64,000 nucleotides of DNA from Botrimarina mediterranea. GTDB lineage: Bacteria; Planctomycetota; Planctomycetia; Pirellulales; Lacipirellulaceae. Of this stretch, positions 1-64,000 are shown piece by piece. Each line of letters starts with the position of its first letter. Positions within the stretch are counted from its first letter, which is position 1. A model generated the notes under the pieces. That model had not been told where the DNA came from and searched no databases. It saw nothing but the letters and a program-made list of their open reading frames with translations. The translations under genes and the position numbers were made by a program. Location of the stretch: positions 1,149,363-1,213,362 of the forward strand of contig NZ_CP036349.1 of assembly GCF_007753265.1 (NCBI RefSeq), written 5' to 3'.

Positions 1-1236
1 CAAGAGCTCCCCGAGGGCTCCAAGCACAAGGCGAAGATCACCCGCATCACGGGCGACACGGTGTTCGTCGAACTGGGCCAACACCTGCAAGGCGCCGTGC
101 CGCTGAAGCAATTCGAGGCGAAGCCCTCGCAAGCCGCCGCTGCCGCCACCGCGCCGGCGTCGGACGCGGCGCTCCAAGCGAGCGAAGGCAAGCCGGAAAC
201 GGCCGAGGCGGAAGCCACCGACGTTTCGCATCTGCCGATCGAAGGGGACGAGATCGAAGTCCTCGTCATCAGCTACGACTCCGACGAAGGGACGTACGAG
301 CTATCCCTGCCGAGCGCTCCACAAGACATCGGCAACTGGGACGAGGTCGAGGCGGGCAAGATCGTCGAGGTGACGATCACCGGCAAGAACAAGGGCGGCC
401 TCGAGTGCAAGGTCGCCGGCATCCGCGGCTTTATGCCGACCGGACAGATCTCGATCTACCGCGTCGAGAACATCGAAGAGTATGTCGGCCAGCGCCTCAC
501 CGCCGTCATCACCGAGGCCAACCGCGCCCGCAAGAACGTGATCCTCAGCCATCGCGCCGTGATGGAGCGCGAGCGGGCCGAGCAGAAGGACAAGCTGCTA
601 GCGGAGCTGGCGCCGGGGCAGCTGCGCGACGGCGTCGTCCGCTCGCTGCGCGACTTCGGCGCGTTCGTCGATCTCGGCGGCGTCGATGGACTGATCCACG
701 TCTCGAAGCTGTCGTGGGACCGTATCGGCCACCCGCGCGAGGTCCTCAGCGAGGGCCAAGCCGTCAAGGTGAAGGTCGAGAAGATCGACCCCGAGACCGG
801 CAAGATCGCGTTGTCCTACCGCGAGACGGCCGCCAACCCCTGGGACTCGGCCGAGGCGGAGTTCCCGGTTGGCTCGACGGTGAAGGGCAAGGTCACCAAG
901 ACGATGGACTTCGGCGCCTTTGTGCGGCTCAAGGCCGGCGTCGAGGGGATGATCCACGTCTCGGAGCTCGACTACAAACGCGTCCACCGCGTTACCGACG
1001 TGCTCAAAGAGGGCCAAGAGGTCGAGGCGAAGGTCCTGTCGGTCGATCGCGGCAAGCAACGCATCGCCCTCTCAGTGAAGGCCCTGATGGCCGCCCCTGC
1101 GAAGCCCGAGTCCGCGGCCCGCGATGCGGAAGCCAACGAGCCCGAAGCCCCCAAGCCCGAACGCAAGAAGTTCAAGAACCTCAAGGGCGGCATCGGCACG
1201 CCCACGGGCGGCGAACAGTTCGGCCTCAAGTGGTGA
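1..1236 (+). CDS. S1 RNA-binding domain protein (ribosomal protein S1-like), 5' end missing
   Basis: The reading frame is open from the first base, and an S1-type beta strand set is already under way there (KITRITGDTVFVEL), so the start lies outside the window. After an Ala/Glu-rich linker come three further OB-fold repeats. The first, about residues 100-190, is divergent. The other two, about 215-280 and 295-365, are canonical, with the FGAFVDL/FGAFVRL and GLIHVS/GMIHVS signatures. The protein ends in a basic Gly-rich tail. S1 proteins bind single-stranded RNA; in ribosomal S1 several repeats dock mRNA on the 30S subunit. It could be the true RpsA or an S1-like paralogue; the missing N-terminus prevents a choice. 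The S1-fold assignment is firm. Confidence 0.88.
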   Translation, partial: QELPEGSKHKAKITRITGDTVFVELGQHLQGAVPLKQFEAKPSQAAAAATAPASDAALQASEGKPETAEAEATDVSHLPIEGDEIEVLVISYDSDEGTYELSLPSAPQDIGNWDEVEAGKIVEVTITGKNKGGLECKVAGIRGFMPTGQISIYRVENIEEYVGQRLTAVITEANRARKNVILSHRAVMERERAEQKDKLLAELAPGQLRDGVVRSLRDFGAFVDLGGVDGLIHVSKLSWDRIGHPREVLSEGQAVKVKVEKIDPETGKIALSYRETAANPWDSAEAEFPVGSTVKGKVTKTMDFGAFVRLKAGVEGMIHVSELDYKRVHRVTDVLKEGQEVEAKVLSVDRGKQRIALSVKALMAAPAKPESAARDAEANEPEAPKPERKKFKNLKGGIGTPTGGEQFGLKW

Positions 1237-1241
1237 GCTGA

Positions 1242-1395
1242 GGATTCGCGCGGAGACGCGGAGACGCGGAGAGCCAACAGGCGACGGCGAGCCCACGACG
1301 TGAGTCGTCGGTGTTTTCCGGCGAGCCGGGAGCGTCAGCGACCGGAGGACGCCAGGTACCCGCTTCGCTCCGGTCGCTGACGCTCCCGGCTCGCC
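1242..1395. repeat. Composite of palindromic repeats between S1 gene and sulfatase
   Basis: Three repeat types lie side by side. At 1247-1273 is a half-copy of the GCGGAGACGCGGAGA family, complete at 46205-46417. At 1285-1312 is a half-copy of the GAGCC..ACGACGTGAGTCGTCGG family, complete at 22015-22104. At 1320-1395 is a full hairpin whose arms start GGCGAGCCGGGAGCGTCAGC and end in the complement, GGCTCGCC. The last family recurs at about 2799, 3039 and 14538. Confidence 0.8.
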
Positions 1396-1417
1396 TCTTC
1401 TCTAACGTCACGTTCGA

Positions 1418-2794
1418 ATGCGACTTCTCGCTCTCGCGCTGCTGTTCTGCTCCTTCGCCTCCATCAACGTCGCTGCTGACCGCCTGCCGAACATCGTGTT
1501 CGTCTTGGCGGACGACCTCGGTTATGGCGACCTCAGCTGTTTTGGCCAGCAGCGGTTCACGACGCCGCGGCTCGACGAGCTCGCCGCGCGTGGCATGAAG
1601 TTGACGCAGCACTACGCGGGGAGCACCGTGTGCGCGCCGTCGCGTTGCGCGCTGATGACGGGGCTGCACACGGGACACTGCGCCGTGCGTGGGAACCGCG
1701 AGCGTCAGCCCGAGGGCCAAGAGCCGATGCCCGGCGATGCCGTGACGATGGCCGACCTGCTGAAGCGGGCGGGCTACGCCACCGGCGCGTTCGGTAAGTG
1801 GGGCCTCGGCTATCCCGGCTCCGAGAGCGACCCGCTCCGCAGCGGCTTCGACGAGTTCTTCGGCTACAACTGCCAGCGCCACGCCCACCGCTACTACACC
1901 GACTACCTATGGGACGGCGACCGGCGCATCGACATCGAATCCGATGTCTACACGCACGACCTGATCTTCGATCGCGCTCTCGATTTCATCCGCGATCACC
2001 AAGACGGCCCCTTCTTCTGCTTCCTGCCGGTGACGCTGCCGCACGCGGCGATGGAGGCGCCCGAGGAAGACCGCGCGCCGTTCCGCCAAGAGTTCGCACA
2101 GTTCGAGAACAACGTCGGAAAGTACGCCGGCGCCGAAGTGGTGAACCCGATCGCCTCGTTCCCCGCTATGGTCCGACGGCTCGATGGCGACGTCGGTCGG
2201 CTCGTCGATCTGCTGGGAGAGCTGGGCATCGACGACAACACGATCGTGGTCTTCACCAGCGATAACGGTCCGCACCGCGAAGGCGGGCACGACCCGGAGT
2301 TCTTTGACTCCAACGGCCCGCTGCGCGGCCACAAGCGCGACCTCTACGAAGGGGGCGTCCGCGCGCCGACGATTGTCTCTTGGCCAGGGCATGTCGCTGC
2401 TGGCGTCGAAAGCGACATCCTCTCAGCCGGCTGGGACTGGCTGCCGACGTTCTGCGAGCTCGCTGGCGATACAACGCCCGGCGGTCTCGACGGCGTCTCG
2501 CTGGCGCCCACGCTCACCGGCGCTGGCGAGCAACAGCAGCACGCATACCTTTACTGGGAGTTCCACGAACAGGGCGGCAAGCAAGCCGTCCGCCGCGGCC
2601 CGTGGAAAGCCGTCCGGCTCGGCGCCAACAAGAACCCACACGCCGCGCCCGAGCTCTACAACCTCGACAATGACCCCGGTGAGACAACGAATCTCGCCGA
2701 GTCAGAGCCAGCGATACTGGCGGAGCTGGTGCAGTTGATGGCCGAAGCCCACAGGCCAGCGCCAAGTTACGGATTCGGAACAGCGAAGCGATAG
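1418..2794 (+). CDS. Secreted arylsulfatase-type sulfatase (S1 family)
   Basis: 458 residues. A signal peptide of about 20 residues (MRLLALALLFCSFASINVAA) precedes the mature start DRLPNIVFVLADDLGYGDLS, the classic N-terminal metal site (DD) of formylglycine sulfatases. C72 in CAPSR is the residue converted to formylglycine, followed by the expected TG. Further metal ligands fit FTSDNGPH near residue 285, and GKWGLG near residue 128 matches the second signature. The enzyme hydrolyses sulfate esters, probably on algal polysaccharides, after export; the substrate cannot be read from sequence. It needs a formylglycine-generating or anaerobic maturase not seen here. It stands alone between repeat clusters. 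The ATG at 1418 is chosen because it gives a complete signal peptide. Confidence 0.93.
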   Translation: MRLLALALLFCSFASINVAADRLPNIVFVLADDLGYGDLSCFGQQRFTTPRLDELAARGMKLTQHYAGSTVCAPSRCALMTGLHTGHCAVRGNRERQPEGQEPMPGDAVTMADLLKRAGYATGAFGKWGLGYPGSESDPLRSGFDEFFGYNCQRHAHRYYTDYLWDGDRRIDIESDVYTHDLIFDRALDFIRDHQDGPFFCFLPVTLPHAAMEAPEEDRAPFRQEFAQFENNVGKYAGAEVVNPIASFPAMVRRLDGDVGRLVDLLGELGIDDNTIVVFTSDNGPHREGGHDPEFFDSNGPLRGHKRDLYEGGVRAPTIVSWPGHVAAGVESDILSAGWDWLPTFCELAGDTTPGGLDGVSLAPTLTGAGEQQQHAYLYWEFHEQGGKQAVRRGPWKAVRLGANKNPHAAPELYNLDNDPGETTNLAESEPAILAELVQLMAEAHRPAPSYGFGTAKR

Positions 2795-2798
2795 CAAA

Positions 2799-2862
2799 GG
2801 CGAGCCGGGAGCGTGAGCGACCGGAGGGAAGTTGGTACCCGGCATCCTCGGGCCGCTCACGA
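2799..2862. repeat. Partial copy of GAGCCGGGAGCG palindromic family
   Basis: Starts GGCGAGCCGGGAGCGTGAGC just after the sulfatase stop and continues CGACCGGAGGG, then degenerates; the opposing arm is only weakly present (GGCCGCTCACG). Confidence 0.6.
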
Positions 2863-2923
2863 TGATTTTTGCACAACGCGATCGAAGTCGTTTACGTCAT
2901 GTTGCACCAAGCCATCGCTATTC

Positions 2924-2998
2924 GAACCGGGGGCTAAGGCCCCGCGGCTACTGAGTGCTAGCTGGCAAGATCAGCCGGCACGCCTTAGCGTCCGGTTC
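2924..2998. repeat. Imperfect palindrome, GAACCGGGGGCTAAGGCC type
   Basis: The left arm GAACCGGGGGCTAAGGCCCC and right arm CGCCTTAGCGTCCGGTTC pair imperfectly around a centre containing GCTAGCTGG. Only one copy in the window. Confidence 0.65.
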
Positions 2999-3038
2999 TT
3001 TGTAGCTGGTCAATGGAAATCTCGCCGCTCATCGGTGA

Positions 3039-3200
3039 CCGGAGTTGGACCCGTGTACCCGCGTCACTCCGGTCGCTGACGCTCCCGGCTCGCCAGTTGC
3101 TCCTTCGCGCCTTGGCGGCTTTGCGTGATTCCTCCAACCACTTGCGTGGCCGGCTCGCCGTTTCCTCCGGGTCTCTGTGTGAGACATTCCGGCGATTCCG
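3039..3200. repeat. Repeat cluster upstream of lipoprotein gene
   Basis: 3039-3096 is a copy of the CCGGTCGCTGACGCTCCCGG hairpin family with a shortened left arm (GACCGGAG). At 3104-3200 follow half-copies of the CGCGCCTTGGCGGCTTTGCG and GGGTCTCTGTGTGAGAC types, the same order as at 17513-17620. With the entries at 2799 and 2924 this fills the 505-base gap after the sulfatase. I see no gene here. Confidence 0.6.
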
Positions 3201-3299
3201 ATTAAAGCGACGGCGCCGGTTGTGACGATGCCCACGAGGTAGGCGCACATGCGCCTGGTGCTAGCAGGGGGGCCTGCTGGCGTTGCGACGCACGGACGC

Positions 3300-4463
3300 A
3301 TGAACCGCGGCCCCCAAAATCTCCTGCTGCTGGCCTTCGCGCCGCTCGTCTTCTTAGCGAGCGGGTGCTCGCTGGTGCTGCCTGAAATCTCGCACCAGCC
3401 GGTTGTCCACAACCCGTTCCCGCAGCTCAGCCGCGTGGCGGTGGTGCCGTTCTTCAATCAGAGCACCGAGCCGACGGTCGACGGCCGGCAATTCGCCGAA
3501 GCCTATTACGCCGAGCTGCAGGGCATCCCCGGCTTCGAGGTCGTCCCGGTCGCGGCGGTCGAAGCGGCGATGCGCCAGCAGAACGTCACGTTCGACCCGC
3601 CCGAGAACGCGGTGAACCAGGCGCGTTGGCTCGCACAGAAGCTCGGCGTCGATGCGGTCGTGATCGGCACGGTGACCGACTACTCGCCTTACTACCCGCC
3701 GCGATGCGGCGTGCGTGTCGAGTGGTACGCCGCCAACGCCGGCTTCCACGAGATCCCCGCGGGCTACGGCCTGCCGTGGGGCACGGCGCAAGAAGAGTTC
3801 ATCCCCGATCGACTCGTGTTCGAGGCGGAGATGGCGCTGGCGCGGGCGCAGCTCGACACGCAATCACCGACGGTAGCGCCAGCAACCGATGGAGCGCCGT
3901 CGGCGCCGGTTATCAAGCCGGTCGATCCGAACACGATCCCACCGATGGACCCGTTCGATGAAGACGACGCCTCGGAGGTCGAGATCGAAGAAGCCGAACC
4001 ACTGCCGGTTCCTCGTGGCGAAGGAGGCGTTGACGCCGGCGCAGGTCAGCCGCTGCAGAACGCTGCCTACGAGGCGCCAGCGGGCGGCGCAACCGCGTCA
4101 GGCGCTGCGAGCGGCGCCTCCGTTGCGAGTGATTCGTTCGTCATGACGCCACCGGATTGGCCCGACGCGCGCGGTTTCACGCCGCCGGGGCCGTCGCCCG
4201 TGCGGCCTGTCGCCACCGCGAACCCCGGTCCGGTTATGACGCACACGCGGGTCTTCCGGGGCAACGACCCCGAGTTTACTACCGCGCTTGCCAGTTATGT
4301 CGATTTCAGGGACGACGCGCGCTTCGGGGGCTGGCAGTCCTATCTCACGCGCAGCGAGGACTTCATCCGCTTCTGCTGCCACCAACACTTGGTGGAAATG
4401 CTCTCGGCGCGCGGCGGCGGTGATGAAACGCGAGTGGTGCGTCGTTGGTCCGACGGCCGATAG
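3300..4463 (+). CDS. Exported lipoprotein of unknown function
   Basis: I start it at ATG 3300, because this gives MNRG then a hydrophobic stretch ending in the lipobox LASGC (Cys 23); an upstream ATG at 3249 would bury the signal. The mature N-terminal half, about residues 24-195, has an alternating fold with SRVAVVPFFNQS and LGVDAVVIGTVTDYSPYYPP. This resembles the substrate-like domain of periplasmic proteins that start with a VAVxPF strand (FlgO/CsgG-like), but I do not assign a family. The middle is Pro/Glu/Ala-rich and probably disordered. The C-terminus (FVDFRDD.. FGGWQSYLTRSEDFIRFCCHQHLVEML) looks folded. Lipobox retention points to a membrane-anchored periplasmic protein. Confidence 0.8.
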   Translation: MNRGPQNLLLLAFAPLVFLASGCSLVLPEISHQPVVHNPFPQLSRVAVVPFFNQSTEPTVDGRQFAEAYYAELQGIPGFEVVPVAAVEAAMRQQNVTFDPPENAVNQARWLAQKLGVDAVVIGTVTDYSPYYPPRCGVRVEWYAANAGFHEIPAGYGLPWGTAQEEFIPDRLVFEAEMALARAQLDTQSPTVAPATDGAPSAPVIKPVDPNTIPPMDPFDEDDASEVEIEEAEPLPVPRGEGGVDAGAGQPLQNAAYEAPAGGATASGAASGASVASDSFVMTPPDWPDARGFTPPGPSPVRPVATANPGPVMTHTRVFRGNDPEFTTALASYVDFRDDARFGGWQSYLTRSEDFIRFCCHQHLVEMLSARGGGDETRVVRRWSDGR

Positions 4464-4631
4464 ACCCCCAACGGCAGTGAGAGTTGTCGTTGCGATTTCA
4501 GGCTCGCAACGACAGCGGCATTGAGCGGCGGCCCAACGGATGTGGGCCCTGACCGCCGAGTCGCAAACCCTCTCGCTGTCTCCCACCCCCCCGCTGCTCC
4601 CCCCGCACGCGCCGCACGGAGGCGACCCGCC

Positions 4632-4877
4632 GTGAATGATGACGTCAATGTACTGGCCCTCGTGAAGGGCAAGGAACGTTACCTGTTCCTCTACAGCGAT
4701 TCGCAGCAGGCCGAGGCGCTCCGCGCCTTGGGCCGGCAAGCGTCGAACCCCGAGCTGAGCTTCACGTGGTACGACGCCGCGGTCCTCAGCCGACGGATCC
4801 GCAACGAAGCGAAGAAGCACACTGCTATCAACGACCGCATTGCACGCCGCGCGGCGTTGCCGAAAGGCGAGCTTTGA
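4632..4877 (+). CDS. Small conserved-looking hypothetical protein upstream of xerC
   Basis: 81 residues. I start at GTG 4632 because a clear Shine-Dalgarno GGAGG sits a few bases before it and the longer reading from 4521 begins with low-complexity Pro/Ala/Arg. The protein (VNVLALVKGKERYLFLYSDS, then EALRALGRQASNPELSFTWYDAAVLSRRIR) alternates strands and helices and ends basic. No catalytic motif or membrane segment is visible. It is co-directional with the recombinase 91 bases downstream, but a hairpin repeat lies between, so co-transcription is uncertain. Function unknown. Confidence 0.75.
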   Translation: MNDDVNVLALVKGKERYLFLYSDSQQAEALRALGRQASNPELSFTWYDAAVLSRRIRNEAKKHTAINDRIARRAALPKGEL

Positions 4878-4884
4878 GGTTATA

Positions 4885-4956
4885 GGCGAGCCCCCGATGT
4901 CAATCGGGGGAGGGTCGAGGCGTGATTCAACTCCCCCGATTAACATCGGGGGCTCG
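4885..4956. repeat. Palindrome with GAGCCCCCGATG / CATCGGGGGCTC arms
   Basis: The left arm GGCGAGCCCCCGATGTCAAT and right arm GATTAACATCGGGGGCTCG pair over about 28 bases with few mismatches around a short loop. It sits between the small gene and xerC, 12 bases before the xerC start. The GATTAACATCG..GGCTCG core reappears in the repeat at 59452-59561. Confidence 0.85.
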
Positions 4957-4968
4957 TAGTGAAGTCAC

Positions 4969-5868
4969 ATGCGTCGTCATCTCGGACAGTTCCTGCGACG
5001 CCTCGAGCGTGAGCGCGGCGCGTCCGAGCACACGGTGAAGGCGTACCGCGAGGACCTCTCGGCCCTGGCGGAGTACCTCGAGGACGAAGCAGGCCGCACG
5101 CCCGACCCGGACGGCATCACCGTCAGCGACCTGCGGGGCTATGTCGCCGCCCTCGGCGAAGCGGGTTACGCGAAGAGCTCGATCGCGCGGCGGATGTCGT
5201 CGGTGCGGTCGTTCTTCAAGTTCGCCCGCGCCGAGGGCTGGATTCAGACGAGCCCCGCTGACGCGCTGCAGAACCCCAGGAAGTCGCGGAAGCTCCCGCA
5301 CTTCCTCACCGGCGACGAGATCTCGCGGCTGTTAGCGACGCCGCCCGCGAACACCGCCGCCGGCCGTCGCGACCGGGCGATCCTCGAGACGCTCTATTCG
5401 GCGGGCCTCCGCGTCAGCGAGCTCGTGGGGCTCAACGACGGCGACGTCGACATCGCGCAGGGTCTGCTGCACGTCCGCGGCAAAGGACGCAAGGAACGCC
5501 TCTCGCCCCTCGGCTCGTTCGCGAGTCGAGCGCTTCAGGCGTGGCGCGCCGATCGCAAGCTCGCGCCCAACGAAGCGAAGGGAGACGAGGCGCCCGTCTT
5601 CACGAACAAGTTCGGTCGCCGGCTGACGACACGCAGTGTCGCGCGGATGCTCGAGAAGCACTTGGTGGTCGCGGGCCTCGACCCGAAGACCTCGCCGCAC
5701 ACGCTGCGGCACAGCTTCGCGACGCACCTGCTCGACCGCGGCGCCGACATCCGCAGCGTGCAAGAGTTGCTAGGTCATTCAAGCCTCGTCACGACGCAGG
5801 TGTACACGCACGTCAGCAACACGAAGCTGCGCGAGGCGTACGAGAAGGCTCACCCGCGGGCGGGGTGA
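4969..5868 (+). CDS. xerC: Tyrosine site-specific recombinase, XerC/XerD type
   Basis: 299 residues, the usual Xer length. An N-terminal SAM-like core-binding domain (about 1-105) precedes the catalytic domain. All catalytic residues are visible: R148 (AGLRVSE), K172 (GKGRKER), H244 and R247 (HTLRHSFATHLL), H270 (LLGHSS) and the nucleophile Y279 (TTQVYTHV). Xer enzymes resolve chromosome dimers at dif at the division septum, usually as a XerC/XerD pair. No second Xer gene or recognisable dif site is in the window, so XerC versus XerD cannot be decided from sequence. No integrase-like cargo surrounds it, favouring a housekeeping role. Confidence 0.92.
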   Translation: MRRHLGQFLRRLERERGASEHTVKAYREDLSALAEYLEDEAGRTPDPDGITVSDLRGYVAALGEAGYAKSSIARRMSSVRSFFKFARAEGWIQTSPADALQNPRKSRKLPHFLTGDEISRLLATPPANTAAGRRDRAILETLYSAGLRVSELVGLNDGDVDIAQGLLHVRGKGRKERLSPLGSFASRALQAWRADRKLAPNEAKGDEAPVFTNKFGRRLTTRSVARMLEKHLVVAGLDPKTSPHTLRHSFATHLLDRGADIRSVQELLGHSSLVTTQVYTHVSNTKLREAYEKAHPRAG

Positions 5869-5964
5869 GTCGGTTGGCGGGCAACAAAGGCCCAAGCTAG
5901 CGCCGACAACCCTTGCTTACTTTGCTTGAGTTGCAGGCGCTAGTGTTGGGTCAGACGCGGCGTT

Positions 5965-6957
5965 TCAACGCCGGAGTCGCACGGCAACAAGAGCCAACGC
6001 CGCCAAGAGCGCCGTCGACGGCTCGGGAACTGCCGAGAAGCTGAAGTCGTCAAAGAAGTTCTTGCCCAGTAAGGGACCCGCGTTGAGTCCATCCTCGAGC
6101 TGCCAACGCAGCGTCGTGAAATCGCCCATCGCCTGCCCCATCGCGGTGCCAGCCGGAACGAGATTCGACCACGTGTTCGTCGAGACGTCGTAGTAATCGA
6201 TGCCAAACGTGTCGCTAGTCAGGTCGAGATCGATCTTGAGCCCGTCCCAATTGGTCTGGTCCGCGATGAAAGATGTCGCAGTCCAAAGGTTGCTGGGGCT
6301 GACGCGCCACACGACCGAGTTGTCACGCAAGTAGCCCCACTGCAGGCCGATGTTGCCGACGCTATCAACGAGCGACAGCGTGAACTTGTCCCCCGCAGAG
6401 CCATCGGGGCCCGGGTTGAAGGTGTCGCCGGGGTTCGGGCAGAAGTAGAAGCCCATCGACAGCGGGCCCGACGTGACGCTCGCCGGCGTCACGCCCATGT
6501 CGTATTGGTCCAGCGAGTACTCGTGCACCATGGGTCCGGTGCCAAGTGGCGTGTCGTTCCGCAACGCCAAGTTGAAGTTGTCAGTGCGTCCGCCGAAGTG
6601 TCCGCCGACCGCATACGCGCCAATAGCGTTGGCGAAGCCCGCCGAATAGGGAATACCCTGCGCTACGAAAGCCGCCCGGTCGACAGAATTGGCGAAGTAA
6701 CCGCCGGCAGGGCCTATCACTTTCCACAAGCCAGAGTCGGCCACTATCGTGGTCGGGCCAGCGCCGCCGCCAGCGTTGGCTCCATAGGCGCCAGAGTTGT
6801 AGTAGGAAACGTCGCCGCGGATATCGCCAGATTGTACGTCGTAACCGTCGGCGGGGACGAAGCTGCCGAGCCGCGCTAGAGTCGGTGTGACGACCCCAAG
6901 AGATGCCGCCAGGGAGAGCGCGCCCCACACATGGGCGCGCAAGAGGGTTGCTTTCAT
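5965..6957 (-). CDS. PEP-CTERM sorting-signal protein
   Basis: About 330 residues when started at the ATG with 5' end 6957, giving MKATLLRAHVWGALSLAASL, a good signal peptide; the reading from 7014 adds an unlikely Arg-rich leader. The mature part is Gly/Asn/Asp-rich and beta-strand-like with no catalytic motif (NTWSNLVPAGTAMGQAMGDF). The C-terminus is textbook PEP-CTERM: VPEPS, a hydrophobic stretch (TALLAALALVAV) and RLRR. Such proteins are processed by an exosortase and released or anchored at the surface; no exosortase is in this window. It is isolated between convergent xerC and the next minus-strand sulfatase. The carried function is unknown. Confidence 0.9.
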   Translation of the reverse strand: MKATLLRAHVWGALSLAASLGVVTPTLARLGSFVPADGYDVQSGDIRGDVSYYNSGAYGANAGGGAGPTTIVADSGLWKVIGPAGGYFANSVDRAAFVAQGIPYSAGFANAIGAYAVGGHFGGRTDNFNLALRNDTPLGTGPMVHEYSLDQYDMGVTPASVTSGPLSMGFYFCPNPGDTFNPGPDGSAGDKFTLSLVDSVGNIGLQWGYLRDNSVVWRVSPSNLWTATSFIADQTNWDGLKIDLDLTSDTFGIDYYDVSTNTWSNLVPAGTAMGQAMGDFTTLRWQLEDGLNAGPLLGKNFFDDFSFSAVPEPSTALLAALALVAVRLRR

Positions 6958-7240
6958 TAGCTGATCACCAGAGAAGAGGGCCTGCCGCCGACTTGAACGC
7001 CGGTGCGGCGTCACGCGTAGCGTGGCGCGCGCATCTTAATTCCTCCCCCGCTGTTTGTAAGAGGGAGCCGTCAAGATTGGACGACTTCCGGCGGATAGAA
7101 AGAGTCTATTGGCGCCGCTTGTACAACTTCTGATCAGTGAACCCCAAGTTACGTGGGTCTATAGCCAGTCGAGTCGAGGTAGATGCCGGCGCGGGGTCAA
7201 CCCTGGCGTAGATTCGTCGATTCGACGTGGCAGCCTGCGC

Positions 7241-8959
7241 TCAAGTCGTCGGTTTCGCGACGCGTCCGAGGTCGGGGTCGTCCGGCGCGTAGGGCGGTTC
7301 GTCGAAAGCCTCCCCTTCGCCGACGACTCGTGGGTCCTCCCCGCGCCGCAGCTCGTCGAAGAGTTGGTCTCGGAGCGCTTCGAGGGTTTCGCGATGCGCC
7401 GGGTCGTCCGCCAGGTTGTGCATCTGGTCGGGGTCTTCGGTGACCGCGTACAGCTCCTCGGTAGGCCGACGCGCAAAACCCAGCCGCCACGCGTCGGCGA
7501 TGTCGGCCGCGTTCTCATTACCGATGAACCACGTGAAGGTCGGGCTGCCGTCCATGTCAGTGGGGCGGACCCATCTGCCGCCTTGCCGTCGCATGCCTTT
7601 CACCAGCGGCGCGGCGAGTGGCGGCTCGGCGACTGGCCAGCGGTCCGGTGCAAAGTTGTGGATGTAGAGCCAGTCGCGGGTGCGGATCGCGCGGATGGGG
7701 TAGGGGAGGCCCGCGGGTCGAGCGTCACGCACGTGGTTCTCGCGGCCAATGATCGCCCAGCCGCGCAGCGTCGCTTCGTCTTCGGGCTCGTCGGCGCGGA
7801 TCACGGGGAGCAAGCTCTCGCCGTCCATCGCTTCGACGGCGTTGATGCCGACCGCATCGAGCAGCGTTGGGGCGAGGTCGATCAGGCTCACGGGCGCCTC
7901 GATACGATTGCCGGCCGCGAGACGCCCCGGCCAGCGGATCGCCAGCGGCGCCTGCGAGCCGAAGTCGTAGACGTTGCACTTGCCGCGCGGGAATCCCGGC
8001 GCGCCGTGATCGCCGCTGACAATGAAGATCGTGTTGTCGAGTTCGCCGCGCTGCGCGAGTTCTTTGATCAGCACGCCGACGGCGGCGTCGAAGGCCTGCG
8101 CTTCGCCGAGGTAGTCGGCGAAGTCCTCGCGAACCGTCTCATTATCGGGCAAAAAGGCGGGCAGCTTGCCGGCCAAGGAATCGGGATCGATCCCCCATAG
8201 CCGCTTGCCTGAACCCCGCGTCCAAGGCCGGTGCGTGTTCGTGGGATTGAACCAATAGAAGTACGGCTGATCCTCATCACGATCCGCTAGGAACGAGGTG
8301 AAGTTCTGGCGCACCTCGTCGAGCAGCTCGCCTTTCGCCTCCAGTGGGTCGACGGACTTGGAGACGACCTGCGAGTAAGAGTTGAATCTCCTTCCCGCGG
8401 ACTGGTAGTTGCGGTCGGCGCCACCCATGCGATCGGCATAGACGTGTAACTTGTACGTCCAACCGATGTGATAGCCGTTGTCCGCTAAGGTGAGTGGGAA
8501 ACCACGGACGTTGTCCCAGGGATCATCGAAGCCCGGCGCCCAGGGGTGATGGAGCTGCGAGTGGCTGCCGTTGCGGAAGAAGTGCCGCCCGGAGAGGAGC
8601 GACGCACGCGACGGCGTGCAGCTTGGCGCGCTCACCAGCGCGCAATCGAACAGCACGCCTTCTCTGGCGATGCGGTCGAGGTTCGGCGTGTGGACCACAT
8701 CGTTTGCCGACGGCCGCTCGGGATCGGCATAGACGCTGCCATGGCGTCCCAGGTCGTCGGCGAAGCAAAGGACAATATTCGGCCGCGGCCGCGCCGCCTC
8801 GACGGCGGCGCCGACAAGCAAAGCCGCCAGCGCTAGCAGCCGAGCGATACCGCCGGGACGAATCGGCGAACGTGAGATCAACTTGTGTATGCCGCGAGTT
8901 AAGCGCCCTCGTGGGGTAACAGACGCATTCGTCAAGATCGCTACAGCCATCCTAAACAT
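7241..8959 (-). CDS. Secreted sulfatase, heparan N-sulfatase-like
   Basis: 572 residues. The N-terminus is long and basic before a hydrophobic segment (IARLLALAALLVGAAVEA), then RPRPNIVLCFADDLGRHGS, the first metal site. C114 in CTPSRASLLSG is the formylglycine precursor. FIVSGDHGAPGFPRGK near residue 325 supplies further metal and sulfate contacts. The LPxxLPDNE region and the DRWPVAEPPLA C-terminal half resemble N-sulfoglucosamine sulfohydrolase-type members rather than the arylsulfatase at 1418; this subfamily placement is my judgement. ATG codons at 8959 and 8950 are both possible. It acts outside the cytoplasm on sulfated glycans. Confidence 0.9.
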   Translation of the reverse strand: MFRMAVAILTNASVTPRGRLTRGIHKLISRSPIRPGGIARLLALAALLVGAAVEAARPRPNIVLCFADDLGRHGSVYADPERPSANDVVHTPNLDRIAREGVLFDCALVSAPSCTPSRASLLSGRHFFRNGSHSQLHHPWAPGFDDPWDNVRGFPLTLADNGYHIGWTYKLHVYADRMGGADRNYQSAGRRFNSYSQVVSKSVDPLEAKGELLDEVRQNFTSFLADRDEDQPYFYWFNPTNTHRPWTRGSGKRLWGIDPDSLAGKLPAFLPDNETVREDFADYLGEAQAFDAAVGVLIKELAQRGELDNTIFIVSGDHGAPGFPRGKCNVYDFGSQAPLAIRWPGRLAAGNRIEAPVSLIDLAPTLLDAVGINAVEAMDGESLLPVIRADEPEDEATLRGWAIIGRENHVRDARPAGLPYPIRAIRTRDWLYIHNFAPDRWPVAEPPLAAPLVKGMRRQGGRWVRPTDMDGSPTFTWFIGNENAADIADAWRLGFARRPTEELYAVTEDPDQMHNLADDPAHRETLEALRDQLFDELRRGEDPRVVGEGEAFDEPPYAPDDPDLGRVAKPTT

Positions 8960-9155
8960 CGATTCGCTCTACAAAATCTATCGAGGACGAGGGATCGGGT
9001 TGCCTAGGCGCTCATGATAACAGATGGGAGAGGGATCGTTCCGCCGCACAATCGAAACGATCGATTCGGGCGTCGTGTCTTTTTGACTCACCCCGGCTGT
9101 GACGTAGGTTTTTGGCGACACCAACTCCCGTGCCAAAACCTCAGGCGCCACGTCC

Positions 9156-10565
9156 ATGTCCGCCGGCCGCAACACGCCCGATATCGCTTCACTCCTCTTG
9201 GTCGATGATGACCGGCAGGTGCTGGAGTCGATGGCCGATTGGCTGCGTGACCAGGGTTACGCCGTTGAAACCGCGACCGGTCAAGCCGAGGCGATCGAGC
9301 GCTTCACGGCGAAGGGCTACGACCTGTTGTTGTGCGACATTCGCTTGCAGGATGGCGACGGCTTCGACGTGCTTGAGCAAGCGCTGCGCCGTCGCCCCGG
9401 CATGCAGGTCATCTTGCTGACGGGATACGGCACGGCCGACTCAGCGATCGATGCGATCCGCGCCGGCGCCTTCGACTATCTCACCAAGCCGCTCATCGAC
9501 GACGAGCTGCTGATGGCGATCGAGCGCGCCCTCGGGCAGCGCAAGGTGCTCGCCGAGAACACCGAGCTGCGGCAGAAGCTCGACCGCAAACACGGCATGG
9601 GCCACATCATCGGCGCCGACATGCGGATGATGCGTGTGTTCGACGTGATCGAGAGCGTCGCCGACACCCGCGCTACGGTGCTCGTCACCGGCGAGAGCGG
9701 CACCGGTAAGAGCCTCATCGCCCGCGCGATCCATACCCGCAGCGACCGCAGGACCGGGCCGTTCGTTGAAGTGGCCTGCGGCGCGCTGCCGGAGAACCTG
9801 CTAGAGAGCGAGCTGTTCGGCCACGTCGCCGGCGCGTTCACCGGCGCGGTGAGCAACAAAGTTGGCAAATTCCTCCAGGCGGATGGCGGAACGATCTTCC
9901 TCGACGAGATCGGCACCGCCACGCCGGCGATGCAGGTCAAGCTGTTACGCGTGCTACAAGAACTGGCCTTCGAGGCCGTCGGCGGCAGCGAGACGCACCG
10001 CGTTGACGTGCGGGTGGTGCTCGCCACCAACGAAGACTTGGCGAAGAACGTCGCCGACGGCACGTTCCGCCAGGACCTCTACTACCGCATCAATGTTATC
10101 AATCTCGAACTGCCGCCGTTGCGGGGGCGTTCAAGCGACATCCCGCTGCTCGCCCAGAAGTTCCTCGAAGAGGTCCGCGAGGACGCCAACCGCCCGAACG
10201 TCACGGGGTTCAGCGACGACGCCATCGCCGCGATGCAGCGCTACAACTGGCCGGGCAACGTCCGCGAGTTGCAGAACGTCGTCGAGCGCTGCGTGCTGCT
10301 AAGCCGCGGCGCTGCGATCACGCTGCACGACCTGCCTCCGGAGATGCGTCTGCCGGGCGTCGCGTTGGGCGGCTCGACGAGCTACGCGGGCCAGACGCTC
10401 AAGGAAGCCCTCGAAGGCCCCGAGCGGGCGATCATCCTCGAGGTGCTCGAGCTGAACCAATGGAACCGCAACGAAACCGCCGACCAACTCGGCATCAACC
10501 GCACGACGCTTTATAAGAAGATGAAGCGGCTGGGGCTCGAGGACCGGGCGCCGGTGGGGAGTTAG
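9156..10565 (+). CDS. Sigma-54-dependent response regulator (NtrC/AtoC family)
   Basis: 469 residues in three domains. The receiver (about 12-125) has the acidic pair in LLVDDDR, phospho-acceptor D61 (LLCDIRL), the switch residue in LLTGYG and the conserved Lys in YLTKPL. The AAA+ domain has Walker A GESGTGKS, the sigma-54-contacting GAFTGA loop, Walker B (IFLDEIGT) and an arginine-finger region ([11 protein letters not shown]). A Fis-type helix-turn-helix ends the protein ([20 protein letters not shown]). It activates sigma-54 promoters after phosphorylation. No cognate histidine kinase is adjacent, so it is an orphan here and its targets are unknown. Confidence 0.95.
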
Positions 10566-10576
10566 TGACGCCCCGT

Positions 10577-10658
10577 GTGAGCGGCACGGCGCTAGCCGCC
10601 GATGGTGTGATGGGTTGTCGTCGGGTGGTTCACCGGTGGCTAGCGCCATGCCGCTCAC
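10577..10658. repeat. Hairpin, GTGAGCGGCACGGCGCTAGC type
   Basis: The left arm GTGAGCGGCACGGCGCTAGC and right arm GCTAGCGCCATGCCGCTCAC form about a 25-bp stem with one or two mismatches. It lies between the convergent regulator (ends 10565) and hypothetical gene (ends 10667), so it could serve as a bidirectional transcription terminator although no U-tract follows. Confidence 0.85.
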
Positions 10659-10666
10659 CCATGCGG

Positions 10667-11173
10667 TTAGATTGGTGGATCGAGGTCGGGAACCGACCCA
10701 TCATCCGACGGCGGTTCGCGACGGATTTCTTCGCGGATGACGGGCGGCTCCATCGGCTTGAAGTCGTGGGCTTCGTAGCTCCGCTCTAGCGGCGTGCCAT
10801 CGGCGAGGCGGAGCCAGTAGCGGACGACGCCCGCGTGCTCGTCCCAGTGAATGTCGCGTACCTGGCCGACGTGCGGCTCATTAGTCATGCCGCGGGCGCG
10901 GACCTCGACCCAGTCGCCGAGATCGATCCCCTCGTAAGGCGCCTCACGCCACAGGGAGGGTTTCACCCGGATCGACAAGTCGCCGTAGTAGAGGACGACA
11001 TAGTCCCCACGCTCGCCGTCGCGGCGCCAGATGCGGGGGCTGGGGATCATCGACCGGGCCGTCGCCACGTCCTCGGGATGCACCCAGTCGTCCCCGTCCT
11101 GCGGCCACCAGGGGAAGTAGCCGTACTTGGGGTCGGTCTTGATTGGCGGCAGGGGGGGCAGCTCGTGCGACAT
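10667..11173 (-). CDS. Hypothetical cytoplasmic protein
   Basis: 168 residues from the ATG with 5' end 11173 (MSHELPPLPP). There is no signal peptide or membrane helix. The sequence is rich in Trp, Tyr, Pro and charged residues (PKYGYFPWWPQDGDDWVHPED; GDYVVLYYGDLSIRVKP; VRYWLRLADGTPLERSYEAHDF). The short strands and GDWVEVRARG segment suggest a small beta-barrel or SH3-like fold, but no family is recognised. The C-terminal 25 residues are acidic and proline-rich, probably disordered. It is transcribed away from the NTPase gene that starts 209 bases upstream, with a hairpin repeat between. Confidence 0.7.
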   Translation of the reverse strand: MSHELPPLPPIKTDPKYGYFPWWPQDGDDWVHPEDVATARSMIPSPRIWRRDGERGDYVVLYYGDLSIRVKPSLWREAPYEGIDLGDWVEVRARGMTNEPHVGQVRDIHWDEHAGVVRYWLRLADGTPLERSYEAHDFKPMEPPVIREEIRREPPSDDGSVPDLDPPI

Positions 11174-11217
11174 GCTTCGATTATACCGCAAATGGCGGGC
11201 TTTCCATCGATTTGGAG

Positions 11218-11286
11218 CTCAGCCGCGGGCGGCAGCCCACGGAGCCCCTGCGCAGGGTTCTCCGTGGGCTGCCGCCCGCGGCTGAG
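11218..11286. repeat. Hairpin, CTCAGCCGCGGGCGGCAGCC type
   Basis: Nearly perfect palindrome of about 30-bp arms (CTCAGCCGCGGGCGGCAGCC and its complement) around CCTGCGCAGG. Related copies: 60642-60714 (complete, degenerate) and half-copies near 15853-15885 and 53213-53240. It lies between divergent genes. Confidence 0.88.
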
Positions 11287-11381
11287 GCGTTTCGAGGTGG
11301 GGGCCGTCCCTTGGCGCTCTCTGTGACGTACCCTTTGTTGCGAAATAGCATCGCGTCCCGCACCGACTCCCGCTTACGGCT

Positions 11382-12872
11382 ATGCGTACCGACGACTTCT
11401 TCAACCACTACGGCGTCACCCGCAACCCGTTTGCGGAGGAAGACGCGCAGACCGACCAGGTCTTCAAGTCGCGTTGCCGCGAAGTGCGCCACCCGGCTTG
11501 GGACAAGGTCTACGGCAGCCCCAACGACCCGGCGACCTCGCTGGTCTTTGGAGAGAAGGGCGCCGGCAAGACGGCGATGCGGTTGCAGATTGTCCAAGCC
11601 GTCGGCAAGCACAACGAGACGGCGAAGCCCGAGGACCGCGTCTGGGTCATCGAGTACGACGACTTCAACCCGCTGCTCGATCGCTTCGCCGATCGTTTGC
11701 CCGCTCGCAAGGGTCGCGACGCGCATCGTGTGCTCGAAGAGTGGAAACTGTGGGACCACATGGACGGCGTGTTGTCGATCGCCATCACGGACCTCGTGGA
11801 TCGACTGCTCGACAAGACTCGCCTCGACCGCCGCAGCCTCAAGAACCTCGACGCGGCGCAGCGCCGCGACCTCATGCTGCTGGCAGCGTGCTACGACGAC
11901 TCGACCGCCGAGCCCCAGAGCCAGCGTTGGAAGCGACTGGCGAGCGTGGTGGGTTATCCCACTTGGCTGGCGTCGGGCTGGTTCTGGATTGGCGTCGCCA
12001 TCACCGCCGCGATCCTTGGCGCTATCGTGCTGTTCCACTACTGGGACTGGTATCACATCAAGTCCTGGCTGGCCTGGCCGTGGACGTACGTGGCGATCGC
12101 CGCCGGCTGGGCGCCTTGGGTGGTAAAGTGGTTCAGCCGTCACCGTCGTGCGTGGAAAGTCGCCAGCAACGTTCGTGTCTTGCGACGCGACCGCGGGACC
12201 CTCGCCGGACTCTTGATGCGGGTCCGCACTGAGGACCTCGAGAACCAACCCCTGCCTGATAAGCGGCGCACTGACGACCGATATGAGCTGCTCGGCAAGC
12301 TCCAGGGCGTGCTCCGCTCGCTCGGCTACGGCGGCGTCATGGTGCTGGTGGACCGCGTTGACGAGCCGCACCTGTTAGGCGGTCGTGTCGAGGCGATGCG
12401 CGACTTCGTCTGGTCGATGCTCGACAACAAGTTCCTCCGCCAGCCGGGCCTTGGGTTCAAGCTGCTGCTTCCGGCCGAGGTGCTCGATTATCTGAACCGC
12501 GAAGACCGAGATTTCCACCAGCGGGCCCGGCTCGACAAGCAGAACGTCATCCCGTCGCTCGACTGGACGGCAGAAGCCCTGTCGGACTTGGCGAACGCCC
12601 GACTCGCCGCTTGCACCGAGCAGGACCCGCCGCCGATGCTGCGCGATTTGATCGACCCTGCGGTGAGCGACTCGCGACTCAGCGAGGCTCTTCGCTCACT
12701 GCGGACGCCGAGGCACCTGTTCAAGTTCTTATTCCGGCTGATCTCGACGCACTGCAATCAGCACCCCGACAGCGATCCGGCGTGGAAGATCGAACCGCAG
12801 ACGTTCGAGGCGGTGCTAGCGGTCTATGCCCGTGAGCAGGCGTCGGTGGATCGGGGGCTGGCGGCGAGCTGA
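11382..12872 (+). CDS. KAP-like P-loop NTPase with two membrane helices
   Basis: 496 residues. It starts MRTDDFFNHYGVTRNPFAEED. Walker A GEKGAGKT is at about 52-59. Two hydrophobic segments follow at about 200-225 (WFWIGVAITAAILGAIVLF) and 232-252 (WPWTYVAIAAGWAPWVV). Walker B (VMVLVDRVDEP) comes after them near residue 320, then an all-alpha C-terminal half. Membrane segments inserted between Walker A and B are a known hallmark of the KAP NTPase family; matching that layout is my evidence, not a database result. KAP proteins are thought to assemble at the inner face of the membrane, sometimes in phage defence. No defence genes adjoin it. Likely a membrane-tethered ATPase of unknown client. 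Confidence 0.75.
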   Translation: MRTDDFFNHYGVTRNPFAEEDAQTDQVFKSRCREVRHPAWDKVYGSPNDPATSLVFGEKGAGKTAMRLQIVQAVGKHNETAKPEDRVWVIEYDDFNPLLDRFADRLPARKGRDAHRVLEEWKLWDHMDGVLSIAITDLVDRLLDKTRLDRRSLKNLDAAQRRDLMLLAACYDDSTAEPQSQRWKRLASVVGYPTWLASGWFWIGVAITAAILGAIVLFHYWDWYHIKSWLAWPWTYVAIAAGWAPWVVKWFSRHRRAWKVASNVRVLRRDRGTLAGLLMRVRTEDLENQPLPDKRRTDDRYELLGKLQGVLRSLGYGGVMVLVDRVDEPHLLGGRVEAMRDFVWSMLDNKFLRQPGLGFKLLLPAEVLDYLNREDRDFHQRARLDKQNVIPSLDWTAEALSDLANARLAACTEQDPPPMLRDLIDPAVSDSRLSEALRSLRTPRHLFKFLFRLISTHCNQHPDSDPAWKIEPQTFEAVLAVYAREQASVDRGLAAS

Positions 12873-12889
12873 CGCTGTTGCGATCGGCG

Positions 12890-12969
12890 TTCAGCTATCA
12901 GCATTCAGCTGCAAGATATCGACGGAGTCGATTCTCAAGAAAGCTGACCGCTGATGGCTGATGGCTGAC
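12890..12969. repeat. TCAGCTATCAGCATTCAGC palindrome
   Basis: The left arm TCAGCTATCAGCATTCAGC and right arm GCTGACCGCTGATGGCTGA pair imperfectly; the right side repeats CTGATGG. One copy, between two co-directional genes. Confidence 0.7.
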
Positions 12970-13076
12970 CGCCCTTTGCAACCGGCGTTGACCGTAATCT
13001 AGCGCTATGCCACTCTCCGCGCCGGCCGCTTGTCCCGCGGCGAAGTATTTCACGTCGTGGCTAGGAGGCCTGTGCC

Positions 13077-13694
13077 GTGCGCTGCGTTTGCCTGGTGAGT
13101 CTGTCGGTGTTGGGTTTGGTAGTCGCTTCGGGCTGTTCACAGTCCGAGCCCGGGCAACCGGCGATGACGAAGAAGGCGCAGCCCGCCGGAACCTTCCAGC
13201 CGGCGACCGGAGTCGTCCAGCAGGCGCCGCCGCTGGACCCGGCGGTCGCGAAGGCGATCGGTTCATCGGCCGAGACTTTTATGCGGGCGATCCTGGCGGG
13301 CGACACGGGTAGCGCCATGACACTGCTTACCGCGAAGGCGACCGAGCGTTGTCAGGCGGACCCCAGCGCGCTCACACCGATGGGGATGGACGTCGAGCAA
13401 CTCGTCGTCGGTGAGGTGCGTCTGCTGAGTGAAGCCGAGGCCGCTGCGCAGTGCCTCGTCACCGAGCGTGGCGCCTCCGCGTCGCAGGAGTTGTGTTGCC
13501 TGCTGAAGCTCGAAGAGAGCGGCTGGCGCGTCTGCGGTCTGGCCTGCGACACCGGCGACGGCTCGGCCACCGTGGTCAGCTTCGAGGAAGACCTCCAAGC
13601 CGCGTCAAGCCCCCAATTTGTCGAAGGGGCGGACCCCGCTAAGGCAGAGGTCCCGCGGACCGCGAACGCGCCGTCTACGGGCGAAATCCGTTAG
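13077..13694 (+). CDS. Small exported lipoprotein
   Basis: 205 residues from GTG 13077, chosen because a strong AGGAGG lies nine bases upstream. The signal MRCVCLVSLSVLGLVVASGC has a lipobox (VASGC). The mature part begins with a Pro/Gln linker, then about residues 60-165 form an alpha/beta unit (AETFMRAILAGDTGSAMTLL then WRVCGLACDTG). This helix-then-strand layout resembles small NTF2-like or DUF4878-type lipoproteins, in which the strands form a cone around a pocket; I suggest this only as a possible fold. The tail is disordered. No partner is evident next to it. Confidence 0.8.
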   Translation: MRCVCLVSLSVLGLVVASGCSQSEPGQPAMTKKAQPAGTFQPATGVVQQAPPLDPAVAKAIGSSAETFMRAILAGDTGSAMTLLTAKATERCQADPSALTPMGMDVEQLVVGEVRLLSEAEAAAQCLVTERGASASQELCCLLKLEESGWRVCGLACDTGDGSATVVSFEEDLQAASSPQFVEGADPAKAEVPRTANAPSTGEIR

Positions 13695-14020
13695 AGACCC
13701 GCGTTTTTCCGCGGTTTCCTGCGACAACCCGCCGCACCGGGGGTCGATTTTATCGACTTTCCCGGATCGGCCCCTTTACAGCCCCCCCGGTCTTGCTAAC
13801 TTCAGCGCCCCGGACCGCAAGGTTGTTGTAATCGGCAATGTCGCCGTAGACACCCCAGTCGGTCTGGCGCCCCGCCGCGTTGGCGGCGGTGACCCTTACA
13901 TGCCCGAGGGGTTCACGCATCGGATTGCGTGACGCCGACGGCGGTCGTCAGCGGCGCTGTTGCAGTGTCCCCCCGGGACCGGCGCCAGGCGGCAAGACCC
14001 GATGCTGGGAGAAACCAGAG
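13695..14020. other. Intergenic region upstream of Cys-rich gene, no gene seen
   Basis: 326 bases with no supported gene. TCGATTTTATCGA at about 13745 is a short AT-rich palindrome. The final GAGAAACCAGAG before the ATG is a weak ribosome-binding site. The length suggests a long 5' leader for the Cys-rich gene, but I cannot point to a promoter. Confidence 0.4.
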
Positions 14021-14410
14021 ATGAAGAACGTTTTCGCTTTCGCTGTTGCTATGGCCGTCGTCCTGTCGGCTGGCGTCCAGGCTGAGGCCGGTCTGTTCGG
14101 TGGCTGCCACAAGAACCGCGGCTGTGCCTCGGCTTGTGAGCCGACCTGCTGCGAGGCCGCTCCGGTCTGCTGCGAAGAGCCCGCCCCTTGCTGCGAGCCC
14201 GCTCCCGTTTGCGAGCCCGCCCCGGTCTGCGAAGAGCCGGCCCCTTGCGCCCCGGCTTGTGAGCCCGCTCCTTGCTGCGAGCCGGCCCCGACCTGCTGCG
14301 ACCCGTGCGACCCCTGCTGCAAGCCCAAGCGCTGCGGCTTCTTCGCTCGCATGAAGGCCAAGCACGCCGCCAAGCATTGCTGTGCCGCTCCGGCTCCTTG
14401 CTGCGGCTGA
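14021..14410 (+). CDS. Cysteine-rich exported protein
   Basis: 129 residues from ATG 14021. The signal peptide (MKNVFAFAVAMAVVLSAGVQ, cleaved after AEA) is followed by a mature part composed almost wholly of short repeats of type C-E-P-A-P-C/V-C, with about two dozen Cys, then a basic tail (CGFFARMKAKHAAKH). No catalytic residue is recognisable. Regular Cys pairs in an exported protein suggest a disulfide-crosslinked surface or envelope protein, or a metal-binding one. A second Cys-rich exported protein at 51940 has the same ending type and also its own strong terminator. The gene stands alone with a long leader and intrinsic terminator, as expected of a highly expressed single gene (inference). 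Confidence 0.85.
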   Translation: MKNVFAFAVAMAVVLSAGVQAEAGLFGGCHKNRGCASACEPTCCEAAPVCCEEPAPCCEPAPVCEPAPVCEEPAPCAPACEPAPCCEPAPTCCDPCDPCCKPKRCGFFARMKAKHAAKHCCAAPAPCCG

Positions 14411-14476
14411 GTCCTGCTTAGCAGGAACGTCGATTCAGCAATTCAGCTGACGCGACAACTCTGAGATTGCATCACG

Positions 14477-14518
14477 AAGAACCCGCCATCCTCAGCGAGG
14501 ATGGCGGGTTCTTTTTTT
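14477..14518 (+). terminator. Intrinsic terminator after Cys-rich gene
   Basis: Perfect GC-rich stem GAACCCGCCATCCTC / GAGGATGGCGGGTTC with loop AGC, followed by TTTTTTT. It lies 66 bases after the stop codon. Confidence 0.95.
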
Positions 14519-14537
14519 GCGCACGGGTCAGTGGTTA

Positions 14538-14900
14538 GGTGAGCCGGGAGTGTGAGCGACCGGAGTGAAGCGGGAGCACGGAAATTGAGTGTGTATCCGA
14601 CGCCCTCCGGTCGCTGACCAGGATTATGCAACGGCTAGCAGTACAAGGTTGGGCAGTAGAAGAAGCGTTAGCGCGTTGTGTCCCCCTGCTTCTTCAGAGG
14701 GAGGCCGCTTTCTCTGGTAAACGGGGGGAGGGTGCTGAAGCGAGTACCGGGCGCACCCCCTCCCCCCGTTTACCGGAATAAGCGGCCTCACCCGAAGGCG
14801 GTGGAGGGGGATCAAGGGCGCTAACGCTTCCTCGATTGAACTACCGAGCCCACTTCTCACTGCTAGCCCTTGCATAATCCTGTGACGCTCCCGGCTCGCC
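14538..14900. repeat. GAGCCGGGAGTG palindrome split by an inserted element
   Basis: The left arm starts at 14538 (GTGAGCCGGGAGTGTGAGCG) and runs to CGGTCGCTGAC; its continuation TGACGCTCCCGGCTCGCC resumes only at 14883. The 264 bases between are the foreign element annotated at 14619. The intact form is seen at 1320-1395. Confidence 0.88.
14619..14882. mobile_element. MITE-like foldback element with 23-bp inverted ends and TGAC duplication
   Basis: The ends are CAGGATTATGCAA... and ...TTGCATAATCCTG. The terminal inverted repeat is 23 bp with a single mismatch (23rd-base ends at CTAGCAG/CTGCTAG). The element is flanked by the direct repeat TGAC at 14615-14618 and 14883-14886, which is present once in intact copies of the host palindrome. 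The interior is a second long palindrome: GAAGCGTTAGCGC pairs with GCGCTAACGCTTCC, GAGGCCGCTT with AAGCGGCCTC, and GTAAACGGGGGGAGG with CCTCCCCCCGTTTAC. It has no coding capacity. Any transposase must act in trans from elsewhere. The interior resembles the repeat at 42824-43007. Confidence 0.88.
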
Positions 14901-14982
14901 TTTTTAGCGATGGCGTCTTGTGGCTTTGGCACCAACGCCGCTAGGCTCTGCCGGTTCCTTCCGCCCCATCCCGGCGCCGGCG

Positions 14983-15753
14983 ATGCAAGCTTTCGAGGTC
15001 CATCTCGACGCCTATCACGGGCCGCTCGACCTGCTGCTCTATCTCGTTAAGAAGGAAGAGCTGCCGGTCGCCGAGTTGCCGTTGGCAGTGGTGACGCAGC
15101 AGTACCTCGATTACGTAGCGGTGATCGAGCGGCTCGACCCCAATGCGGTAGGCGACTTTCTCGATGTCGCCAGCCTGCTCTTGGAGATCAAGTCGCGGAG
15201 CGTTCTTCCCTCCGCGGAGGAGGCGGCCGAGGGGCAGCCGCTCGACGACGAAGCGATCGAGTCCCCCGGCGACCTCGTGCAGCGGCTGCTAGAGTTCAAG
15301 GAGTACCGCGACGCGGCCGCGAAGCTCGAAACGCTGCGGCTCGACTGGTCGAGGCGCTACACCCGCACGGTCGCCCCGCCGCGGACGGAGGTGGACCCCG
15401 CCGAGCAGCCGATCGAAGGGGTCGAGCTCTGGGACCTCGTCAGCGCCTTTGCTCGGGTGATGCGCGACCGTCTCGCGCCGGCCAAGCTCCCTGAGACGAT
15501 CTACTACGACGAGACGCCGATCCACAAGCACATGGTGCGGATCGACGCTTTGCTGCGGGCGGCCGACGGGACGGTGCCGTTCGAGGACCTCTTCCCCGAG
15601 GGACCGGTCCATAAATCGACTCTCGTGGGTGTCTTCCTGGCGATGCTGGAGCTGATCCGCTACCGCCACGCCCTTGCCCATCAGCCGGAGCGCTACGGCG
15701 CCATCACGCTGGAAGCGGGGCCGGCGCCGCTGGACGTGTCTTTGATGTCTTAG
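14983..15753 (+). CDS. scpA: Segregation and condensation protein A
   Basis: 256 residues from ATG 14983 (MQAFEVHLDAYHGPLDLLLY); a GTG at 14920 would add a leader without homology to the family. The opening, with FEGPLDLLLxLI-type motif seen as YHGPLDLLLYLVKKEEL, is the ScpA/Rec8 kleisin N-terminus that contacts the SMC neck. The middle is acidic and variable. The C-terminal winged helix (FEDLFPEGPVHKSTLVGVFLAMLELIRY) binds the SMC head. It acts with SMC and ScpB in chromosome condensation; ScpB and SMC are not in the window. The gene begins just after the MITE-bearing repeat. Confidence 0.93.
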   Translation: MQAFEVHLDAYHGPLDLLLYLVKKEELPVAELPLAVVTQQYLDYVAVIERLDPNAVGDFLDVASLLLEIKSRSVLPSAEEAAEGQPLDDEAIESPGDLVQRLLEFKEYRDAAAKLETLRLDWSRRYTRTVAPPRTEVDPAEQPIEGVELWDLVSAFARVMRDRLAPAKLPETIYYDETPIHKHMVRIDALLRAADGTVPFEDLFPEGPVHKSTLVGVFLAMLELIRYRHALAHQPERYGAITLEAGPAPLDVSLMS

Positions 15754-15852
15754 GCGGGTTTCTCGCGGCGGGGATTGGGGCGATAATCGCGGATTCTCCG
15801 TGGTCTTCCGCCCCCCGCAAAGAACCCACGAAGACGGTCAGCCATCCGTCGG

Positions 15853-15885
15853 GTCGCAGCCGTAGGCGGCAGCCCACGGCGCGCC
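15853..15885. repeat. Half-copy of CAGCCGCGGGCGGCAGCCCACGG family
   Basis: GCAGCCGTAGGCGGCAGCCC without an opposing arm; compare the complete hairpin at 11218-11286. Confidence 0.6.
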
Positions 15886-15921
15886 ACGACACGCTCCCCC
15901 ATCTCGCCACACTCCCCAGCT

Positions 15922-16761
15922 TTGCCCAACAACGCCCCCGTCAAAACGCTCAAGCACGGCGACCTCACCATCGAGGGCTACAGCCGCGCCGCGGTCCAGA
16001 GCTACTGGCGGCTGCCGGAGTTGAGCCTCGGCTTCGACCTCGGCTTGCAGCCCTGGAGCTTCATGGGGACCGAGACATGGTTCGTCTCGCACGGACACCT
16101 CGACCACATCGCGGCGCTGCCGGTGTACGTGGCGCGGCGGCGGATGATGAAGATGGACCCGCCCGTCATCTACGTCCCGGCCGAGATCCTTGAGAACGTC
16201 AAATCCTTGCTAGCCGCGATGCAACGGCTTGACCGCGGCCGGCTGCCGTGCGAGCTGATCGGCGTCACGCCCGGCGAAGAGATCCAGCTGTCGCGCGAGC
16301 TGATTGTCACGGTGACGCCCACGGTCCACACGGTGCCGTCGGTGGGCTACATCGTTTGGGACCGCCGCAAGAAGCTCAAGCCAGAGTACGAGGGCCTCGA
16401 AGGGACCCAGATCCGCGACATCCGCCTGTCCGGTATCGAAGTCAGCGCCGAGGTCCGCACGCCGATCGTCGGCTACCTCGGCGACACGTCGCCCAAGGGC
16501 CTCGACGACTCGCCCGACATGTACAAGGCGAAGATTCTGATTGCCGAGATGACGTTCGTCTCGCCCGAGCACCGCAAAGAAAAAATCCACAAGCACGGGC
16601 ACATGCACTTGGACGACTGGGTCGAGCGCGCCGCGCTGTTCGAGAACGAGCTGGTGATCGCGGCGCACCTGAGCACGCGGTATCACGCGCGGCAAGCGGA
16701 GAAGATGGTGAAGGAAAAGCTACCCGACATGCTGGGCGATCGCTTGCATCTGTGGTTGTAG
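15922..16761 (+). CDS. Metallo-beta-lactamase-fold hydrolase, RNase Z-like
   Basis: 279 residues. The reading starts at TTG 15922; no ATG precedes the first conserved motif in frame, so the exact start is uncertain. The zinc motif [14 protein letters not shown] (HxHxDH) is at about residues 55-67. [12 protein letters not shown] supplies another His, YLGDTS the Asp, and [14 protein letters not shown] the last His, all in RNase Z order. The protein is shorter than plant-type and similar to the bacterial tRNase Z-like group. Family members cut tRNA precursor 3' trailers; whether this one does, or acts on another ester, is not shown. No tRNA gene is adjacent. Confidence 0.8.
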
Positions 16762-16774
16762 CGGAGGAATGAAG

Positions 16775-16874
16775 CCCCAATGACCAAGCTCCCAATGACC
16801 AATGCAGTGCTGCCGCACGAGTATGTCCCTAGCCCTTCCTGCCATTGGTCATTGGGGCGCGGTCATTGGTCATT
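16775..16874. repeat. CCCCAATGACCAAGC palindrome family, copy 1
   Basis: CCCCAATGACCAAGCTCCCA on the left pairs with CCATTGGTCATTGGGGCGCG and GGTCATTGGTCATTC on the right. Other copies are at 28003-28110 and 40516-40575. It lies between two co-directional genes. Confidence 0.88.
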
Positions 16875-16910
16875 CGTAACCATCGGCCTCGGCACGGACC
16901 GAGGTATCAC

Positions 16911-17495
16911 GTGAACATCCTCCCGCTAACGCCGGCGGCGGTTACGGCGTGGTCCTTCGCTCTCTGGGCGATCGCTGAGGGAGGGGTGCAGCTACTCGGC
17001 GTCCGGCAGCCCGACGCGCCGGACCGGCAGCTAGCGGCGCTGACGCCGCTGCTGGTCGCGTTGTACGGCTGCTTCGGTTTCGGGTGGCTCGACGCGGGCG
17101 TGCTTCAATGGACGACGCTTGGAGTCGAGTGGAGGTGGCTTCGGTGGGTCGGCGTGGCGTTGACGCTGGTTGGCTTCGGGCTGCGGCTGGCGACTCGTTA
17201 TGCGATGAGACGTCACTTCAGCGGCTACGTTCAGACCACTCAAGGGCACCGCTTGGTCACGACGGGGCTCTTTGCGTGGATGCGCCACCCGATCTACCTG
17301 GCGACGCTCCTGCTTTACGTGGGCATGCCGCTCGGTTTCGGCAGTCTGGGCGCCCTGGGTATTGGACTCGGTATCGGGGCGCCAGCTCTTTGGTGGCGGA
17401 TCTGTATTGAGGAGAAGTCGCTAGCGGCGTGGTTCGGTGAGGAGTTCACGGAGTACCAGCGACGCACCGCTCGCCTGATCCCCTATGTTTGGTGA
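16911..17495 (+). CDS. Integral membrane methyltransferase of the ICMT/PEMT superfamily
   Basis: 194 residues from GTG 16911, chosen because GAGG lies seven bases before it and the upstream reading is repeat sequence. There are four to five membrane helices (FALWAIAEGGVQLL; LTPLLVALYGCFGFGWL; GVALTLVGFGLRL; YLATLLLYVGMPLGF). The signature HRLVTTGLFAWMRHPIYLA is the SAM-binding core of isoprenylcysteine carboxyl methyltransferase-type proteins, followed by RICIEEKSLAAWFGEEFTEY, with the conserved E-E-x-x-L and Y positions. Family members methylate lipid or protein carboxyls in the membrane; the substrate here is unknown. Confidence 0.85.
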   Translation: MNILPLTPAAVTAWSFALWAIAEGGVQLLGVRQPDAPDRQLAALTPLLVALYGCFGFGWLDAGVLQWTTLGVEWRWLRWVGVALTLVGFGLRLATRYAMRRHFSGYVQTTQGHRLVTTGLFAWMRHPIYLATLLLYVGMPLGFGSLGALGIGLGIGAPALWWRICIEEKSLAAWFGEEFTEYQRRTARLIPYVW

Positions 17496-17512
17496 CTGGC
17501 CTAGTGTCAGTT

Positions 17513-17620
17513 TCGCTTCTTGGCGGCTTGCGCCTTTTGCGTGAGTCCTCCGACCACTTGCGTGGCCGGCTCGCTTTAAACCTCTCTGCGACTCCGCGTC
17601 TCTGCGCGAGAACGAAGGCG
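17513..17620. repeat. Half-copies of two palindromic families
   Basis: CTTGGCGGCTTGCGCCTTTTGCG followed by TGCGTGGCCGGC and then ACTCCGCGTCTCTGCGCGAG: the same order as near 3104-3200. The remaining bases up to 17915 show no gene; the gap before the TolC-type gene is 420 bases. Confidence 0.6.
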
Positions 17621-17915
17621 TCGCTAGCAGAGCCGGCGCGAGAACATCCCCGTTTTTGTTAAGCCGTAACGGTTGTGCGGACGATGTCAGTTCTGCTGAA
17701 TGCTCCGGCTCGGGGTGGGCGGTCGCGTTTTGGGGGCGCGGCGCCAGCGGAAACGCCTTGAGCCTGAGATCGTGTTTTGGGGGGAAAGCCCGGATCGCTC
17801 GCAGCGAGTGAACGGGACCAAGCACGCGTCGGTTGAGTGCGTTGACGTTGCGGGCCTCGGAAGGCCAGCAGCGTCGGCGACGGCGTGTGACGAACCAATC
17901 CACGAAGAGCCCGCC

Positions 17916-20354
17916 ATGGATCGGCAAGCCCGCCACTTCTTCTGCGTCCTCCTCGCCGGTATCACGGCGCTGACCGGTTGCGCTCCGACGCAGCCGTTCT
18001 ACTTCATGGAGGACGGCGACCTGAGCCACTACGTGGACGTAGCGACTCAGATCGAGTACCCGGACGTGGAAGAGCCCTCGCTCGACGAGGTCACGTCGGC
18101 AATGGCGCCCCTCACGGTGCGACACTCGGAGAACTACGAGGTCTGGGATCTGTCGCTTGAAGAAGCGACGCGGATCACGCTCACCAACAGCCAGGTGATG
18201 CGCCAGCTCGGCGCGGTGGTTCAGGAGCAAGCGCCCGAGACCATCTCGCGCAACTTGATCAACAGCGTCTCGGTCGCGACGACCTACGATCCGGCTCTCG
18301 TTGAATCCGCGACGGGAACCGCGTCCGGTTCGCAGTTCAACGGCACGGGGACCGAGGCCGCGCTCTCGGCCTTCGACGCGCAGCTCGACTCGGCGATCTC
18401 GTGGCAGAAGAACGACCGCCCGGTGAACGTCGGCGGCTTCGCGTCGGCGTTCCAGTCGCGGGCGTTCCAGCAGGACGCGGCGAACTTCAACGTGGGCGTT
18501 AGTAAGACGTCCGCCGCTGGTACTCAGTTCGCGTTCCGCAACAACACGACCTACGACGCCAACAACAACCTCATTCTGCAGAACGCCCCCGCCTTCTCGC
18601 AGTGGGGCACCAACTTCGAGACCTTCGTCAGCCAGCCGTTGTTGCAAGGCGCCGGCGCTCAGTACAACCGCATCGCGGGCCCGTTCGCGTTCGAGCAGTA
18701 CGCTCAGAATGGCGTGAACCCGTTCGATGGTGTGATGCTCGCCCGGATCCGCACCGACCAGTCGCTTGCTGACTTCGAGGGCGCGGCCCGCAACCTGATG
18801 CGGGACGTCGAGCAGGCTTACTGGAACCTCTACTTCACGTACCGCGACCTCGAGGCCCGCAAGATCGGCCGCGACAGCGCGCTGCAGACTTGGAAGACGG
18901 TCGCCGCCTTGGCCCGCCAGGGCGCCCGGGGCGGCTCGGCCGACCGCGAGGCTCAGGCCCGCGCCCAGTACTTCCAGTTCAAGGCTCAAGTCGAGCAGGG
19001 GCTCTCCTCGCTTTACACGGCCGAGAACCGGATGCGTTACATCATGGGCCTCAGCCACACCGACGGCCGCCTCATCCGCCCGGCTGACGAGCCGACGACC
19101 GCCCAAGTGGCGTTCGACTGGACCGCGGTCCACAGCGAGGGTCTGACCCGCCGCGTCGAGGTCCGCAAGCAGAAGTGGTCGATCAAGCAGCGTGAGCTCG
19201 AGCTGATCGCCGCCCGTAACCACCTGCTCCCGCGTTTGGACGCCTTTGGCACCTACCGTTGGAACGGTGGTGGCGACGATCTGTTCGGCGACGACCAGGG
19301 CGCAGCGACGCCGTTCTCACCGGGCGTCGGAGCGTTCAACGTCCTGACCGACGGCAATTTCCAGGAGTGGGAGATGGGCCTGCGGTTCAGCCTCCCAATC
19401 GGCTTCCGCCAGCAGATGTCCACCGTCCGGCACCACCAGTTGCTGCTCGCTCGTGAGCGGGCCCTGCTCCAGGACTTGGAGCTAGAGGTTTCGCACCAAT
19501 TGGGCGACGCGGTTCGTGACCTCGACCTGAATTACAGCCTCACGGAAACGAACTTCAACCGCCGCGCCGCTGCGCAACGCGAAGTCGAAGCGGTTGAAAC
19601 TTCGTATAAGGCAAACCGGGTAACGCTCGACCTGTTGCTCGACGCCCAGCGGCGTCGCAGCGACGCGGAGACGGCCTACTACCGGAGCCTGGTCGATTAC
19701 AACCTGGCGATTACGGACGTCCATTACCGCAAGGGCTCGCTGCTCGACTACAACGGCGTCTACTTGGCCGAGGGCCCGTGGCCCGGCAAGGCGTACTTCG
19801 ACGCGATGCGTCGGGCCCGTCAACGTGACGCGAGCCTGTACCTTGATTATGGTTACACACGCCCGAACGTGATGAGCCGCGGCCCGCACGCTCAGCAGAC
19901 CGATTCGGCGAGCGGCGTGTACGGCGACGGCGTGATCATCGACGGCGTGCCGTACGAGCAGATGGCCCCCGAGATGGCGTCCCCGCAAGACGGAGAGCCT
20001 CTCGAACCGGTCCCTGCCGAGCCGATGGACTCGATGGGGGCGGTGATGGAGACATCGGCGCCCCAGGCGGGCGGCTCGTTGTTCTCGGCTCCAGGCGGTC
20101 AGGCGGTCGTCGCCGGCATGGCGACGGGATACGAAATCAATCCGACGACTGAAAACCACCGACCCCAACCGATCGCCACGCCACGCAGCAACGTTCAGAT
20201 GGCTTCGGCCCAGGCCGAAGGCCGGTCCGAAGGAACATCGTCGGGCGTTGTCCATGCGTACGGCGCCGTGACCGAGAAGAATGAACGTCAAGCGCATTAC
20301 ACGACTCATCGACCTCCTGCAGAGGCTCCAGTCGGGGCAGGGGGGGGACGCTGA
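17916..20354 (+). CDS. TolC-type outer-membrane efflux lipoprotein with long C-terminal tail
   Basis: 812 residues from ATG 17916 (MDRQARHFFCVLLAGITALTGC, lipobox LTGC); upstream in-frame sequence is not protein-like. About 60-620 has the TolC arrangement: two repeats of paired long helices with signatures such as LSLEEATRITLTNSQVMRQ and VEAVETSYKANRVTLDLLLDAQRR, with AYWNLYFTYRDLEARK. The last 190 residues are Pro/Glu/Ser-rich and probably disordered, unusual for TolC. TolC proteins form trimeric outer-membrane exit ducts for drug or protein export. The inner-membrane RND pump and adaptor at 41510-46204 could be a partner but lie 21 kb away. The 3' end overlaps the next gene by 74 bases. Confidence 0.88.
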   Translation: MDRQARHFFCVLLAGITALTGCAPTQPFYFMEDGDLSHYVDVATQIEYPDVEEPSLDEVTSAMAPLTVRHSENYEVWDLSLEEATRITLTNSQVMRQLGAVVQEQAPETISRNLINSVSVATTYDPALVESATGTASGSQFNGTGTEAALSAFDAQLDSAISWQKNDRPVNVGGFASAFQSRAFQQDAANFNVGVSKTSAAGTQFAFRNNTTYDANNNLILQNAPAFSQWGTNFETFVSQPLLQGAGAQYNRIAGPFAFEQYAQNGVNPFDGVMLARIRTDQSLADFEGAARNLMRDVEQAYWNLYFTYRDLEARKIGRDSALQTWKTVAALARQGARGGSADREAQARAQYFQFKAQVEQGLSSLYTAENRMRYIMGLSHTDGRLIRPADEPTTAQVAFDWTAVHSEGLTRRVEVRKQKWSIKQRELELIAARNHLLPRLDAFGTYRWNGGGDDLFGDDQGAATPFSPGVGAFNVLTDGNFQEWEMGLRFSLPIGFRQQMSTVRHHQLLLARERALLQDLELEVSHQLGDAVRDLDLNYSLTETNFNRRAAAQREVEAVETSYKANRVTLDLLLDAQRRRSDAETAYYRSLVDYNLAITDVHYRKGSLLDYNGVYLAEGPWPGKAYFDAMRRARQRDASLYLDYGYTRPNVMSRGPHAQQTDSASGVYGDGVIIDGVPYEQMAPEMASPQDGEPLEPVPAEPMDSMGAVMETSAPQAGGSLFSAPGGQAVVAGMATGYEINPTTENHRPQPIATPRSNVQMASAQAEGRSEGTSSGVVHAYGAVTEKNERQAHYTTHRPPAEAPVGAGGGR

Positions 20355-21255
20355 CGGCCTCGCCGAGGCGTGCGGCGTCAGCAGACGCACGGTGTTCCGC
20401 GATATCGAGTCGCTCCGCGAAGCGGGGGTCCCGATCGAGTACGACGCCGACGCGCAGCGCTACCGGATCGACGCAGCTCACTTTTTGCCGCCGACCAACT
20501 TGACGCTCGAAGAGGCGTTGTCGGTCGTCTTGCTGGCGGGGCGCGTGGGGGAGCTGGAGCGCGATACGCTGTTCGCCGCCGCCATCGGCGCGGCTGAGAA
20601 AATCGAGGCGAGCTTGCCGTCCTCGATGCGGGAGAGACTCAGTGAGGTCGCCGAAGCGATCGACCTCCGCCCGCCGCCGGTAAACCCGCTGGCGGACAAA
20701 GGGGATGTCTACCGCGCCCTGTTGCGGGCGAGTGTGGACCAGCAAGCCGTCCGTATACGGTACGACTGTCGGACCGAGTTCCGTGAGATCGAGACCGACC
20801 TCGACCCGTATCACTTGCTGTTCCAAGAACGCAGCTGGTATGTGATCGGTCGCTCGTCACGTCACGACGAGGTCCGGACGTTCAACATCGGCCGTGTCAA
20901 AGCCGTCGAGCCGACGGGCGCGTCGTTCAAGCGGCCCCCGTCCTTCAGCGTCAAGAAGCACCTGCGGAACGCCTGGCGGCTGATCCCCGACGACGGCCCC
21001 GACAGCGAAGTGCACCTGCGTTTCTCGGCGGTCGTCAGTCGAAATGTGGCCGAGGTGCTCTGGCACCCGACACAGCGCTGCGAGTTCCGCGACGACGGTT
21101 CGCTCGACTACCACGTCACCGTGTCGGGGATACGTGAGATCGTCTGGTGGGTGCTGGGCTACGGCGATCAGGTCGAGGTGCTGAAGCCCGAACGCCTGCG
21201 GCGCGAGGTGGCGCGGCGGCACCGCGCGGCGGCGGAGCGGTATGGGGTGGTGTGA
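20281..21255 (+). CDS. HTH-WYL transcriptional regulator
   Basis: 324 residues from ATG 20281. The N-terminal winged helix reads MNVKRITRLIDLLQRLQSGQ, then LAEACGVSRRTVFRDIESLR. The WYL domain (about 140-230) contains the family-typical region FQERSWYVIGRSSRHDEVRTFNIGRV and the basic KKHLRNAW extension. The C-terminal WCX-like region ends VWWVLGYGDQVEVLKPERLR. WYL regulators bind nucleic-acid or nucleotide ligands and often control stress or defence genes. This one overlaps the TolC-type gene by 74 bases, in a different frame, so translation may be coupled; an operator cannot be named. Confidence 0.88.
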   Translation: MNVKRITRLIDLLQRLQSGQGGDADGLAEACGVSRRTVFRDIESLREAGVPIEYDADAQRYRIDAAHFLPPTNLTLEEALSVVLLAGRVGELERDTLFAAAIGAAEKIEASLPSSMRERLSEVAEAIDLRPPPVNPLADKGDVYRALLRASVDQQAVRIRYDCRTEFREIETDLDPYHLLFQERSWYVIGRSSRHDEVRTFNIGRVKAVEPTGASFKRPPSFSVKKHLRNAWRLIPDDGPDSEVHLRFSAVVSRNVAEVLWHPTQRCEFRDDGSLDYHVTVSGIREIVWWVLGYGDQVEVLKPERLRREVARRHRAAAERYGVV

Positions 21256-21268
21256 GGCGCCAAGCTCA

Positions 21269-21356
21269 TGTGGGAGGGGTCTCCAGACCCCGATGACGCG
21301 CACCACGCCGTTTCGGGATAGACACCGTGATCGGCGTCTGGAGACGCCTCCCACAA
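21269..21356. repeat. GGGTCTCCAGACCCC palindrome family, copy 1
   Basis: TGTGGGAGGGGTCTCCAGAC on the left and CGTCTGGAGACGCCTCCCAC on the right, with centre GCGCACCACGCC. Other copies at 46873-46958 and 48768-48855 carry the same centre (GCGCA/GCGCGTAATC). Confidence 0.88.
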
Positions 21357-21410
21357 ACGGGAGGTGCGTGACCTATCGCGTCCCGCCGCTTCGCGCCTTA
21401 TAACGCCCCC

Positions 21411-22016
21411 ATGTTCCTCTCCCTGGACGGCATCGACGGCGTCGGCAAGAGCACGCAGATGCGGCTGCTGGTGGAGTGGCTTGAGGGCGAGGGCCATCGC
21501 GTCGTGACGTGCCGCGACCCGGGGAGCACGCCGCTGGGCGAAACGCTCCGTGAGCTGCTGCTGCACAGCGGCGAGGACCGCCCCATCGGCCCGCGGGCCG
21601 AGATGCTGATGTACATGGCCGCGCGGGCGCAGTTGATGGAGGACGTGATCCGTCCCGCGCTGGCGGGCGGCGCGGTGGTGGTGTCGGACCGTTTCCTGAT
21701 GGCGAATCTGGTCTATCAAGCTCACGCCGGCGGCTTGCCGCGCGAAGCCGTCGCCATGGTTGGCGCCGTGGCGACCGATGGCGTCATGCCCGACCGCGTT
21801 TTCCTCCTCGATCTCGATCCCGAAGCCGCCGACCAGCGCCGTGGCCGCGAGCCCGACCGCATGGAGAGCCGCGGCGCCGAGTACCGCCGGCGGTTGCGCG
21901 CGGGCTTCCTCGCCGAAGCGGAGCTCGACCCGCAATGCGTCTCGGTGATCGACGCAACACAGTCGATCGAAGCGATCCACGAGTCGATCCGCAGCGCAGT
22001 GGCTCTGGACCTTTGA
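21411..22016 (+). CDS. tmk: Thymidylate kinase
   Basis: 201 residues, family length. The P-loop is GIDGVGKS at 8-15. R(D)PGSTPLGE after TCRD is the dTMP-binding DR motif. ARAQLMEDVIRPAL and VVSDRFLMANLVYQ provide the LID-adjacent and DR(Y/F) elements. It phosphorylates dTMP to dTDP, essential for dTTP synthesis. It lies 155 bases after the WYL gene with a hairpin repeat between. Its stop codon is immediately followed by the hairpin repeat at 22015-22104, and the convergent DUF368 gene ends at 22112. Confidence 0.95.
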   Translation: MFLSLDGIDGVGKSTQMRLLVEWLEGEGHRVVTCRDPGSTPLGETLRELLLHSGEDRPIGPRAEMLMYMAARAQLMEDVIRPALAGGAVVVSDRFLMANLVYQAHAGGLPREAVAMVGAVATDGVMPDRVFLLDLDPEAADQRRGREPDRMESRGAEYRRRLRAGFLAEAELDPQCVSVIDATQSIEAIHESIRSAVALDL

Positions 22017-22104
22017 TAGAAGGCGAGCCGGCGACGTAAGTCGTCGGTGGAACCCGAGTACCCGCTTCCCACCGACGACTTACGTCGCCGGCTCGCCTTC
22101 TATC
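22015..22104. repeat. Long hairpin overlapping the tmk stop codon
   Basis: Arms GATAGAAGGCGAGCCGGCGA and the complement ...CGCCGGCTCGCCTTCTATC are about 36 bp, almost perfect. It starts within TGA of tmk and ends eight bases before the DUF368 stop. Other members are the half-copies at 1285-1312 and the degenerate 59452-59561. It is likely to act as a bidirectional terminator (inference). Confidence 0.9.
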
Positions 22105-22111
22105 GTGGGGT

Positions 22112-23122
22112 TCAGTTCACTTCGTCTTCGAGCGTCTCGGCCACCTCTTCTGGGGTGGTTTCGCTAACGCGCCGTCCCAGCCAGTCGATCACGAAGACCG
22201 CGGCAAAGCAGAACACGCCGATCGCCAGGCACGACATCGCTGTACTGTCGAACGAGTCGGGCAACATCGGCTGGAAGAGCTTGAGCTTGAATTCTCCCAC
22301 GTCAGGAGTCGTGTCCCTTTGGAACGGCCAGACGCGGTATAGCGAGCCGATCATGAAACCCGCTAGCGCCGACATCGTCGAGGACCAGTACCGCGCGAGC
22401 AGCCACTTCAGCACACGGCTCATCGAGAGGATGCCGACGAGACAACCCGTCAGGAAGACGCCGAGCGACGCCCATTCATAGCCGGATAGCGACGGCGCGC
22501 GGTGCAAGATGCCGGACATCTCTTCGTACTTGCCGAGGATCAACAGGAGGTAGGCGCCGCTGATGCCCGGCAGGATCATCGCGCAGATCGCGATCACGCC
22601 GCAGGCGAAGGTGTAAGGCAAACCCGAGAAGGGCGTCATTTGGCCCTGGCTCATGAGCCAGACGGCGAAGATCATTGCCATCAGCCCAATCGCGACGCAG
22701 CGGGCGCCGGCAACCGGAGTGTCCGGTTTCGCCAGTCGCGCGACGAGCCAGCCCGACGCCAGTATCAGGCCGAAAAACGCTGAGTAGGTGTAGGTCGCTT
22801 GCTCGGTGAGCAGGTACGTCATCACACCAGCGAGGCCCTTCACGCCTGTGCCTACGCCAGCCGCCAACGCGAAGAGGAACCAGGCGTCGATATGACGCCA
22901 GGCTTCGCTTAGCTTTCCGCTGAGGACGTATCGGACAAACTGACTGTCGAAACGCGACAGGGCGCTCAGCAACCGCTCGTAGACGCCCAGGATCAGGGCC
23001 ACGGTGCCGCCAGAAACGCCCGGGATGATGTCGGCTGAGCCCATGGCGACGCCGACGCCGACCGTGCGGAGGAGCGTGCCGGGGGAATTGGAGCGAGGGG
23101 GCTCCGGATGGGGGTGGGACAC
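22112..23122 (-). CDS. DUF368 membrane protein, polyprenyl-phosphate transporter type
   Basis: 336 residues from GTG with 5' end 23122. The family signature GSADIIPGVSGGTVALILGVYERLL lies near the N-terminus, and a second inverted element, ICAMILPGISGAYLLLILGKYEEM, follows at about 185-210. Eight to ten membrane helices follow. DUF368 proteins were recently shown to translocate undecaprenyl phosphate back across the membrane for cell-wall and glycan recycling (PopT/UptA families; established knowledge). Planctomycetes make a thin peptidoglycan, so the role is plausible. No cell-wall genes adjoin. The gene converges on tmk. Confidence 0.9.
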   Translation of the reverse strand: MSHPHPEPPRSNSPGTLLRTVGVGVAMGSADIIPGVSGGTVALILGVYERLLSALSRFDSQFVRYVLSGKLSEAWRHIDAWFLFALAAGVGTGVKGLAGVMTYLLTEQATYTYSAFFGLILASGWLVARLAKPDTPVAGARCVAIGLMAMIFAVWLMSQGQMTPFSGLPYTFACGVIAICAMILPGISGAYLLLILGKYEEMSGILHRAPSLSGYEWASLGVFLTGCLVGILSMSRVLKWLLARYWSSTMSALAGFMIGSLYRVWPFQRDTTPDVGEFKLKLFQPMLPDSFDSTAMSCLAIGVFCFAAVFVIDWLGRRVSETTPEEVAETLEDEVN

Positions 23123-23514
23123 AGCGCGTCAGATAGGGGCGGGGGGAGGTCGGGATGGCCGGGAACAGCTCTGTGGATAGCGTACACTGCGTCTCGGGGG
23201 CGGGTCTGACAACCGTGTGTCACTGCGAATCCGGCTGCGGGTCGTTGGGTTTAACCGGATTACCCGGACTGCCTGGTGTGAATTGACGCCAGCAGCAGAG
23301 ATTCGTACAGTCCAGCAGAACGCTTGACAAACTCCGTTGACAGCGTCGGGGCCAATCGGGTCCAAAGGGCGACAGCGGGGTTGGGTTTTTGCACGAAATC
23401 GCCGTCCGCTGGCATTTTCAGAACGATTGAGGAGATCGAGCTGCTGCTGCGTGTTTTGCCGCCATCCCCTTCGGAGAGGGGACGACGTTTCTCTTGTCTA
23501 GCTGGAGACGTCCG
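23123..23514. other. Intergenic, no gene recognised
   Basis: 392 bases between divergently transcribed DUF368 and ispE. Both promoters must lie here. I could not single out a promoter or RNA element. Confidence 0.4.
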
Positions 23515-24435
23515 ATGCGACCATCGCCCCATGGCCTCACCTGCCGCCTCGACGCGCCGGCGAAGCTGAATCTCTGCCTGGAGGTCCTGGGCAGGGGGAG
23601 CGACGGCTTCCACCAGCTGCGGACGCTGATGGCAACGATTGGCCTCCGCGATACTCTCGAGATAACAGCGACCGGCCAGGGCGAACCGATCCGCCTGGAA
23701 GTCCTCGGCCACCCCCGCCACACTGCCGGCGTGCCGACCGACGGCCGCAACCTCGTGGTGCGTGCGCTAGAGTTGCTTAGAGACGAGGCGGGCGTCGATC
23801 GCGGCGCCGACGTGCGGCTGGTGAAGCGGATTCCCAATCAAGCCGGCCTCGGCGGGGGGTCGAGCGACGCGGCAGCCGCCCTGCTGGCCGCGGCCCGGGT
23901 GTGGGAACTCGATTGGTCGCAGGAACGTAAAATAGAGATAGGCTCGCGGCTCGGAAGCGATGTCCCGTTTTTTGTCGGTGCGATCGGAGATCGCTCGTGG
24001 CGCGCCGCGTTGGCGACCGGACGGGGTGAGCGGATTCAACCCACGCCGTTCTCAGCGGGCATGCCCGTCGTCGTGGTGAAGCCCGACGTCGGCCTAGCGA
24101 CCGCGGCGGTTTACCAGGCATGCCAGCCAGCCGACTACGCGCCCGCCGACGACCCCGACCGGACGCAGAGCGTCGCCGCGGCCCTTGCCGTTGGAGACTG
24201 GCGCCGGATGGCGGCCTGGATGACCAACGGTCTGCAGCACGCTGCGGTGCGGCTCGCGCCGTGGCTCGACAGGGTCCGGTCGGCCTTCGATCGGTGCGGT
24301 TGTGCGGCTCATCAGCTTTCGGGGAGCGGTTCGGCTTACTTCGGGCTGTTTCCGACGATGGGGCAGGCGCGTCGGGCTGCGGAGAGATTGCGGGCGCTGT
24401 GTGTTGGGCAAACCCTTGCCACCACAATTGGCTGA
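23515..24435 (+). CDS. ispE: 4-diphosphocytidyl-2-C-methyl-D-erythritol kinase
   Basis: 306 residues from ATG 23515, preceded by GGAGA at 23505; a TTG at 23494 is a weaker alternative. The GHMP-kinase fold is clear: N-terminal DAPAKLNLCLEVLGRGSDGFHQL, ATP loop PNQAGLGGGSSDAAAAL near residues 105-120, and the C-terminal GSGSAYFGLF glycine motif. It phosphorylates CDP-methylerythritol in the non-mevalonate isoprenoid pathway. spoVG follows 137 bases downstream, echoing the ispE-spoVG neighbourhood known from other bacteria. Confidence 0.94.
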   Translation: MRPSPHGLTCRLDAPAKLNLCLEVLGRGSDGFHQLRTLMATIGLRDTLEITATGQGEPIRLEVLGHPRHTAGVPTDGRNLVVRALELLRDEAGVDRGADVRLVKRIPNQAGLGGGSSDAAAALLAAARVWELDWSQERKIEIGSRLGSDVPFFVGAIGDRSWRAALATGRGERIQPTPFSAGMPVVVVKPDVGLATAAVYQACQPADYAPADDPDRTQSVAAALAVGDWRRMAAWMTNGLQHAAVRLAPWLDRVRSAFDRCGCAAHQLSGSGSAYFGLFPTMGQARRAAERLRALCVGQTLATTIG

Positions 24436-24571
24436 CATTTACCGCAGGCGACACGAACAACACATGTAACTCCGGCAACACTTGTCCGGCTCCCCACCCG
24501 CGGGGGCAGCAAGATCGTGCGGCCGGCAGCGAAATAGTTAGCGCTGGGGCAGCAAACCAGGAGCGACGGCT

Positions 24572-25216
24572 GTGCACATCACCGAGGTACGCATCAAGTT
24601 GATGGATGAACCGGGCGAACGCCTCCGCGCGTTCTGCTCGATCACCTTCGACGACTGCTTTGTCGTCCGCGATCTTAAGATCATCGAGGGCACAAGCGGC
24701 TTGTTCGTCGCCATGCCCAGCCGCAAGCTCACCGCTCACTGCGGCAAGTGCGGCATGAAGAACCACCTCCGCGCGCACTACTGCAACCAGTGTGGCGGGC
24801 GGCTCAATGAGAGCCGGGTCATTAAAGACGCCGACGGCCGCACCAAGCTCTACGCCGACATCGCGCACCCGATCAACTCCTCCTGTCGGGAGATGATCCA
24901 GAACCACGTCGTCGAGGAGTACCACCAAGAGGTCGAGCGGGCCAAGTCGCCCGACTACGTCTCGCGTTACGACGAGTACGACGCCGGTGACTTCGTCGAC
25001 GCGGACGAGACGGAGGCCCCGATCCGCCGCTTCGACGAGAGCCACCGCACCGCGGCGTCGAACAAGCCACACCACCCGCCACAGGGCGATCCGGCCCGTA
25101 CGGGAGTGGGCCGGCCGCACATTGCGCCGGGAGACACCCGCAGCAACGCCTACCTCGACGAGCCCACCGAGCGTCGCGGCAACGGCACGGGCGGCTTCGG
25201 GGCAGGGATCTTCTAG
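24572..25216 (+). CDS. spoVG: SpoVG-family RNA/DNA-binding protein with internal zinc ribbon
   Basis: 214 residues from GTG 24572, with AGGAG eight bases upstream. The SpoVG core is split: [41 protein letters not shown], then an inserted segment of about 35 residues, then [16 protein letters not shown]. The insert carries CGKC...CNQC, four Cys spaced as a zinc ribbon. The tail (about 120-214) is acidic and Gly/Arg-rich, probably disordered. Standard SpoVG has about 90-100 residues and binds RNA or DNA as a regulator. The zinc ribbon may enlarge the nucleic-acid surface (inference). It sits next to ispE. Confidence 0.9.
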
Positions 25217-25219
25217 GGC

Positions 25220-25314
25220 TGAGACCGCTGCGCTTGTGAGGCCTGAGGGATGCGCCGCGGGCCGTGCTTGGTTTGCCAACCAATCCTCAAGCCTCACAAG
25301 CGTAAGCGGTCTCA
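25220..25314. repeat. TGAGACCGCTGCGCTTGTGA palindrome
   Basis: The arms TGAGACCGCTGCGCTTGTGA and TCACAAGCGTAAGCGGTCTCA pair around GGGCCGTGCTTGG. The rest of the gap up to 25557 contains three AAGCAACTG(C/G)GCTGC repeats (about 25507-25545), but no gene. Confidence 0.85.
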
Positions 25315-25557
25315 TACGTCAGGTGGCGCCAAACTCCTACTAGTGTCGCCAGGCTATCTATTTTGCCCAGACTGCTTAAGGCCCGCCCCTTCGCGGCCCG
25401 ATAGACTTCTCTGCTGGCGGCAAGTTTCGCGGCTGACGCGACGACGCCCTCCGCCGCTGCTCGCACTTGATTGGGCCTGGATGCCCTGGGTGCGCGTGTT
25501 CTGCTAAGCAACTGCGCTGCTAAGCAACTGGGCTGCGAAGCAACTCAGACCAACCGC

Positions 25558-25896
25558 ATGGAGGTGATAGTGGAAGCGTGCGCCATCGAGGCGTCGTCGG
25601 TCGATTTTAACGCCGCTGAGGTCGCCGAATTTGCTCGGGCGACGCTCTCCGCCAAGGGGCGGCTCCGCTGCGATGCGGCTCAGCTGCACATGGCTCCGAT
25701 CCGACGAGGCGACGAGGTTTGCGGACTGCATTTCGCGTTACGAGGCCCCCGCGAAGTGCTGCTCACAGCCGTCTGGGACGCTGCCACGAACACCCTGTGG
25801 TGCTACGACTCCCGGGGGGAACGGTTCCTGACAACCCGACCCGCTGTCGGCGCCGAGGGCGCCGAAAAAATGATTGACTGCCCCCATCCCGATTAG
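25558..25896 (+). CDS. Small conserved-looking hypothetical protein upstream of csrA
   Basis: 112 residues from ATG 25558 (MEVIVEACAIEASSVDFNAA). A near-perfect Shine-Dalgarno GGAGGTGAT occupies 25560-25568, so the GTG at 25570, five bases after GGAGG, may be the real start (four residues shorter). The protein alternates strand and helix (RLRCDAAQLHMAPIRRGDEV; LLTAVWDAATNTLWCYDSRG) and ends basic. No family recognised. csrA begins 60 bases downstream in the same direction, so the two could be co-transcribed. Confidence 0.7.
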   Translation: MEVIVEACAIEASSVDFNAAEVAEFARATLSAKGRLRCDAAQLHMAPIRRGDEVCGLHFALRGPREVLLTAVWDAATNTLWCYDSRGERFLTTRPAVGAEGAEKMIDCPHPD

Positions 25897-25956
25897 TATA
25901 CATAGAGACACTTCCCCTTTGGCGGATTGTCTTTTGCACGGAGGTACAGGACGTTC

Positions 25957-26244
25957 ATGCTCGTGCTTTCACGGAAAGAAGCCCAACGGATCCGAGTCGG
26001 TGACTCGATCGTTGTTACAGTCGTAAAAATCGCGGGCGATAAGGTCCGCGTCGGCATCGAGGCCCCCAGCGACGTGCTGGTGCTTCGTGACGAACTCGAG
26101 GCGTGGGACGTGGCGCCGGGCGCCGCTCCCCGTTGTGAAGGAAAGGCCGAAGAGCGGTGTACCGGGGCCTGCGCCGGCCGGGTAGCCGCCGAGGCGGCGC
26201 CGGCCACCGTTGGGATCAGCGCCGGGCTCAAGCAGTCGGCTTAA
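25957..26244 (+). CDS. csrA: Carbon storage regulator CsrA
   Basis: 95 residues from ATG 25957. The start MLVLSRKEAQRIRVGDSIVV and VRVGIEAPSDVLVLRDEL match the CsrA core: beta-1 with R6 (LSRK) and the L4/R44 equivalents. CsrA dimers bind GGA motifs in mRNA leaders. Here about 40 extra residues (Ala/Cys-rich, CEGKAEERCTGACAG) extend the C-terminus; this tail is unusual. A GGAGG at 25940-25944 is 12 bases from the start, longer than ideal, but ACAGGA also lies upstream. GGA-rich leaders raise the chance of autoregulation (inference). Confidence 0.88.
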   Translation: MLVLSRKEAQRIRVGDSIVVTVVKIAGDKVRVGIEAPSDVLVLRDELEAWDVAPGAAPRCEGKAEERCTGACAGRVAAEAAPATVGISAGLKQSA

Positions 26245-26259
26245 GTCGAGCGGCTGTTG

Positions 26260-26326
26260 CCGTAGGGCAGGCCACGCCTGCCTGGCGCCGTCAAAAGCGC
26301 TGCGGCAGGCGAGGCCTGCCCTACGG
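26260..26326. repeat. CCGTAGGGCAGGCC palindrome
   Basis: The arms CCGTAGGGCAGGCCACGCCT and GGCGAGGCCTGCCCTACGG pair with few mismatches around TCAAAAGCG. The remainder of the 400-base gap to the phosphofructokinase gene (26327-26643) shows no supported gene. Confidence 0.9.
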
Positions 26327-26643
26327 AGCTACCCCTACGGAATGCGAAATCGAGACGCGCAGGAGATGGCGGCTCGCGAGGACAGGAGAGTTTCGGGCGA
26401 CTTAGCAGCGTGCCAATCGCGCGGGCGCCGAACCACTCGCGAGCCCCACAGGGCGCCGACGACGGCACGATCGATCCGCTTCGCTACACCCCCTCCGGGC
26501 GAAGCTGGTATTGGGCCGATTGTCGGACCGAAGCCGGGTGGGATTTAGCCGGGCAGACGCGGCGACGATTACGAGTGACAATCACAGGGACGCAGCGCTG
26601 GCAGCGTGTCGCGACGCCCCCTCGATCCCTGTGATGGTTACCG

Positions 26644-27966
26644 ATGACGCAAGACGATTTGCGTGTGACGACGCTCGGTGAGCGCCGCGTCCCGTCGCCC
26701 GTTGAGCACCGCTTGTTCACGCCGGACAACGCCCGCGTGCTTCTTGAAGTTGACAGCGTCGAGGGCGCGGAGCCCTCGGCGCTGGGGTCAGCGGCGACGG
26801 ATGCCAAGCCGCTGGCAGCTGCGCCTTTGATGTTTGAGAAGGCGGGGCCGCGCGAGCACGTTTATTTCGATCCGCGCAAGTCGAAGGCCGCCGTTGTCAC
26901 TTGTGGCGGGCTCTGCCCGGGTCTGAACAACGTTATTCGCCACCTCTATTTCGCGCTGCGTGACGGGTACGGCGTGCCGACCGTCTATGGCGTCCGCAAC
27001 GGTTACCTGGGCCTGACGCCCGAGGCGCCGCAGCCGCCGATGGAGCTGACCGCCGACTGGGTCGAGGCGATCCACCACCAGGGCGGCACGATGCTTGGCA
27101 CGTCCCGCGGGCATCAAGACCCAGCCGTGATGGTCGAGACGCTCGTGCAGTTGGGCGTCAACTTGTTCTTCCCTGTCGGCGGTGACGGCACTCAGCGCGG
27201 CGCTCATGCGATCGCCAAGGAGGCCGCCCGCCGCGGCGTCGATCTCGCTATTGTCGGCATCCCCAAGACGATCGACAACGACATCCTCTACTGCTTCCAG
27301 ACGTTTGGCTTCGTGTCGGCGGTGACCGAGGCCGAACGCGTCATCGACCGCGCGCACGTCGAGGCGAAGAGCGTTCCGCGCGGCGTGGGCCTCGTGAAGT
27401 TGATGGGCCGCAACGCGGGCTTCATCGCCGCGGGAGCGACCGTCGCTAGCGGCGAGGTCAACTTCTGCTTGGTGCCCGAGCATCCCTTCGAACTCGAAGG
27501 GCCGCGTGGCTTTCTCGCCAAGCTCGAACGCCGGCTCGAGGCACGCGGCCACGCGGTGATCGTTGTCGCCGAGGGCGCTGGTCAGGGACTCATGGATGGG
27601 CTCGACCCGACAGCGGTCGACGCCTCGGGTAATCGCCGGCTAGGGGATATCGGCCTGCTGCTCAAGGAGCGTATCTCCAGCTACTTCGACGGCATCGGTA
27701 AGCCGGTGGGCATGAAGTACTTCGATCCCAGCTACTACATACGCAGCGTTCAAGCGAACGCGACCGACAGCCTGCTCACCGAGCGCTTCGCGCGCCAGGC
27801 GGCGCACGCGGCGATGGCGGGAAAGACCGACCTCTTCGTCGGCTACTGGAACGGCCGCATCGTGCACGTCCCGTTGGCGGCGTCGGTCGGCAAGCCCCGC
27901 CACATGGCGCCAGAAAGCGAGCTGTGGAGCGCCGTGCAATCGATCACGGGGCAGATGCGGTGGTAG
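26644..27966 (+). CDS. ATP-dependent 6-phosphofructokinase, plant/long-form group
   Basis: 440 residues from ATG 26644. The first 75 residues are variable. Then come TCGGLCPGLNN (phosphate loop), GGTMLGTSRG, the GGDGTQRG motif near residue 179, PKTIDNDI near 207, and the sugar-phosphate region KSVPRGVGLVKLMGRNAGF. GGDGT, not GGDD, argues for ATP rather than pyrophosphate as donor (established rule for the family). The length and N-terminal extension match the long group rather than the 320-residue E. coli PfkA. It commits fructose 6-phosphate to glycolysis. Confidence 0.9.
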   Translation: MTQDDLRVTTLGERRVPSPVEHRLFTPDNARVLLEVDSVEGAEPSALGSAATDAKPLAAAPLMFEKAGPREHVYFDPRKSKAAVVTCGGLCPGLNNVIRHLYFALRDGYGVPTVYGVRNGYLGLTPEAPQPPMELTADWVEAIHHQGGTMLGTSRGHQDPAVMVETLVQLGVNLFFPVGGDGTQRGAHAIAKEAARRGVDLAIVGIPKTIDNDILYCFQTFGFVSAVTEAERVIDRAHVEAKSVPRGVGLVKLMGRNAGFIAAGATVASGEVNFCLVPEHPFELEGPRGFLAKLERRLEARGHAVIVVAEGAGQGLMDGLDPTAVDASGNRRLGDIGLLLKERISSYFDGIGKPVGMKYFDPSYYIRSVQANATDSLLTERFARQAAHAAMAGKTDLFVGYWNGRIVHVPLAASVGKPRHMAPESELWSAVQSITGQMRW

Positions 27967-28002
27967 TTGGGCGGACCGCGGAGGCGCGGAGAATCGCAAT
28001 GC

Positions 28003-28110
28003 GCAATGACCAAGCCCCAATGACCAATGAAGAAAGGGTTAGAGACGGGGGGGTCGGAAGGAATGATCGTGCGGCAGCATTTCATTGGTCATTGTGGTTT
28101 GGTCATTGGG
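28003..28110. repeat. CCCCAATGACCAAGC palindrome family, copy 2
   Basis: GCAATGACCAAGCCCCAATG on the left and CATTGGTCATTG..GGTCATTGGG on the right, with a loop that is degenerate relative to 16775-16874. The rest of the gap to 28325 has no gene; AT-rich bases around 28115-28200 could hold the promoter of the next gene. Confidence 0.88.
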
Positions 28111-28325
28111 TTTTCCTTTAGGAGCTTTTTTGGCGGTGATTAATACCTTGGCGGTTGGTGGTTTGTGCTCGGTTTTGGCCACCTAATGCGATAAAATACG
28201 GGTCTTCCGGCTCACTGCTCGATGGATTCGTTCCATGGTTGCGATTTCTGAAACCTATCGCGATCGGCGATCGTCTAGCTGACGTTGGTGTGTCTTCGTG
28301 TTTTTGACTTGAGCTTCCGAGACCT

Positions 28326-30284
28326 ATGGTGATCTCTCGCATCCCTGCCGCTGTCATCGCTTGCGTCCTAGGCGCCACGGCGATCGCCGACGCCGCGGTG
28401 GGCATCGTCGTCGGGGATTTTACGTTGACCGATTCGTACGGCGCGCAGCGCTCGCTCTCGGACTACCGGGACGCCGACGCAGTGGTCGTTGTCTTCTTGG
28501 GGGTCGAGTGCCCGCTGGCGAAGCTTTACGGGCCGCGGCTGGTAAGCCTGGCGAAGGCCTATGCGGACCGCAATGTGGCGGTGATCGGGATCAACGCCAA
28601 TCGCCAGGACTCGCTGACGGAGCTAGCCGCCTACGGACGCAAGCATGGGATCGAGTTCCCGTTGCTGAAGGACAACCAAGCGGAAGCCGTCAAGAGCTTC
28701 GGCGCGACGCGGACTCCGGAGGCGTTTGTGCTCGATCGCCAACGCGTCGTGCGGTATCAAGGGCGGATCGACGACCAGTACGACGTGGGTGTGGTGCGGA
28801 AGGCGCCGACGCGCAGCTTCGTTCGCGAAGCGATTGACGCGGTGCTTGCCGGCGAAGAGGTCGCGACGCCCGAGACGCGGGCCGTGGGCTGCGTGATCGG
28901 CTTGCCGCGCGAAGCGGACGCCGACGCCAACGTGACTTACAGCGAGCACGTGGCGCCGTTGCTCGAGAAGCACTGCGTCGAGTGCCACCGCGCGGGCGAG
29001 ATTGCGCCGTTCGCACTGCGGGATTACGACGAGGTTGCCGGCTGGGCCGACATGATCGCCGAAGTGGTCCGCGACCAGCGGATGCCGCCGTGGCACGCGG
29101 ACCCGGAGCACGGCGAGTTCGCCAACGCCCGACGGCTGAGCGACGCCGAGAAGCAGACGTTCTACGATTGGGCCAAGGCCGGCGCCCCGGCGGGCGACCT
29201 CGCCAAGCTCCCCGAGCCGCGGGCGTTCGTCGCAGGCTGGCGGCTGCCACGCGAGCCCGACATGGTCGTCGCGATGCGGGACGAGCCGTTCCGCGTCGCC
29301 GCGCAGGGGGTGATCGACTACCAGTACTTCGTCGTCGATCCGGGCTTCACCGAAGACAAGTGGGTGCAGGCCGCCGACATCGTACCGGGTGAGGCGTCGG
29401 TGGTTCACCACGTCATCGTGTTCGTGAGCCCTCCCGCTAGTGAAGCAAATGAAGGGCTCGGTTGGATGGGCGCGTACGTGCCGGGGCAGAGCTCGATGGT
29501 CCTCGCCGAAGGCCGCGCGCGGCGCGTGCCGGCGGGATCGAAATTCATCTTCCAGATGCACTACACGCCGACGGGCGTCGAAGCCGAGGACCGCACGCGG
29601 ATGGGGCTCGTCTTCGCTGATCCGAATACGGTGAAAGAAGAGGTCGTAACGCTCGAAGCCGCGAACCACCGGTTCGAGATCCCACCGGGCGACCCGGACT
29701 ATCACGTCAGCGCGTCGCGCGACCGTTTCCCGGCGAACGCCCAGTTAATCAGCGTGTCGCCGCACATGCACTTCCGCGGCAAGTCGTTCCTCGTAACAAG
29801 CTCGCAACCCGAAGGCGCCGAGAGCGTGCTGCTCAACGTGCCGCGTTACGACTTCAATTGGCAGACGTCGTACGAGTTTGCTGAGCCGATCGCGATTCCT
29901 GAGGGGTACCGGATCGACTGCGAGGCGACGTTCGACAACTCGGCGGGGAACCCGGCGAACCCCGACCCGACCGCGACGGTGCGTTGGGGCGATCAGTCGT
30001 TCGAGGAGATGATGATCGGGTTCTTCGAGGTCGCGGCGCCGGTTGGCAGCCTCCGACCCGAGGACCACATCGAGGGCGGCCGAGAGGGGGTCCGGATGGA
30101 GACCCTGGCGTTCACGCAACGGCTGTTCGAGAAACACGATAAAAACCAAGGCGATGGCGACGGCAAGCTGACGCGTGAGGAGCTGCCCGCGGGCTTTGCG
30201 TTTGACCGTTACGACCTGAACGGGGACGGGGGGCTGTCCGGGAAGGAGGTCTTCGAGGTGGCCCTGCGCGACGCGCTTGGGTAA
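28326..30284 (+). CDS. Redoxin / cytochrome c / copper monooxygenase-like / EF-hand fusion, exported
   Basis: 652 residues. The signal peptide is MVISRIPAAVIACVLGATAIADA. The redoxin domain (about 28-170) is thioredoxin-like: GVECPLAKLYGPRLVSLAK, one Cys kept (C56), TPEAFVLD. A heme-c site CVECH is at 217-221 (H216 adjacent). The rest resembles copper type II ascorbate-dependent monooxygenases (peptidylglycine hydroxylating): VVHHVIVF near 359-366 and HMHFRGKS near 480 give His ligands. Two calcium-binding loops close the protein (DKNQGDGDGKLT and DLNGDGGLS, about 604-650). This combination is typical of planctomycete and related genomes; the reaction is unknown. Confidence 0.85.
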   Translation: MVISRIPAAVIACVLGATAIADAAVGIVVGDFTLTDSYGAQRSLSDYRDADAVVVVFLGVECPLAKLYGPRLVSLAKAYADRNVAVIGINANRQDSLTELAAYGRKHGIEFPLLKDNQAEAVKSFGATRTPEAFVLDRQRVVRYQGRIDDQYDVGVVRKAPTRSFVREAIDAVLAGEEVATPETRAVGCVIGLPREADADANVTYSEHVAPLLEKHCVECHRAGEIAPFALRDYDEVAGWADMIAEVVRDQRMPPWHADPEHGEFANARRLSDAEKQTFYDWAKAGAPAGDLAKLPEPRAFVAGWRLPREPDMVVAMRDEPFRVAAQGVIDYQYFVVDPGFTEDKWVQAADIVPGEASVVHHVIVFVSPPASEANEGLGWMGAYVPGQSSMVLAEGRARRVPAGSKFIFQMHYTPTGVEAEDRTRMGLVFADPNTVKEEVVTLEAANHRFEIPPGDPDYHVSASRDRFPANAQLISVSPHMHFRGKSFLVTSSQPEGAESVLLNVPRYDFNWQTSYEFAEPIAIPEGYRIDCEATFDNSAGNPANPDPTATVRWGDQSFEEMMIGFFEVAAPVGSLRPEDHIEGGREGVRMETLAFTQRLFEKHDKNQGDGDGKLTREELPAGFAFDRYDLNGDGGLSGKEVFEVALRDALG

Positions 30285-30470
30285 GCCAGGGGCGATTGGA
30301 CCCCGGTTCTGCGGATTCTGACGCTTTCTTCAGGATCGGCTAGCGGGTCATTTGACGGGCTTTCGGGGGAGAAATAGCTTGGAGGCTCCCGAGCGAACTG
30401 CTCGGCGGCGGGTCGGCCCGGCTACGCCGATCGCCCGGCGCGGCGTTTTTCTCCTAGGTTTTGGTATCAT

Positions 30471-33400
30471 ATGCGTTCAGGCCCCGCTCCACGTCTGCGC
30501 CGAAGGGGGCGTATCGAGACGCTGGAGACCCGCTGCATGTTCGCCGCGCCGGACACGGCGGTCGGCGACGCGATGTTCACGCTCTACGACGGGGCCGTGA
30601 TTTCGACGCTGCCGACCGAGTTCTCTCGCGACATCGCGACCATCAATGGTCAGGGGCAGGCGGTCGGCGTCGATGAGCGCCGATTTGGTGAGTCGATCGA
30701 CTACGCGCCCCCGGTGCAGTGGACCGAAGCGCCGGTCGAACTGCTCGATACGGGCTTGCGGTCCGTCATCGGCGCAGGATGGGACCACGACGGACAGACA
30801 CCGATGCTGCTCTATCACGAGCAGACCTACAACCGCCTGTATTTCTTTCGCGGCGATGATTTAGAGGTCGCCAACGTCGTGCAGTATTGGAGCGGCGACC
30901 TGATGCGGGGAACGATCGCCGGCGAGCGGTTCTCTCCTCGTGCGGCGATCATCCATCATGGTTTGGTGGTGATCGCTACGTCTCGATCGGTACTGGTGGA
31001 TGGCGTCTACCAGAAAGTCGGAGTCGATTTCTTCGCCACGCAGGATTACGGTGCGACGTTCGAACGGATCCCGGTAGCGGGTGGGGGGTACGGTGTCCCC
31101 GTCATCGAGGAATCAGTAGGGATGGACCGGTTGCAGCCCTGGTCGTTCATGAATCCATTCCCGGTGGATGGGATCGAGGACTCAACCGCGGCTTGGTTCC
31201 CGTGGGCCGATTACTTCTTCAAATCAGGAAACCCCAAGGGAGGGCAGATCGGGCTGTTCCGCGCCGATCGACCGGAAGGGTCGGACCATTGGGTCATCAG
31301 CCCCAATCGACTCGTCTACAGCGAGTGGATCCCCGAGGACAGTGGCGGGTTGCACGCTCACACGGCGGCGGTGACTACCGGCGGGTTGATCTCACATTGG
31401 GGGGACGTCGGTTACCGGGCCAGGACGATGTTCCACAAGTTCGACTTAGAGAACTATGAGACGGCGCCGATTGAATCGGCGACGGTCTACGGTGGCTATG
31501 ACGCTTCAGGCGTGAGTTACAAGTTGGCGCCTCAGCCAGTCGCGGCGGCGCCATCACCGGTCCCCGGAGAGCACCTGACGTCTGGTGACGAGACTCCCGA
31601 TCATGTGCTGTCGTTTGGCGCCATGTCCGAACTCACCGACCGGCTGACCATCGACGCGAAAATCTATCAGCCGGAGATCGGCACTCCGGGTGGTGTCTAT
31701 GGGGGGATTCCAGTCCTGCATCTCCAATGGGTGCAGGGCGTGGGATACGTTGCGGGCGCGGTAGACGATAACAACTACTACTATTCGCCCGATGGCGAGC
31801 AATGGATCGACTTCAATCGCCCCCCGAACAACAAGAAGGCTTCGATTTGGCTGTACGGCGATCGGCTCCTTGCGTTCTCCGATAGCAAGTTCTGGTTGGC
31901 TGATACGCCTACCTCGACGGAGTTGCGACCCTTGCAGATCGCGCCGGGGGGCGTCAACGAGATCGCTCTCGATCCGGAGTGGCGCCGCGATCCGCACGCT
32001 TCTAATTCGGTACGACGGGTCGTTTACTCGGAGGGCGCTTGGCGCTATCAAGACACCCTCGAAGCACTTGAGTTGCAGGCGCCAGCGCCGCCATTCGAGT
32101 CCTCGGCGCCCGTCTATGAAGTCGTCGTCAACGGAACCAACCATGAGCTCGGCAGCCTCTGGTTGCAGCCGCCGGGCGAGACCTCGCACACCGCCGACCC
32201 GCATGTCGTGGAGATGTGGGTCGCCAACCTGGGATCGCAGGCCGCAAGCTTCGGCGCCAACCAGGGCGGCGTTGATTCGTCAGCGGGCGTTTCGGCGTTC
32301 AGCGATTTGAAGTACTTCGAGGTCAACAGCAACACCCAATGGATATCGACGGGCGTTTCGACCGGGATCGATGACGAGTTGGAAGGGAGATTCGCCGCCG
32401 AACTCAGGACGTACTACCGGACGCCTGGCGCTAGGTTCCTTGTTGCAGCTCCTTACTTTGGCGAAGGCGTCGCCCCGACCTATCCGCTTGCGCCGCAAGC
32501 CTCAGGTTCGGATGAACTGGAGTCGATGGCGCTACCGGACCTCGGCGAAGCGTGGTCGGTGGGCATCGTAGCGCACTGGCCACACATCGCGCCGCTGAGC
32601 AGCGAGCAGCGGATGCCGATCGCGTCGCTCGTGGGAGAAGACGGCGACGCCATTGAGGTCACCCTACAGCAATTTCGATACGGCGTTCGCGTTTATGTCG
32701 ATATGTATCAGGATGGCGTCCTGCAATCGAGCATGCTCCTTTCCTCAGCCACGAGGGAGCACTTACAGCGTGGGGACTGGTTTGAGCTGGTTCTCTCGTA
32801 CGACGAGGAGCTCAGCGTCAACTTCGTCATCTCTGGCGACACCGCCGTCTCTCGGCAGGTCGCCGCCGTTGGGGAATTGGACCTCGACAATTTCCAGTGG
32901 GCTGATCGGACGGGCGATGTCATCGCGGCAATCGATCCGATCCTCGTCACGTTCGATGATTCGGCGTGGGACCCGTCCCAACGGCTGGAATGGATGGCGT
33001 CGGGTCTCTACGACAAGGCGATCTTCGAGTCGTTCGCCTCGCCCGGTGACTTCAACCGTGACGGCGTCGTCGACGCCGCTGACTATACCGTCTGGCGAGA
33101 CACCCTCTACGACGCGACGCCCGGGCGGCTTGGCGACATCAACTCCGATGGCCTGATCAACGAAGATGATCGCTTGATTTGGGTGGCGCAGTACGGCCAG
33201 ACGGGATCGGGCCTTGCCGCCGACCTGAATAGCGATGGGGTCGTCAACGCTGCGGACTACACCGTGTGGCGTGACTTGACGGCGCTGCAAGTCGTCCCGG
33301 GGACCGGCGCCGACGCGGACGGCAACGGGTTCATCGAACGCGCCGACCTGCAGTACTGGATCGACAATTACGGCGCGACCTATGCGACGTTCGACTCGTT

Positions 33401-33794
33401 ACGCGAGGATTACTTCGGAGAACCCGCCCTTGCGGCTAGCGATGGCGTCGTCGCTAAAGAAGGCGTCGTCGCGCCGACGGTTGAGCGATCGGAGACTCTA
33501 AGCCCTACGGCGGCGCCGAAGTTCGCGCTGTTCTCCACATCGTCCGCGTCGACGAACCACCCGAAGGTGTTCACGCCAGGTGCTAAGGTTTCTGCTGGTT
33601 CGACTTCGCGCACTGAAGCTCTTTTGCTTTTGCCCAATCAACAAGCAGGGAACGGATTGTCGGAGGCCGACGAAGCCTTCTGGTATTCGGGTGACTGGCT
33701 GAGTTCGGAATCCGACGCCACGCCGCTTGACGAGGCGCTCGCCGCTGCCGCTCTCGATCGTGCTCTTGGCAGTGGTCTCGGCTCAGCGCTCTAA
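30471..33794 (+). CDS. Large exported dockerin-repeat protein with LEPR-type N-terminus
   Basis: 1107 residues. The N-terminus RRRGRIETLETRCMFAAP is the planctomycete LEPR-type export motif (basic run, LE.R, then a small-residue break). The body (30-840) is Asp/Gly-rich beta structure with no recognised catalytic signature, though SDVYR-like propeller repeats are hinted at. About 857-960 contains dockerin type I repeats: DFNRDGVVDAADYTVWRD, DINSDGLINEDDRLIWVAQ, DLNSDGVVNAADYTVWRD, DADGNGFIERADLQYWI. Each is a calcium loop plus helix. The C-terminus is Ala/Leu-rich (ALAAAALDRAL). No PEP-CTERM motif follows. It may dock to a cohesin-bearing surface protein; none is in the window. Wobble bases are more mixed than in housekeeping neighbours. 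Confidence 0.85.
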   Translation: MRSGPAPRLRRRGRIETLETRCMFAAPDTAVGDAMFTLYDGAVISTLPTEFSRDIATINGQGQAVGVDERRFGESIDYAPPVQWTEAPVELLDTGLRSVIGAGWDHDGQTPMLLYHEQTYNRLYFFRGDDLEVANVVQYWSGDLMRGTIAGERFSPRAAIIHHGLVVIATSRSVLVDGVYQKVGVDFFATQDYGATFERIPVAGGGYGVPVIEESVGMDRLQPWSFMNPFPVDGIEDSTAAWFPWADYFFKSGNPKGGQIGLFRADRPEGSDHWVISPNRLVYSEWIPEDSGGLHAHTAAVTTGGLISHWGDVGYRARTMFHKFDLENYETAPIESATVYGGYDASGVSYKLAPQPVAAAPSPVPGEHLTSGDETPDHVLSFGAMSELTDRLTIDAKIYQPEIGTPGGVYGGIPVLHLQWVQGVGYVAGAVDDNNYYYSPDGEQWIDFNRPPNNKKASIWLYGDRLLAFSDSKFWLADTPTSTELRPLQIAPGGVNEIALDPEWRRDPHASNSVRRVVYSEGAWRYQDTLEALELQAPAPPFESSAPVYEVVVNGTNHELGSLWLQPPGETSHTADPHVVEMWVANLGSQAASFGANQGGVDSSAGVSAFSDLKYFEVNSNTQWISTGVSTGIDDELEGRFAAELRTYYRTPGARFLVAAPYFGEGVAPTYPLAPQASGSDELESMALPDLGEAWSVGIVAHWPHIAPLSSEQRMPIASLVGEDGDAIEVTLQQFRYGVRVYVDMYQDGVLQSSMLLSSATREHLQRGDWFELVLSYDEELSVNFVISGDTAVSRQVAAVGELDLDNFQWADRTGDVIAAIDPILVTFDDSAWDPSQRLEWMASGLYDKAIFESFASPGDFNRDGVVDAADYTVWRDTLYDATPGRLGDINSDGLINEDDRLIWVAQYGQTGSGLAADLNSDGVVNAADYTVWRDLTALQVVPGTGADADGNGFIERADLQYWIDNYGATYATFDSLREDYFGEPALAASDGVVAKEGVVAPTVERSETLSPTAAPKFALFSTSSASTNHPKVFTPGAKVSAGSTSRTEALLLLPNQQAGNGLSEADEAFWYSGDWLSSESDATPLDEALAAAALDRALGSGLGSAL

Positions 33795-33943
33795 CGGCGC
33801 CGCGGTCGTGTCGAAGTCATCGGACTCAGCAGGTGGTGCGTGCGACGATGGCGTTGCGCGGTAGACGGGCTCAGCTCGCCGTGAGAAACTATTTTTCTCG
33901 TTGCGATCGCTGATATCAACCGAGTCGAGTCGCGAGGCAAGCC

Positions 33944-34366
33944 TTGAAGTCCTATCGCAAAGAGCTCTGGTTCAACCTGCCAGAGCGAATGGCGTTTCAG
34001 AACATCACGCCCGAGGTCGAGTCCTGCGTCCGTGAGAGCGGTGTGCAGGAGGGGTTGGTGCTTGTGAACGCGATGCACATCACGGCCTCGGTCTTCATCA
34101 ACGACGACGAGCCGGGTCTGCACCGCGACTACAAGAAGTGGCTAGAAGAACTGGCTCCGTTCGACGCGTCGCCGCAGCGGTACCACCACAACCGCACGGG
34201 GGAGGACAACGCCGACGCTCATCACAAGCGACAGATCATGGGACGCGAGGTGGTTGTCGCAATCACCGAAGGCAAGCTCGACTTTGGCCCCTGGGAGCAG
34301 GTTTTCTACGGCGAGTTCGACGGCCGCCGCAAGAAGCGGGTGCTGGTGAAGATCATCGGCGAGTAG
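33944..34366 (+). CDS. YjbQ/UPF0047 family protein
   Basis: 140 residues from TTG 33944, with GAGG 6 bases upstream (33934-33937); no ATG gives the family start. The start [20 protein letters not shown], then [46 protein letters not shown] and [28 protein letters not shown], match the family completely (UPF0047). E. coli YjbQ can replace thiamine-phosphate synthase in vivo; the physiological role is unsettled. The gene is isolated, ahead of a convergent P-loop gene ending 3 bases later. Confidence 0.92.
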
Positions 34367-34368
34367 TA

Positions 34369-34935
34369 TCACTTGCTTTGCGACAACACTAGCTTCAGCT
34401 CACACGGCCTCTTCAATCGCCGAACCGTAAGGCTTCGCCACGCCGGATCGTCGATAGCCGAGCCGATGTCTTCTCGCCGGCGGCGGTGCTCACGCAAGAG
34501 GTAGAGTAGCAGGGAGTCTCTTGAGAAGAACTGAGTGGCGAAGTCTTCGCGATTGCCGTTGTGAAACTCTTCGCCGCACCAGCAACGCCGCACCGTTCGT
34601 TTCAGCAATCGCCTGAAGCAAACGGCTAGCGAGTAATCGAGCCAGACGATGGACGTGGCGCGGCCCCAAACCAAGTCACGGACGTTGCGCCAGTTGCCGC
34701 AGGCGACCCAACGCTCAGCCGCGACCGCTTGGCCGACATCGGTTCGCACGTCTTCCTCGGGCCGTAGTCTCCATCCCGGTAAGAAGTGGAGAGCGTCGAG
34801 ATCAATGTGTTTCGCGTCGAGTCTCTCCGCGAGCCGCTGCGCTAAGGTGCTCTTTCCCGCGCCAGGCGCTCCGACGACGGCGATACGGCTACCCAAGAGG
34901 TCTATTATAGACTCGCTATGCACGCTGCTATCCAC
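34369..34935 (-). CDS. Small P-loop kinase-like protein (topology-modulation/adenylate-kinase-like)
   Basis: 188 residues from GTG 5' end 34935; a TTG with 5' end 34896 would remove the first 13 residues and leave the family-like start SRIAVVGAPGAGKSTLA. Walker A is GAPGAGKST. DLDALHFLPGWRLR follows, typical of the topology-modulation (FlaR-like) P-loop family, as is RWVACGNWRNVRDLVWGRATSIVWLDYSLAVCFRRLLKR. The C-terminus is Arg-rich helical. Small nucleoside or nucleotide kinase activity is suggested by fold only; the substrate is not known. It is convergent with the YjbQ gene. Confidence 0.8.
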   Translation of the reverse strand: MDSSVHSESIIDLLGSRIAVVGAPGAGKSTLAQRLAERLDAKHIDLDALHFLPGWRLRPEEDVRTDVGQAVAAERWVACGNWRNVRDLVWGRATSIVWLDYSLAVCFRRLLKRTVRRCWCGEEFHNGNREDFATQFFSRDSLLLYLLREHRRRREDIGSAIDDPAWRSLTVRRLKRPCELKLVLSQSK

Positions 34936-35051
34936 AACCGATGTTATGTTATCGAGTGTAACGGCTCAGGCCTTTTGGGTCTGGGGGAGTGCGAACTAGG
35001 AGTTAAGCTGGCGGGCTTGTGCCGTAGGCTCGTGGTGACGAGACTTCCCCC

Positions 35052-35798
35052 ATGAAGGCAAGTCAACCTACCGGCGTCCGTATCGCGATGTGGTCGGGGC
35101 CGCGGAATCTATCGACGACTTTGATGCGGTCTTGGGGGGCGCGTTCCGACGCGTTTGTCACCGACGAGCCGTTGTATGCCCACTACTTGCGGGAGACAGC
35201 CGATCGACGGCACCCGGGCTACGACGAGACGCTCGCCGCTCACGACGCCGATTGGCGGCGCGTGGCCGATTGGCTGACGGGGCCTGTGCCCGGCGGCAAG
35301 CGGGTGTGGTATCAGAAGCACATGGCGCATCACCTGTTGCCGCAGGTCGAGCGCGACTGGGTGGATGGGCTCACGAACTGTTTCTTGATCCGCCGGCCGG
35401 CGGCGGTGCTGGTTTCGATGACCGAGTTCTTCCCCGACCCGCGGCCCGAGGACATCGGCTTGCCCCAGCAGGTCGAGTTGTTCCGCCGGGAACGGCAACG
35501 CACCGGCCGCACGCCCGCGGTGATCGACTCGTGCGACGTGCTTCGCGACCCGCCGGGCGTGCTGAAGCAACTGTGTGAGCGCATCGGGGTGGCGTACGAC
35601 GACGCGATGCTGAGCTGGCCGCCGGGCCTCCGGGAGACCGACGGCGCATGGGCGCCCTTCTGGTACAAGAAGGTCGAGCAGACCACCGGCTTCGGCCCGC
35701 CGCGGGAAGAGTTCGACGACGTGCCGGACAACTTGCGCCCGGTGCTAGAAGCATGCCTGCCACTGTACGAAGAGCTGGCGCAACATCGCTTGAAGTGA
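35052..35798 (+). CDS. Sulfotransferase-like P-loop protein paired with aminotransferase
   Basis: 248 residues. MWSGPRNLSTTLMRSWGAR near residues 15-33 is a sulfotransferase-type PAPS-binding 5' loop (GPRNLSTTL), followed by FVTDEPLYAHYL and LIRRPAAVLVSMTEFF, the 3' binding loop region in sulfotransferases. Its closest established use is in the protein sulfotransferase-like partner of class IV aminotransferases in several bacteria; in some plants related domains are reported fused to an aminotransferase (my recollection, not checked). It precedes the aminotransferase gene by 131 bases with a hairpin repeat between. A true sulfotransferase or a nucleotide-binding scaffold are both possible. 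Confidence 0.75.
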   Translation: MKASQPTGVRIAMWSGPRNLSTTLMRSWGARSDAFVTDEPLYAHYLRETADRRHPGYDETLAAHDADWRRVADWLTGPVPGGKRVWYQKHMAHHLLPQVERDWVDGLTNCFLIRRPAAVLVSMTEFFPDPRPEDIGLPQQVELFRRERQRTGRTPAVIDSCDVLRDPPGVLKQLCERIGVAYDDAMLSWPPGLRETDGAWAPFWYKKVEQTTGFGPPREEFDDVPDNLRPVLEACLPLYEELAQHRLK

Positions 35799-35811
35799 GT
35801 TCCTGAAAATG

Positions 35812-35905
35812 AGCACCACGACGGACACGACGAGCACGACGACCGGCCTCGCGCGATAACGACGCACCGGCATCAGGCCGTCGTGTCCTTCGTGCCCGTT
35901 GCGGT
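35812..35905. repeat. CACCACGACGGACACGACGA palindrome
   Basis: The left arm GCACCACGACGGACACGACG pairs with CGTCGTGTCCTTCGTGCCCG on the right. It separates the sulfotransferase-like and aminotransferase genes. Confidence 0.7.
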
Positions 35906-35929
35906 GAAACCTTTATCAATCCAAGCGTC

Positions 35930-36832
35930 ATGCTGCAGAAGTTCGACGAGCGTAACCGCGACCTCAAGATTTGGATCAACGGCAAGCTCTCGCATCGGGA
36001 CGAGGCCGGTGTCAGCCCGTTCGACTCGGTCGTGCAGGGGGGCGACGCGGTGTGGGAGGGGCTGCGGCTCTACGACGGGCGCATCTTCAAGTTGACCGAG
36101 CACCTGCGGCGGCTACGGCACTCGGCGATGGCGTTGGCGTTTGCTGAGATCCCGACCGAAGAAGCGATCACCGACGCGATCCGCCAGACGCTCGCCGCCA
36201 ACGGGATGCGTGACGGTGTGCACCTCCGTTTGACGCTGACGCGCGGCGTGAAGATCACCAGCGGCATGGACCCGCGGCTTAACCAGTCGGGCCCGACGTT
36301 GATCGTCCTGGCGGAGTTCAAGCGGCCCGTCTACGACAAGACGGGGCTGCGGCTGGCGACGACTTCCTACCGCCGCGCGTCGCCGGACGTGCTTGATCCG
36401 AAGATCCACCACAACAACCTGCTCAACTCGATCCTCGCCAAGATCGAGGCCACGCGCGCGGGCGCTGACGACGCGGTGATGCTTGATGGGCGCGGCTTCA
36501 TCGCCGAGACGAACGCAACGCACCTGTTCCTTGTCATCGACGGCGTCGTTACGACGCCGCGGACCGTTGCGTGTCCCGAGGGGATCACCCGTCAGACCGT
36601 GCTCGACCTTTGTAAAGCCAACGACATTCAGCACGAGGTGCGTGACGTTTCACTTCCCGAGGCGTATCGCGCCGAGGAGTGCTTTTGCACGGGCACAATG
36701 GGAGAGATCGCGCCAGTCGTGGAGATCGACGGCCGCACGATCGGCGCCGAATCGCAGCGGCCGATGACGGCGAAGCTCAATGATTTGTTCGCCGCGCTGA
36801 CCGCGACCGAAGGCACGCGCGTCGTCGATTGA
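35930..36832 (+). CDS. ilvE: Class IV aminotransferase, branched-chain type
   Basis: 300 residues from ATG 35930. The layout is that of fold-type IV aminotransferases: DSVVQGGDAVWEGLRLYDG (substrate loop), HLRRLRHSAMAL, the PLP-lysine region (DPKIHHNNLLNSILAKIEA; K158 is the likely Schiff-base Lys), ETNATHLFLV (phosphate-binding N/T loop), PEGITRQTVL and EECFCTGTMGEIAPVVEIDG. It catalyses transfer between branched-chain amino acids and 2-oxoglutarate, or a D-amino-acid variant; the two groups are hard to separate without alignment, so the symbol is tentative. The upstream sulfotransferase-like gene is a recurring neighbour. Confidence 0.85.
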   Translation: MLQKFDERNRDLKIWINGKLSHRDEAGVSPFDSVVQGGDAVWEGLRLYDGRIFKLTEHLRRLRHSAMALAFAEIPTEEAITDAIRQTLAANGMRDGVHLRLTLTRGVKITSGMDPRLNQSGPTLIVLAEFKRPVYDKTGLRLATTSYRRASPDVLDPKIHHNNLLNSILAKIEATRAGADDAVMLDGRGFIAETNATHLFLVIDGVVTTPRTVACPEGITRQTVLDLCKANDIQHEVRDVSLPEAYRAEECFCTGTMGEIAPVVEIDGRTIGAESQRPMTAKLNDLFAALTATEGTRVVD

Positions 36833-36853
36833 GATGCCGTCGCCAGAGAAAAA

Positions 36854-36941
36854 TTAACCACAGAGCCACGGAGGACACAGAGCGACGCATAGAGAAACCC
36901 CTCTGTGCCTTCCTCTGTATTCTTCGTGGCTCTGTGGTTAA
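36854..36941. repeat. TTAACCACAGAG palindrome family, copy 1
   Basis: TTAACCACAGAGCCACGGAG on the left and CTTCGTGGCTCTGTGGTTAA on the right, between convergent aminotransferase and CheX genes. Related, but carrying an inserted second repeat: 46815-47017 and 48747-48881. Confidence 0.9.
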
Positions 36942-36956
36942 CTGACTTGGGGCGGA

Positions 36957-37433
36957 TTAGACGCTAGCTAGTTCCGGCGCGGGCTCGAAGCCTACTTCTA
37001 GCCGCATCGGGCCGAAGTCGGTCTTGAACGGCACCACGAGCGGCGGCGTCGAGGAGGGGAAGCGGATTTCGTGGCCTTCGCCGATGATCACGTTCGGCAG
37101 ACTCACCGAGAGGTCGAACTGCTCGAGGTCGGTCTTTGCCTGGCCGGCGATGACGTTCGCCAACTCGCCAACGGCGTCGACGACGTCGTCGTTGATCTCG
37201 GTCATCTCTTCCATCAGCATCGCCGACGCGGCCTTCAGCGCCACCTCGGTCGAGAGGTTGATCACGACCATGCCGTGGGCCTTGCCCGAGAGGCCGATGA
37301 GGCCGCTGATCGGGAACATCCGTTGCTTGGGGTCGCCGAGCGTCAGGTCGCCGCGATGGCAGTCCGCCGCCAGCATTGTGGCGAACGTGTTGGTGACCGC
37401 CTTGAGGAACGGGTTGATGTGTTCGACTCGCAT
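36957..37433 (-). CDS. cheX: CheX-family chemotaxis phosphatase
   Basis: 158 residues from ATG with 5' end 37433 (MRVEHINPFLKAVTNTFATM). The motif HINPFLKAVTNTF then GMVVINLSTEVALKAASAML, with EMTEINDDVVDAVGELANVIAGQAK carrying the E-x-x-N pair (E and N of the CheX/CheC active site) that dephosphorylates CheY-P. The end is LEVGFEPAPELAS. The reading from 37535 adds an unlikely leader. The fold fits CheX fully. No che operon is next to it; CheX acts on CheY elsewhere. It is convergent with the aminotransferase. Confidence 0.88.
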   Translation of the reverse strand: MRVEHINPFLKAVTNTFATMLAADCHRGDLTLGDPKQRMFPISGLIGLSGKAHGMVVINLSTEVALKAASAMLMEEMTEINDDVVDAVGELANVIAGQAKTDLEQFDLSVSLPNVIIGEGHEIRFPSSTPPLVVPFKTDFGPMRLEVGFEPAPELASV

Positions 37434-37602
37434 CGTGACGCGCCTTGATCGAGGTGGCCAGGGGATTCCGAGAGGCGCAAAGACCTCTCGCCTCTCAGGG
37501 CAAACGTAGGTCGTCGGGCCCAGCGCATCGCCCAACCGCGTAGAGATGTTCGGATTTGGCGGGTATCCGCCCGGCTCACGGCCGCCCTACACGCAATCGC
37601 CG

Positions 37603-38127
37603 CTACAACCCTTCCAACCGGCAAAAGCCGACCTGCCCGTCGCACTCATCGACCTCAATAACCAGCCGCGCCGGTGTTGGTTCGCCGCGTTGGGCGAGGG
37701 CTGCGAGCAATTGCTCGCCGATCCAGCGGGCGAGCAGTTCGGCCGTCGTGTTCGCAAGCGGCAGCAGCACGCAGTCGGAATGCGGAAAGACCCAGCGGCG
37801 GTCACGGAACGTGACGACCATTTCGGCGCCGCCGAGCGGTCCGGTGGTCTCTTCGACGCGGATCAGCGGGTGCTCGGTCGGCAGCAGCATCCGGTGGTCG
37901 AGCCCGCGCGTAATCGCTGCGAGCGAGTCGCGCGTCGCGATGAAGTCGAGCACGTACGAGTTCTCGTCGAGCGGCCCCTCGGCCTCGACGGCGACGCGGT
38001 AGTTGTGACCATGCAGCGGTTCGCAAACATCGCCGGCATAAGTGATGAAGTGCGCCGCGCAGAAGGTGAACTCGGCCTTGTCGAGGCGGATGGCGTACGA
38101 GGGTGTCGGCTCTCGGCTATCGGACAT
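37603..38127 (-). CDS. queD: 6-pyruvoyltetrahydropterin / 6-carboxytetrahydropterin synthase-like protein
   Basis: 174 residues from ATG 5' end 38127. The zinc site has His 27 (CAAHF), and HGHNY (PLHGHNYRVAVEAEG, with H53/H55-type pair). FIATRDSL plus LDHRMLLPTEHP carry the Asp/His of the catalytic triad, and DECDGQVGFCR ends with the conserved Glu region. QueD makes 6-carboxytetrahydropterin for queuosine. About 30 residues are inserted after HP (LIRVEETTGPLGGAEMVVTFRDRRWV), longer than E. coli QueD; an analogous insert occurs in some archaeal and planctomycete homologues. Queuosine versus other pterin role is not settled. The next gene follows with a 3-bp gap. Confidence 0.85.
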   Translation of the reverse strand: MSDSREPTPSYAIRLDKAEFTFCAAHFITYAGDVCEPLHGHNYRVAVEAEGPLDENSYVLDFIATRDSLAAITRGLDHRMLLPTEHPLIRVEETTGPLGGAEMVVTFRDRRWVFPHSDCVLLPLANTTAELLARWIGEQLLAALAQRGEPTPARLVIEVDECDGQVGFCRLEGL

Positions 38128-38130
38128 CGC

Positions 38131-39075
38131 TCAAACCCCTTCGCGCACAACGTGCGTCGAATGAGCCGCGGCGTCCCCGACCGCGGTCGCGCCGCCAACA
38201 AACTCCGCCAACAGCCGCAACGCCTCTTCAGGCGCGTCCTCCGGCACCCAATGCCCCACGTCCTCTAGCCGAAACGCCTCGGCCTCTGGCCAGTAGCGCT
38301 GAAACCGTTCGAGGCACGCCGGCGTGAAGCACCAGTCTTGCATCCCCCACACCAGCCGGATCGGCAGCCTTGCGAGTTGCGGCAGCCGCTCGTCGATGGA
38401 CTTCAGCGTCCGCCACGTTGGGTGGTCGGGCGTCCGTGGGATGTCGGCGACGAACTCGTACACTGCGCGGCGGTTGGCCCAGTTGTTGTACGGCGCGAGG
38501 TAACCGGCCTCGGCGATTGCGTCGAGCTTCCGCCGCGCCATCGTCATCCGCAGCGCCGTGAGCGAGAACAGGTTGCCCCCTTGCAGCGCGAGCTTGCCCA
38601 AGAGCGGCGTCTTGCAAACGTTGATCCGCGCAGGGATCGAGTCGGGCGGCCACGCGCCGGTGTTGTAAAGCAGCACCCGATCGAGCCGCTCCTGCCGGTC
38701 GAGCATCGCGCCTAGGCCAATCGCGCCGCCCCAGTCCTGTGCGACAAGCGTGACCTGACGCAGGTCGAGTTCGTCAACGAGCCGACCCAAGTGCCGGATG
38801 CGATCGGCGAGTCGGTAGCCGACGTGAGGCTTATCGCTGAGACCGCAGCCCAGATGGTCGATCGCCACGCAGCGGCGCGTCGGGCTCAGCGCCGTGATCA
38901 AACGCCGCCAATGGAACGACCACGTCGGGTTGCCGTGGACAAAGAGCAGCGTTTCGCCACTGCGCGGCCCCTCGTCAACGTAGTGCAGCTGACCGTCGGG
39001 TAGATTCATCCAGTGAGAAGAGAACGGGTATTCACTCCGCCACTTGGCGTCGTTGGTCTTGGAGCTAGCGGGCAT
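38131..39075 (-). CDS. Alpha/beta hydrolase, haloalkane-dehalogenase-like (OleB-like)
   Basis: 314 residues from ATG 5' end 39075 (MPASSKTND). FVHGNPTWSFHW is the HLD oxyanion region (N and W). The nucleophile elbow is QDWGG at 113-117, with D114 (nucleophile) and W115. LEDVGHWVPED provides the catalytic His. Aromatic residues in the cap (YNNWANRRAVYEF, DIPRTP) match haloalkane dehalogenases or OleB beta-lactone decarboxylases. OleB sits in an olefin-biosynthesis cluster (OleA, C, D), but those genes are absent here. Its start is 3 bp from queD's stop on the same strand, so both may share an operon. Confidence 0.85.
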   Translation of the reverse strand: MPASSKTNDAKWRSEYPFSSHWMNLPDGQLHYVDEGPRSGETLLFVHGNPTWSFHWRRLITALSPTRRCVAIDHLGCGLSDKPHVGYRLADRIRHLGRLVDELDLRQVTLVAQDWGGAIGLGAMLDRQERLDRVLLYNTGAWPPDSIPARINVCKTPLLGKLALQGGNLFSLTALRMTMARRKLDAIAEAGYLAPYNNWANRRAVYEFVADIPRTPDHPTWRTLKSIDERLPQLARLPIRLVWGMQDWCFTPACLERFQRYWPEAEAFRLEDVGHWVPEDAPEEALRLLAEFVGGATAVGDAAAHSTHVVREGV

Positions 39076-39190
39076 CGGCAGGTGGTCGGTTGCGTAGTGA
39101 GACGGCGTCGCCCCTAAGCTTCCACCATCCCCCCATCCCCCACCATCCCCAACAGGGCCCTTCCGTAAGTTTCCCGATCTCAGCCCTTCG

Positions 39191-39231
39191 CCAAAAAAGA
39201 AAGCCGCGGCGGGTAATCCCGCCACGGCTTC
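39191..39231 (-). terminator. Intrinsic terminator on the minus strand with no gene upstream
   Basis: Read on the minus strand, the stem AAGCCGTGGCGGG / CCCGCCGCGGCTT with loop ATTA is followed by a T-run (CTTTTTT). It ends transcription arriving from higher coordinates, 116 bases before the hydrolase start. No convincing minus-strand gene lies upstream (see 39233-39690). Confidence 0.85.
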
Positions 39232-39232
39232 C

Positions 39233-39690
39233 TTAGAACAAACTTTCGACCGATTGCGTCGGAGTGGAGTCACTCGAAGACAGGCGCGTACCGGACAGCG
39301 CTGCGCGCTGCCATGGATCGGCTCGGGCCAATCGATTTTTTAGGTCCTCCCGGCGGAATGTTGGTCGAAAGCTTGAGCGGTAAATCAGCGTCGTGTTGGG
39401 CGTTGTCGCCGCAGGCGCCGTAGGTTGTTCGCAGGTAGGTATCGGAAAGGACGCCGCCTGTCGTTACGTCGAATTGGGCCTTTTGTTCACCCCGTTCGGC
39501 GACACATCCAGGGGACGGAGCCTACAGCCTAAGCATAGCCCGCGGAAGGGCGTGTTGGGACCCAAAACGGCCGTCTGGCGGCCCGATGGGCAGGGACCGA
39601 CCGGGGGCGAAGTTCGGCGTTGGCCTCGGCCCGGCGATCTGCTAAACGCGGCAGCAGACTACCGCTCCTGTCACGCCTCTTGGAGGCCAC
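39233..39690 (-). other. Candidate untranslated or small transcript ending at the terminator
   Basis: About 460 bases between the terminator at 39191 and the plus-strand small-protein gene at 39694. On the minus strand a 32-residue reading (TTG at 39331, stop at 39233) ends two bases before the terminator stem, and a longer unstarted frame extends upstream. No ATG, and a GGGAGG lies 14 bases before the TTG, too far. I could not match tmRNA, RNase P, SRP or 6S motifs. A small RNA or a short protein are both possible. Confidence 0.35.
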
Positions 39691-39693
39691 GCG

Positions 39694-40068
39694 ATGTCGA
39701 AACCATCAGCCAGCCGCAGGGCCGTCGTCAGAGGCCTCCTGGCGGCCTCTGTCGCGATCCTAGGGATACCCCAGGCATTTGCCCAGACGTTCGATAAACG
39801 CGAGCCTACGCTGCGTGAGAGGCTCACGCTGGGCCTCCGTGCCCGCCGGCCCGCGGAGCTGGCGTACATCGACGCCGTCATCGATACGGTCAACCGCGGT
39901 GAACTCCCAGAGAAGATCGTCAACCGGATGTTCTTCTGGGCCCGCAGCCACGCCCCATCGGGGGATCAGAGCAAGCGGCCGATCATCTACTTCCAAGCCG
40001 GTCTGGATCGGGTCGCCGCCAAGATGCGTATCAAGATCGAGGCCGACCCCGATTCCGGGACAACCTGA
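39694..40068 (+). CDS. Small exported protein of unknown function
   Basis: 124 residues from ATG 39694. The signal peptide is MSKPSASRRAVVRGLLAASV, then AILGIPQAFAQ, with RR early but no complete Tat motif. The mature part is helical and basic (LRERLTLGLRARRPAELAYI, PEKIVNRMFFWARSHAP, KRPIIYFQAGLDRVAAKM). No catalytic motif is visible. A reading beginning at 39393 in another frame overlaps but is not protein-like, so I reject it. Function unknown. The gap to 40202 holds no gene. Confidence 0.75.
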   Translation: MSKPSASRRAVVRGLLAASVAILGIPQAFAQTFDKREPTLRERLTLGLRARRPAELAYIDAVIDTVNRGELPEKIVNRMFFWARSHAPSGDQSKRPIIYFQAGLDRVAAKMRIKIEADPDSGTT

Positions 40069-40201
40069 GCCATACCCGCCGAATATGGGCGCGCGGACGC
40101 CCCCGGTAGGAGGGCGGCGGCTGGCGTGTTAAGCTACTTGGCTCGGCGTCGTGTGACGCTCTCAGGTAGTCCCTTCCCGGTCCGTCCGTCAGAGGCCGTT
40201 C

Positions 40202-40507
40202 ATGGCTCGTAAAGTCGTCAGCCGTCAGAATCTCCGCGCCGAAGCCGAAGCCGCCGAGGCGATGGAAGCCGCCGCTCCCAAGAAGAAAGTGGCGAAGACG
40301 GCCAAGAAGAAGACCACCCGCTCCAAGGCTGCGGCCGAGGTGCGTCTAAAGGCCTTCTGGGGCGTCTTCAACCAGTCGCTCAAGCGGGTCGCCCTCTACG
40401 ACTACAGCCAGAAGAAAGAGGCCGAGAAGAAGGCCGAAGAGCTGACCGCCAAGGGCAAGAGCCCCCACTTTGTGCAGCCGGTCAAAGAGATCATCAAGGA
40501 CGCCTGA
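40202..40507 (+). CDS. Small Lys/Ala-rich protein, two-part
   Basis: 101 residues from ATG 40202. The first 45 residues are Lys/Ala-rich (APKKKVAKTAKKKTTRSKAA), like histone H1 tails or other disordered nucleic-acid-binding regions. The rest (LKAFWGVFNQSLKRVALYDY, then KAEELTAKGKSPHFVQPVKEI) is a compact alpha/beta unit that could be a domain. This suggests RNA or DNA binding by charge (inference). It lies alone upstream of the palindrome at 40516. Confidence 0.7.
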   Translation: MARKVVSRQNLRAEAEAAEAMEAAAPKKKVAKTAKKKTTRSKAAAEVRLKAFWGVFNQSLKRVALYDYSQKKEAEKKAEELTAKGKSPHFVQPVKEIIKDA

Positions 40508-40515
40508 ACCGGAAC

Positions 40516-40575
40516 GAAAGACCAATGCCGCGGAGCGGTAGCTCTCAATTGGTCATTGGGGCTTGGTCTTTGGAC
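40516..40575. repeat. CCCCAATGACCAAGC palindrome family, copy 3 (degenerate)
   Basis: CGAAAGACCAATG at the left pairs with CATTGGGGCTTGGTCTTTGG. Smaller than the copies at 16775 and 28003. It lies 50 bases before the TetR operator region. Confidence 0.75.
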
Positions 40576-40626
40576 ATTTTCCCCGCCGGCACATTGCTGC
40601 ATCTTGCGCTTTCGGCCTGGACTCGT

Positions 40627-40660
40627 TTGACGAAGCGTCATAAACTTGACGCAGAGTCAA
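40627..40660 (+). promoter_or_regulatory. Candidate TetR operator upstream of tetR
   Basis: TGACGAAGCGTCA at 40628-40640 is an inverted repeat, followed by TAAA. A second palindrome TTGAC-GCAGA-GTCAA is at 40646-40660, only six bases before the ATG at 40667. The first is almost identical to the site at 41493-41505 (TTGACGCATCGTCATAAA), upstream of the efflux operon. Shared TGACGnnnCGTCATAA upstream of both suggests a TetR operator with autoregulation. Confidence 0.65.
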
Positions 40661-40666
40661 AAAACG

Positions 40667-41434
40667 ATGACCATCCCCTTTCCAACGCCGACCCAGCTCG
40701 ACGACGCGCCCCGCCCGGGCGAGTCGCGCAAGCAGCGTGAGATCCGGCTCCGCGAGGCCCAGATCCTGGCGGTCGCCCGCGATCAGATCCTCGAAGGGGG
40801 CTACCTGGGACTCAACATGGACCGCATCGCGGCCCAGATCGAGTACTCCAAGGGGACGATCTACCAGCACTTCCGTAATAAGGAAGAGATCCTGCTGGCC
40901 TTGGTGAACGACGCCCTCGACACCCGCCAGCGGATGTTCAAGGTGGCGGCGGCGATCCAAGCGCCCGACCGGGTGCGGCTCGCGACCCTCGGCGCCGCTG
41001 CCGAGGCCTTCGTCGAGCATTTCCCCTACCACTTCAAGGTGGAGCAGATCGTCCGCGCCGCGTCGATCTGGGAGAAGACCTCGCCCGAGCGCCGCGAGCT
41101 GATGCAGAGCTGCGAGAAGCTCTGCATGTCGACCGTCGTCGAGGTAGTCCATCACGGTGTCGCCACCGGAGACCTCTCCCTCCCCGAGGGGGTACGGCCC
41201 GAGGAAATTGTCTTCGGCCTCTGGTCGATTTACCTTGGCTCTCAGATCATCACCCATAGCAGCGACACGCTGGGCGAGATCGGCATCGACAACCCGATCC
41301 GCTCGCTCCGCACCAACCAGCACCGGATGCTCGACGGCTACGGCTGGCGGCCGTTGTCGAGCGACTACGATTACTCGGCCCACATGGACCGCGTCAAAGC
41401 CGAGATGTTCCGGCACGACCAATTCGCGACCTAA
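40667..41434 (+). CDS. TetR-family transcriptional regulator
   Basis: 255 residues from ATG 40667; the TTG at 40646 lies inside the operator palindrome. The N-terminal HTH (LAVARDQILEGGYLGLNMDRIAAQI then YSKGTIYQHFRNKEEILLALV) is the TetR DNA-binding domain. The C-terminal ligand pocket is all-helical and cannot be predicted in detail. It is immediately followed by a membrane-fusion protein and RND permease gene, a classic TetR-controlled efflux arrangement. It would release its operators when an exported compound binds. Confidence 0.9.
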   Translation: MTIPFPTPTQLDDAPRPGESRKQREIRLREAQILAVARDQILEGGYLGLNMDRIAAQIEYSKGTIYQHFRNKEEILLALVNDALDTRQRMFKVAAAIQAPDRVRLATLGAAAEAFVEHFPYHFKVEQIVRAASIWEKTSPERRELMQSCEKLCMSTVVEVVHHGVATGDLSLPEGVRPEEIVFGLWSIYLGSQIITHSSDTLGEIGIDNPIRSLRTNQHRMLDGYGWRPLSSDYDYSAHMDRVKAEMFRHDQFAT

Positions 41435-41491
41435 CTAGCCCGCGCCGTAGGCCGCTCGGACAACTCCTGCGGCTTTTTGTCGGCCTATCAG

Positions 41492-41505
41492 TTGACGCAT
41501 CGTCA
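41492..41505 (+). promoter_or_regulatory. Candidate TetR operator upstream of efflux operon
   Basis: TGACGCATCGTCA is a perfect 13-bp palindrome (41493-41505) followed by TAAA and the ATG at 41510. It duplicates the pattern at 40628-40640 with differences only in the three central bases. Confidence 0.7.
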
Positions 41506-41509
41506 TAAA

Positions 41510-42901
41510 ATGACCAATCGTTGGATAGCGACGGGTATTGGCGTTCTTGTGGTGGTCATTGCGGCCGGCGCCGCGACCTTGGCGACACGGAACGATCGGG
41601 CCGCGGCGAGCGAGTCGCCGTCGCCATCGGTGACGCCGGTAGGCGCCATGAGGGCGGAACTGGTGGACTCGTACCTCCGCGAGCGCGTCTACACCGGCAC
41701 GCTCGTCGCCAAGCGGCGGAGCACGTTGTCGTTCGAGCGCGCCGGCAAGGTCGTTGAGCTTGTCGTCGATGAAGGGGACGCTGTCGCCAAAGGCCAACTC
41801 CTGGCGCGGCTCGACACGCGGCGGCTCGACGCCCGGCGGGCGAAGGCCGAGGCCGACCTCGCCCAGGCGAGCGCAGTGCTGAGTGAGCTCAAGGCAGGGC
41901 CGCGGCCGCAGACGATCGCCGCCGCTCGCGCCGAGGTCGAGAACCTCGCCGCGCAACGCGACGTGGCGGAGAAGACGATGAAGCGTCGCGAGCAACTGGT
42001 CGCCAGCAGCGCGGTGAGCCGCGAAGAGTACGAACTGGCGATGTACGACTACCGCGCCGCCGCAGCGCGCACCGAGGTCGCGCAGAAGAACCTCGACGAG
42101 CTCGAGGCCGGCACGCGGCGAGAACGCGTCGACGCGCAAGAGGCGCAGGTCGCGGCGCTCGAGGCGAGCCTGGCCGACATCCTGCATGAACTCGACGACT
42201 CGGTGTTGCTAGCGCCGTACGACGGCTGCATCGCCCGGCGAAAAATCGACGAAGGGACCGTCATCGCCGCTGGGGCGCCGGTGGTTGAACTGATCGAAAC
42301 CGGCGCGCTGGAGGCTTGGGTCGGCGTGCCGCCCGCTTCGGCGAGGAGTTTTGCAGTCGGCGACAACACGAGCCTCCGCATCGATGGCCGCGACTACGCC
42401 GCCGTTGTGCAATCGGTCCGTCCCGAGCTCGACGCGCAGACACGGACGCAGAACGTCGTGTTGCGGATTGATGACGCAGCGGGCCCGACGTCAGGAGGAC
42501 TTGTCGCGGGCGAAGTCGTGCGGCTGGGCGTCGCCGAGCCGGTGGCGATGAGCGGCTACTGGGTTCCCACCCAAGCGCTGAGCCCCGACCGCCGCGGTCT
42601 CTGGTCGGTGCTCGTAGTGGAGGACGGTAAAGCGGCGCAACGCGCGGTCGAGGTGATCGAGAACGCGGGCGATCGCTCGTTCGTCCGCGGCGCGCTACAA
42701 CCCGGTGAAGCGGTGATCGTCGAAGGGGCGCATCGTGTCGTCGCGGGGCAACGCGTTGCGGCGGAAATGAATGGAGTGAAGTCGGCTAAGCGTTCGGTTG
42801 AGCAAAGCAGTGCGAGCGAAAAGTCCCCCTCCCTTTCAGGGAGGCCCTTCCTTGGGTACGCGGGGGGAGGTTCTGCGGCGTCGATCGCCTTGCCGCATTG
42901 A
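41510..42901 (+). CDS. RND efflux membrane-fusion (periplasmic adaptor) protein
   Basis: 463 residues from ATG 41510; a TTG at 41477 upstream is in the operator region. It has an N-terminal membrane anchor (IATGIGVLVVVIAAGAATLA), then barrel-sandwich hybrid (GTLVAKRRSTLSFERAGKVVELVVDEGDAV and LAPYDGCIARRKIDEGTVIAAG) around a coiled-coil hairpin of about 150 residues (LDARRAKAEADLAQASAVL). This is the HlyD/AcrA layout. It links an RND pump to an outer-membrane duct. The final 26 or so residues (KSPSLSGRPFLGYAGGG) come from the palindrome at 42824-43007, so the authentic C-terminus may have ended earlier. The pump gene follows 157 bases later. Confidence 0.9.
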   Translation: MTNRWIATGIGVLVVVIAAGAATLATRNDRAAASESPSPSVTPVGAMRAELVDSYLRERVYTGTLVAKRRSTLSFERAGKVVELVVDEGDAVAKGQLLARLDTRRLDARRAKAEADLAQASAVLSELKAGPRPQTIAAARAEVENLAAQRDVAEKTMKRREQLVASSAVSREEYELAMYDYRAAAARTEVAQKNLDELEAGTRRERVDAQEAQVAALEASLADILHELDDSVLLAPYDGCIARRKIDEGTVIAAGAPVVELIETGALEAWVGVPPASARSFAVGDNTSLRIDGRDYAAVVQSVRPELDAQTRTQNVVLRIDDAAGPTSGGLVAGEVVRLGVAEPVAMSGYWVPTQALSPDRRGLWSVLVVEDGKAAQRAVEVIENAGDRSFVRGALQPGEAVIVEGAHRVVAGQRVAAEMNGVKSAKRSVEQSSASEKSPSLSGRPFLGYAGGGSAASIALPH

Positions 42902-43007
42902 GTACCGAGGAAGGCATTTCGCAGCGGTACTCAATGAGTCTTGCAGCTTGAGACGTCTCACCCTCCCCCGCGTACCCAAGGAAGGGCCTCCCTGAAAGCG
43001 AGGGGGA
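42824..43007. repeat. Foldback repeat overlapping the MFP 3' end
   Basis: TCCCCCTCCCTTTCAGGGAG pairs with CTCCCTGAAAGCGAGGGGGA. In the loop, CATTGAGTACC and GGTACTCAATG form an inner palindrome. The layout is similar to the inside of the MITE at 14619-14882 (AGGGAGGCC..GGGGGGAGG). It overlaps the last codons and stop of the MFP gene. Confidence 0.85.
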
Positions 43008-43057
43008 ACAAACTGCTCCTAACGGACTATCGGTCTATCCCCTACCAGCCACTCCCC

Positions 43058-46000
43058 ATGTCTCGCCTCCTCTACGACAACCGCCGGCTACTCGTGCTGT
43101 CGATCACGCTAGTGATCGTCGCTGGCTTGTCGTCGCTGATGGTGTTGCCGCGGTTGGAGGACCCGGTGCTGACGCAACGGGCGGCGATCGTCAACACGCT
43201 GCTCCCCGGCGCAACGCCCGAGCGCGTCGAGGCGCTGGTGGTCGAGCCGATCGAGGAAGAGCTGCGCGAGGTCCCCGAGATCAAGGAGGTCCGCACCACC
43301 GCGCGGGCGGGTGTGGCGACGACGATCATCGAGCTGCGCGACGACGTGTACCAGGCCGACGAGGTCTGGTCGCGGGTCCGCAACAAGATCGACGACGCCG
43401 AGGCGCAGCTCCCTCCCGAAGCGTCCAAGCCGCGATTCGATCTGCTCGAAGTGACGGCTTATGCGTCGATCCTCGCGCTGCGGTGGGACGCGCCGACCGA
43501 CGTGAATTACGCCGTGCTGCGGCGGCTGGCCGAGGAGCTTGAGCGGCGGATGCTTGCCGTGCCGGGGACGCGCGAGGTCGATACGTTCGGCGATCCCGAC
43601 GAAGAGATCACCGTCGAGATTGACGCCGCCCGGCTGGCGATGCTCGGCCTCTCGGCCGACGACGTGGCGCGGCAGCTGGCGGCGAGCGACGCGAAGGTCG
43701 CCGCCGGGCAGGTGCGCGCCGCCGGTGGCTCACTGGTGATCGAGGTCGCGTCGGAACTCGACACCGTCCAACGCATCGCCGCGACGCCGATCCGCTATGG
43801 CGCCAGCGACGGCGACGACGCCGGACGCGTCATCACGCTCGGCGCCGTGGCCGACGTGAGGAAAGGGATCGCGAACCCGCCACGCCGCGCGGCGCTGGTC
43901 GATGGCAAACCGGCGGTGACGATCGGCGTGCTGGTCCGCAGCGACCAGCGGATCGACCACTGGTTCGTCGCCGCCGACGAGTCGATCCGGGCGTTCGAGC
44001 AAGAGCTGCCGCCGGCCGTTGGTTTGAAGCGGGTCTTCGAACAGAGTGGCTACGTGAAGTCGCGGCTCGCGACGCTGATGGGGAACCTCGTGGCGGGCGC
44101 CGCGGCGGTGATGGTTGTGGTGTGGCTGATGATGGGCTGGCGGAACGCGCTGGTGGTTGGTTCGGCGCTGCCGTTGGCGGCGTTGATGGTGCTTGCCGGG
44201 ATGCGGTGGCTGGAGATCCCGATCCACCAGATGTCGGTGACGGGGCTGATCATTGCGCTGGGGCTGCTAATCGATAACGCCATCGTCGTCGTCGACGAGG
44301 TCGCCGTCCGCATCCACCAAGGCGAGTCCCCCGGCGGCGCGGTCTCTGACGCGGTCCGCCACTTGGCGGGGCCCCTGTTTGGCTCGACGCTGACGACGTG
44401 TTTGTCGTTTGCCCCGATCGCGCTAATGCCCGGCCCGGCGGGCGAGTTCGTCGGCGCGATAGCGATCAGCGTGATGCTCGCTGTGACCTCGTCGTTCGTG
44501 CTGGCTCTGACGGTGACGCCCGCGGTGGCGGCGATCTTCGCGCCGCAGGCCGAGCGGGAGCGGCTGCCGTGGTGGGCGACCGGTTTGCGATCGGACCGGC
44601 TCACGAGCGGATACCGCGTCGTGCTCGAGTTCTTGTATCGCCGGCCCGCGCTGGGGATCGGACTGGCGATGGCGCCGCCGATCGTCGGGTTTGTCTTGGC
44701 GCGTTCGTTGACCGAGCAGTTCTTTCCGCCCGCCGAGCGTGATCAATTCCAAGTGCAGCTCGACTTGCCGGCCGGCGCGTCGATCGACGCCACGCGTCGC
44801 CTCGCCATCGAGGCCCGGGAAGTGTTGCTCGCCCACCCGCGGGTGGAGTCGGTCGATTGGTTCCTCGGCGAGAGCGCGCCGACGTTCTACTACAACATGC
44901 TCGCCAACCGCGCCGCCGTGCCGCAGTACGCACAGGCGATTGTGCAGATCGATTCGAGCGAGGACTACTTCGCGCTGGTGCGTGAGGTGCAGCAGGAGTT
45001 GAACGCTAAGCTCCCCGCCGGTCGCTTCCTCGCCAAGCAACTCGAACAGGGCCCGCCGTTCGACGCGCCGATCGAGGCGCGGCTGTTTGGGCCCGACCTC
45101 GACGAGCTCGAGGCTCTGGGGCGGCAGGTGCGGCGCGTGATGAGCGAGACGCCGGGTATTGTGTTGACGCAGTCCGACCTCTCGGAGTCGCTGCCGAAGC
45201 TGGCCGTCGAGGTCGACGAGGCGTCGGCGCGGCTGGCGGGGCTCGATAACCAATCGGTCGCGCGACAGCTCGACGCGACGCTCGAAGGCGCCGTCGGCGG
45301 CCTGGTGCTCGAAGGGACGGAGAGCCTGCCCGTGCGGGTGCGCGTCGCCGGCGCCGATCGCAGCGAGACGGGTCGTGTCGCGGCCGCGGACCTCGTGGGT
45401 CGCAGTGCGACGGGCGATGCGGTCCGCACGCCGCTTTCGGCGTTGGCGTCGCTGCGTCTGGAGTCGGAGCGGTCGGCGATACCGCATTTCAATTCCGAAC
45501 GGATCAACGAGGTGAAGGCCTACATCGCCGCCGGCCTGCTCCCCGCGGAGGTGCAGGCGCGGTTCGAACGGCGGCTGGCGGAGTCCGACTTCGAGTTGCC
45601 GCAGGGCTATCGGCTCGAGTGGGGCGGCGAGGGCGCCAAACGCAACGACGCCGTCGGCAACCTGATGTCGAACGTCGCGGTGCTGATGGTGCTGATGGCG
45701 GCGACGCTCGTGCTGTCGTTCAGCAGCTTCCGCATGGCGGTGATCATCGGCGCCGTCGCGGCGCTGTCGGTGGGACTCGCCCTCGGGTCGTTGTCGATCG
45801 CTGGTTATCCGTTTGGCTTCACCGCGATCATCGGCACGATGGGGCTCATCGGCGTCGGCATCAACGACACGATCGTCGTGCTCGCCGCGCTGCGGGAGGA
45901 CGCGCGGGCGCGGACCGGCGACGTGGACGCAATCGTCGACGTCGTGGCGCGATCGAGCCGCCATGTCCTGGCGACGACCTTCACCACGATCGCCGGCTTC

Positions 46001-46204
46001 CTGCCGCTGATCCTCGGCGGCGGCGGCTTCTGGCCCCCGATGGCGATCACGATCGCCGGCGGCGTCGGCGGAGCGACCCTGCTGGCGCTGATCTTCGCCC
46101 CCTCGGCCTACACGCTGCTGATGTGCCCACGCTGCCAGGCGGTCCCCGACGCGGACGCGATCGAGATCGAAGCCGAGCAGACGGCGCTGTTGTCGGCAGG
46201 GTAG
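43058..46204 (+). CDS. RND-family efflux permease
   Basis: About 1048 residues from ATG 43058 (MSRLLYDNRRLLVLSITLVI); the in-frame reading from 42941 is repeat sequence. The layout is AcrB-like: first TM, large periplasmic loop (LLPGATPERVEALVVEPIEE), a block of TM4-6 (ALVVGSALPLAALMVLAGMR; ALGLLIDNAIVVVDEVAVRI with Asp/Asn proton-relay candidates), a second large loop, TM7, and TM8-12 (GVGINDTIVVLAALREDARAR). It exports small hydrophobic compounds driven by proton motive force. It pairs with the adaptor upstream; the outer-membrane duct is not in this operon (a TolC-type protein is at 17916). Codon use is like its neighbours. Confidence 0.92.
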   Translation: MSRLLYDNRRLLVLSITLVIVAGLSSLMVLPRLEDPVLTQRAAIVNTLLPGATPERVEALVVEPIEEELREVPEIKEVRTTARAGVATTIIELRDDVYQADEVWSRVRNKIDDAEAQLPPEASKPRFDLLEVTAYASILALRWDAPTDVNYAVLRRLAEELERRMLAVPGTREVDTFGDPDEEITVEIDAARLAMLGLSADDVARQLAASDAKVAAGQVRAAGGSLVIEVASELDTVQRIAATPIRYGASDGDDAGRVITLGAVADVRKGIANPPRRAALVDGKPAVTIGVLVRSDQRIDHWFVAADESIRAFEQELPPAVGLKRVFEQSGYVKSRLATLMGNLVAGAAAVMVVVWLMMGWRNALVVGSALPLAALMVLAGMRWLEIPIHQMSVTGLIIALGLLIDNAIVVVDEVAVRIHQGESPGGAVSDAVRHLAGPLFGSTLTTCLSFAPIALMPGPAGEFVGAIAISVMLAVTSSFVLALTVTPAVAAIFAPQAERERLPWWATGLRSDRLTSGYRVVLEFLYRRPALGIGLAMAPPIVGFVLARSLTEQFFPPAERDQFQVQLDLPAGASIDATRRLAIEAREVLLAHPRVESVDWFLGESAPTFYYNMLANRAAVPQYAQAIVQIDSSEDYFALVREVQQELNAKLPAGRFLAKQLEQGPPFDAPIEARLFGPDLDELEALGRQVRRVMSETPGIVLTQSDLSESLPKLAVEVDEASARLAGLDNQSVARQLDATLEGAVGGLVLEGTESLPVRVRVAGADRSETGRVAAADLVGRSATGDAVRTPLSALASLRLESERSAIPHFNSERINEVKAYIAAGLLPAEVQARFERRLAESDFELPQGYRLEWGGEGAKRNDAVGNLMSNVAVLMVLMAATLVLSFSSFRMAVIIGAVAALSVGLALGSLSIAGYPFGFTAIIGTMGLIGVGINDTIVVLAALREDARARTGDVDAIVDVVARSSRHVLATTFTTIAGFLPLILGGGGFWPPMAITIAGGVGGATLLALIFAPSAYTLLMCPRCQAVPDADAIEIEAEQTALLSAG

Positions 46205-46417
46205 GACTCGCGCAGAGACGCGGAGACGCAGAGTAACTAAGGGGAAACTCCTATGCCTCACGCAAAGGCGCGAAGTCGCAAAGAAGGAAGAATCATAAGA
46301 AGGGCGATGGTCGCGATTGCTTCGGAAGCGGCGTGGGGCTATTCTTCGAAGCCTTCGCGTCTTAGCGCCTTTGCGCGAGACTTAATCCGTTGACCCCTCC
46401 GCGTCTCTGCGCGAGAC
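46205..46417. repeat. Nested hairpins separating convergent genes
   Basis: The outer arms GACTCGCGCAGAGACGCGGA and ...CCGCGTCTCTGCGCGAGAC begin immediately after the RND stop and end at the receiver gene's stop. A second palindrome, CCTCACGCAAAGGCGCGAAG paired with CTTCGCGTCTTAGCGCCTTTGCG, lies inside the loop at 46256-46381. Confidence 0.9.
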
Positions 46418-46791
46418 TACTCGCCCAGCACCGCGCGGACGCGTTCGACCGTCTCGGGCTGGTTGAACTCGAGCTTGCCGAAGCCGCGAAGCGCGCCGGC
46501 GGCGACGGCCGTGTTTTGGTGGTCGGCGTAGTTGGTGACGAGCATTACCGGCGTCTCTTGCAGGGCCGGGTCGGCCTTGATCGCCTTGATGATCTCCAGG
46601 CCGTCCGAGTAGTCCTCGTCGAGCTTGCGGTTCACCAGCACTAGGTCGTAGCCGCTCGTGCGCAGCTTCGTCATCGTGTCGCCGGGGAGCTTGGCCGTAT
46701 CGATCGCCACCTCGCCGAAGTTCCGCTTGAGGAACGCGACAATCCCGGAGTGATCGGGTCCGCACTGACCGACGCTGAGTACCTTCTTCAT
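46417..46791 (-). CDS. Degenerate response-regulator receiver domain
   Basis: 124 residues, ATG with 5' end 46791. It is receiver-like by size and by GYDLVLVNRKLDEDYSDGLE, TPVMLVTNYADHQ and the C-terminal VRAVLGE helix. The acidic pair normally near residues 8-10 (VDDD) is replaced by GQCGPDH, and the phosphoacceptor position reads N54 instead of Asp. Such receivers cannot take phosphate the normal way; many act as atypical regulators bound by partners or ligands. It is convergent with the RND gene and near the two beta-propeller genes on the same strand. Its partner is unknown. Confidence 0.75.
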   Translation of the reverse strand: MKKVLSVGQCGPDHSGIVAFLKRNFGEVAIDTAKLPGDTMTKLRTSGYDLVLVNRKLDEDYSDGLEIIKAIKADPALQETPVMLVTNYADHQNTAVAAGALRGFGKLEFNQPETVERVRAVLGE

Positions 46792-46814
46792 AAGTTCACC
46801 ACAGACTTAAAGGG

Positions 46815-47017
46815 TTCACCACAGAGCCACCGAGGGCGCAGAGAAGACGCCGAGGGAAACAATCCAATGCGATGTAGGAGGCGCCTCCCGACGATTTCGT
46901 TCGATTGGCCGAACACGGCATGGTGCGCGTAATCGGGGTCTGGAGACCCCTCCCACAAAATTCACTTCCGACTCGCGGAGAGGGCCCTCTGCGCTTTCCT
47001 CCGTGCCTCCGTGGTTA
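46815..47017. repeat. CACCACAGAG palindrome with a second palindrome nested in its loop, copy 2
   Basis: The outer arms TTCACCACAGAGCCACCGAG and CCTCCGTGCCTCCGTGGTTA enclose, at 46873-46958, a copy of the TGTAGGAGGCGCCTCC..GGGGTCTGGAGACCCC family. The outer right arm's last TTA supplies the stop codon of the beta-propeller gene (47015-47017 on the minus strand). Confidence 0.88.
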
Positions 47018-48727
47018 TTCTTTCTTCTCGATCGCAAACAAGTGCGTGCGGTTGCTGATGTACAGCACATTGTCGGCGACGACGGGCGTGGAGTAGACGC
47101 TGTTGCCCATGTTGATCTCGCCGTGGGCGGGCATCATCTCGCCGCCGTCTTCGACCATCGCCTCGTTGGGGTCGGCCGAGTGATTGAAGATGGCGATGTC
47201 GCCGTCCTCGTCGCCGATGTAGACCTTGTCGTCAACGATCAGCGGCGAGCCCCAGGCCGCGGCGTACATGTCGTAGCTCCAGTGGACCTTCGGCTCGCCG
47301 GTCGCCATCGCGTCGAGGCAGTGGAAGATGCCGCTGAAGTCGGCGACGTACAAGACGTCGTCCTTGATGGCGACCGAGCCGATCGTGCGGTGCATCGTCT
47401 CGAGGAACGGGTCGATCTCGCCGTCGCCGTTGTCGTCGAGCTCGCTGTAGTGCCAGATGACCTTCGAGTTGGGGTTGGGCCGGGCGAAGTCGCCCTCTTC
47501 GGGGACGACGGCCTGGAGCCGCTTGGGGGCGATGGGCTCGTCGGGGTCCTCGGAGTTGAACGCCAACTCGGGGGAGACGTCGCCCGAACCGGTCGGGTCG
47601 ATGCACCACAGGTGGCCGACGCCTTCGCCGTGCTCGGGGTCCTCGCCGACGCCGATGTAGACGCGGTTCTTGTAGACAACGGGCGTGGCGATCAGGTGGT
47701 TGCGGGTGGCGCTGGAGTTGACGACGTAGAACGACTCCTTAGGGTTGGCGTCGAACTTCCAGAGGAGCTTCGAACCGCCCTCGCCGTCCCCCTTGGGATC
47801 GAAGCCGTAGAGCCAGCCGTCGCCGCCCGCGAAGATCGCCTGCGGCTGCATCGTGCCGTCGGGCATCTCGATCTCGGCGTACGCGGGGCTTGACCACTGG
47901 CCGTGGAGGATGGCGTCGCCGGGCGAGTCATCCGACCAGAGCAGCTTGCCCGAGTTCTTATCGATGGCGATGAAGCTCGGCGCGTTGGGCGAGGGCAGGT
48001 TGAGGTGCGACTCGTCGACGCCATTGCCGGTGACCACTAGCAGGATGTCGCCGACCGCGGTGAGGCTGCACGAGCACATGTTGTGCTGCGAGACGCCCAG
48101 CTCGCGCATCATGTCGAAGACCCAGACGACGTCGGCTTCGTTCTCGGCGGTGTGCTGCTCGTCGGTGATGGGGCCGTCGTTCTCACCATCATGGAAGCCT
48201 TCGGTATCGAGGCAGCGGACCTCGCCGCGGCTGGTGACGAACCACAACTTCTTGCCCTCGACTAGCGGCGCGGTGCAGATGCCTTGCAGCGGCCAGTCGT
48301 GGACGCGGCCCGTCTTGAGCTTCTCGGACGAGTGCTGCCAGAGGAACTTGCCGTCCTCGATGTCGAAGCAAAGGAGGCAGCCGAGATCGACGTTCGACGG
48401 GTAGCGCTCGAGCCAGCCGCCGGAGTTGTTGGTGCCGACGAAGGCCTTACCGTCGGCGATGACGCAGTTGCCGTAGGTCTGCGAGCCGAGCCTGGCGACC
48501 CACTTCACGTTTTCGGCGGTCTCCGAGTCCCACTCGCCGGTCTTGAAGTCGAACTCACCGACGTTCCACTCGGTGGGGATATCGGTCCCCACCGGGACGT
48601 TGTTGCGGACGCTGCTGCCGCCCCACTGGTTCCACTCCTTCGTTGGAGCAGGAACCGAGTCGGCGGCGAATGAAAGCGTACTAGCGCCGACAAGCGAAAA
48701 CACGCACAGCAAGTTCAACGACTTCAT
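47015..48727 (-). CDS. Exported PQQ-like beta-propeller protein
   Basis: 570 residues from ATG 5' end 48727 (MKSLNLLCVFSLVGASTLSF, cleaved after AFA-like AAD). The mature start WNQWGGSSVRNNVPV and repeated blades (VIADGKAFVGTNNSGG; LCFDIEDGKFLWQHSS; DDVLYVADFSGIFHCLDAMA; DNVLYISNRTHLFAIEKK) show an eight-blade propeller of the quinoprotein (PQQ-like) type. PQQ-like propellers often lack bound PQQ in this group; a glucose or alcohol dehydrogenase activity is not indicated because catalytic Asp and calcium ligands are not evident. It lies in tandem with another propeller (48905). Stop codon supplied by the repeat at 46815-47017. Confidence 0.85.
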   Translation of the reverse strand: MKSLNLLCVFSLVGASTLSFAADSVPAPTKEWNQWGGSSVRNNVPVGTDIPTEWNVGEFDFKTGEWDSETAENVKWVARLGSQTYGNCVIADGKAFVGTNNSGGWLERYPSNVDLGCLLCFDIEDGKFLWQHSSEKLKTGRVHDWPLQGICTAPLVEGKKLWFVTSRGEVRCLDTEGFHDGENDGPITDEQHTAENEADVVWVFDMMRELGVSQHNMCSCSLTAVGDILLVVTGNGVDESHLNLPSPNAPSFIAIDKNSGKLLWSDDSPGDAILHGQWSSPAYAEIEMPDGTMQPQAIFAGGDGWLYGFDPKGDGEGGSKLLWKFDANPKESFYVVNSSATRNHLIATPVVYKNRVYIGVGEDPEHGEGVGHLWCIDPTGSGDVSPELAFNSEDPDEPIAPKRLQAVVPEEGDFARPNPNSKVIWHYSELDDNGDGEIDPFLETMHRTIGSVAIKDDVLYVADFSGIFHCLDAMATGEPKVHWSYDMYAAAWGSPLIVDDKVYIGDEDGDIAIFNHSADPNEAMVEDGGEMMPAHGEINMGNSVYSTPVVADNVLYISNRTHLFAIEKKE

Positions 48728-48746
48728 AGCTCTTCTCTTATGAGAC

Positions 48747-48881
48747 TTAACCACAGACGATGTCGTCTTGTAGGAGGCGTCTCCAGACGCCGATTACGCG
48801 CACCAAGCCGATTCGGAATGGACACCGTATCGGCGTCTGGAGACGCCTCCTACAAACCTCCCTCTGTGGCTCTGTGGTTAA
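48747..48881. repeat. TTAACCACAGA palindrome with nested repeat, copy 3
   Basis: TTAACCACAGACG...CCCTCTGTGGCTCTGTGGTTAA outside, and inside at 48768-48855 the TTGTAGGAGGCGTCTCCAGA / TCTGGAGACGCCTCCTACAA palindrome. The nesting order matches 46815-47017, suggesting insertion of the same second element at a favoured site in the loop. Confidence 0.9.
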
Positions 48882-48904
48882 CTAATTGCGGCTTGAGTCG
48901 ACTG

Positions 48905-51283
48905 TTAGTTCGGCGTCACCGTTAAATTGTCGACGAAGAACTCGGCTTCTTTGGCGTCGCCGAAGAGGCCGGGGCTGCCCTGCAGCTGCGGGGCCTCGTC
49001 CTCGAACTCGAGGGTCCACTCGGCCGGTTCGGCGGAGTCGCGAGGCCAGACCTTGGCCTGGACGATGGCGACCTTCTTCTCGGCGTTGGGCGTGACTTTG
49101 AGCTTCATGCTGTACCAGACACCCGACGTCAGCTCCATCGCCTCGGCGGCTTTGGTGCGTTTGTTGTCCACGCCCCAGCTGTAGATCCTCGCTTCCTGGT
49201 TGGGGCCGAACAGCGAGAACGTATAGCCGCTGTTGATCAGCCCCACGGACGGGAGCTTCACCGCCGAGGCGGCGGCGGGGGGGCCTTCGGGGACGCGGCC
49301 GCCGCCGGTGGACTCGCCGCTGACCCCTTCTTGTAGTTGAACGTCGGCTTGGACCGTGTAGTTCGACAGTTTGGGCGAACCCATCCACATCTGGCTCCGC
49401 GTACCGAGCTTCGTCGTCGGCGCGCCGGGGCGGGTGGGGAGCTCGGTGGGCTTGGCGATGTAATGGTTGCCGTCGTCCGACTTGCGGAGCACATATCGCA
49501 CCCGGCCGCCCACCCAGGTGAGCGGCACGTCCTCGGCGCCGTCCTCGAAGTCGTAGCTCCACGGCAGCGGCGGGATCACCCGCACGCGGCCCTCGGCCGA
49601 GATGCCTTCGATCTCGCAGAGGACCAGGGCCGTATCGGATTTTTCGGTGGCGGGCGCTTTGTAGACGCCTTCCTTCGAGATGTTGCCGGGTCCAGAGACA
49701 CCGAACGACACCTTGTTGGGCGCCGCTTCGCGGAGGAACTGGCCTTTAGCGTTGTAGAGCCGCACCTTGTACTTCTGCTCTTCACCTGGGGCGAGGAGCA
49801 CGTCCCACGGGACGATTTGCACTTGCGCGACGCGTTTATCGGTCAGCGGCGGGGGCTCGGGCGTCGCGGCCTTATGGTCGCTGTTGGCTTTGACAGACTC
49901 TTCGTTGCCGATGCAGTACATGGCCGCGCCGGTGGTCAGGTAGATGCGACCACCCGCGACGATCGGCGAGGCGTCGACCTGTTCGCCGTGAAGCGAGACG
50001 CTATCAACTTTCTCGACGCCTTCCTCGGTGGGCTTCCAAACGGACCACTCCCCGCCTTCGCTGCACGCATAGATGCGGCCGTCGGCGTAGAGCAGGCTGC
50101 CGCGCATCACACGGCCGAGACGTGCGGGCCGGCGGTTGAGGATCTCGCCGGTGGCGGCGTTGTAGACGTGCATCTTGGCTGTGTCGGAAACGGCATAGAG
50201 ACGGCCGTCAACGAGCACCGGAGAGCTCTTGCCGACCATCTCTTGGTACTTGATCCAAAGCTCTTTGCCGCTGAGGTCGTTGGGCTCTTCGGCGCCGACC
50301 ATCGTGCCGTCGAGCGCCACCACAGCGCCCATGGTGTTGCCGACCATGTTCTCTTCGCTGTGGCCGGTGTAGACGCGGCCGTCGGGGCCGACGACCGGCG
50401 ACAGGTTCATGCCGCGGCGTGAGAGCGGGAACTTCCAGAGGGGCTTGCCGGTGCCGGCCTGCATGGCCCAGACCATGCCGTCGCCCGAGCCGAAGACCAT
50501 CGCCCGATGCCCAGCGAGCGTCGCCAAAGCAGGGGAGCTATAGGTCGTGTCGTCGGGGATGAGCGTCGTGCCGCTCAGCCAACGCAACTCGCCGGTCGCC
50601 TTGTCGAAGCCCATAAAGCGGTGGGCCGGTTTGGCCATCAGGCCCCACTTGGGCGTGTCGCCCCAACCAATCACCACCGCGTTGAGGATGACGGTGTCCT
50701 CGTGGATGATCGGGAAGTTGGTCCGCCCGCCGTAGGTCGAGAGCAGGCCCAGTTCTTCGTGGAGGCTGTGCTCCCAGACGAGCTTGCCCGAGTCGCCATC
50801 GAGGCAACAGAAGTAGCCGCACACGCCTTGGGCGTAGACGCGGCCGGTCTCGGGGTCGCCCACGACGCTCGACCAAGCGACGCGCGTGTCGGGCACGTCG
50901 GATAGATAGACGTTGAACCGGTGCTCCCAGATCGTCTTACCGCTGCTGGCGTCAACGCAGACGACTTTCTCGCCTTCGTTCTCCGTCCCTGGCTGATCGC
51001 GGGTGAGCACGTAGAGCTTGCCGTTCATCACGATCGGCGTCGATCGTGAGCCGAGGTCGTCGCGCTTCCAGAGGAGGTTGCTCCCTTCTCCCCCCTCGGG
51101 GTTCCACTTTTCGACCAGGCCGGTCTCCGTCGAGACGCCGTCATAGGTCGGGCCTCGCCAGTTTGGCCAGTCGGCAGCGGTAGCGGTTAAGGCGAACCCG
51201 GTGATTGCCAGCGCAATTGCGAGAATCGAGCGGACACTTCGCCAACGGGTCGTGGCTAAGCGAGGTACTGAGCAAGTGGGCAT
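48905..51283 (-). CDS. Exported PQQ-like beta-propeller protein with Ig-like and lectin-like C-terminus
   Basis: 792 residues from ATG 5' end 51283, with a signal near SVRSILAIALAITGFALTA; a start at 51319 is possible. The mature start DWPNWRGPTYDGVSTETGLVE matches planctomycete quinoprotein openings. Eight blades run to about residue 470 (NGKLYVLTRD, RVYAQGVCGYFCCLDGDSGK, GRIYACSEGGEWSVW). Then an Ig-like region (LAPGEEQKYKVRLYN..) and a final concanavalin-like/LamG-like unit (YDFEDGAEDVPLTWVGGRVR; QADVQLQEGVSGESTGGG). The last may bind glycans (inference). No enzymatic residue is clear. It is co-directional with the propeller at 47015, separated by nested repeats. Confidence 0.83.
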   Translation of the reverse strand: MPTCSVPRLATTRWRSVRSILAIALAITGFALTATAADWPNWRGPTYDGVSTETGLVEKWNPEGGEGSNLLWKRDDLGSRSTPIVMNGKLYVLTRDQPGTENEGEKVVCVDASSGKTIWEHRFNVYLSDVPDTRVAWSSVVGDPETGRVYAQGVCGYFCCLDGDSGKLVWEHSLHEELGLLSTYGGRTNFPIIHEDTVILNAVVIGWGDTPKWGLMAKPAHRFMGFDKATGELRWLSGTTLIPDDTTYSSPALATLAGHRAMVFGSGDGMVWAMQAGTGKPLWKFPLSRRGMNLSPVVGPDGRVYTGHSEENMVGNTMGAVVALDGTMVGAEEPNDLSGKELWIKYQEMVGKSSPVLVDGRLYAVSDTAKMHVYNAATGEILNRRPARLGRVMRGSLLYADGRIYACSEGGEWSVWKPTEEGVEKVDSVSLHGEQVDASPIVAGGRIYLTTGAAMYCIGNEESVKANSDHKAATPEPPPLTDKRVAQVQIVPWDVLLAPGEEQKYKVRLYNAKGQFLREAAPNKVSFGVSGPGNISKEGVYKAPATEKSDTALVLCEIEGISAEGRVRVIPPLPWSYDFEDGAEDVPLTWVGGRVRYVLRKSDDGNHYIAKPTELPTRPGAPTTKLGTRSQMWMGSPKLSNYTVQADVQLQEGVSGESTGGGRVPEGPPAAASAVKLPSVGLINSGYTFSLFGPNQEARIYSWGVDNKRTKAAEAMELTSGVWYSMKLKVTPNAEKKVAIVQAKVWPRDSAEPAEWTLEFEDEAPQLQGSPGLFGDAKEAEFFVDNLTVTPN

Positions 51284-51939
51284 GTCAATCTTTGCGGGAT
51301 CGGCAAGGCGTGCGGGCATGCCATCCTGGCGGGAGGATCCGGGCGCCCCGGTCGCGGCGCCTCAACCCGTGTCTAGTGAATGAGTTAGCATAGGCGGCGA
51401 AGCCGCCCGGTCTACGAAGAATACCAGGGACCAAGTACCCGGGCCATGCGCCGGGCTTGGCTGACCTTACCGATACGGTGAGATGCATCGCCCTCACAAC
51501 CGGTATACACGGAACCCCTTCCGCCAACGGAAAATACCCCGCAACAGTTGATGTAAACCATTTGCTGGGAAACGCTTGCGGCATCTCAAGGGGGCTTTCC
51601 AAGGCCGCCGATAGGTACGGCTGCAACGCCTTGGTCTCCCGCGATCAAGGCCTCGCATGCGTCGCATCGCTGGCCCAACTGATTCGAGTCAAGGAGTGGC
51701 TCGACTGGCGGCGACGCACCCCCCCCGCTGGATCCCACCTCACACGGTCGAGTCGGCCCCGACGGACTCCCGGCACTTATATGTGCCGTTCCCTCGGCTG
51801 ACGCAGCCGGCCCGCATTGTCGGGCAGCACGCGAAGAGTCTGCCGCTGAGGAGCGGCGTCGCGCGTTGCCGGAAGTCGGCCGGGTGACCGACTAGCCCTC
51901 GCTGGGTTGGATCCCGCAGAAGAGTTAGGAGAGTCCTCA
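51284..51939. other. Long intergenic region, no gene recognised
   Basis: 656 bases. GGCACTTATATGTGCC is a short AT-centred palindrome at about 51774. Neither strand shows a supported gene; readings here lack ribosome sites and protein-like composition. AGGAGA at 51928 is the ribosome site of the Cys-rich gene. Confidence 0.4.
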
Positions 51940-52875
51940 ATGAAGTTTCAGTTGCTAGGAGCCCTGCTTCTGAGCATGTCGTTTGTTGGCCAAAGCTACG
52001 GTGGCCTGCTGGACAAGCTCGGATGCGGATGCGGTTCCGCGTGTTGCTCGGACGCCTGCGATCCGAGCTGCTGCTGTGACAGTGGTTGCTGTGACGAGCC
52101 GTCGTGCTGTGCCGATCCGAGCTGCTGTGCTTCGGATTGCTGCGGCGATGCGACGTGCTGTGATTCGTGCTGCAAGAAGCCTTGCTTGCTCGACAAGCTC
52201 TTCGGCGGCCTGAAGTGCCACCGTGGTTGCTGCGACAGCTGTGAGCCGTCGTGCTGTGCCGATCCGAGCTGCTGTGCTTCGGATTGCTGTGGCAACGGTT
52301 GCTGCGAGCCGTCGTGCTGTGCCGCTGACCCCAGCTGCTGTGCTGCGGACTGCTGCTCGCCTTGCTGCAAGAAGCCTTGCTTGCTCGACAAGCTCTTCGG
52401 CGGCCTGAAGTGCCACCGTGGTTGCTGCGACAGCTGTGAGCCGTCGTGCTGTGCCGATCCGAGCTGCTGTGCTTCGGATTGCTGTGGCAACGGTTGCTGC
52501 GAGCCGTCGTGCTGTGCCGCTGACCCCAGCTGCTGTGCTGCGGACTGCTGCTCGCCTTGCTGCAAGAAGCCTTGCTTGCTCGACAAGCTCTTCGGCGGCC
52601 TGAAGTGCCACCGTGGTTGCTGCGACAGCTGTGAGCCGTCGTGCTGTGCCGATCCGAGCTGCTGTGCTGACCCCAGCTGCTGTGCCGAGCCCGCTTGCGG
52701 CGCCCCGGCCTGTGGATGTGGCGGTGCTCCGGCTTACTCGGCTCCGGCCTCGGCCCCGGCTCCGGCCCCGGCCGCTGCTGACGACGCCGCTCCGATGCCG
52801 CCGGCTCCGATGGCGGACCCCAACGCCGCGATCGGCCGTCAGCGTGACGTCGTCCGCGTCAGCTTCGCTCGCTGA
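51940..52875 (+). CDS. Tandem-repeat cysteine-rich exported protein
   Basis: 311 residues from ATG 51940 (AGGAG 10 bases upstream). The signal is MKFQLLGALLLSMSFVGQSY. The mature part is about 30% Cys, in CC pairs (EPSCCADPSCCASDCC). A 65-residue unit starting CCKKPCLLDKLFGGLKCHRG occurs twice whole and once partly, followed by an Ala/Pro-rich tail (APASAPAPAPAAADDAAPM). Unit borders at 52168, 52363 and 52558. It shares pairs and layout with the smaller protein at 14021. Possible disulfide-crosslinked surface layer or metal-binding protein; no catalytic residue. Confidence 0.85.
   Translation: MKFQLLGALLLSMSFVGQSYGGLLDKLGCGCGSACCSDACDPSCCCDSGCCDEPSCCADPSCCASDCCGDATCCDSCCKKPCLLDKLFGGLKCHRGCCDSCEPSCCADPSCCASDCCGNGCCEPSCCAADPSCCAADCCSPCCKKPCLLDKLFGGLKCHRGCCDSCEPSCCADPSCCASDCCGNGCCEPSCCAADPSCCAADCCSPCCKKPCLLDKLFGGLKCHRGCCDSCEPSCCADPSCCADPSCCAEPACGAPACGCGGAPAYSAPASAPAPAPAAADDAAPMPPAPMADPNAAIGRQRDVVRVSFAR
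52168..52668 (+). repeat. 195-bp tandem repeat in Cys-rich gene
   Basis: Two 195-bp units (52168-52362, 52363-52557) plus a partial third (52558-52668) appear identical base for base by eye, including synonymous positions. Identity at silent sites indicates recent duplication or gene conversion. Confidence 0.92.
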
Positions 52876-52924
52876 GCACCTCGCTCGACGAAGTTAAAGC
52901 TGAGGCAACTTGGCTGCGAATGAC

Positions 52925-52968
52925 ACCGGCCCGCACGGGGCGACTCGTGCGGGCCGGTTCTTTTTTTG
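52925..52968 (+). terminator. Intrinsic terminator after Cys-rich gene
   Basis: Stem CCGGCCCGCACG / CGTGCGGGCCGG around GGGCGACT, then TTCTTTTTTT. It is 50 bases after the stop. Confidence 0.95.
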
Positions 52969-52973
52969 GTGGG

Positions 52974-53288
52974 TCGTCCCCAAAGTACGGAACCTCCCCC
53001 ATTGGGGTGGCGCCTTCGAGAAGGGCCCTAACGGACCATCTACGGCGTCGAAGAGGGGGGCCTTGGTAAACCTTTAGCGACCCCTCGAAAGGCCTCTACG
53101 ACCCCTCTACGAGCCTCTGAACGCACGTCCAGGTTCTCGGCGCCAAACACACAATCGGTACCCGACTGAGCCGGGGGGGCGCAGCCCTGGGAGTGAGATG
53201 GGCGCCCGGATTCCTCCGCGGGCTGTCGCCCACGGCTCCGATCAACCGCGGCGGCGTCGTCGCTACGGAGCGCCAACACCGGCGTGTG
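52974..53288. other. Intergenic, half-copy of a palindrome only
   Basis: 315 bases between the terminator and the FliN-type gene's stop. At about 53213-53240, CCGCGGGCTGTCGCCCACGG is a half-copy of the CAGCCGCGGGCGG family (11218). Three imperfect CCCCTCTACGA/ACCCCTCGAAAGGCCTCT units lie at about 53080-53115. No gene seen. Confidence 0.45.
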
Positions 53289-54263
53289 TCACGCCTTCTT
53301 CGCTGGTAGCATCGTGCGGAAGTGCTCCTCGGGGAGGATCATCTTCTGCACACGGACGCCGAAGCGCTCGCCGACCTTGACCGCTTCGCCGGTTGCGACG
53401 GGACGGCCGCCGATCGATACCTCAAGCGGCGCGTCGCACGCCTTGTCGAAGGTAATGATCGAGCCCGGCCCCAGGTCGATGACTTCCGCTAGCTTGATCT
53501 TCTTTCCCGCCAGATGGACCGACACCGGCACCATAACCCGCAACGCCGACAGCACGTTCGGCGGCAGGTCCCGTAAATCACGCGGCGCTGGCTTCTTCCA
53601 ACGCAGCACTTTCGACTGCGACTTGTCCTCTTCGGGCGTGGCGGCGATACCAAGCGGCTGACTTGCCGAGGCTGCCGGCGCCGCCGGGGCGTCTGCAGCG
53701 GCCGGACCCTCAGGAGCAGCCGTCTCCAACGCTGGCTCGGCCGCTGCCGCGGCAAACGCAGCGTCGGCGTTGGCGACCGGCCACACGAGCGTCAGCGCGG
53801 CGAGCGACTCGCCCTGGGCGATCTCGATTGGTGCGGCCGTCGCGTCGGCGGCGGGCTCGGCGTGCCTTACGGCGGCCGCCAGGTCATCGACCCAGCGCCC
53901 CTCGAACGCGTCCGCCATCAGCGAGTCGGGCAGGAACAGCATGCTCAGCTCTTGGCCGAGCGTGCTGAGCTTGCTCTCCCCCGTGGGATCGGGCGCCTTG
54001 GTCCACTCGGGGACCATCCGATGCGGGGCGCCCCCTGTGCCAGCCGGCAGCACCGCTAGCATCTGCTCGTCACCGAACTTGAAAGCGAAGACCAAGCCGC
54101 CGCCGCTGAGCCCCGCCGTCGACGGATCAAACGGCGCCGGCTCCCCCGCCTTGACGACGAACTCGCCGTCGAAAGCGCGGCTCAGAGCGCCGGAGGCTTC
54201 TTCGGCGTTGGTCGTCGTTGCGGTGACGACTTGGGCGGCGAGTTCGGGCGTCAGGAAGGCCAC
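53289..54263 (-). CDS. FliN/SpoA-domain protein with long N-terminal part
   Basis: 324 residues from GTG 5' end 54263. The C-terminal 85 residues form a FliM/FliN SpoA domain: LRDLPPNVLSALRVMVPVSV, then GKKIKLAEVIDLGPGSIITF and GRPVATGEAVKVGERFGVRV. The N-terminal 200 residues are Ala/Glu-rich; the first 120 resemble an extra domain (DGEFVVKAGEPAPFDP, ALTLVWPVANADA), perhaps a CheC/FliY-like fold, then an Ala/Pro linker. SpoA domains form the flagellar switch ring (C-ring), or type III secretion equivalents. No other flagellar genes are close, though cheX is at 36957. Confidence 0.82.
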   Translation of the reverse strand: MAFLTPELAAQVVTATTTNAEEASGALSRAFDGEFVVKAGEPAPFDPSTAGLSGGGLVFAFKFGDEQMLAVLPAGTGGAPHRMVPEWTKAPDPTGESKLSTLGQELSMLFLPDSLMADAFEGRWVDDLAAAVRHAEPAADATAAPIEIAQGESLAALTLVWPVANADAAFAAAAAEPALETAAPEGPAAADAPAAPAASASQPLGIAATPEEDKSQSKVLRWKKPAPRDLRDLPPNVLSALRVMVPVSVHLAGKKIKLAEVIDLGPGSIITFDKACDAPLEVSIGGRPVATGEAVKVGERFGVRVQKMILPEEHFRTMLPAKKA

Positions 54264-54493
54264 GGCGCAACGCTAGCTAAGGGAGGCGGATAGTCTCCTT
54301 GTCGTTATCGGCGACGTAACCGGCAAACTTTGCCAAGCTAGGCGTCGTCGCAGAAATCTCGGCTTCAGCGAGCGTTGCGCGCATCTGAAGTTGGTGGGCC
54401 GCCGGATTTTGGGTAGATTTTGGCGACTGGGCGGACCCGGCGGGCCGGGCCGCCAGACCCCTACCATCATCTTGCCACGCAGGGAGGCGTTCG

Positions 54494-55717
54494 ATGGCTA
54501 CGCAGCCGGTGCGGCTCGTTCATGCGAGCGACTTGCGCTTGGACCGTCCGCTCTACGGATTGACGGACGCCCCGCCAGAACTACGCGCGCTGCTGCGCGA
54601 CGCCCCGCTCGAAGCGGCCGAGCGCGTCTTCGAGACGACGCTCGCCGAAGAAGCGGACGCGCTGGTGCTCGCCGGCGACGTGCTCGACGCCCGCCGCGCG
54701 TCGCCGCGTGTCGTGTCGTTCTTGCTCAATCAGTTCGCCCGGCTCGAGAAGCGCGGGACGCGCGTTTTCTGGTCCGGCGGCGAACTCGACCCGCCCGACG
54801 CCTGGCCCCGCACCGAGCGCCTGCCGGACAACGTCACGGTCTTCCCGATAGGGCGCGTCGAGTCGCACGAACTCAAGCGTGGCAATTCAGTCATCGCCGT
54901 CGTCCAAGGCGTCAGCAAGCCGGCCGACCGTGAGGTCGACGCCAGCGGCTTCCGCCGCGACGCGCACGGGCGCTTCACGGTGGGCGTCGCCTATGGCACG
55001 AGCGACGCGCCGGGCAAAGAGGGCGACCGAGTCGACTACATGGCGCTCGGCGGGCGTTCGCGTCGCGCGACGGTGGATCACGAGCCCGGCGTCGCGCACT
55101 ACGCGGGCTCGCCGCAGGGACGCTGCCCCGCGGACCAAGGCCCCTCGGGCTGCACCGTGGTGCAAGTCGACGAGTCGGGCAAAGCCAAGACGCGCTTCGT
55201 CGCTGCCGACGTGGTGCGTTGGAACGACGAGACGGTCGAGTTCACCGCCGGCGTCACCGGCGATCAGTTGAAGGCTCGCCTAAGAGAACGCCTCGACAAG
55301 CTCCGCGGCCGCGCGCAGGGCGTCCACCAACTCGTCGCCTGGCGGCTCGAGGGCGTTGGCCCGATCGTCGCGCAGCTCCGCGCCGATGGCTTGTGCGGCG
55401 AGTTGCTCGCCGACTTGCAGAAGCACGCAGGGCGCGAGAAGCCGCTCTGCTGGACGTACGCGGTGACGTGCCGTTCTCGCTACGAGCCGCCGCACGAACA
55501 ACTCGACCAAGAGACGATCCTCGGTGACCTGCTGCGTCAGGTGGACGTGATGCGCAGCAACGAGGCCTTCGTGCTCGACCTCAGCGAGATGCTCCCCAAG
55601 CCGCTCCCCGACCCGTCGCTGGCGTCGATGGGCCAAACACAAACCGCGACCCAACGGGTCGATCTGTTCAACGACGCCGCCAAGCTCGGCGTGGCGTTGA
55701 TGACAGAAGAGGCCTGA
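54494..55717 (+). CDS. YhaO/SbcD-like metallophosphoesterase fold with lost active-site motifs
   Basis: 407 residues. It has the order of calcineurin-like Mre11/SbcD/YhaO: HASDLRLDRP (motif I, D13 present but the His replaced by R15), VLAGDVLDARRAS (motif II, G61-D62 kept), FWSGGELDPP (motif III, GNHD replaced by GGEL), YMALGGRS (GHxH replaced by GGRS) and HYAGSPQGR (late motif). Most metal ligands are therefore absent; nuclease activity is unlikely without rescue. The C-terminal third (about 250-400) resembles the Mre11 capping/partner region. It is 77 bases upstream of the YhaN-like ATPase and surely its partner. A structural or regulatory role in DNA-end handling is an inference. Confidence 0.82.
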   Translation: MATQPVRLVHASDLRLDRPLYGLTDAPPELRALLRDAPLEAAERVFETTLAEEADALVLAGDVLDARRASPRVVSFLLNQFARLEKRGTRVFWSGGELDPPDAWPRTERLPDNVTVFPIGRVESHELKRGNSVIAVVQGVSKPADREVDASGFRRDAHGRFTVGVAYGTSDAPGKEGDRVDYMALGGRSRRATVDHEPGVAHYAGSPQGRCPADQGPSGCTVVQVDESGKAKTRFVAADVVRWNDETVEFTAGVTGDQLKARLRERLDKLRGRAQGVHQLVAWRLEGVGPIVAQLRADGLCGELLADLQKHAGREKPLCWTYAVTCRSRYEPPHEQLDQETILGDLLRQVDVMRSNEAFVLDLSEMLPKPLPDPSLASMGQTQTATQRVDLFNDAAKLGVALMTEEA

Positions 55718-55790
55718 GGCTTGAGTGGTGAGACCCGAGGAAAGGTCTCGCAGCGCAACCCTCCAGCCTCACGCCTCAAGCCTCACCCCT
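55712..55790. repeat. GGCCTGAGGCTTGAG palindrome between yhaO-like and yhaN-like genes
   Basis: AGGCCTGAGGCTTGAGTGGTGAG on the left pairs with CTCACGCCTCAAGCCTCACC on the right; inside is GAGACC..GGTCTC. It overlaps the yhaO-like stop and ends just before the ATPase start. Confidence 0.8.
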
Positions 55791-55793
55791 GTC

Positions 55794-58700
55794 ATGAAAC
55801 TCACCGAACTCCACGTCGACGGCTTTGGCGTTTGGAACGAACTGCGGCTGCGTGAGTTGTCCCCTTCGATCACGGTCCTGTACGGGCCGAACGAGGCGGG
55901 CAAGACCACGCTGATGCACTTCCTGCGGGCCATGCTGTATGGCGTCACCAAGGAACGCCGCGAGCGTTACCTGCCGCCGCGCAACGGCGGGCGTCCCGGC
56001 GGTTCGCTGGGGCTAATCACCGACGACGGTCCGTTCGATGTCGTGCGCTACGTCGAGCGCGGCGACGACGACCGCGGCCGCGTGACCATCAACCTCCCCG
56101 ACGGCGAAGCCCAGGGCGACCGCCTGCTACGCGACGCGCTGGAGTCGGTCGACGAGCGGACGTACTGCAACGTCTTCGCGATCGGCCTCGACGAGATCAA
56201 CGAGCTCGGCGCGCTCGAGGGCGCCGAGGCGGCGCGGTGGATCTATCGGCTCACGTCGGGCCTCGACCGCGTCTCGCTGTACGACGTGATCCAGGGCTTG
56301 CGCACCAGCCGCAAGCAACTGATCGCGCCGGCGGGTGAATCGTCGGTGATCGGCGACCTGCTCGGGAAACGCGACAAGCTGCAGGTCGAGATCGAGCAGC
56401 TGGCGATCGACTCGCGGCGGTGGAGCAAGCTGGCGGTTGAGATCGACGAGGTCGAGTCGCAATCCAAGCAACTCCAAGCCGAACTAAAAGAGACCGAGAA
56501 GAAGGCCCGCCGCATCGAGATCGCGCTGGGCCTCAAGCCGCTGTGGACCGAGCGCGAGCGCGTCATCGAGCAGCGCCGCCAGTACGACGGACTGCCGGAC
56601 CTCGGCGATAAGCCGCTGGTGAAGCTCGACGAGCTCAACGAGAAGGCCCAGGACCACGCCCGCCAGCGGCACACGCTCCGCGGCCAGCGACGCGAGCTGC
56701 ACAAAGAGATGAAGGAGCTGGGCGTCAACGAGGCGCTGATGCGCAGTTGCTGCCGGCTCGACGCGCTAGCGGAACAGACCGACTGGCTCGACGCGCTCGA
56801 ACGCCAGGGCGCAGAGTTGGGCGAAGAGGTCGAACGCCTCGACGCCCGCGTCGAATCGGAGACGGCGCGCCTCGCCAAGCTCTGGCGGCACAAGCCATCG
56901 CCCGAAGCTGCGCCGGAGCTTGATGACGACACGCTCGAGACTTTGAAGCCGATCATTGAGTCAGTCCGCGACGCCGAGAAGCTGGTCGCCGACGCCAAGA
57001 AGGAGCTCGACGCGCTCCGTGGCCACGAACGCAACTACGACGCGCAGCTCGAGGGCGCGCTCACGTCGAGTGAGAAGCTCGGCCTGCCGAGCAACATCGA
57101 AGACGCCGGCGAACTGGTGGCGACCCTACGCCGCCGCCTCAAGGCCGAGCAGAAGGTCGAACAATCGCGGCGCACCGTCGCCGACCTCGAAGACCAAGAG
57201 GCCCGGCTCATCGAGCGCCAGGTGCTGCCGATCGAGTTGTTTCTGCTACTGACCGCGGCGTTCGCAGCGGCGGTCGTGGTGGTCTTCTGGGGTTGGGTCG
57301 CGCCGGCCGACACGAGCTGGATCGCCAAGGCGGGATTGCCCGCGCTGCTCGCGGCGGGCGGCTGTTGGTTCGTGCGTTACCTGCTCGAAGACGCCCAGGC
57401 GACGCAGCTCGACACGTGTCGCCAACAGCTCGACGCGGCGAAGCGCGAAGTCCAGGCCACGCTCACCGAGCAGGACGTGCTCGACGAGGACCTGCCGCTC
57501 AAGGAGGGCTCGGTCGTCGTCCGCTTGCAGCACGCCGAGAAGCACCTCGAAGAGCTCGAGCGGATGCTGCCGGTCGAGGCCGAGCGCCGCAAGGCGAATC
57601 AGCGGACCGCCAGCGCTGAGGAGTTCTATCGCTCGGCGAAGGAAGACCTCGCCAAGGCCGAGAAGGAGTGGCGCGTCGCGCTCAAGACGGTGGGCCTCCC
57701 CGACGAGACGACCGCCAGCGAGATCGAGAAACTCGCCGGCCAGTACCGCGCGTTGTTCGAGCTCCGCAGTAAGGCCGAGGTCAAGCAAGAAGAGATCGAG
57801 CGTTGCGAGCGTGAGCACGAGAAGCTCGGCAAGCGGATCGTCGCACTGGCCGAAGAAGCGAACCTCGTCCTCGAAGACGCCGAGCTGCCGGACCAGCTCG
57901 ACCACCTGCTGAGCGAACGCCGTTTGCAACAGACCCGCATCGACCACCGCAAGAAGCTCCGCGAGCGCTCGAAGGAGCTGCGTGAGAAAGAACGGAAGCA
58001 CGCCGCGCTGGCCGAGCGCGTCGAGTCGGACCTGCACGCGCTGTTCACGATGGCCCGCGTCGAGGACGAGCAGGCTTTCCGCCAACTGGTCGCCGACATC
58101 GAGACGGCCGCCAAGCTCGACGAGACCCGCGGCAGGCTGACGCGCGAGATCGCCGCGGCGATCGGCGCCTACGGGACCGAGGCCGACTTCGTCGAACTGA
58201 TGAACCGCGAAGGCGTCCTGCGGCTCGACGGCGCCTGGGCCGAGCTGACCGCCGAACACGACGCGCTCGAGAAGCAGCTCCGTGAATTGGCCGTTCGCAA
58301 GGCGACGCTCACCAAGGAGCGGCAGGCGATGGTCGAGGACACGTCGCTCGCCGACAAGCAGGTCGAGCTCGACCTCGTCGAGGCCCAGATCGACGCCGCC
58401 AAGCAGCGCTGGCGCGAGCGGGCGGCGATCGGCGCGATGCTCGACCTGATCCGCACCGACTACGAGCAGCACCGCCAGCCCGAGACCTTGCAAGAGGCGT
58501 CACGCTACCTGGAGCAGCTCACCCGCGGCCGTTACCCGCGCGTCTGGACGCCGCTGGCGGACGACGTGCTGATGGTCGATACGGCCGACGGCGAGTCGCT
58601 GCCGGTCGAGAGCCTCAGCCGCGGCACGCGCGAGCAGCTGTTCCTCGGCGTGCGGATGGCGCTGGTGGCGACCTTCGCCCGCCGCGGCGTGTCGCTGCCG

Positions 58701-59426
58701 ATGATCCTCGACGACGTGCTCGTGAACTTCGACGACACCCGAGCCCGCATCGCGGCGAGTGTGCTCAGCGACTTTGCGAAGGACGGCCACCAAGTGCTGC
58801 TGTTCACCTGCCACGAACACGTGCGGCGGATGTTCAACGACCTCGGCGCCGACGTGCGCCGTCTGCCGAGCCGTTACGAAGAAGAAGTCGAGGAAGAGAT
58901 CGAGGCGGTCGTTGTCGCCGAGCCGGTCGTCGAAGAAGTTTTCGACGAGTCCGAGGTTGAAGAGGCCATAGAGATCGAAGAACCCGCCGTCCAGGAAGAC
59001 GTCGAGCAACCGTCGTTCGTCGACGCCGAGTACCTGCCGCTGGCGCCGGTCGTCGAGACGCGGCGCTTCGTGGAGCAAGTCGTCGAGCCGGTCGACGAAG
59101 AGGTCGAAGAGGACGAGGAACCGCAGCCGGCGTACGCGGCGCCCGCTATCGCGATCCTTCCCGAACGGGCCTACACCTATGCCGAGAACGGCGGCGTCGA
59201 GTACGGCGCGCCCGCCGCAGCGGTGGCGTACGGCGAACGGCGTGAGTACGCCGATGCCCACAACGAAGCGCCGTACCGCGCGGTCTACGAAGCCGACGAA
59301 CGCCCGAGCGACAACGGCTATTTCACCTACGGCCCACCGTCGTCCAGTGGGTACGACATCGACCCCGAAACGCCAATGAGCTCGTCGTGGCTCGACGAAG
59401 CGCGGGAAGCGTGGGCCGAGACTTGA
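55794..59426 (+). CDS. YhaN-like Rad50/SbcC-type ATPase with membrane segments and acidic tail
   Basis: 1210 residues from ATG 55794. Walker A GPNEAGKT at 31-38 (MKLTELHVDGFGVWNEL). Two long coiled coils (about 190-480 and 545-900) flank a short hydrophobic pair near 480-535 (FLLLTAAFAAAVVVVFWGWV and AGLPALLAAGGCWFV). The signature SRGTREQLFLGVRMAL is followed by Walker B PMILDDVLVNFDDTRA. This is the YhaN family (SbcC-like with TM). After the ATPase, about residues 1025-1210 form an acidic, Val/Glu- then Tyr/Ala-rich tail (EEEVEEEIEAVVV; RAVYEADERPSDNGYFTYG), absent from standard YhaN. It probably complexes with the YhaO-like protein upstream. Confidence 0.88.
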   Translation: MKLTELHVDGFGVWNELRLRELSPSITVLYGPNEAGKTTLMHFLRAMLYGVTKERRERYLPPRNGGRPGGSLGLITDDGPFDVVRYVERGDDDRGRVTINLPDGEAQGDRLLRDALESVDERTYCNVFAIGLDEINELGALEGAEAARWIYRLTSGLDRVSLYDVIQGLRTSRKQLIAPAGESSVIGDLLGKRDKLQVEIEQLAIDSRRWSKLAVEIDEVESQSKQLQAELKETEKKARRIEIALGLKPLWTERERVIEQRRQYDGLPDLGDKPLVKLDELNEKAQDHARQRHTLRGQRRELHKEMKELGVNEALMRSCCRLDALAEQTDWLDALERQGAELGEEVERLDARVESETARLAKLWRHKPSPEAAPELDDDTLETLKPIIESVRDAEKLVADAKKELDALRGHERNYDAQLEGALTSSEKLGLPSNIEDAGELVATLRRRLKAEQKVEQSRRTVADLEDQEARLIERQVLPIELFLLLTAAFAAAVVVVFWGWVAPADTSWIAKAGLPALLAAGGCWFVRYLLEDAQATQLDTCRQQLDAAKREVQATLTEQDVLDEDLPLKEGSVVVRLQHAEKHLEELERMLPVEAERRKANQRTASAEEFYRSAKEDLAKAEKEWRVALKTVGLPDETTASEIEKLAGQYRALFELRSKAEVKQEEIERCEREHEKLGKRIVALAEEANLVLEDAELPDQLDHLLSERRLQQTRIDHRKKLRERSKELREKERKHAALAERVESDLHALFTMARVEDEQAFRQLVADIETAAKLDETRGRLTREIAAAIGAYGTEADFVELMNREGVLRLDGAWAELTAEHDALEKQLRELAVRKATLTKERQAMVEDTSLADKQVELDLVEAQIDAAKQRWRERAAIGAMLDLIRTDYEQHRQPETLQEASRYLEQLTRGRYPRVWTPLADDVLMVDTADGESLPVESLSRGTREQLFLGVRMALVATFARRGVSLPMILDDVLVNFDDTRARIAASVLSDFAKDGHQVLLFTCHEHVRRMFNDLGADVRRLPSRYEEEVEEEIEAVVVAEPVVEEVFDESEVEEAIEIEEPAVQEDVEQPSFVDAEYLPLAPVVETRRFVEQVVEPVDEEVEEDEEPQPAYAAPAIAILPERAYTYAENGGVEYGAPAAAVAYGERREYADAHNEAPYRAVYEADERPSDNGYFTYGPPSSSGYDIDPETPMSSSWLDEAREAWAET

Positions 59427-59451
59427 GACTGGGCGTCGCAGTTATTGCGAC

Positions 59452-59561
59452 GGCGAGCCGGCGACGTTAGTCGTCGGTGTGAAGCGCATTCGATCTTGAG
59501 CTCTGGCCGGGTTCCACCCACGATTAACATCGTGGGCTCGCCCTGAAGTCGTGGGCTCGCC
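59452..59561. repeat. Degenerate GGCGAGCCGGCGACG palindrome
   Basis: GGCGAGCCGGCGACGTTAGT on the left and CGATTAACATCGTGGGCTCG on the right; the right arm is repeated (GTCGTGGGCTCGCC twice). It lies between convergent genes, like the related 22015-22104. Confidence 0.8.
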
Positions 59562-59568
59562 TTCGCTC

Positions 59569-60498
59569 TCAGCCCTCGCTGACGACTTCACCCGCTTCGT
59601 CGTACGAACGGCGGTCGCTCATCGCCTCGTCCGACATGCTCTTCTCGCTGTCGTCGCCTTCGGAGTCGGCGCGCTCGGCGGCCTTCACCGCGGCGAGGCG
59701 GACCGCTTCGCTGTGGTAGGCGATCGCCGCTTGGATCTCGGCGGCGGTGAAGTACGCGTTGCGGACCGTGCTGCGCTCGGTGCCGTCGAGCTTGGCGGCA
59801 AGTTCTTGCCAGCTCATGTCGTCGGTGGAGTGCCAGACGGCCGCTTGGGCGGCGTCACGGTTCAGCTGGCCGCGACCCAGTGCGGTGAGCAGTTCGATGA
59901 CCTCGGGCTTCGAGGACAGTTCGTCTTCTGCCGGGACGATCTTGTAGGGCTTCTTCGATGAGGGGATGCGCTTGCCATGCTCGAGGCAGACCAGCGGGAC
60001 GTTGATCTTAGCGGCCTTCTCGGGCGCGACGCTGAAGGCGCCGCCGCCCATGCCGCCGCCACCCATGCCACCGCCGCCCAAGCCGCCACCGCCGCCGCCA
60101 ACCGCTTGGGTTCCACCACCACCGCCGCCCAGCCCGCCGCCGCCAGCGCCGCCACCGAACTGAGCGAGAACCGGCACGCCAACGAAGGCGTTCGGCATGC
60201 GGAAGTTGACCGGCTGGTCGGTCTTGTTCGCGACAATCACACGGCCTTGCTCGTCGTTCTTTGCGACGAACGTCACCTCAACGAGGTCTTTCTCCATCGC
60301 GTCGAACAGGCCGATCGGCTCGCTCGATGCATCGGCGGGTGCTTCGCCGGCCTCGGGCTCATCGGCCTGGGTTTCGGCGGGCGTTTCGACCGCGGCATCG
60401 TCAGCGACCGTTACCGCGGGCTCCGCAGCGTTGGTCCAAGCCGACACGGCCAGCACGCTGGCGGCCATCAGGAGGTACAAGCAGGCGCGAAGGCTCAT
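59569..60498 (-). CDS. Exported Gly-rich protein of unknown function
   Basis: 309 residues from ATG 5' end 60498. The signal is MSLRACLYLLMAASVLAVSA. After an acidic linker (ETQADEPEAGEAPADASSEP) a domain with PIGLFDAMEKDLVEVTFVAK, KTDQPVNFRMPNAF and VLAQFGGG leads into about 45 residues of poly-Gly (GGGMGGGGMGGG). The latter half, PLVCLEHGKRIPSSKKPY and LLTALGRGQLNRDAAQAAVW, is helical. The tail is acidic. No family recognised. Gly loops suggest a flexible surface or periplasmic protein. Confidence 0.78.
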   Translation of the reverse strand: MSLRACLYLLMAASVLAVSAWTNAAEPAVTVADDAAVETPAETQADEPEAGEAPADASSEPIGLFDAMEKDLVEVTFVAKNDEQGRVIVANKTDQPVNFRMPNAFVGVPVLAQFGGGAGGGGLGGGGGGTQAVGGGGGGLGGGGMGGGGMGGGAFSVAPEKAAKINVPLVCLEHGKRIPSSKKPYKIVPAEDELSSKPEVIELLTALGRGQLNRDAAQAAVWHSTDDMSWQELAAKLDGTERSTVRNAYFTAAEIQAAIAYHSEAVRLAAVKAAERADSEGDDSEKSMSDEAMSDRRSYDEAGEVVSEG

Positions 60499-60641
60499 CG
60501 ATCGGTTCCGTTAGCAGGGATTCGCAATTAGGGAGTGGTGGCCCCCGGGGCGCACCTTCTCCGGCTTCTCTAGGTTAACCACCGAGGTGGCTGGTTCCAA
60601 GCAACGCGGGAAAAAGGCGAGGAGCACCAATTCCTTCGGGT

Positions 60642-60714
60642 CTCAGCCGCGGGCGGAAGCCCCGGTGGAACCCTAGCGCCCGCTTCGCACCGAGGGCTAC
60701 CGCCCACGGCTGAG
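60642..60714. repeat. CTCAGCCGCGGGCGG hairpin family, copy 2 (degenerate)
   Basis: CTCAGCCGCGGGCGGAAGCC on the left and GGCTACCGCCCACGGCTGAG on the right; compare 11218-11286. Lies between two minus-strand genes. Confidence 0.82.
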
Positions 60715-60745
60715 GCGCCTCGGAGCGGCTCGTTTCCTGCGAAAT

Positions 60746-62302
60746 TCACATCTCCACCGGGATCTCGACCCCGTCGAGGAAGCTCGCTAGCGAGCGGCTG
60801 CGGTACGGCTGCTGGAGCTTGCGGACGGCCTTCGACTCGATCTGGCGGACCCGTTCGCGGGTCACCGAGAAGATCTTGCCCACCTCTTCCAGGGTATAGC
60901 TGTAGCCGTCCGTGAGGCCGTAACGCAGCTTGATGATCTCCCGTTCGCGGTAGGTCAGCTCGCTCATCACGTCGTCGAGCCGCTCCTTGAGCATCTCTTG
61001 ATTGGCGTCGTAAAGCGGGTCGTCGTCGCGGTGCTCTTCGAGGAACTCGCCGAAGTAGTTGTCCTCGGCGTCACCGACCGGCTGGTCGAGCGACAACGGC
61101 TGGCGGGTCATCTTGAGGATGCAGGCGGCGTCGTCGAGGGTCATCTTGAGCATGTCGGCGATCTCCTCGGCCGACGGCTCGCGGCCGTGGAGCTGCACGA
61201 ACTGCGCGGTCGCCGAGCGGACCTTGCTCATCGTATCAATCATGTGAACCGGAAGCCGAATGGTGCGGCTCTGGTCGGCGATCGCTCGGGTGATCGCTTG
61301 GCGGATCCACCACGTCGCGTAGGTGCTGAACTTGTAGCCGCGGGCGTGCTCGAACTTGTCGACCGCCCGCATCAGGCCCGTGTTGCCTTCCTGGATCAGG
61401 TCGAGGAACGACAGGCCACGGTTGCGGTAACGCTTGGCGATCGACACCACTAGCCGCAGATTGGCGGCCGACAGGCGACGCTTCGCCGCGTCGTAGCGCT
61501 CGCGGCGCTCCTTGGTGCGGGCGACCAGGTGGGCCAGCGTCTGCGGGCTCTCCTGGGTCACCCGCATCAGGTAGCGTAGCTCATGCCGCAGCTCTTCGGC
61601 GTGGGTCTCGTCGAGCAGCTTCTCCGGCTCGGCCAGTTGCTGCTTGATGGTCGCCATGCGGTGGCCGATCTCGTGCAGCTGGTCCATCAGCGGCAGCAGC
61701 CGCTGGAGACGCAGATTGAGCTCCTCGACCAGGCGGATGATCTTGTTGCGACGGATGATGAGCCGGCGCCAAGCGGCGACACGCTCTTTCTGCGGACGAC
61801 GCGAATCGACCGCCACGAGGAAGTCGCCCGGGTTCTTCTCCATCAGGGCGTTGACGGTCGCCAAGTTCGGGGCGAGCCGCTGCATGACCCGCTTCTTCTC
61901 GACCGTGTTGGTGACCGAGATCTCGATCGTCCGGTCGAGACGCAGCTCTTTGCGGTGGACCTTCTCCAAGAGGTCGATCGCGCCGCGGAGGATGAAGTCG
62001 TTGCACAGCAGGGTGCGACGGAACGACGTGCGGGTCTTCTCGATCGACTTGGCCGACGAGACCTCTTCGTCCCGATTGAGCATCGGGATCTCGCCCATCT
62101 GCATCAGGTACATCCGCACCGGATCATCGACGTGCGACTCGCCCGGATCGTCCTCGTGCTCGCTGCCCGAGGCGATGGTTGAGCCGTTACGTTTCACGTC
62201 GTCATCCATAGGGCGTTTGGCGAGGGGCTTGGCGAGGGACTTGGGGGGGGCGGCTTTGGCCGACTTCCGTTGAGGACGCTGGGTGCGGGGCACGGCAAAC
62301 AC
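60746..62302 (-). CDS. rpoD: Primary-type RNA polymerase sigma factor
   Basis: 518 residues from GTG 5' end 62302, or 487 from the ATG with 5' end 62209 (MDDDVKRNG). Regions visible: 1.2 ([23 protein letters not shown]), a large non-conserved insert with helical, Arg-rich sequence (about 85-250), 2.1-2.4 ([53 protein letters not shown]), 3 ([20 protein letters not shown]), and 4.2 ([20 protein letters not shown]). The region 2.3-2.4 aromatic cluster for melting is intact. It could be the housekeeping sigma-70 or a paralogue; the short 1.1 region is typical of this phylum. Confidence 0.9.
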
Positions 62303-62558
62303 TCGCGGTGAAGAGGCGTTGACGAGGGGGCCTGTCCGTCGGACGGGCCAGTGCTGTGACGCCCCGAAGAAGCACGCGGCAGGCCAAGGCCCGCGGCGGC
62401 GAGCCGCAACGCTTCAACAACCTCCTTGCTACCAAGGACTTACGCATGCCGCTACAGTTTGGTTTGGGAGTCGCCGAAGACGCCGACGTCGCGGAAAAGC
62501 GGCGAAAACGGCCCCCGATGTTGCAAACCGTCAACACCCGCCACCCGCTGTACGCCCG

Positions 62559-63461
62559 ATGACCACCCCGCTAGCCGACGCCGCACTGCTTGCCGCTGGG
62601 GCGTCCGCAGGGGGTGTCCTCGATCCGACCGACGAGTCGGTGGACGCGGCCTATCTCGACCTCCGGGAGGATTCGCAGGATGTCGCCCTCTACAAAATCC
62701 GGCAGGTTGGCGTTGCGTTCGGTCCGAGGCTTTACCTTCAGGAACGGTTGCGGTTAGTGATTGCTTGCGGCGAGCTTCCCCCTCACCTTCCTGCTGCGGC
62801 GCTGGCGGAGAAGTTTTCCGTTCATCCCGAGGGCGGAGGACCGATGATCGCCACCGTCCACGGCGAAAACCTTTGGGACCGCCTCGAAGAATTGATGGTG
62901 GCGGGCTGCGAATTTCGCAACGCTTCTAGCGGGCTGCCTTTGCATGAAGACGAATGGCCACACACTGCATGGGCGCCTGCCGGTCCCGCTGTCGTCGCTA
63001 AAGCATTCGTCGCAGGCGCTAGAGTGGTCATCGCGAGATTTGTCACGCCCGATGCGGTATCTGCCGCCCTTGCCGCTGCTGAAATGGGGTTGCCGGTCGC
63101 GGAGCAGCCGACGGGGGACGTTCTGCTGAAGTTCAGCACTGGCGTAGAACTAAGGGTTGTGCTTCCTTTGGAGGTGAACGCCGATTGGTTCGAAAATCGA
63201 TTACCAGAAGACGTTCGAGCTAGATGCACGCTTGAGCAAACAACCGATGCGCGACTGCTGACGATTGTGTCAGCCGAAGATGATTGGTCGCTCTTCGAGA
63301 TCGCAAGACGTATCACACTTGCCGCGCCTGCGGGCACGTTGCGACATCCGCTGTACGATCAGGTCGTTTGGAAGTTCGAAGAAAGCCGGTTCGCTATTCC
63401 CGCCGAGTTGCTTGAGTTCGGTTACGACCTCCGCCCCGCAGCGGAATGGCTGGAAGGTTAG
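62559..63461 (+). CDS. Hypothetical protein with atypical codon use
   Basis: 300 residues from ATG 62559; readings that start further up overlap the sigma gene. No signal or membrane helix. It is made of strands and helices (ALYKIRQVGVAFGPRLYLQE, TVHGENLWDRLEELMVAGCEF, GDVLLKFSTGVELRVVLPLE), ending VWKFEESRFAIPAELLEFGY. No catalytic motif is recognised. Codons such as TTA, AGA and CGA are commoner than in neighbours (around 63180-63290), hinting at foreign origin or weak selection. It is divergent from the sigma gene across 256 bases. Confidence 0.7.
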   Translation: MTTPLADAALLAAGASAGGVLDPTDESVDAAYLDLREDSQDVALYKIRQVGVAFGPRLYLQERLRLVIACGELPPHLPAAALAEKFSVHPEGGGPMIATVHGENLWDRLEELMVAGCEFRNASSGLPLHEDEWPHTAWAPAGPAVVAKAFVAGARVVIARFVTPDAVSAALAAAEMGLPVAEQPTGDVLLKFSTGVELRVVLPLEVNADWFENRLPEDVRARCTLEQTTDARLLTIVSAEDDWSLFEIARRITLAAPAGTLRHPLYDQVVWKFEESRFAIPAELLEFGYDLRPAAEWLEG

Positions 63462-63596
63462 CCGGTTCGCGCTACCCTCCCCGGGCTGACGCCACGGGGC
63501 TCGCACAGAGCGTAAACTCGCAGGTGGCGTAAAATCGAGGCAACGCCCGCCCTTCGCTCCCCTCGTCCCCCGCCCCTAACCCCTCGTCCCTCCCCC

Positions 63597-64000
63597 ATGA
63601 TCATGCCCAGCGACGCCGTGGAGCTTCGCATCGATGGCCCCGTCGCCACGGTGCTGCTCAACCGGCCCGACTACGGCAACGCCCTAACGCGGGCCATGAT
63701 GTCCGAGCTGCGCCAGGCGCTCAGCGACCTGCATCTGGAAAAACGCGTCCGCGCGGTGATCCTCACCGGCGCTGGGGAGACGTTCTGCACCGGTCGCGAC
63801 CCCGCCGAGCTCGGCGATAGTGGCGACCTCATTGCCGACCTCGCTCGCTACGGCGAAGAGGCCGAGGAGTACCGCGACCTGCTCGTGGCGATGCTCGAGT
63901 TGCCCAAGCCGTTGATCGCCGCGGTGAATGGCCCCGCCGCTGCCGGCGGCGCGGGGCTGGTGCTCGGCTGCGACGCGGTGGTCGCTTCGGGCCAGGCGAC
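63597..64000 (+). CDS. Enoyl-CoA hydratase/isomerase family protein, 3' end missing
   Basis: 134 residues visible, starting ATG 63597 (MIMPSDAVELRIDGPVATVL); an ATG at 63603 is also possible. The crotonase fold shows ATVLLNRPDYGNALTRAM, then AVILTGAGETFCTGRDPAEL (oxyanion-hole strand), and NGPAAAGGAGLVLGCD (second oxyanion loop). The catalytic Glu positions of hydratase lie in the missing half. Family members hydrate or isomerise enoyl-CoA in fatty-acid or branched-chain breakdown; the specific substrate is not readable. The gene continues past the window. Confidence 0.88.
   Translation, partial: MIMPSDAVELRIDGPVATVLLNRPDYGNALTRAMMSELRQALSDLHLEKRVRAVILTGAGETFCTGRDPAELGDSGDLIADLARYGEEAEEYRDLLVAMLELPKPLIAAVNGPAAAGGAGLVLGCDAVVASGQA

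What the first reader, a model, noticed from the sequence alone, without database searches (positions are those of the whole stretch)
14538..14900. MITE-like element inserted into a palindromic repeat, with TIRs and a clean TSD
23-bp terminal inverted repeats with one mismatch flank 264 bp, and TGAC is duplicated exactly at the junction in a host palindrome whose intact form is seen at 1320-1395. The interior is itself a long foldback with no coding capacity. An intact empty-site reference in the same window makes this close to proof of insertion, and gives a way to identify the acting transposase.
Basis: seen in the sequence. Interest (0 to 1): 0.72.

Follow-up and report, generated by a model that had tools for sequence, protein, structure and literature searches.

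The report
Mini-transposon targeting the centres of palindromes
A short gene-less transposon sits exactly in the middle of a repeated DNA palindrome, and its probable helper transposase, found elsewhere in the same genome, belongs to a planctomycete group of insertion sequences that mostly land at palindrome centres, a habit known from a few other transposons but here kept over a whole group and its mini-elements.

Summary
A 264-bp element (14619-14882) with 24-bp ends (23 of 24 complementary) sits in a host repeat with TGAC duplicated; intact targets lie at 1326-1345 and 1370-1389. The genome holds 26 elements with this kind of end: twelve of its own class (itself, a 78-bp remnant and one with a nested IS included), nine 133-bp MITEs, and five copies of a 968-bp IS with a DDE transposase, four complete and identical, one with an assembly gap. 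So the MITE is real and its probable helper is found. A paralogous IS and relatives in other planctomycetes do the same at palindromes of other sequence: 6.57 of 10 arm positions pair over 58 elements, against 2.7 for background; 11 of 15 further loci agree. Insertion at the axis of REP palindromes is known for ISRm22 and ISPsy8 (PMC1525189). New here: an IS group not placed by NCBIfam, its MITEs, and one geometry kept while the palindrome changes. Movement is inferred, not shown.

The parts
14619..14882 (.). MITE-A copy, 264-bp foldback element with 24-bp terminal inverted repeats (starts CAGGATTATGCAA)
14619..14642 (+). left terminal inverted repeat
   Evidence: 96% complementary to 14859-14882
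14859..14882 (-). right terminal inverted repeat; its outer 22 bp are identical to the left end of the 968-bp IS
14615..14618 (.). target-site duplication TGAC, left copy (centre of the 20-bp target)
14883..14886 (.). target-site duplication TGAC, right copy
14607..14614 (+). left half-site of the target, CCGGTCGC
14887..14894 (-). right half-site of the target, GCTCCCGG
14538..14565 (.). left arm of the REP-like host hairpin, itself with one unoccupied, slightly degenerate 20-bp target
   Evidence: inverted repeats I5 and I6
14605..14900 (.). right arm of the host hairpin (14605-14618 and 14883-14900), split by the element
1326..1345 (+). intact 20-bp target, left arm of an intact host hairpin
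1370..1389 (-). intact 20-bp target, right arm of the same hairpin

Best explanation
The element is a non-autonomous foldback MITE that a transposase supplied in trans inserted at the two-fold axis of a REP-like quasi-palindrome. The likeliest helper is the 968-bp IS here called ISa (287-aa DDE transposase, Tn5-like fold). Proposed steps: the transposase pairs the two CAGGATTATGCAA ends of IS or MITE; the symmetric complex docks on a dyad-symmetric GC-rich target with half-sites like CCGNNNGC; it joins with a 4-bp stagger across the centre, so that the 4 central bases become the duplication. Relatives of the IS keep this geometry but use whichever hairpin repeat their host carries. Shown: copies, shared ends, duplications, palindrome-centred sites, absence from orthologous loci. 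Inferred: trans-mobilisation, cut-and-paste, and recognition of symmetric half-sites by a transposase dimer.
For: Own genome: 49 exact 13-bp ends, against 0 forward and 1 reverse matches of the reversed control at up to 1 mismatch. Four complete ISa copies 100% identical, nine MITE-B copies at 98.5% or more. MITE-B shares 22 of 22 terminal bases with one ISa end; MITE-A copies share up to 22 (output partly cut). Exact duplication in 17 of 26 ISa/MITE sites and 44 of 58 elements in all (counted). Both half-sites in 22 of 26, at least one in 25 of 26; the motif occurs 11 times in the 64-kb window. Axis test over 58 elements: 6.57 of 10 pairs at the axis, 2.2-3.5 when shifted 1-6 bases, 2.7 at 63,880 window positions. 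Loci found later: 11 of 15 have 5 or more of 8 pairs, against 4.4% of window positions. Polarity: 23 of 25 groups are C-rich on the left arm, against 43-53% of window hairpins at the four settings tried. Same-genus G001, G002 and G003 lack the end and the repeat core at the orthologous stretch (alignment of G001 and G003). Fold: Tn5 transposase Z 15.7 over 262 residues; piggyBac 11.3, first integrase row 9.9.
Against: No transposition was observed. The MITEs share only about 22 terminal bases with ISa and I saw no longer internal match, so another, lost helper is possible. 14 of 58 elements lack an exact duplication. Poor palindromes: L004, G075 and G412, and four of the 15 later loci (L202, L209, L213, L218), while L200 only just reaches the threshold. 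For several later loci I set boundary and loop length by eye after seeing the flanks. The 20-bp motif was read from the same sites it then scores. The G000 ISa/MITE group is one of the two groups without C-left polarity (mean -0.54). By Foldseek alone piggyBac and Metnase rank above Tn5.
Confidence: 0.82

Rival explanations
1. Structure-only targeting: the transposase recognises an extruded hairpin or cruciform, whatever its sequence, and joins at the loop.
For: Target arms differ in sequence between species while the axis is kept; ISb uses two different palindromes and the middle of a MITE-A foldback in one genome.
Against: CCGG-class targets of ISa/MITE are mostly mismatched at arm positions 3 and 4. 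The window has 615 positions with 6 or more of 8 paired and only 10 carry the motif, yet 22 of 26 insertions hit the motif. A perfect 17-bp hairpin at 14477-14513, in the same intergenic gap, was not used. Targets are C-left in 23 of 25 groups, background hairpins are not.
Confidence: 0.2
2. The element and the palindrome are one composite mobile repeat spread by a REP-associated (Y1) transposase or by copying of the whole unit, not a DDE transposition into a repeat.
For: At the orthologous place in G001, G002 and G003 both repeat core and element ends are missing; the genome has five Y1_Tnp matches.
Against: Repeats occur without elements (109 and 99 sites of two classes), elements occur in two repeat classes, mostly with exact 4-bp duplications, and an IS with the same ends carries a DDE transposase.
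Confidence: 0.06
3. MITE-A and MITE-B are derivatives of another, lost IS of this group; ISa only resembles it and does not move them.
For: No internal match to ISa beyond the ends seen; the G071 relative has both ends reading CAGGATTATGCAACTGC, closer to one MITE-B end than ISa's right end is.
Against: Up to 22 identical end bases, same duplication length, same target motif.
Confidence: 0.25

Closest known systems
ISRm22 of Sinorhizobium meliloti (IS4 family, REP-targeting; PMC1525189)
   Same: All copies in REP repeats, target consensus highly palindromic, insertion just at the palindromy axis, three of nine copies with imperfect duplications ascribed to recombination.
   Different: 6-bp duplication there, 4-5 bp here; the word MITE does not occur in that paper. 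I did not compare the two transposases; P0001 finds no match in 72,556 plasmid records.
ISPsy8 and IS1397/ISKpn1 (IS3 family) in REP repeats (PMC1525189)
   Same: Target is the symmetry axis of a REP hairpin (ISPsy8), or a REP (IS1397, ISKpn1).
   Different: IS3-family OrfA/OrfB transposases and a 3-bp duplication for ISPsy8; here a single PF01609 transposase with a Tn5-like fold.
Bacterial MITEs such as NEMIS and RUP
   Same: Short, non-coding, terminal inverted repeats, held to be moved in trans (passage).
   Different: The passages I saw do not put them at palindrome centres; here IS and MITEs share one palindromic target.
IS1111 copies in the GTAG palindrome of QMITE2, Coxiella burnetii (passage in PMC10969869)
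   Same: An IS that uses a palindrome inside a MITE as its target, like ISb within a MITE-A copy here.
   Different: There the IS enters a MITE; here the MITEs themselves also enter palindromes, with the same kind of ends as an IS.
GTAG-23 REPs of T. roseum inserted within small palindromes CCGSSCC(n3,4)GGSSCGG (passage in PMC3733652)
   Same: Short repeats placed inside GC-rich palindromes with a 3-4 base centre.
   Different: Those are REPs, a class its authors link to tyrosine transposases; here elements have terminal inverted repeats, 4-5 bp duplications and a DDE partner.

Membership tests
MITE (non-autonomous derivative moved in trans) | Short, no coding gene, terminal inverted repeats | tested here: met
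   264 bp, 24-bp arms, no gene inside
MITE (non-autonomous derivative moved in trans) | Multiple copies with target-site duplications | tested here: met
   21 MITE-type elements in the genome, exact duplication in 13 of 21 (counted)
MITE (non-autonomous derivative moved in trans) | Ends shared with an autonomous IS in the genome | tested here: met
   up to 22 identical terminal bases with ISa, whose transposase matches PF01609 at 2.1e-13
MITE (non-autonomous derivative moved in trans) | Movement by that transposase | not testable with these tools
   needs a transposition assay
REP-targeting IS (type 1 association of Tobes and Pareja) | Copies inserted at the same position of a repeated extragenic palindrome | tested here: met
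   both half-sites at the same position in ISa 5 of 5, MITE-B 8 of 9, MITE-A class 9 of 12; the authors ask for 100% of copies, which ISa meets and the MITEs do not
REP-targeting IS (type 1 association of Tobes and Pareja) | Targets lie between genes | not tested
   only the window's site was looked at; gene context of the other copies was not examined
IS4 family (Tn5/IS50 kind) | DDE domain PF01609 with RNase H-like fold | tested here: met
   Tn5 Z 15.7, rmsd 4.6, 262 aligned
IS4 family (Tn5/IS50 kind) | Y-x2-R-x3-E-x6-K signature (recalled) | tested here: not met
   R and E invariant over 11 relatives, Y not conserved, K absent in P0001 (my reading)
IS4, IS5, IS982 and IS1182 families as NCBIfam defines them | Score above the curated cut-off | tested here: not met
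   P0001: 40.1 bits against 270 (IS1182), 34.5 against 130 (IS982), 30.3 against 110 (IS5), 18.9 against 115 (IS4); the other ten members match the same families, but their bit scores were not shown
REP/RAYT system (host repeat) | Repeat mobilised by an adjacent Y1 transposase | not tested
   five Y1_Tnp matches in the genome; neighbourhoods not examined

The most novel reading that the evidence does not exclude
A phylum-wide group of DDE insertion sequences uses two-fold symmetry itself as its address: the transposase complex reads a short C-rich/G-rich inverted half-site pair and joins across its centre, and each lineage has re-adapted to the hairpin repeat that is abundant in its host, so that IS and MITEs can expand into repeats rather than genes. 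Target sequence then evolves while geometry stays fixed.
Probability: 0.4. Interest if true: 0.65.

Novelty: new variant of a known kind. Interest (0 to 1): 0.5.

Why it matters
Many transposases choose targets loosely. A group in which copies from many hosts mostly sit at the centre of palindromes of differing sequence gives natural material for asking how a DDE transposase reads its target and how that reading changes. It also explains part of the repeat landscape of a planctomycete genome: hairpin repeats, MITEs within them, and at one place an IS within such a MITE.

Tried and rejected
Single-protein scan of genome contigs with P0001 found nothing; the alignment did. P0001 against 72,556 plasmid records: no match. 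Profile A1 against PDB sequences: none at E up to 1. Rfam on 13800-15100: none. RNA function of the foldback: consensus folding over six copies gave a covariation term of +1.8, with 4 of 88 pairs changed on both sides, three of those four from one pair of segments differing between sub-classes; not supported.

A first automatic search for ends in loci took the palindromic flanks for terminal repeats and was discarded (9 loci with a duplication, mean 4.3 pairs of 10, 1 of 9 with 6 or more); it was replaced by an end-anchored search. 44 of the 64 loci went; 31 of those 44 went, leaving out L181 (no ends found, contig end near) and 12 Lacipirellula copies already taken. Of the 31: six are further Lacipirellula copies (exact 4-bp duplication in 4 of 6, pairs 5-8 of 10; not in the 58); L176, L177, L178, L179 and L201 repeat genomes; L204, L211, L214 and L216 gave no ends and L212 only an unconvincing pair. 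The other 15 went into. Boundary or loop length (4 or 5) was set by eye in L198, L199, L205, L217 and L218. The 12 Lacipirellula copies among the 58 are 12 of at least 18 in that genome.

Hybrid duplications were considered as evidence against transposition and put down to recombination: L023 and L086 have inverted copies, L019 nearly so, and L012 joins two inner halves; Tobes and Pareja give a like reading for ISRm22. Not proven here.

Literature searches for palindrome-centre or REP-inserted MITEs, or planctomycete REP-targeting IS: (two of them, 56 and 71, returned nothing). None of the listings shows this group, but subscription papers and ISfinder were not searchable.

Full report
What is there. 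Window 14619-14882 is a 264-bp element with 24-bp terminal inverted repeats (23 of 24 complementary) and TGAC on both sides. It splits the right arm of a hairpin repeat of a kind whose intact form stands at about 1320-1395. The whole element folds back on itself (DNA z -11.85, RNA z -13.58, 0 of 200 shuffles as good). Upstream is a Cys-rich ORF ending at 14410 (scanned as 13976-14410, no Pfam match; the ATG shared with relatives is at 14021). Downstream is ScpA (PF02616); the in-frame ATG shared with G001 and G003 is at 14983, so the element lies before the gene.

Copies. The window's genome (G000, one contig of 5.87 Mb) holds 49 exact copies of the 13-bp end CAGGATTATGCAA and three at one mismatch. 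48 of the exact ends, two of the one-mismatch ends and two ends at two mismatches (L004, L024) delimit 26 elements; the 49th exact end belongs to a partial IS copy behind an assembly gap and the third one-mismatch site to no element. The 26 are twelve of the window's class (MITE-A, the window's own, a 78-bp remnant and one carrying another IS included), nine copies of a 133-bp element (MITE-B), and five of a 968-bp IS (ISa). Seven full-length MITE-A copies are 73-87% identical to the window's, so old; MITE-B copies are 98.5-100% and the four complete ISa copies 100% identical, so recent. MITE-B shares 22 of 22 end bases with one ISa end and MITE-A copies up to 22; the parts of the output I saw show no longer internal match (cut).

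The helper. ISa encodes a 287-aa protein with PF01609 (2.1e-13); D103, D175 and E236 are invariant over 11 relatives, which I read as the DDE triad. No NCBIfam family reaches its cut-off for it. The AlphaFold2 model (pLDDT 83.3) aligns best with Tn5 transposase (Z 15.7, rmsd 4.6, 262 residues), then piggyBac (11.3) and integrases (from 9.9); Foldseek alone ranks piggyBac and Metnase above Tn5. A paralogue at 48-49% identity, ISb, is present in four copies with ends CAACGTTATGCAG, three of them with exact 5-bp duplications.

The target. In 22 of 26 ISa/MITE sites both flanks fit CCGNNNGC-N4-GCNNNCGG around the duplication, in 25 at least one does. Two repeat classes supply such sites: CCGGNNGC-N4-GCNNCCGG, 109 in the genome against 15 for the reversed pattern, and CCGNGGGC-N4-GCCCNCGG, 99 against 0. 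ISb sits twice at TTAGCCCCCGGT-CAATG-ACCGGGGGCTAA (one copy with one change), once at CCCCCTCCC-TCCAA-GGGAGGGGG, and one copy is nested in the middle of a MITE-A copy.

Relatives. Related transposases were found in 15 of 196 near genomes, G000 included, in 7 of 392 genomes drawn from the phylum at E 1e-20 or better, and at 64 loci of a collection of 84,980 species; 63 titles name lineages that I know as planctomycete and one an uncultured bacterium. Their elements keep the geometry with other sequences: G122 at CCCTCTCCC-5-GGGAGAGGG (6 of 6 with exact 5-bp duplications), G028 at CCCCC(C/T)GG-CGGA-GCCGGGGG-like sites (11 of 12 exact 4-bp), G547 (4 of 4) and G056 (2 of 2) at CC(C/G)-N2-GC-like half-sites. 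Over the 58 elements the arms pair at 6.57 of 10 positions when centred on the duplication, 2.2-3.5 when shifted by 1-6 bases, and 2.7 at 63,880 window positions. Fifteen loci found afterwards give 11 with 5 or more of 8 pairs, against 4.4% of window positions; L202, L209, L213 and L218 fall below, and G412 and G075 of the first set are poor too. Boundaries of some of the fifteen were set by eye, so this second set is not a blind test.

Sequence or structure. Pairing alone does not explain the choice: of 615 window positions with 6 or more of 8 pairs only 10 carry the ISa motif, and 23 of 25 target groups have C-rich left arms whereas window hairpins are split about evenly (for 6 or more of 8 pairs and loop 4: 43% and 43%). 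The G000 ISa/MITE group is one of the two exceptions. I favour reading of symmetric half-sites by a symmetric transposase complex, with hairpin recognition as the rival. The Tobes and Pareja paper states that Tn5 target sites are often palindromic (passage), which fits the fold match.

Empty sites. In same-genus G001 and G003 both neighbouring genes align, and the gap between them lacks the element and the hairpin repeat; the fetched stretches of G001, G002 and G003 hold neither the element's end nor the repeat core, and the 21-base end pattern has no match in these three genomes. That supports insertion, but shows the repeat is also a newcomer here. A 275-bp element in G031 (same family) sits at CCCCTCCCT-TGAA-AGGAGGGG, and G038 has the same end next to CCGGGCGCTGAC.

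Imperfect duplications. 44 of 58 elements have exact ones. L019, L023 and L073 keep the two outer halves of a host hairpin and L012 two inner halves. Recombination between copies or arms is the simple reading. Of ten MITE-A copies over 200 bp, L006 and L023 have the interior inverted relative to the outer ends, which points to exchange between inverted arms.

Against the literature. Tobes and Pareja 2006 (PMC1525189; parts 1 and 2 of 6 and passages read) describe REP association in the IS3, IS110, IS4, IS256 and IS5 families; ISRm22 (IS4) inserts at the palindromy axis with 6-bp repeats. So the kind is known. What I did not find is this planctomycete group, MITEs that share an axis-of-palindrome target, or one geometry kept over a group while the palindrome changes. 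PMC3733652 and PMC10969869 were seen in passages only.

Verdict. Real, in part recent, and explained in outline: a MITE of a palindrome-centred IS group. How the target is read is open and directly testable.

Noticed in passing
G000:C1:644137-645263 (L073): A three-layer nest: ISb inside the middle of a MITE-A copy inside a host hairpin repeat.
   Followed up: partly
L006 and L023 (G000:C1:3561212-3561460, 1844235-1844473): MITE-A copies whose interior is inverted relative to the outer ends, pointing to exchange between the foldback's arms.
   Followed up: partly
G000:C1:5206856-5207262 (L020): A second partial ISa end with the same flank after an N, probably an assembly artefact; the copy at 768091-769036 has an N run.
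   Followed up: no
G000:C1:304348, 291386, 1143952, 3843518, 5603686: Matches to the MITE-A interior without the element's ends: perhaps the source of the interior, or another hairpin repeat.
   Followed up: no
window 2805-2824 and 3069-3088: Two facing 20-bp target copies 264 bp apart where most neighbours are some 44-68 apart; the stretch between shows no element end.
   Followed up: partly
window 11223-11242, 11262-11281, 53216-53235, 60690-60709: Unoccupied targets of the second repeat class (CCGNGGGC type).
   Followed up: partly
G122, six IS copies (L111-L116): All six identical copies lack the first 24-26 transposase residues in frame; a different start, a frameshift or an inactive but once amplified copy.
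   Followed up: no
G000:C1:1556894-1557238 and four more places: Y1_Tnp (PF01797) matches in the same genome; possible source of the REP-like hairpins.
   Followed up: no
window 14021-14410: Cys-rich ORF without Pfam match, conserved upstream of scpA in same-genus G001 and G003.
   Followed up: no
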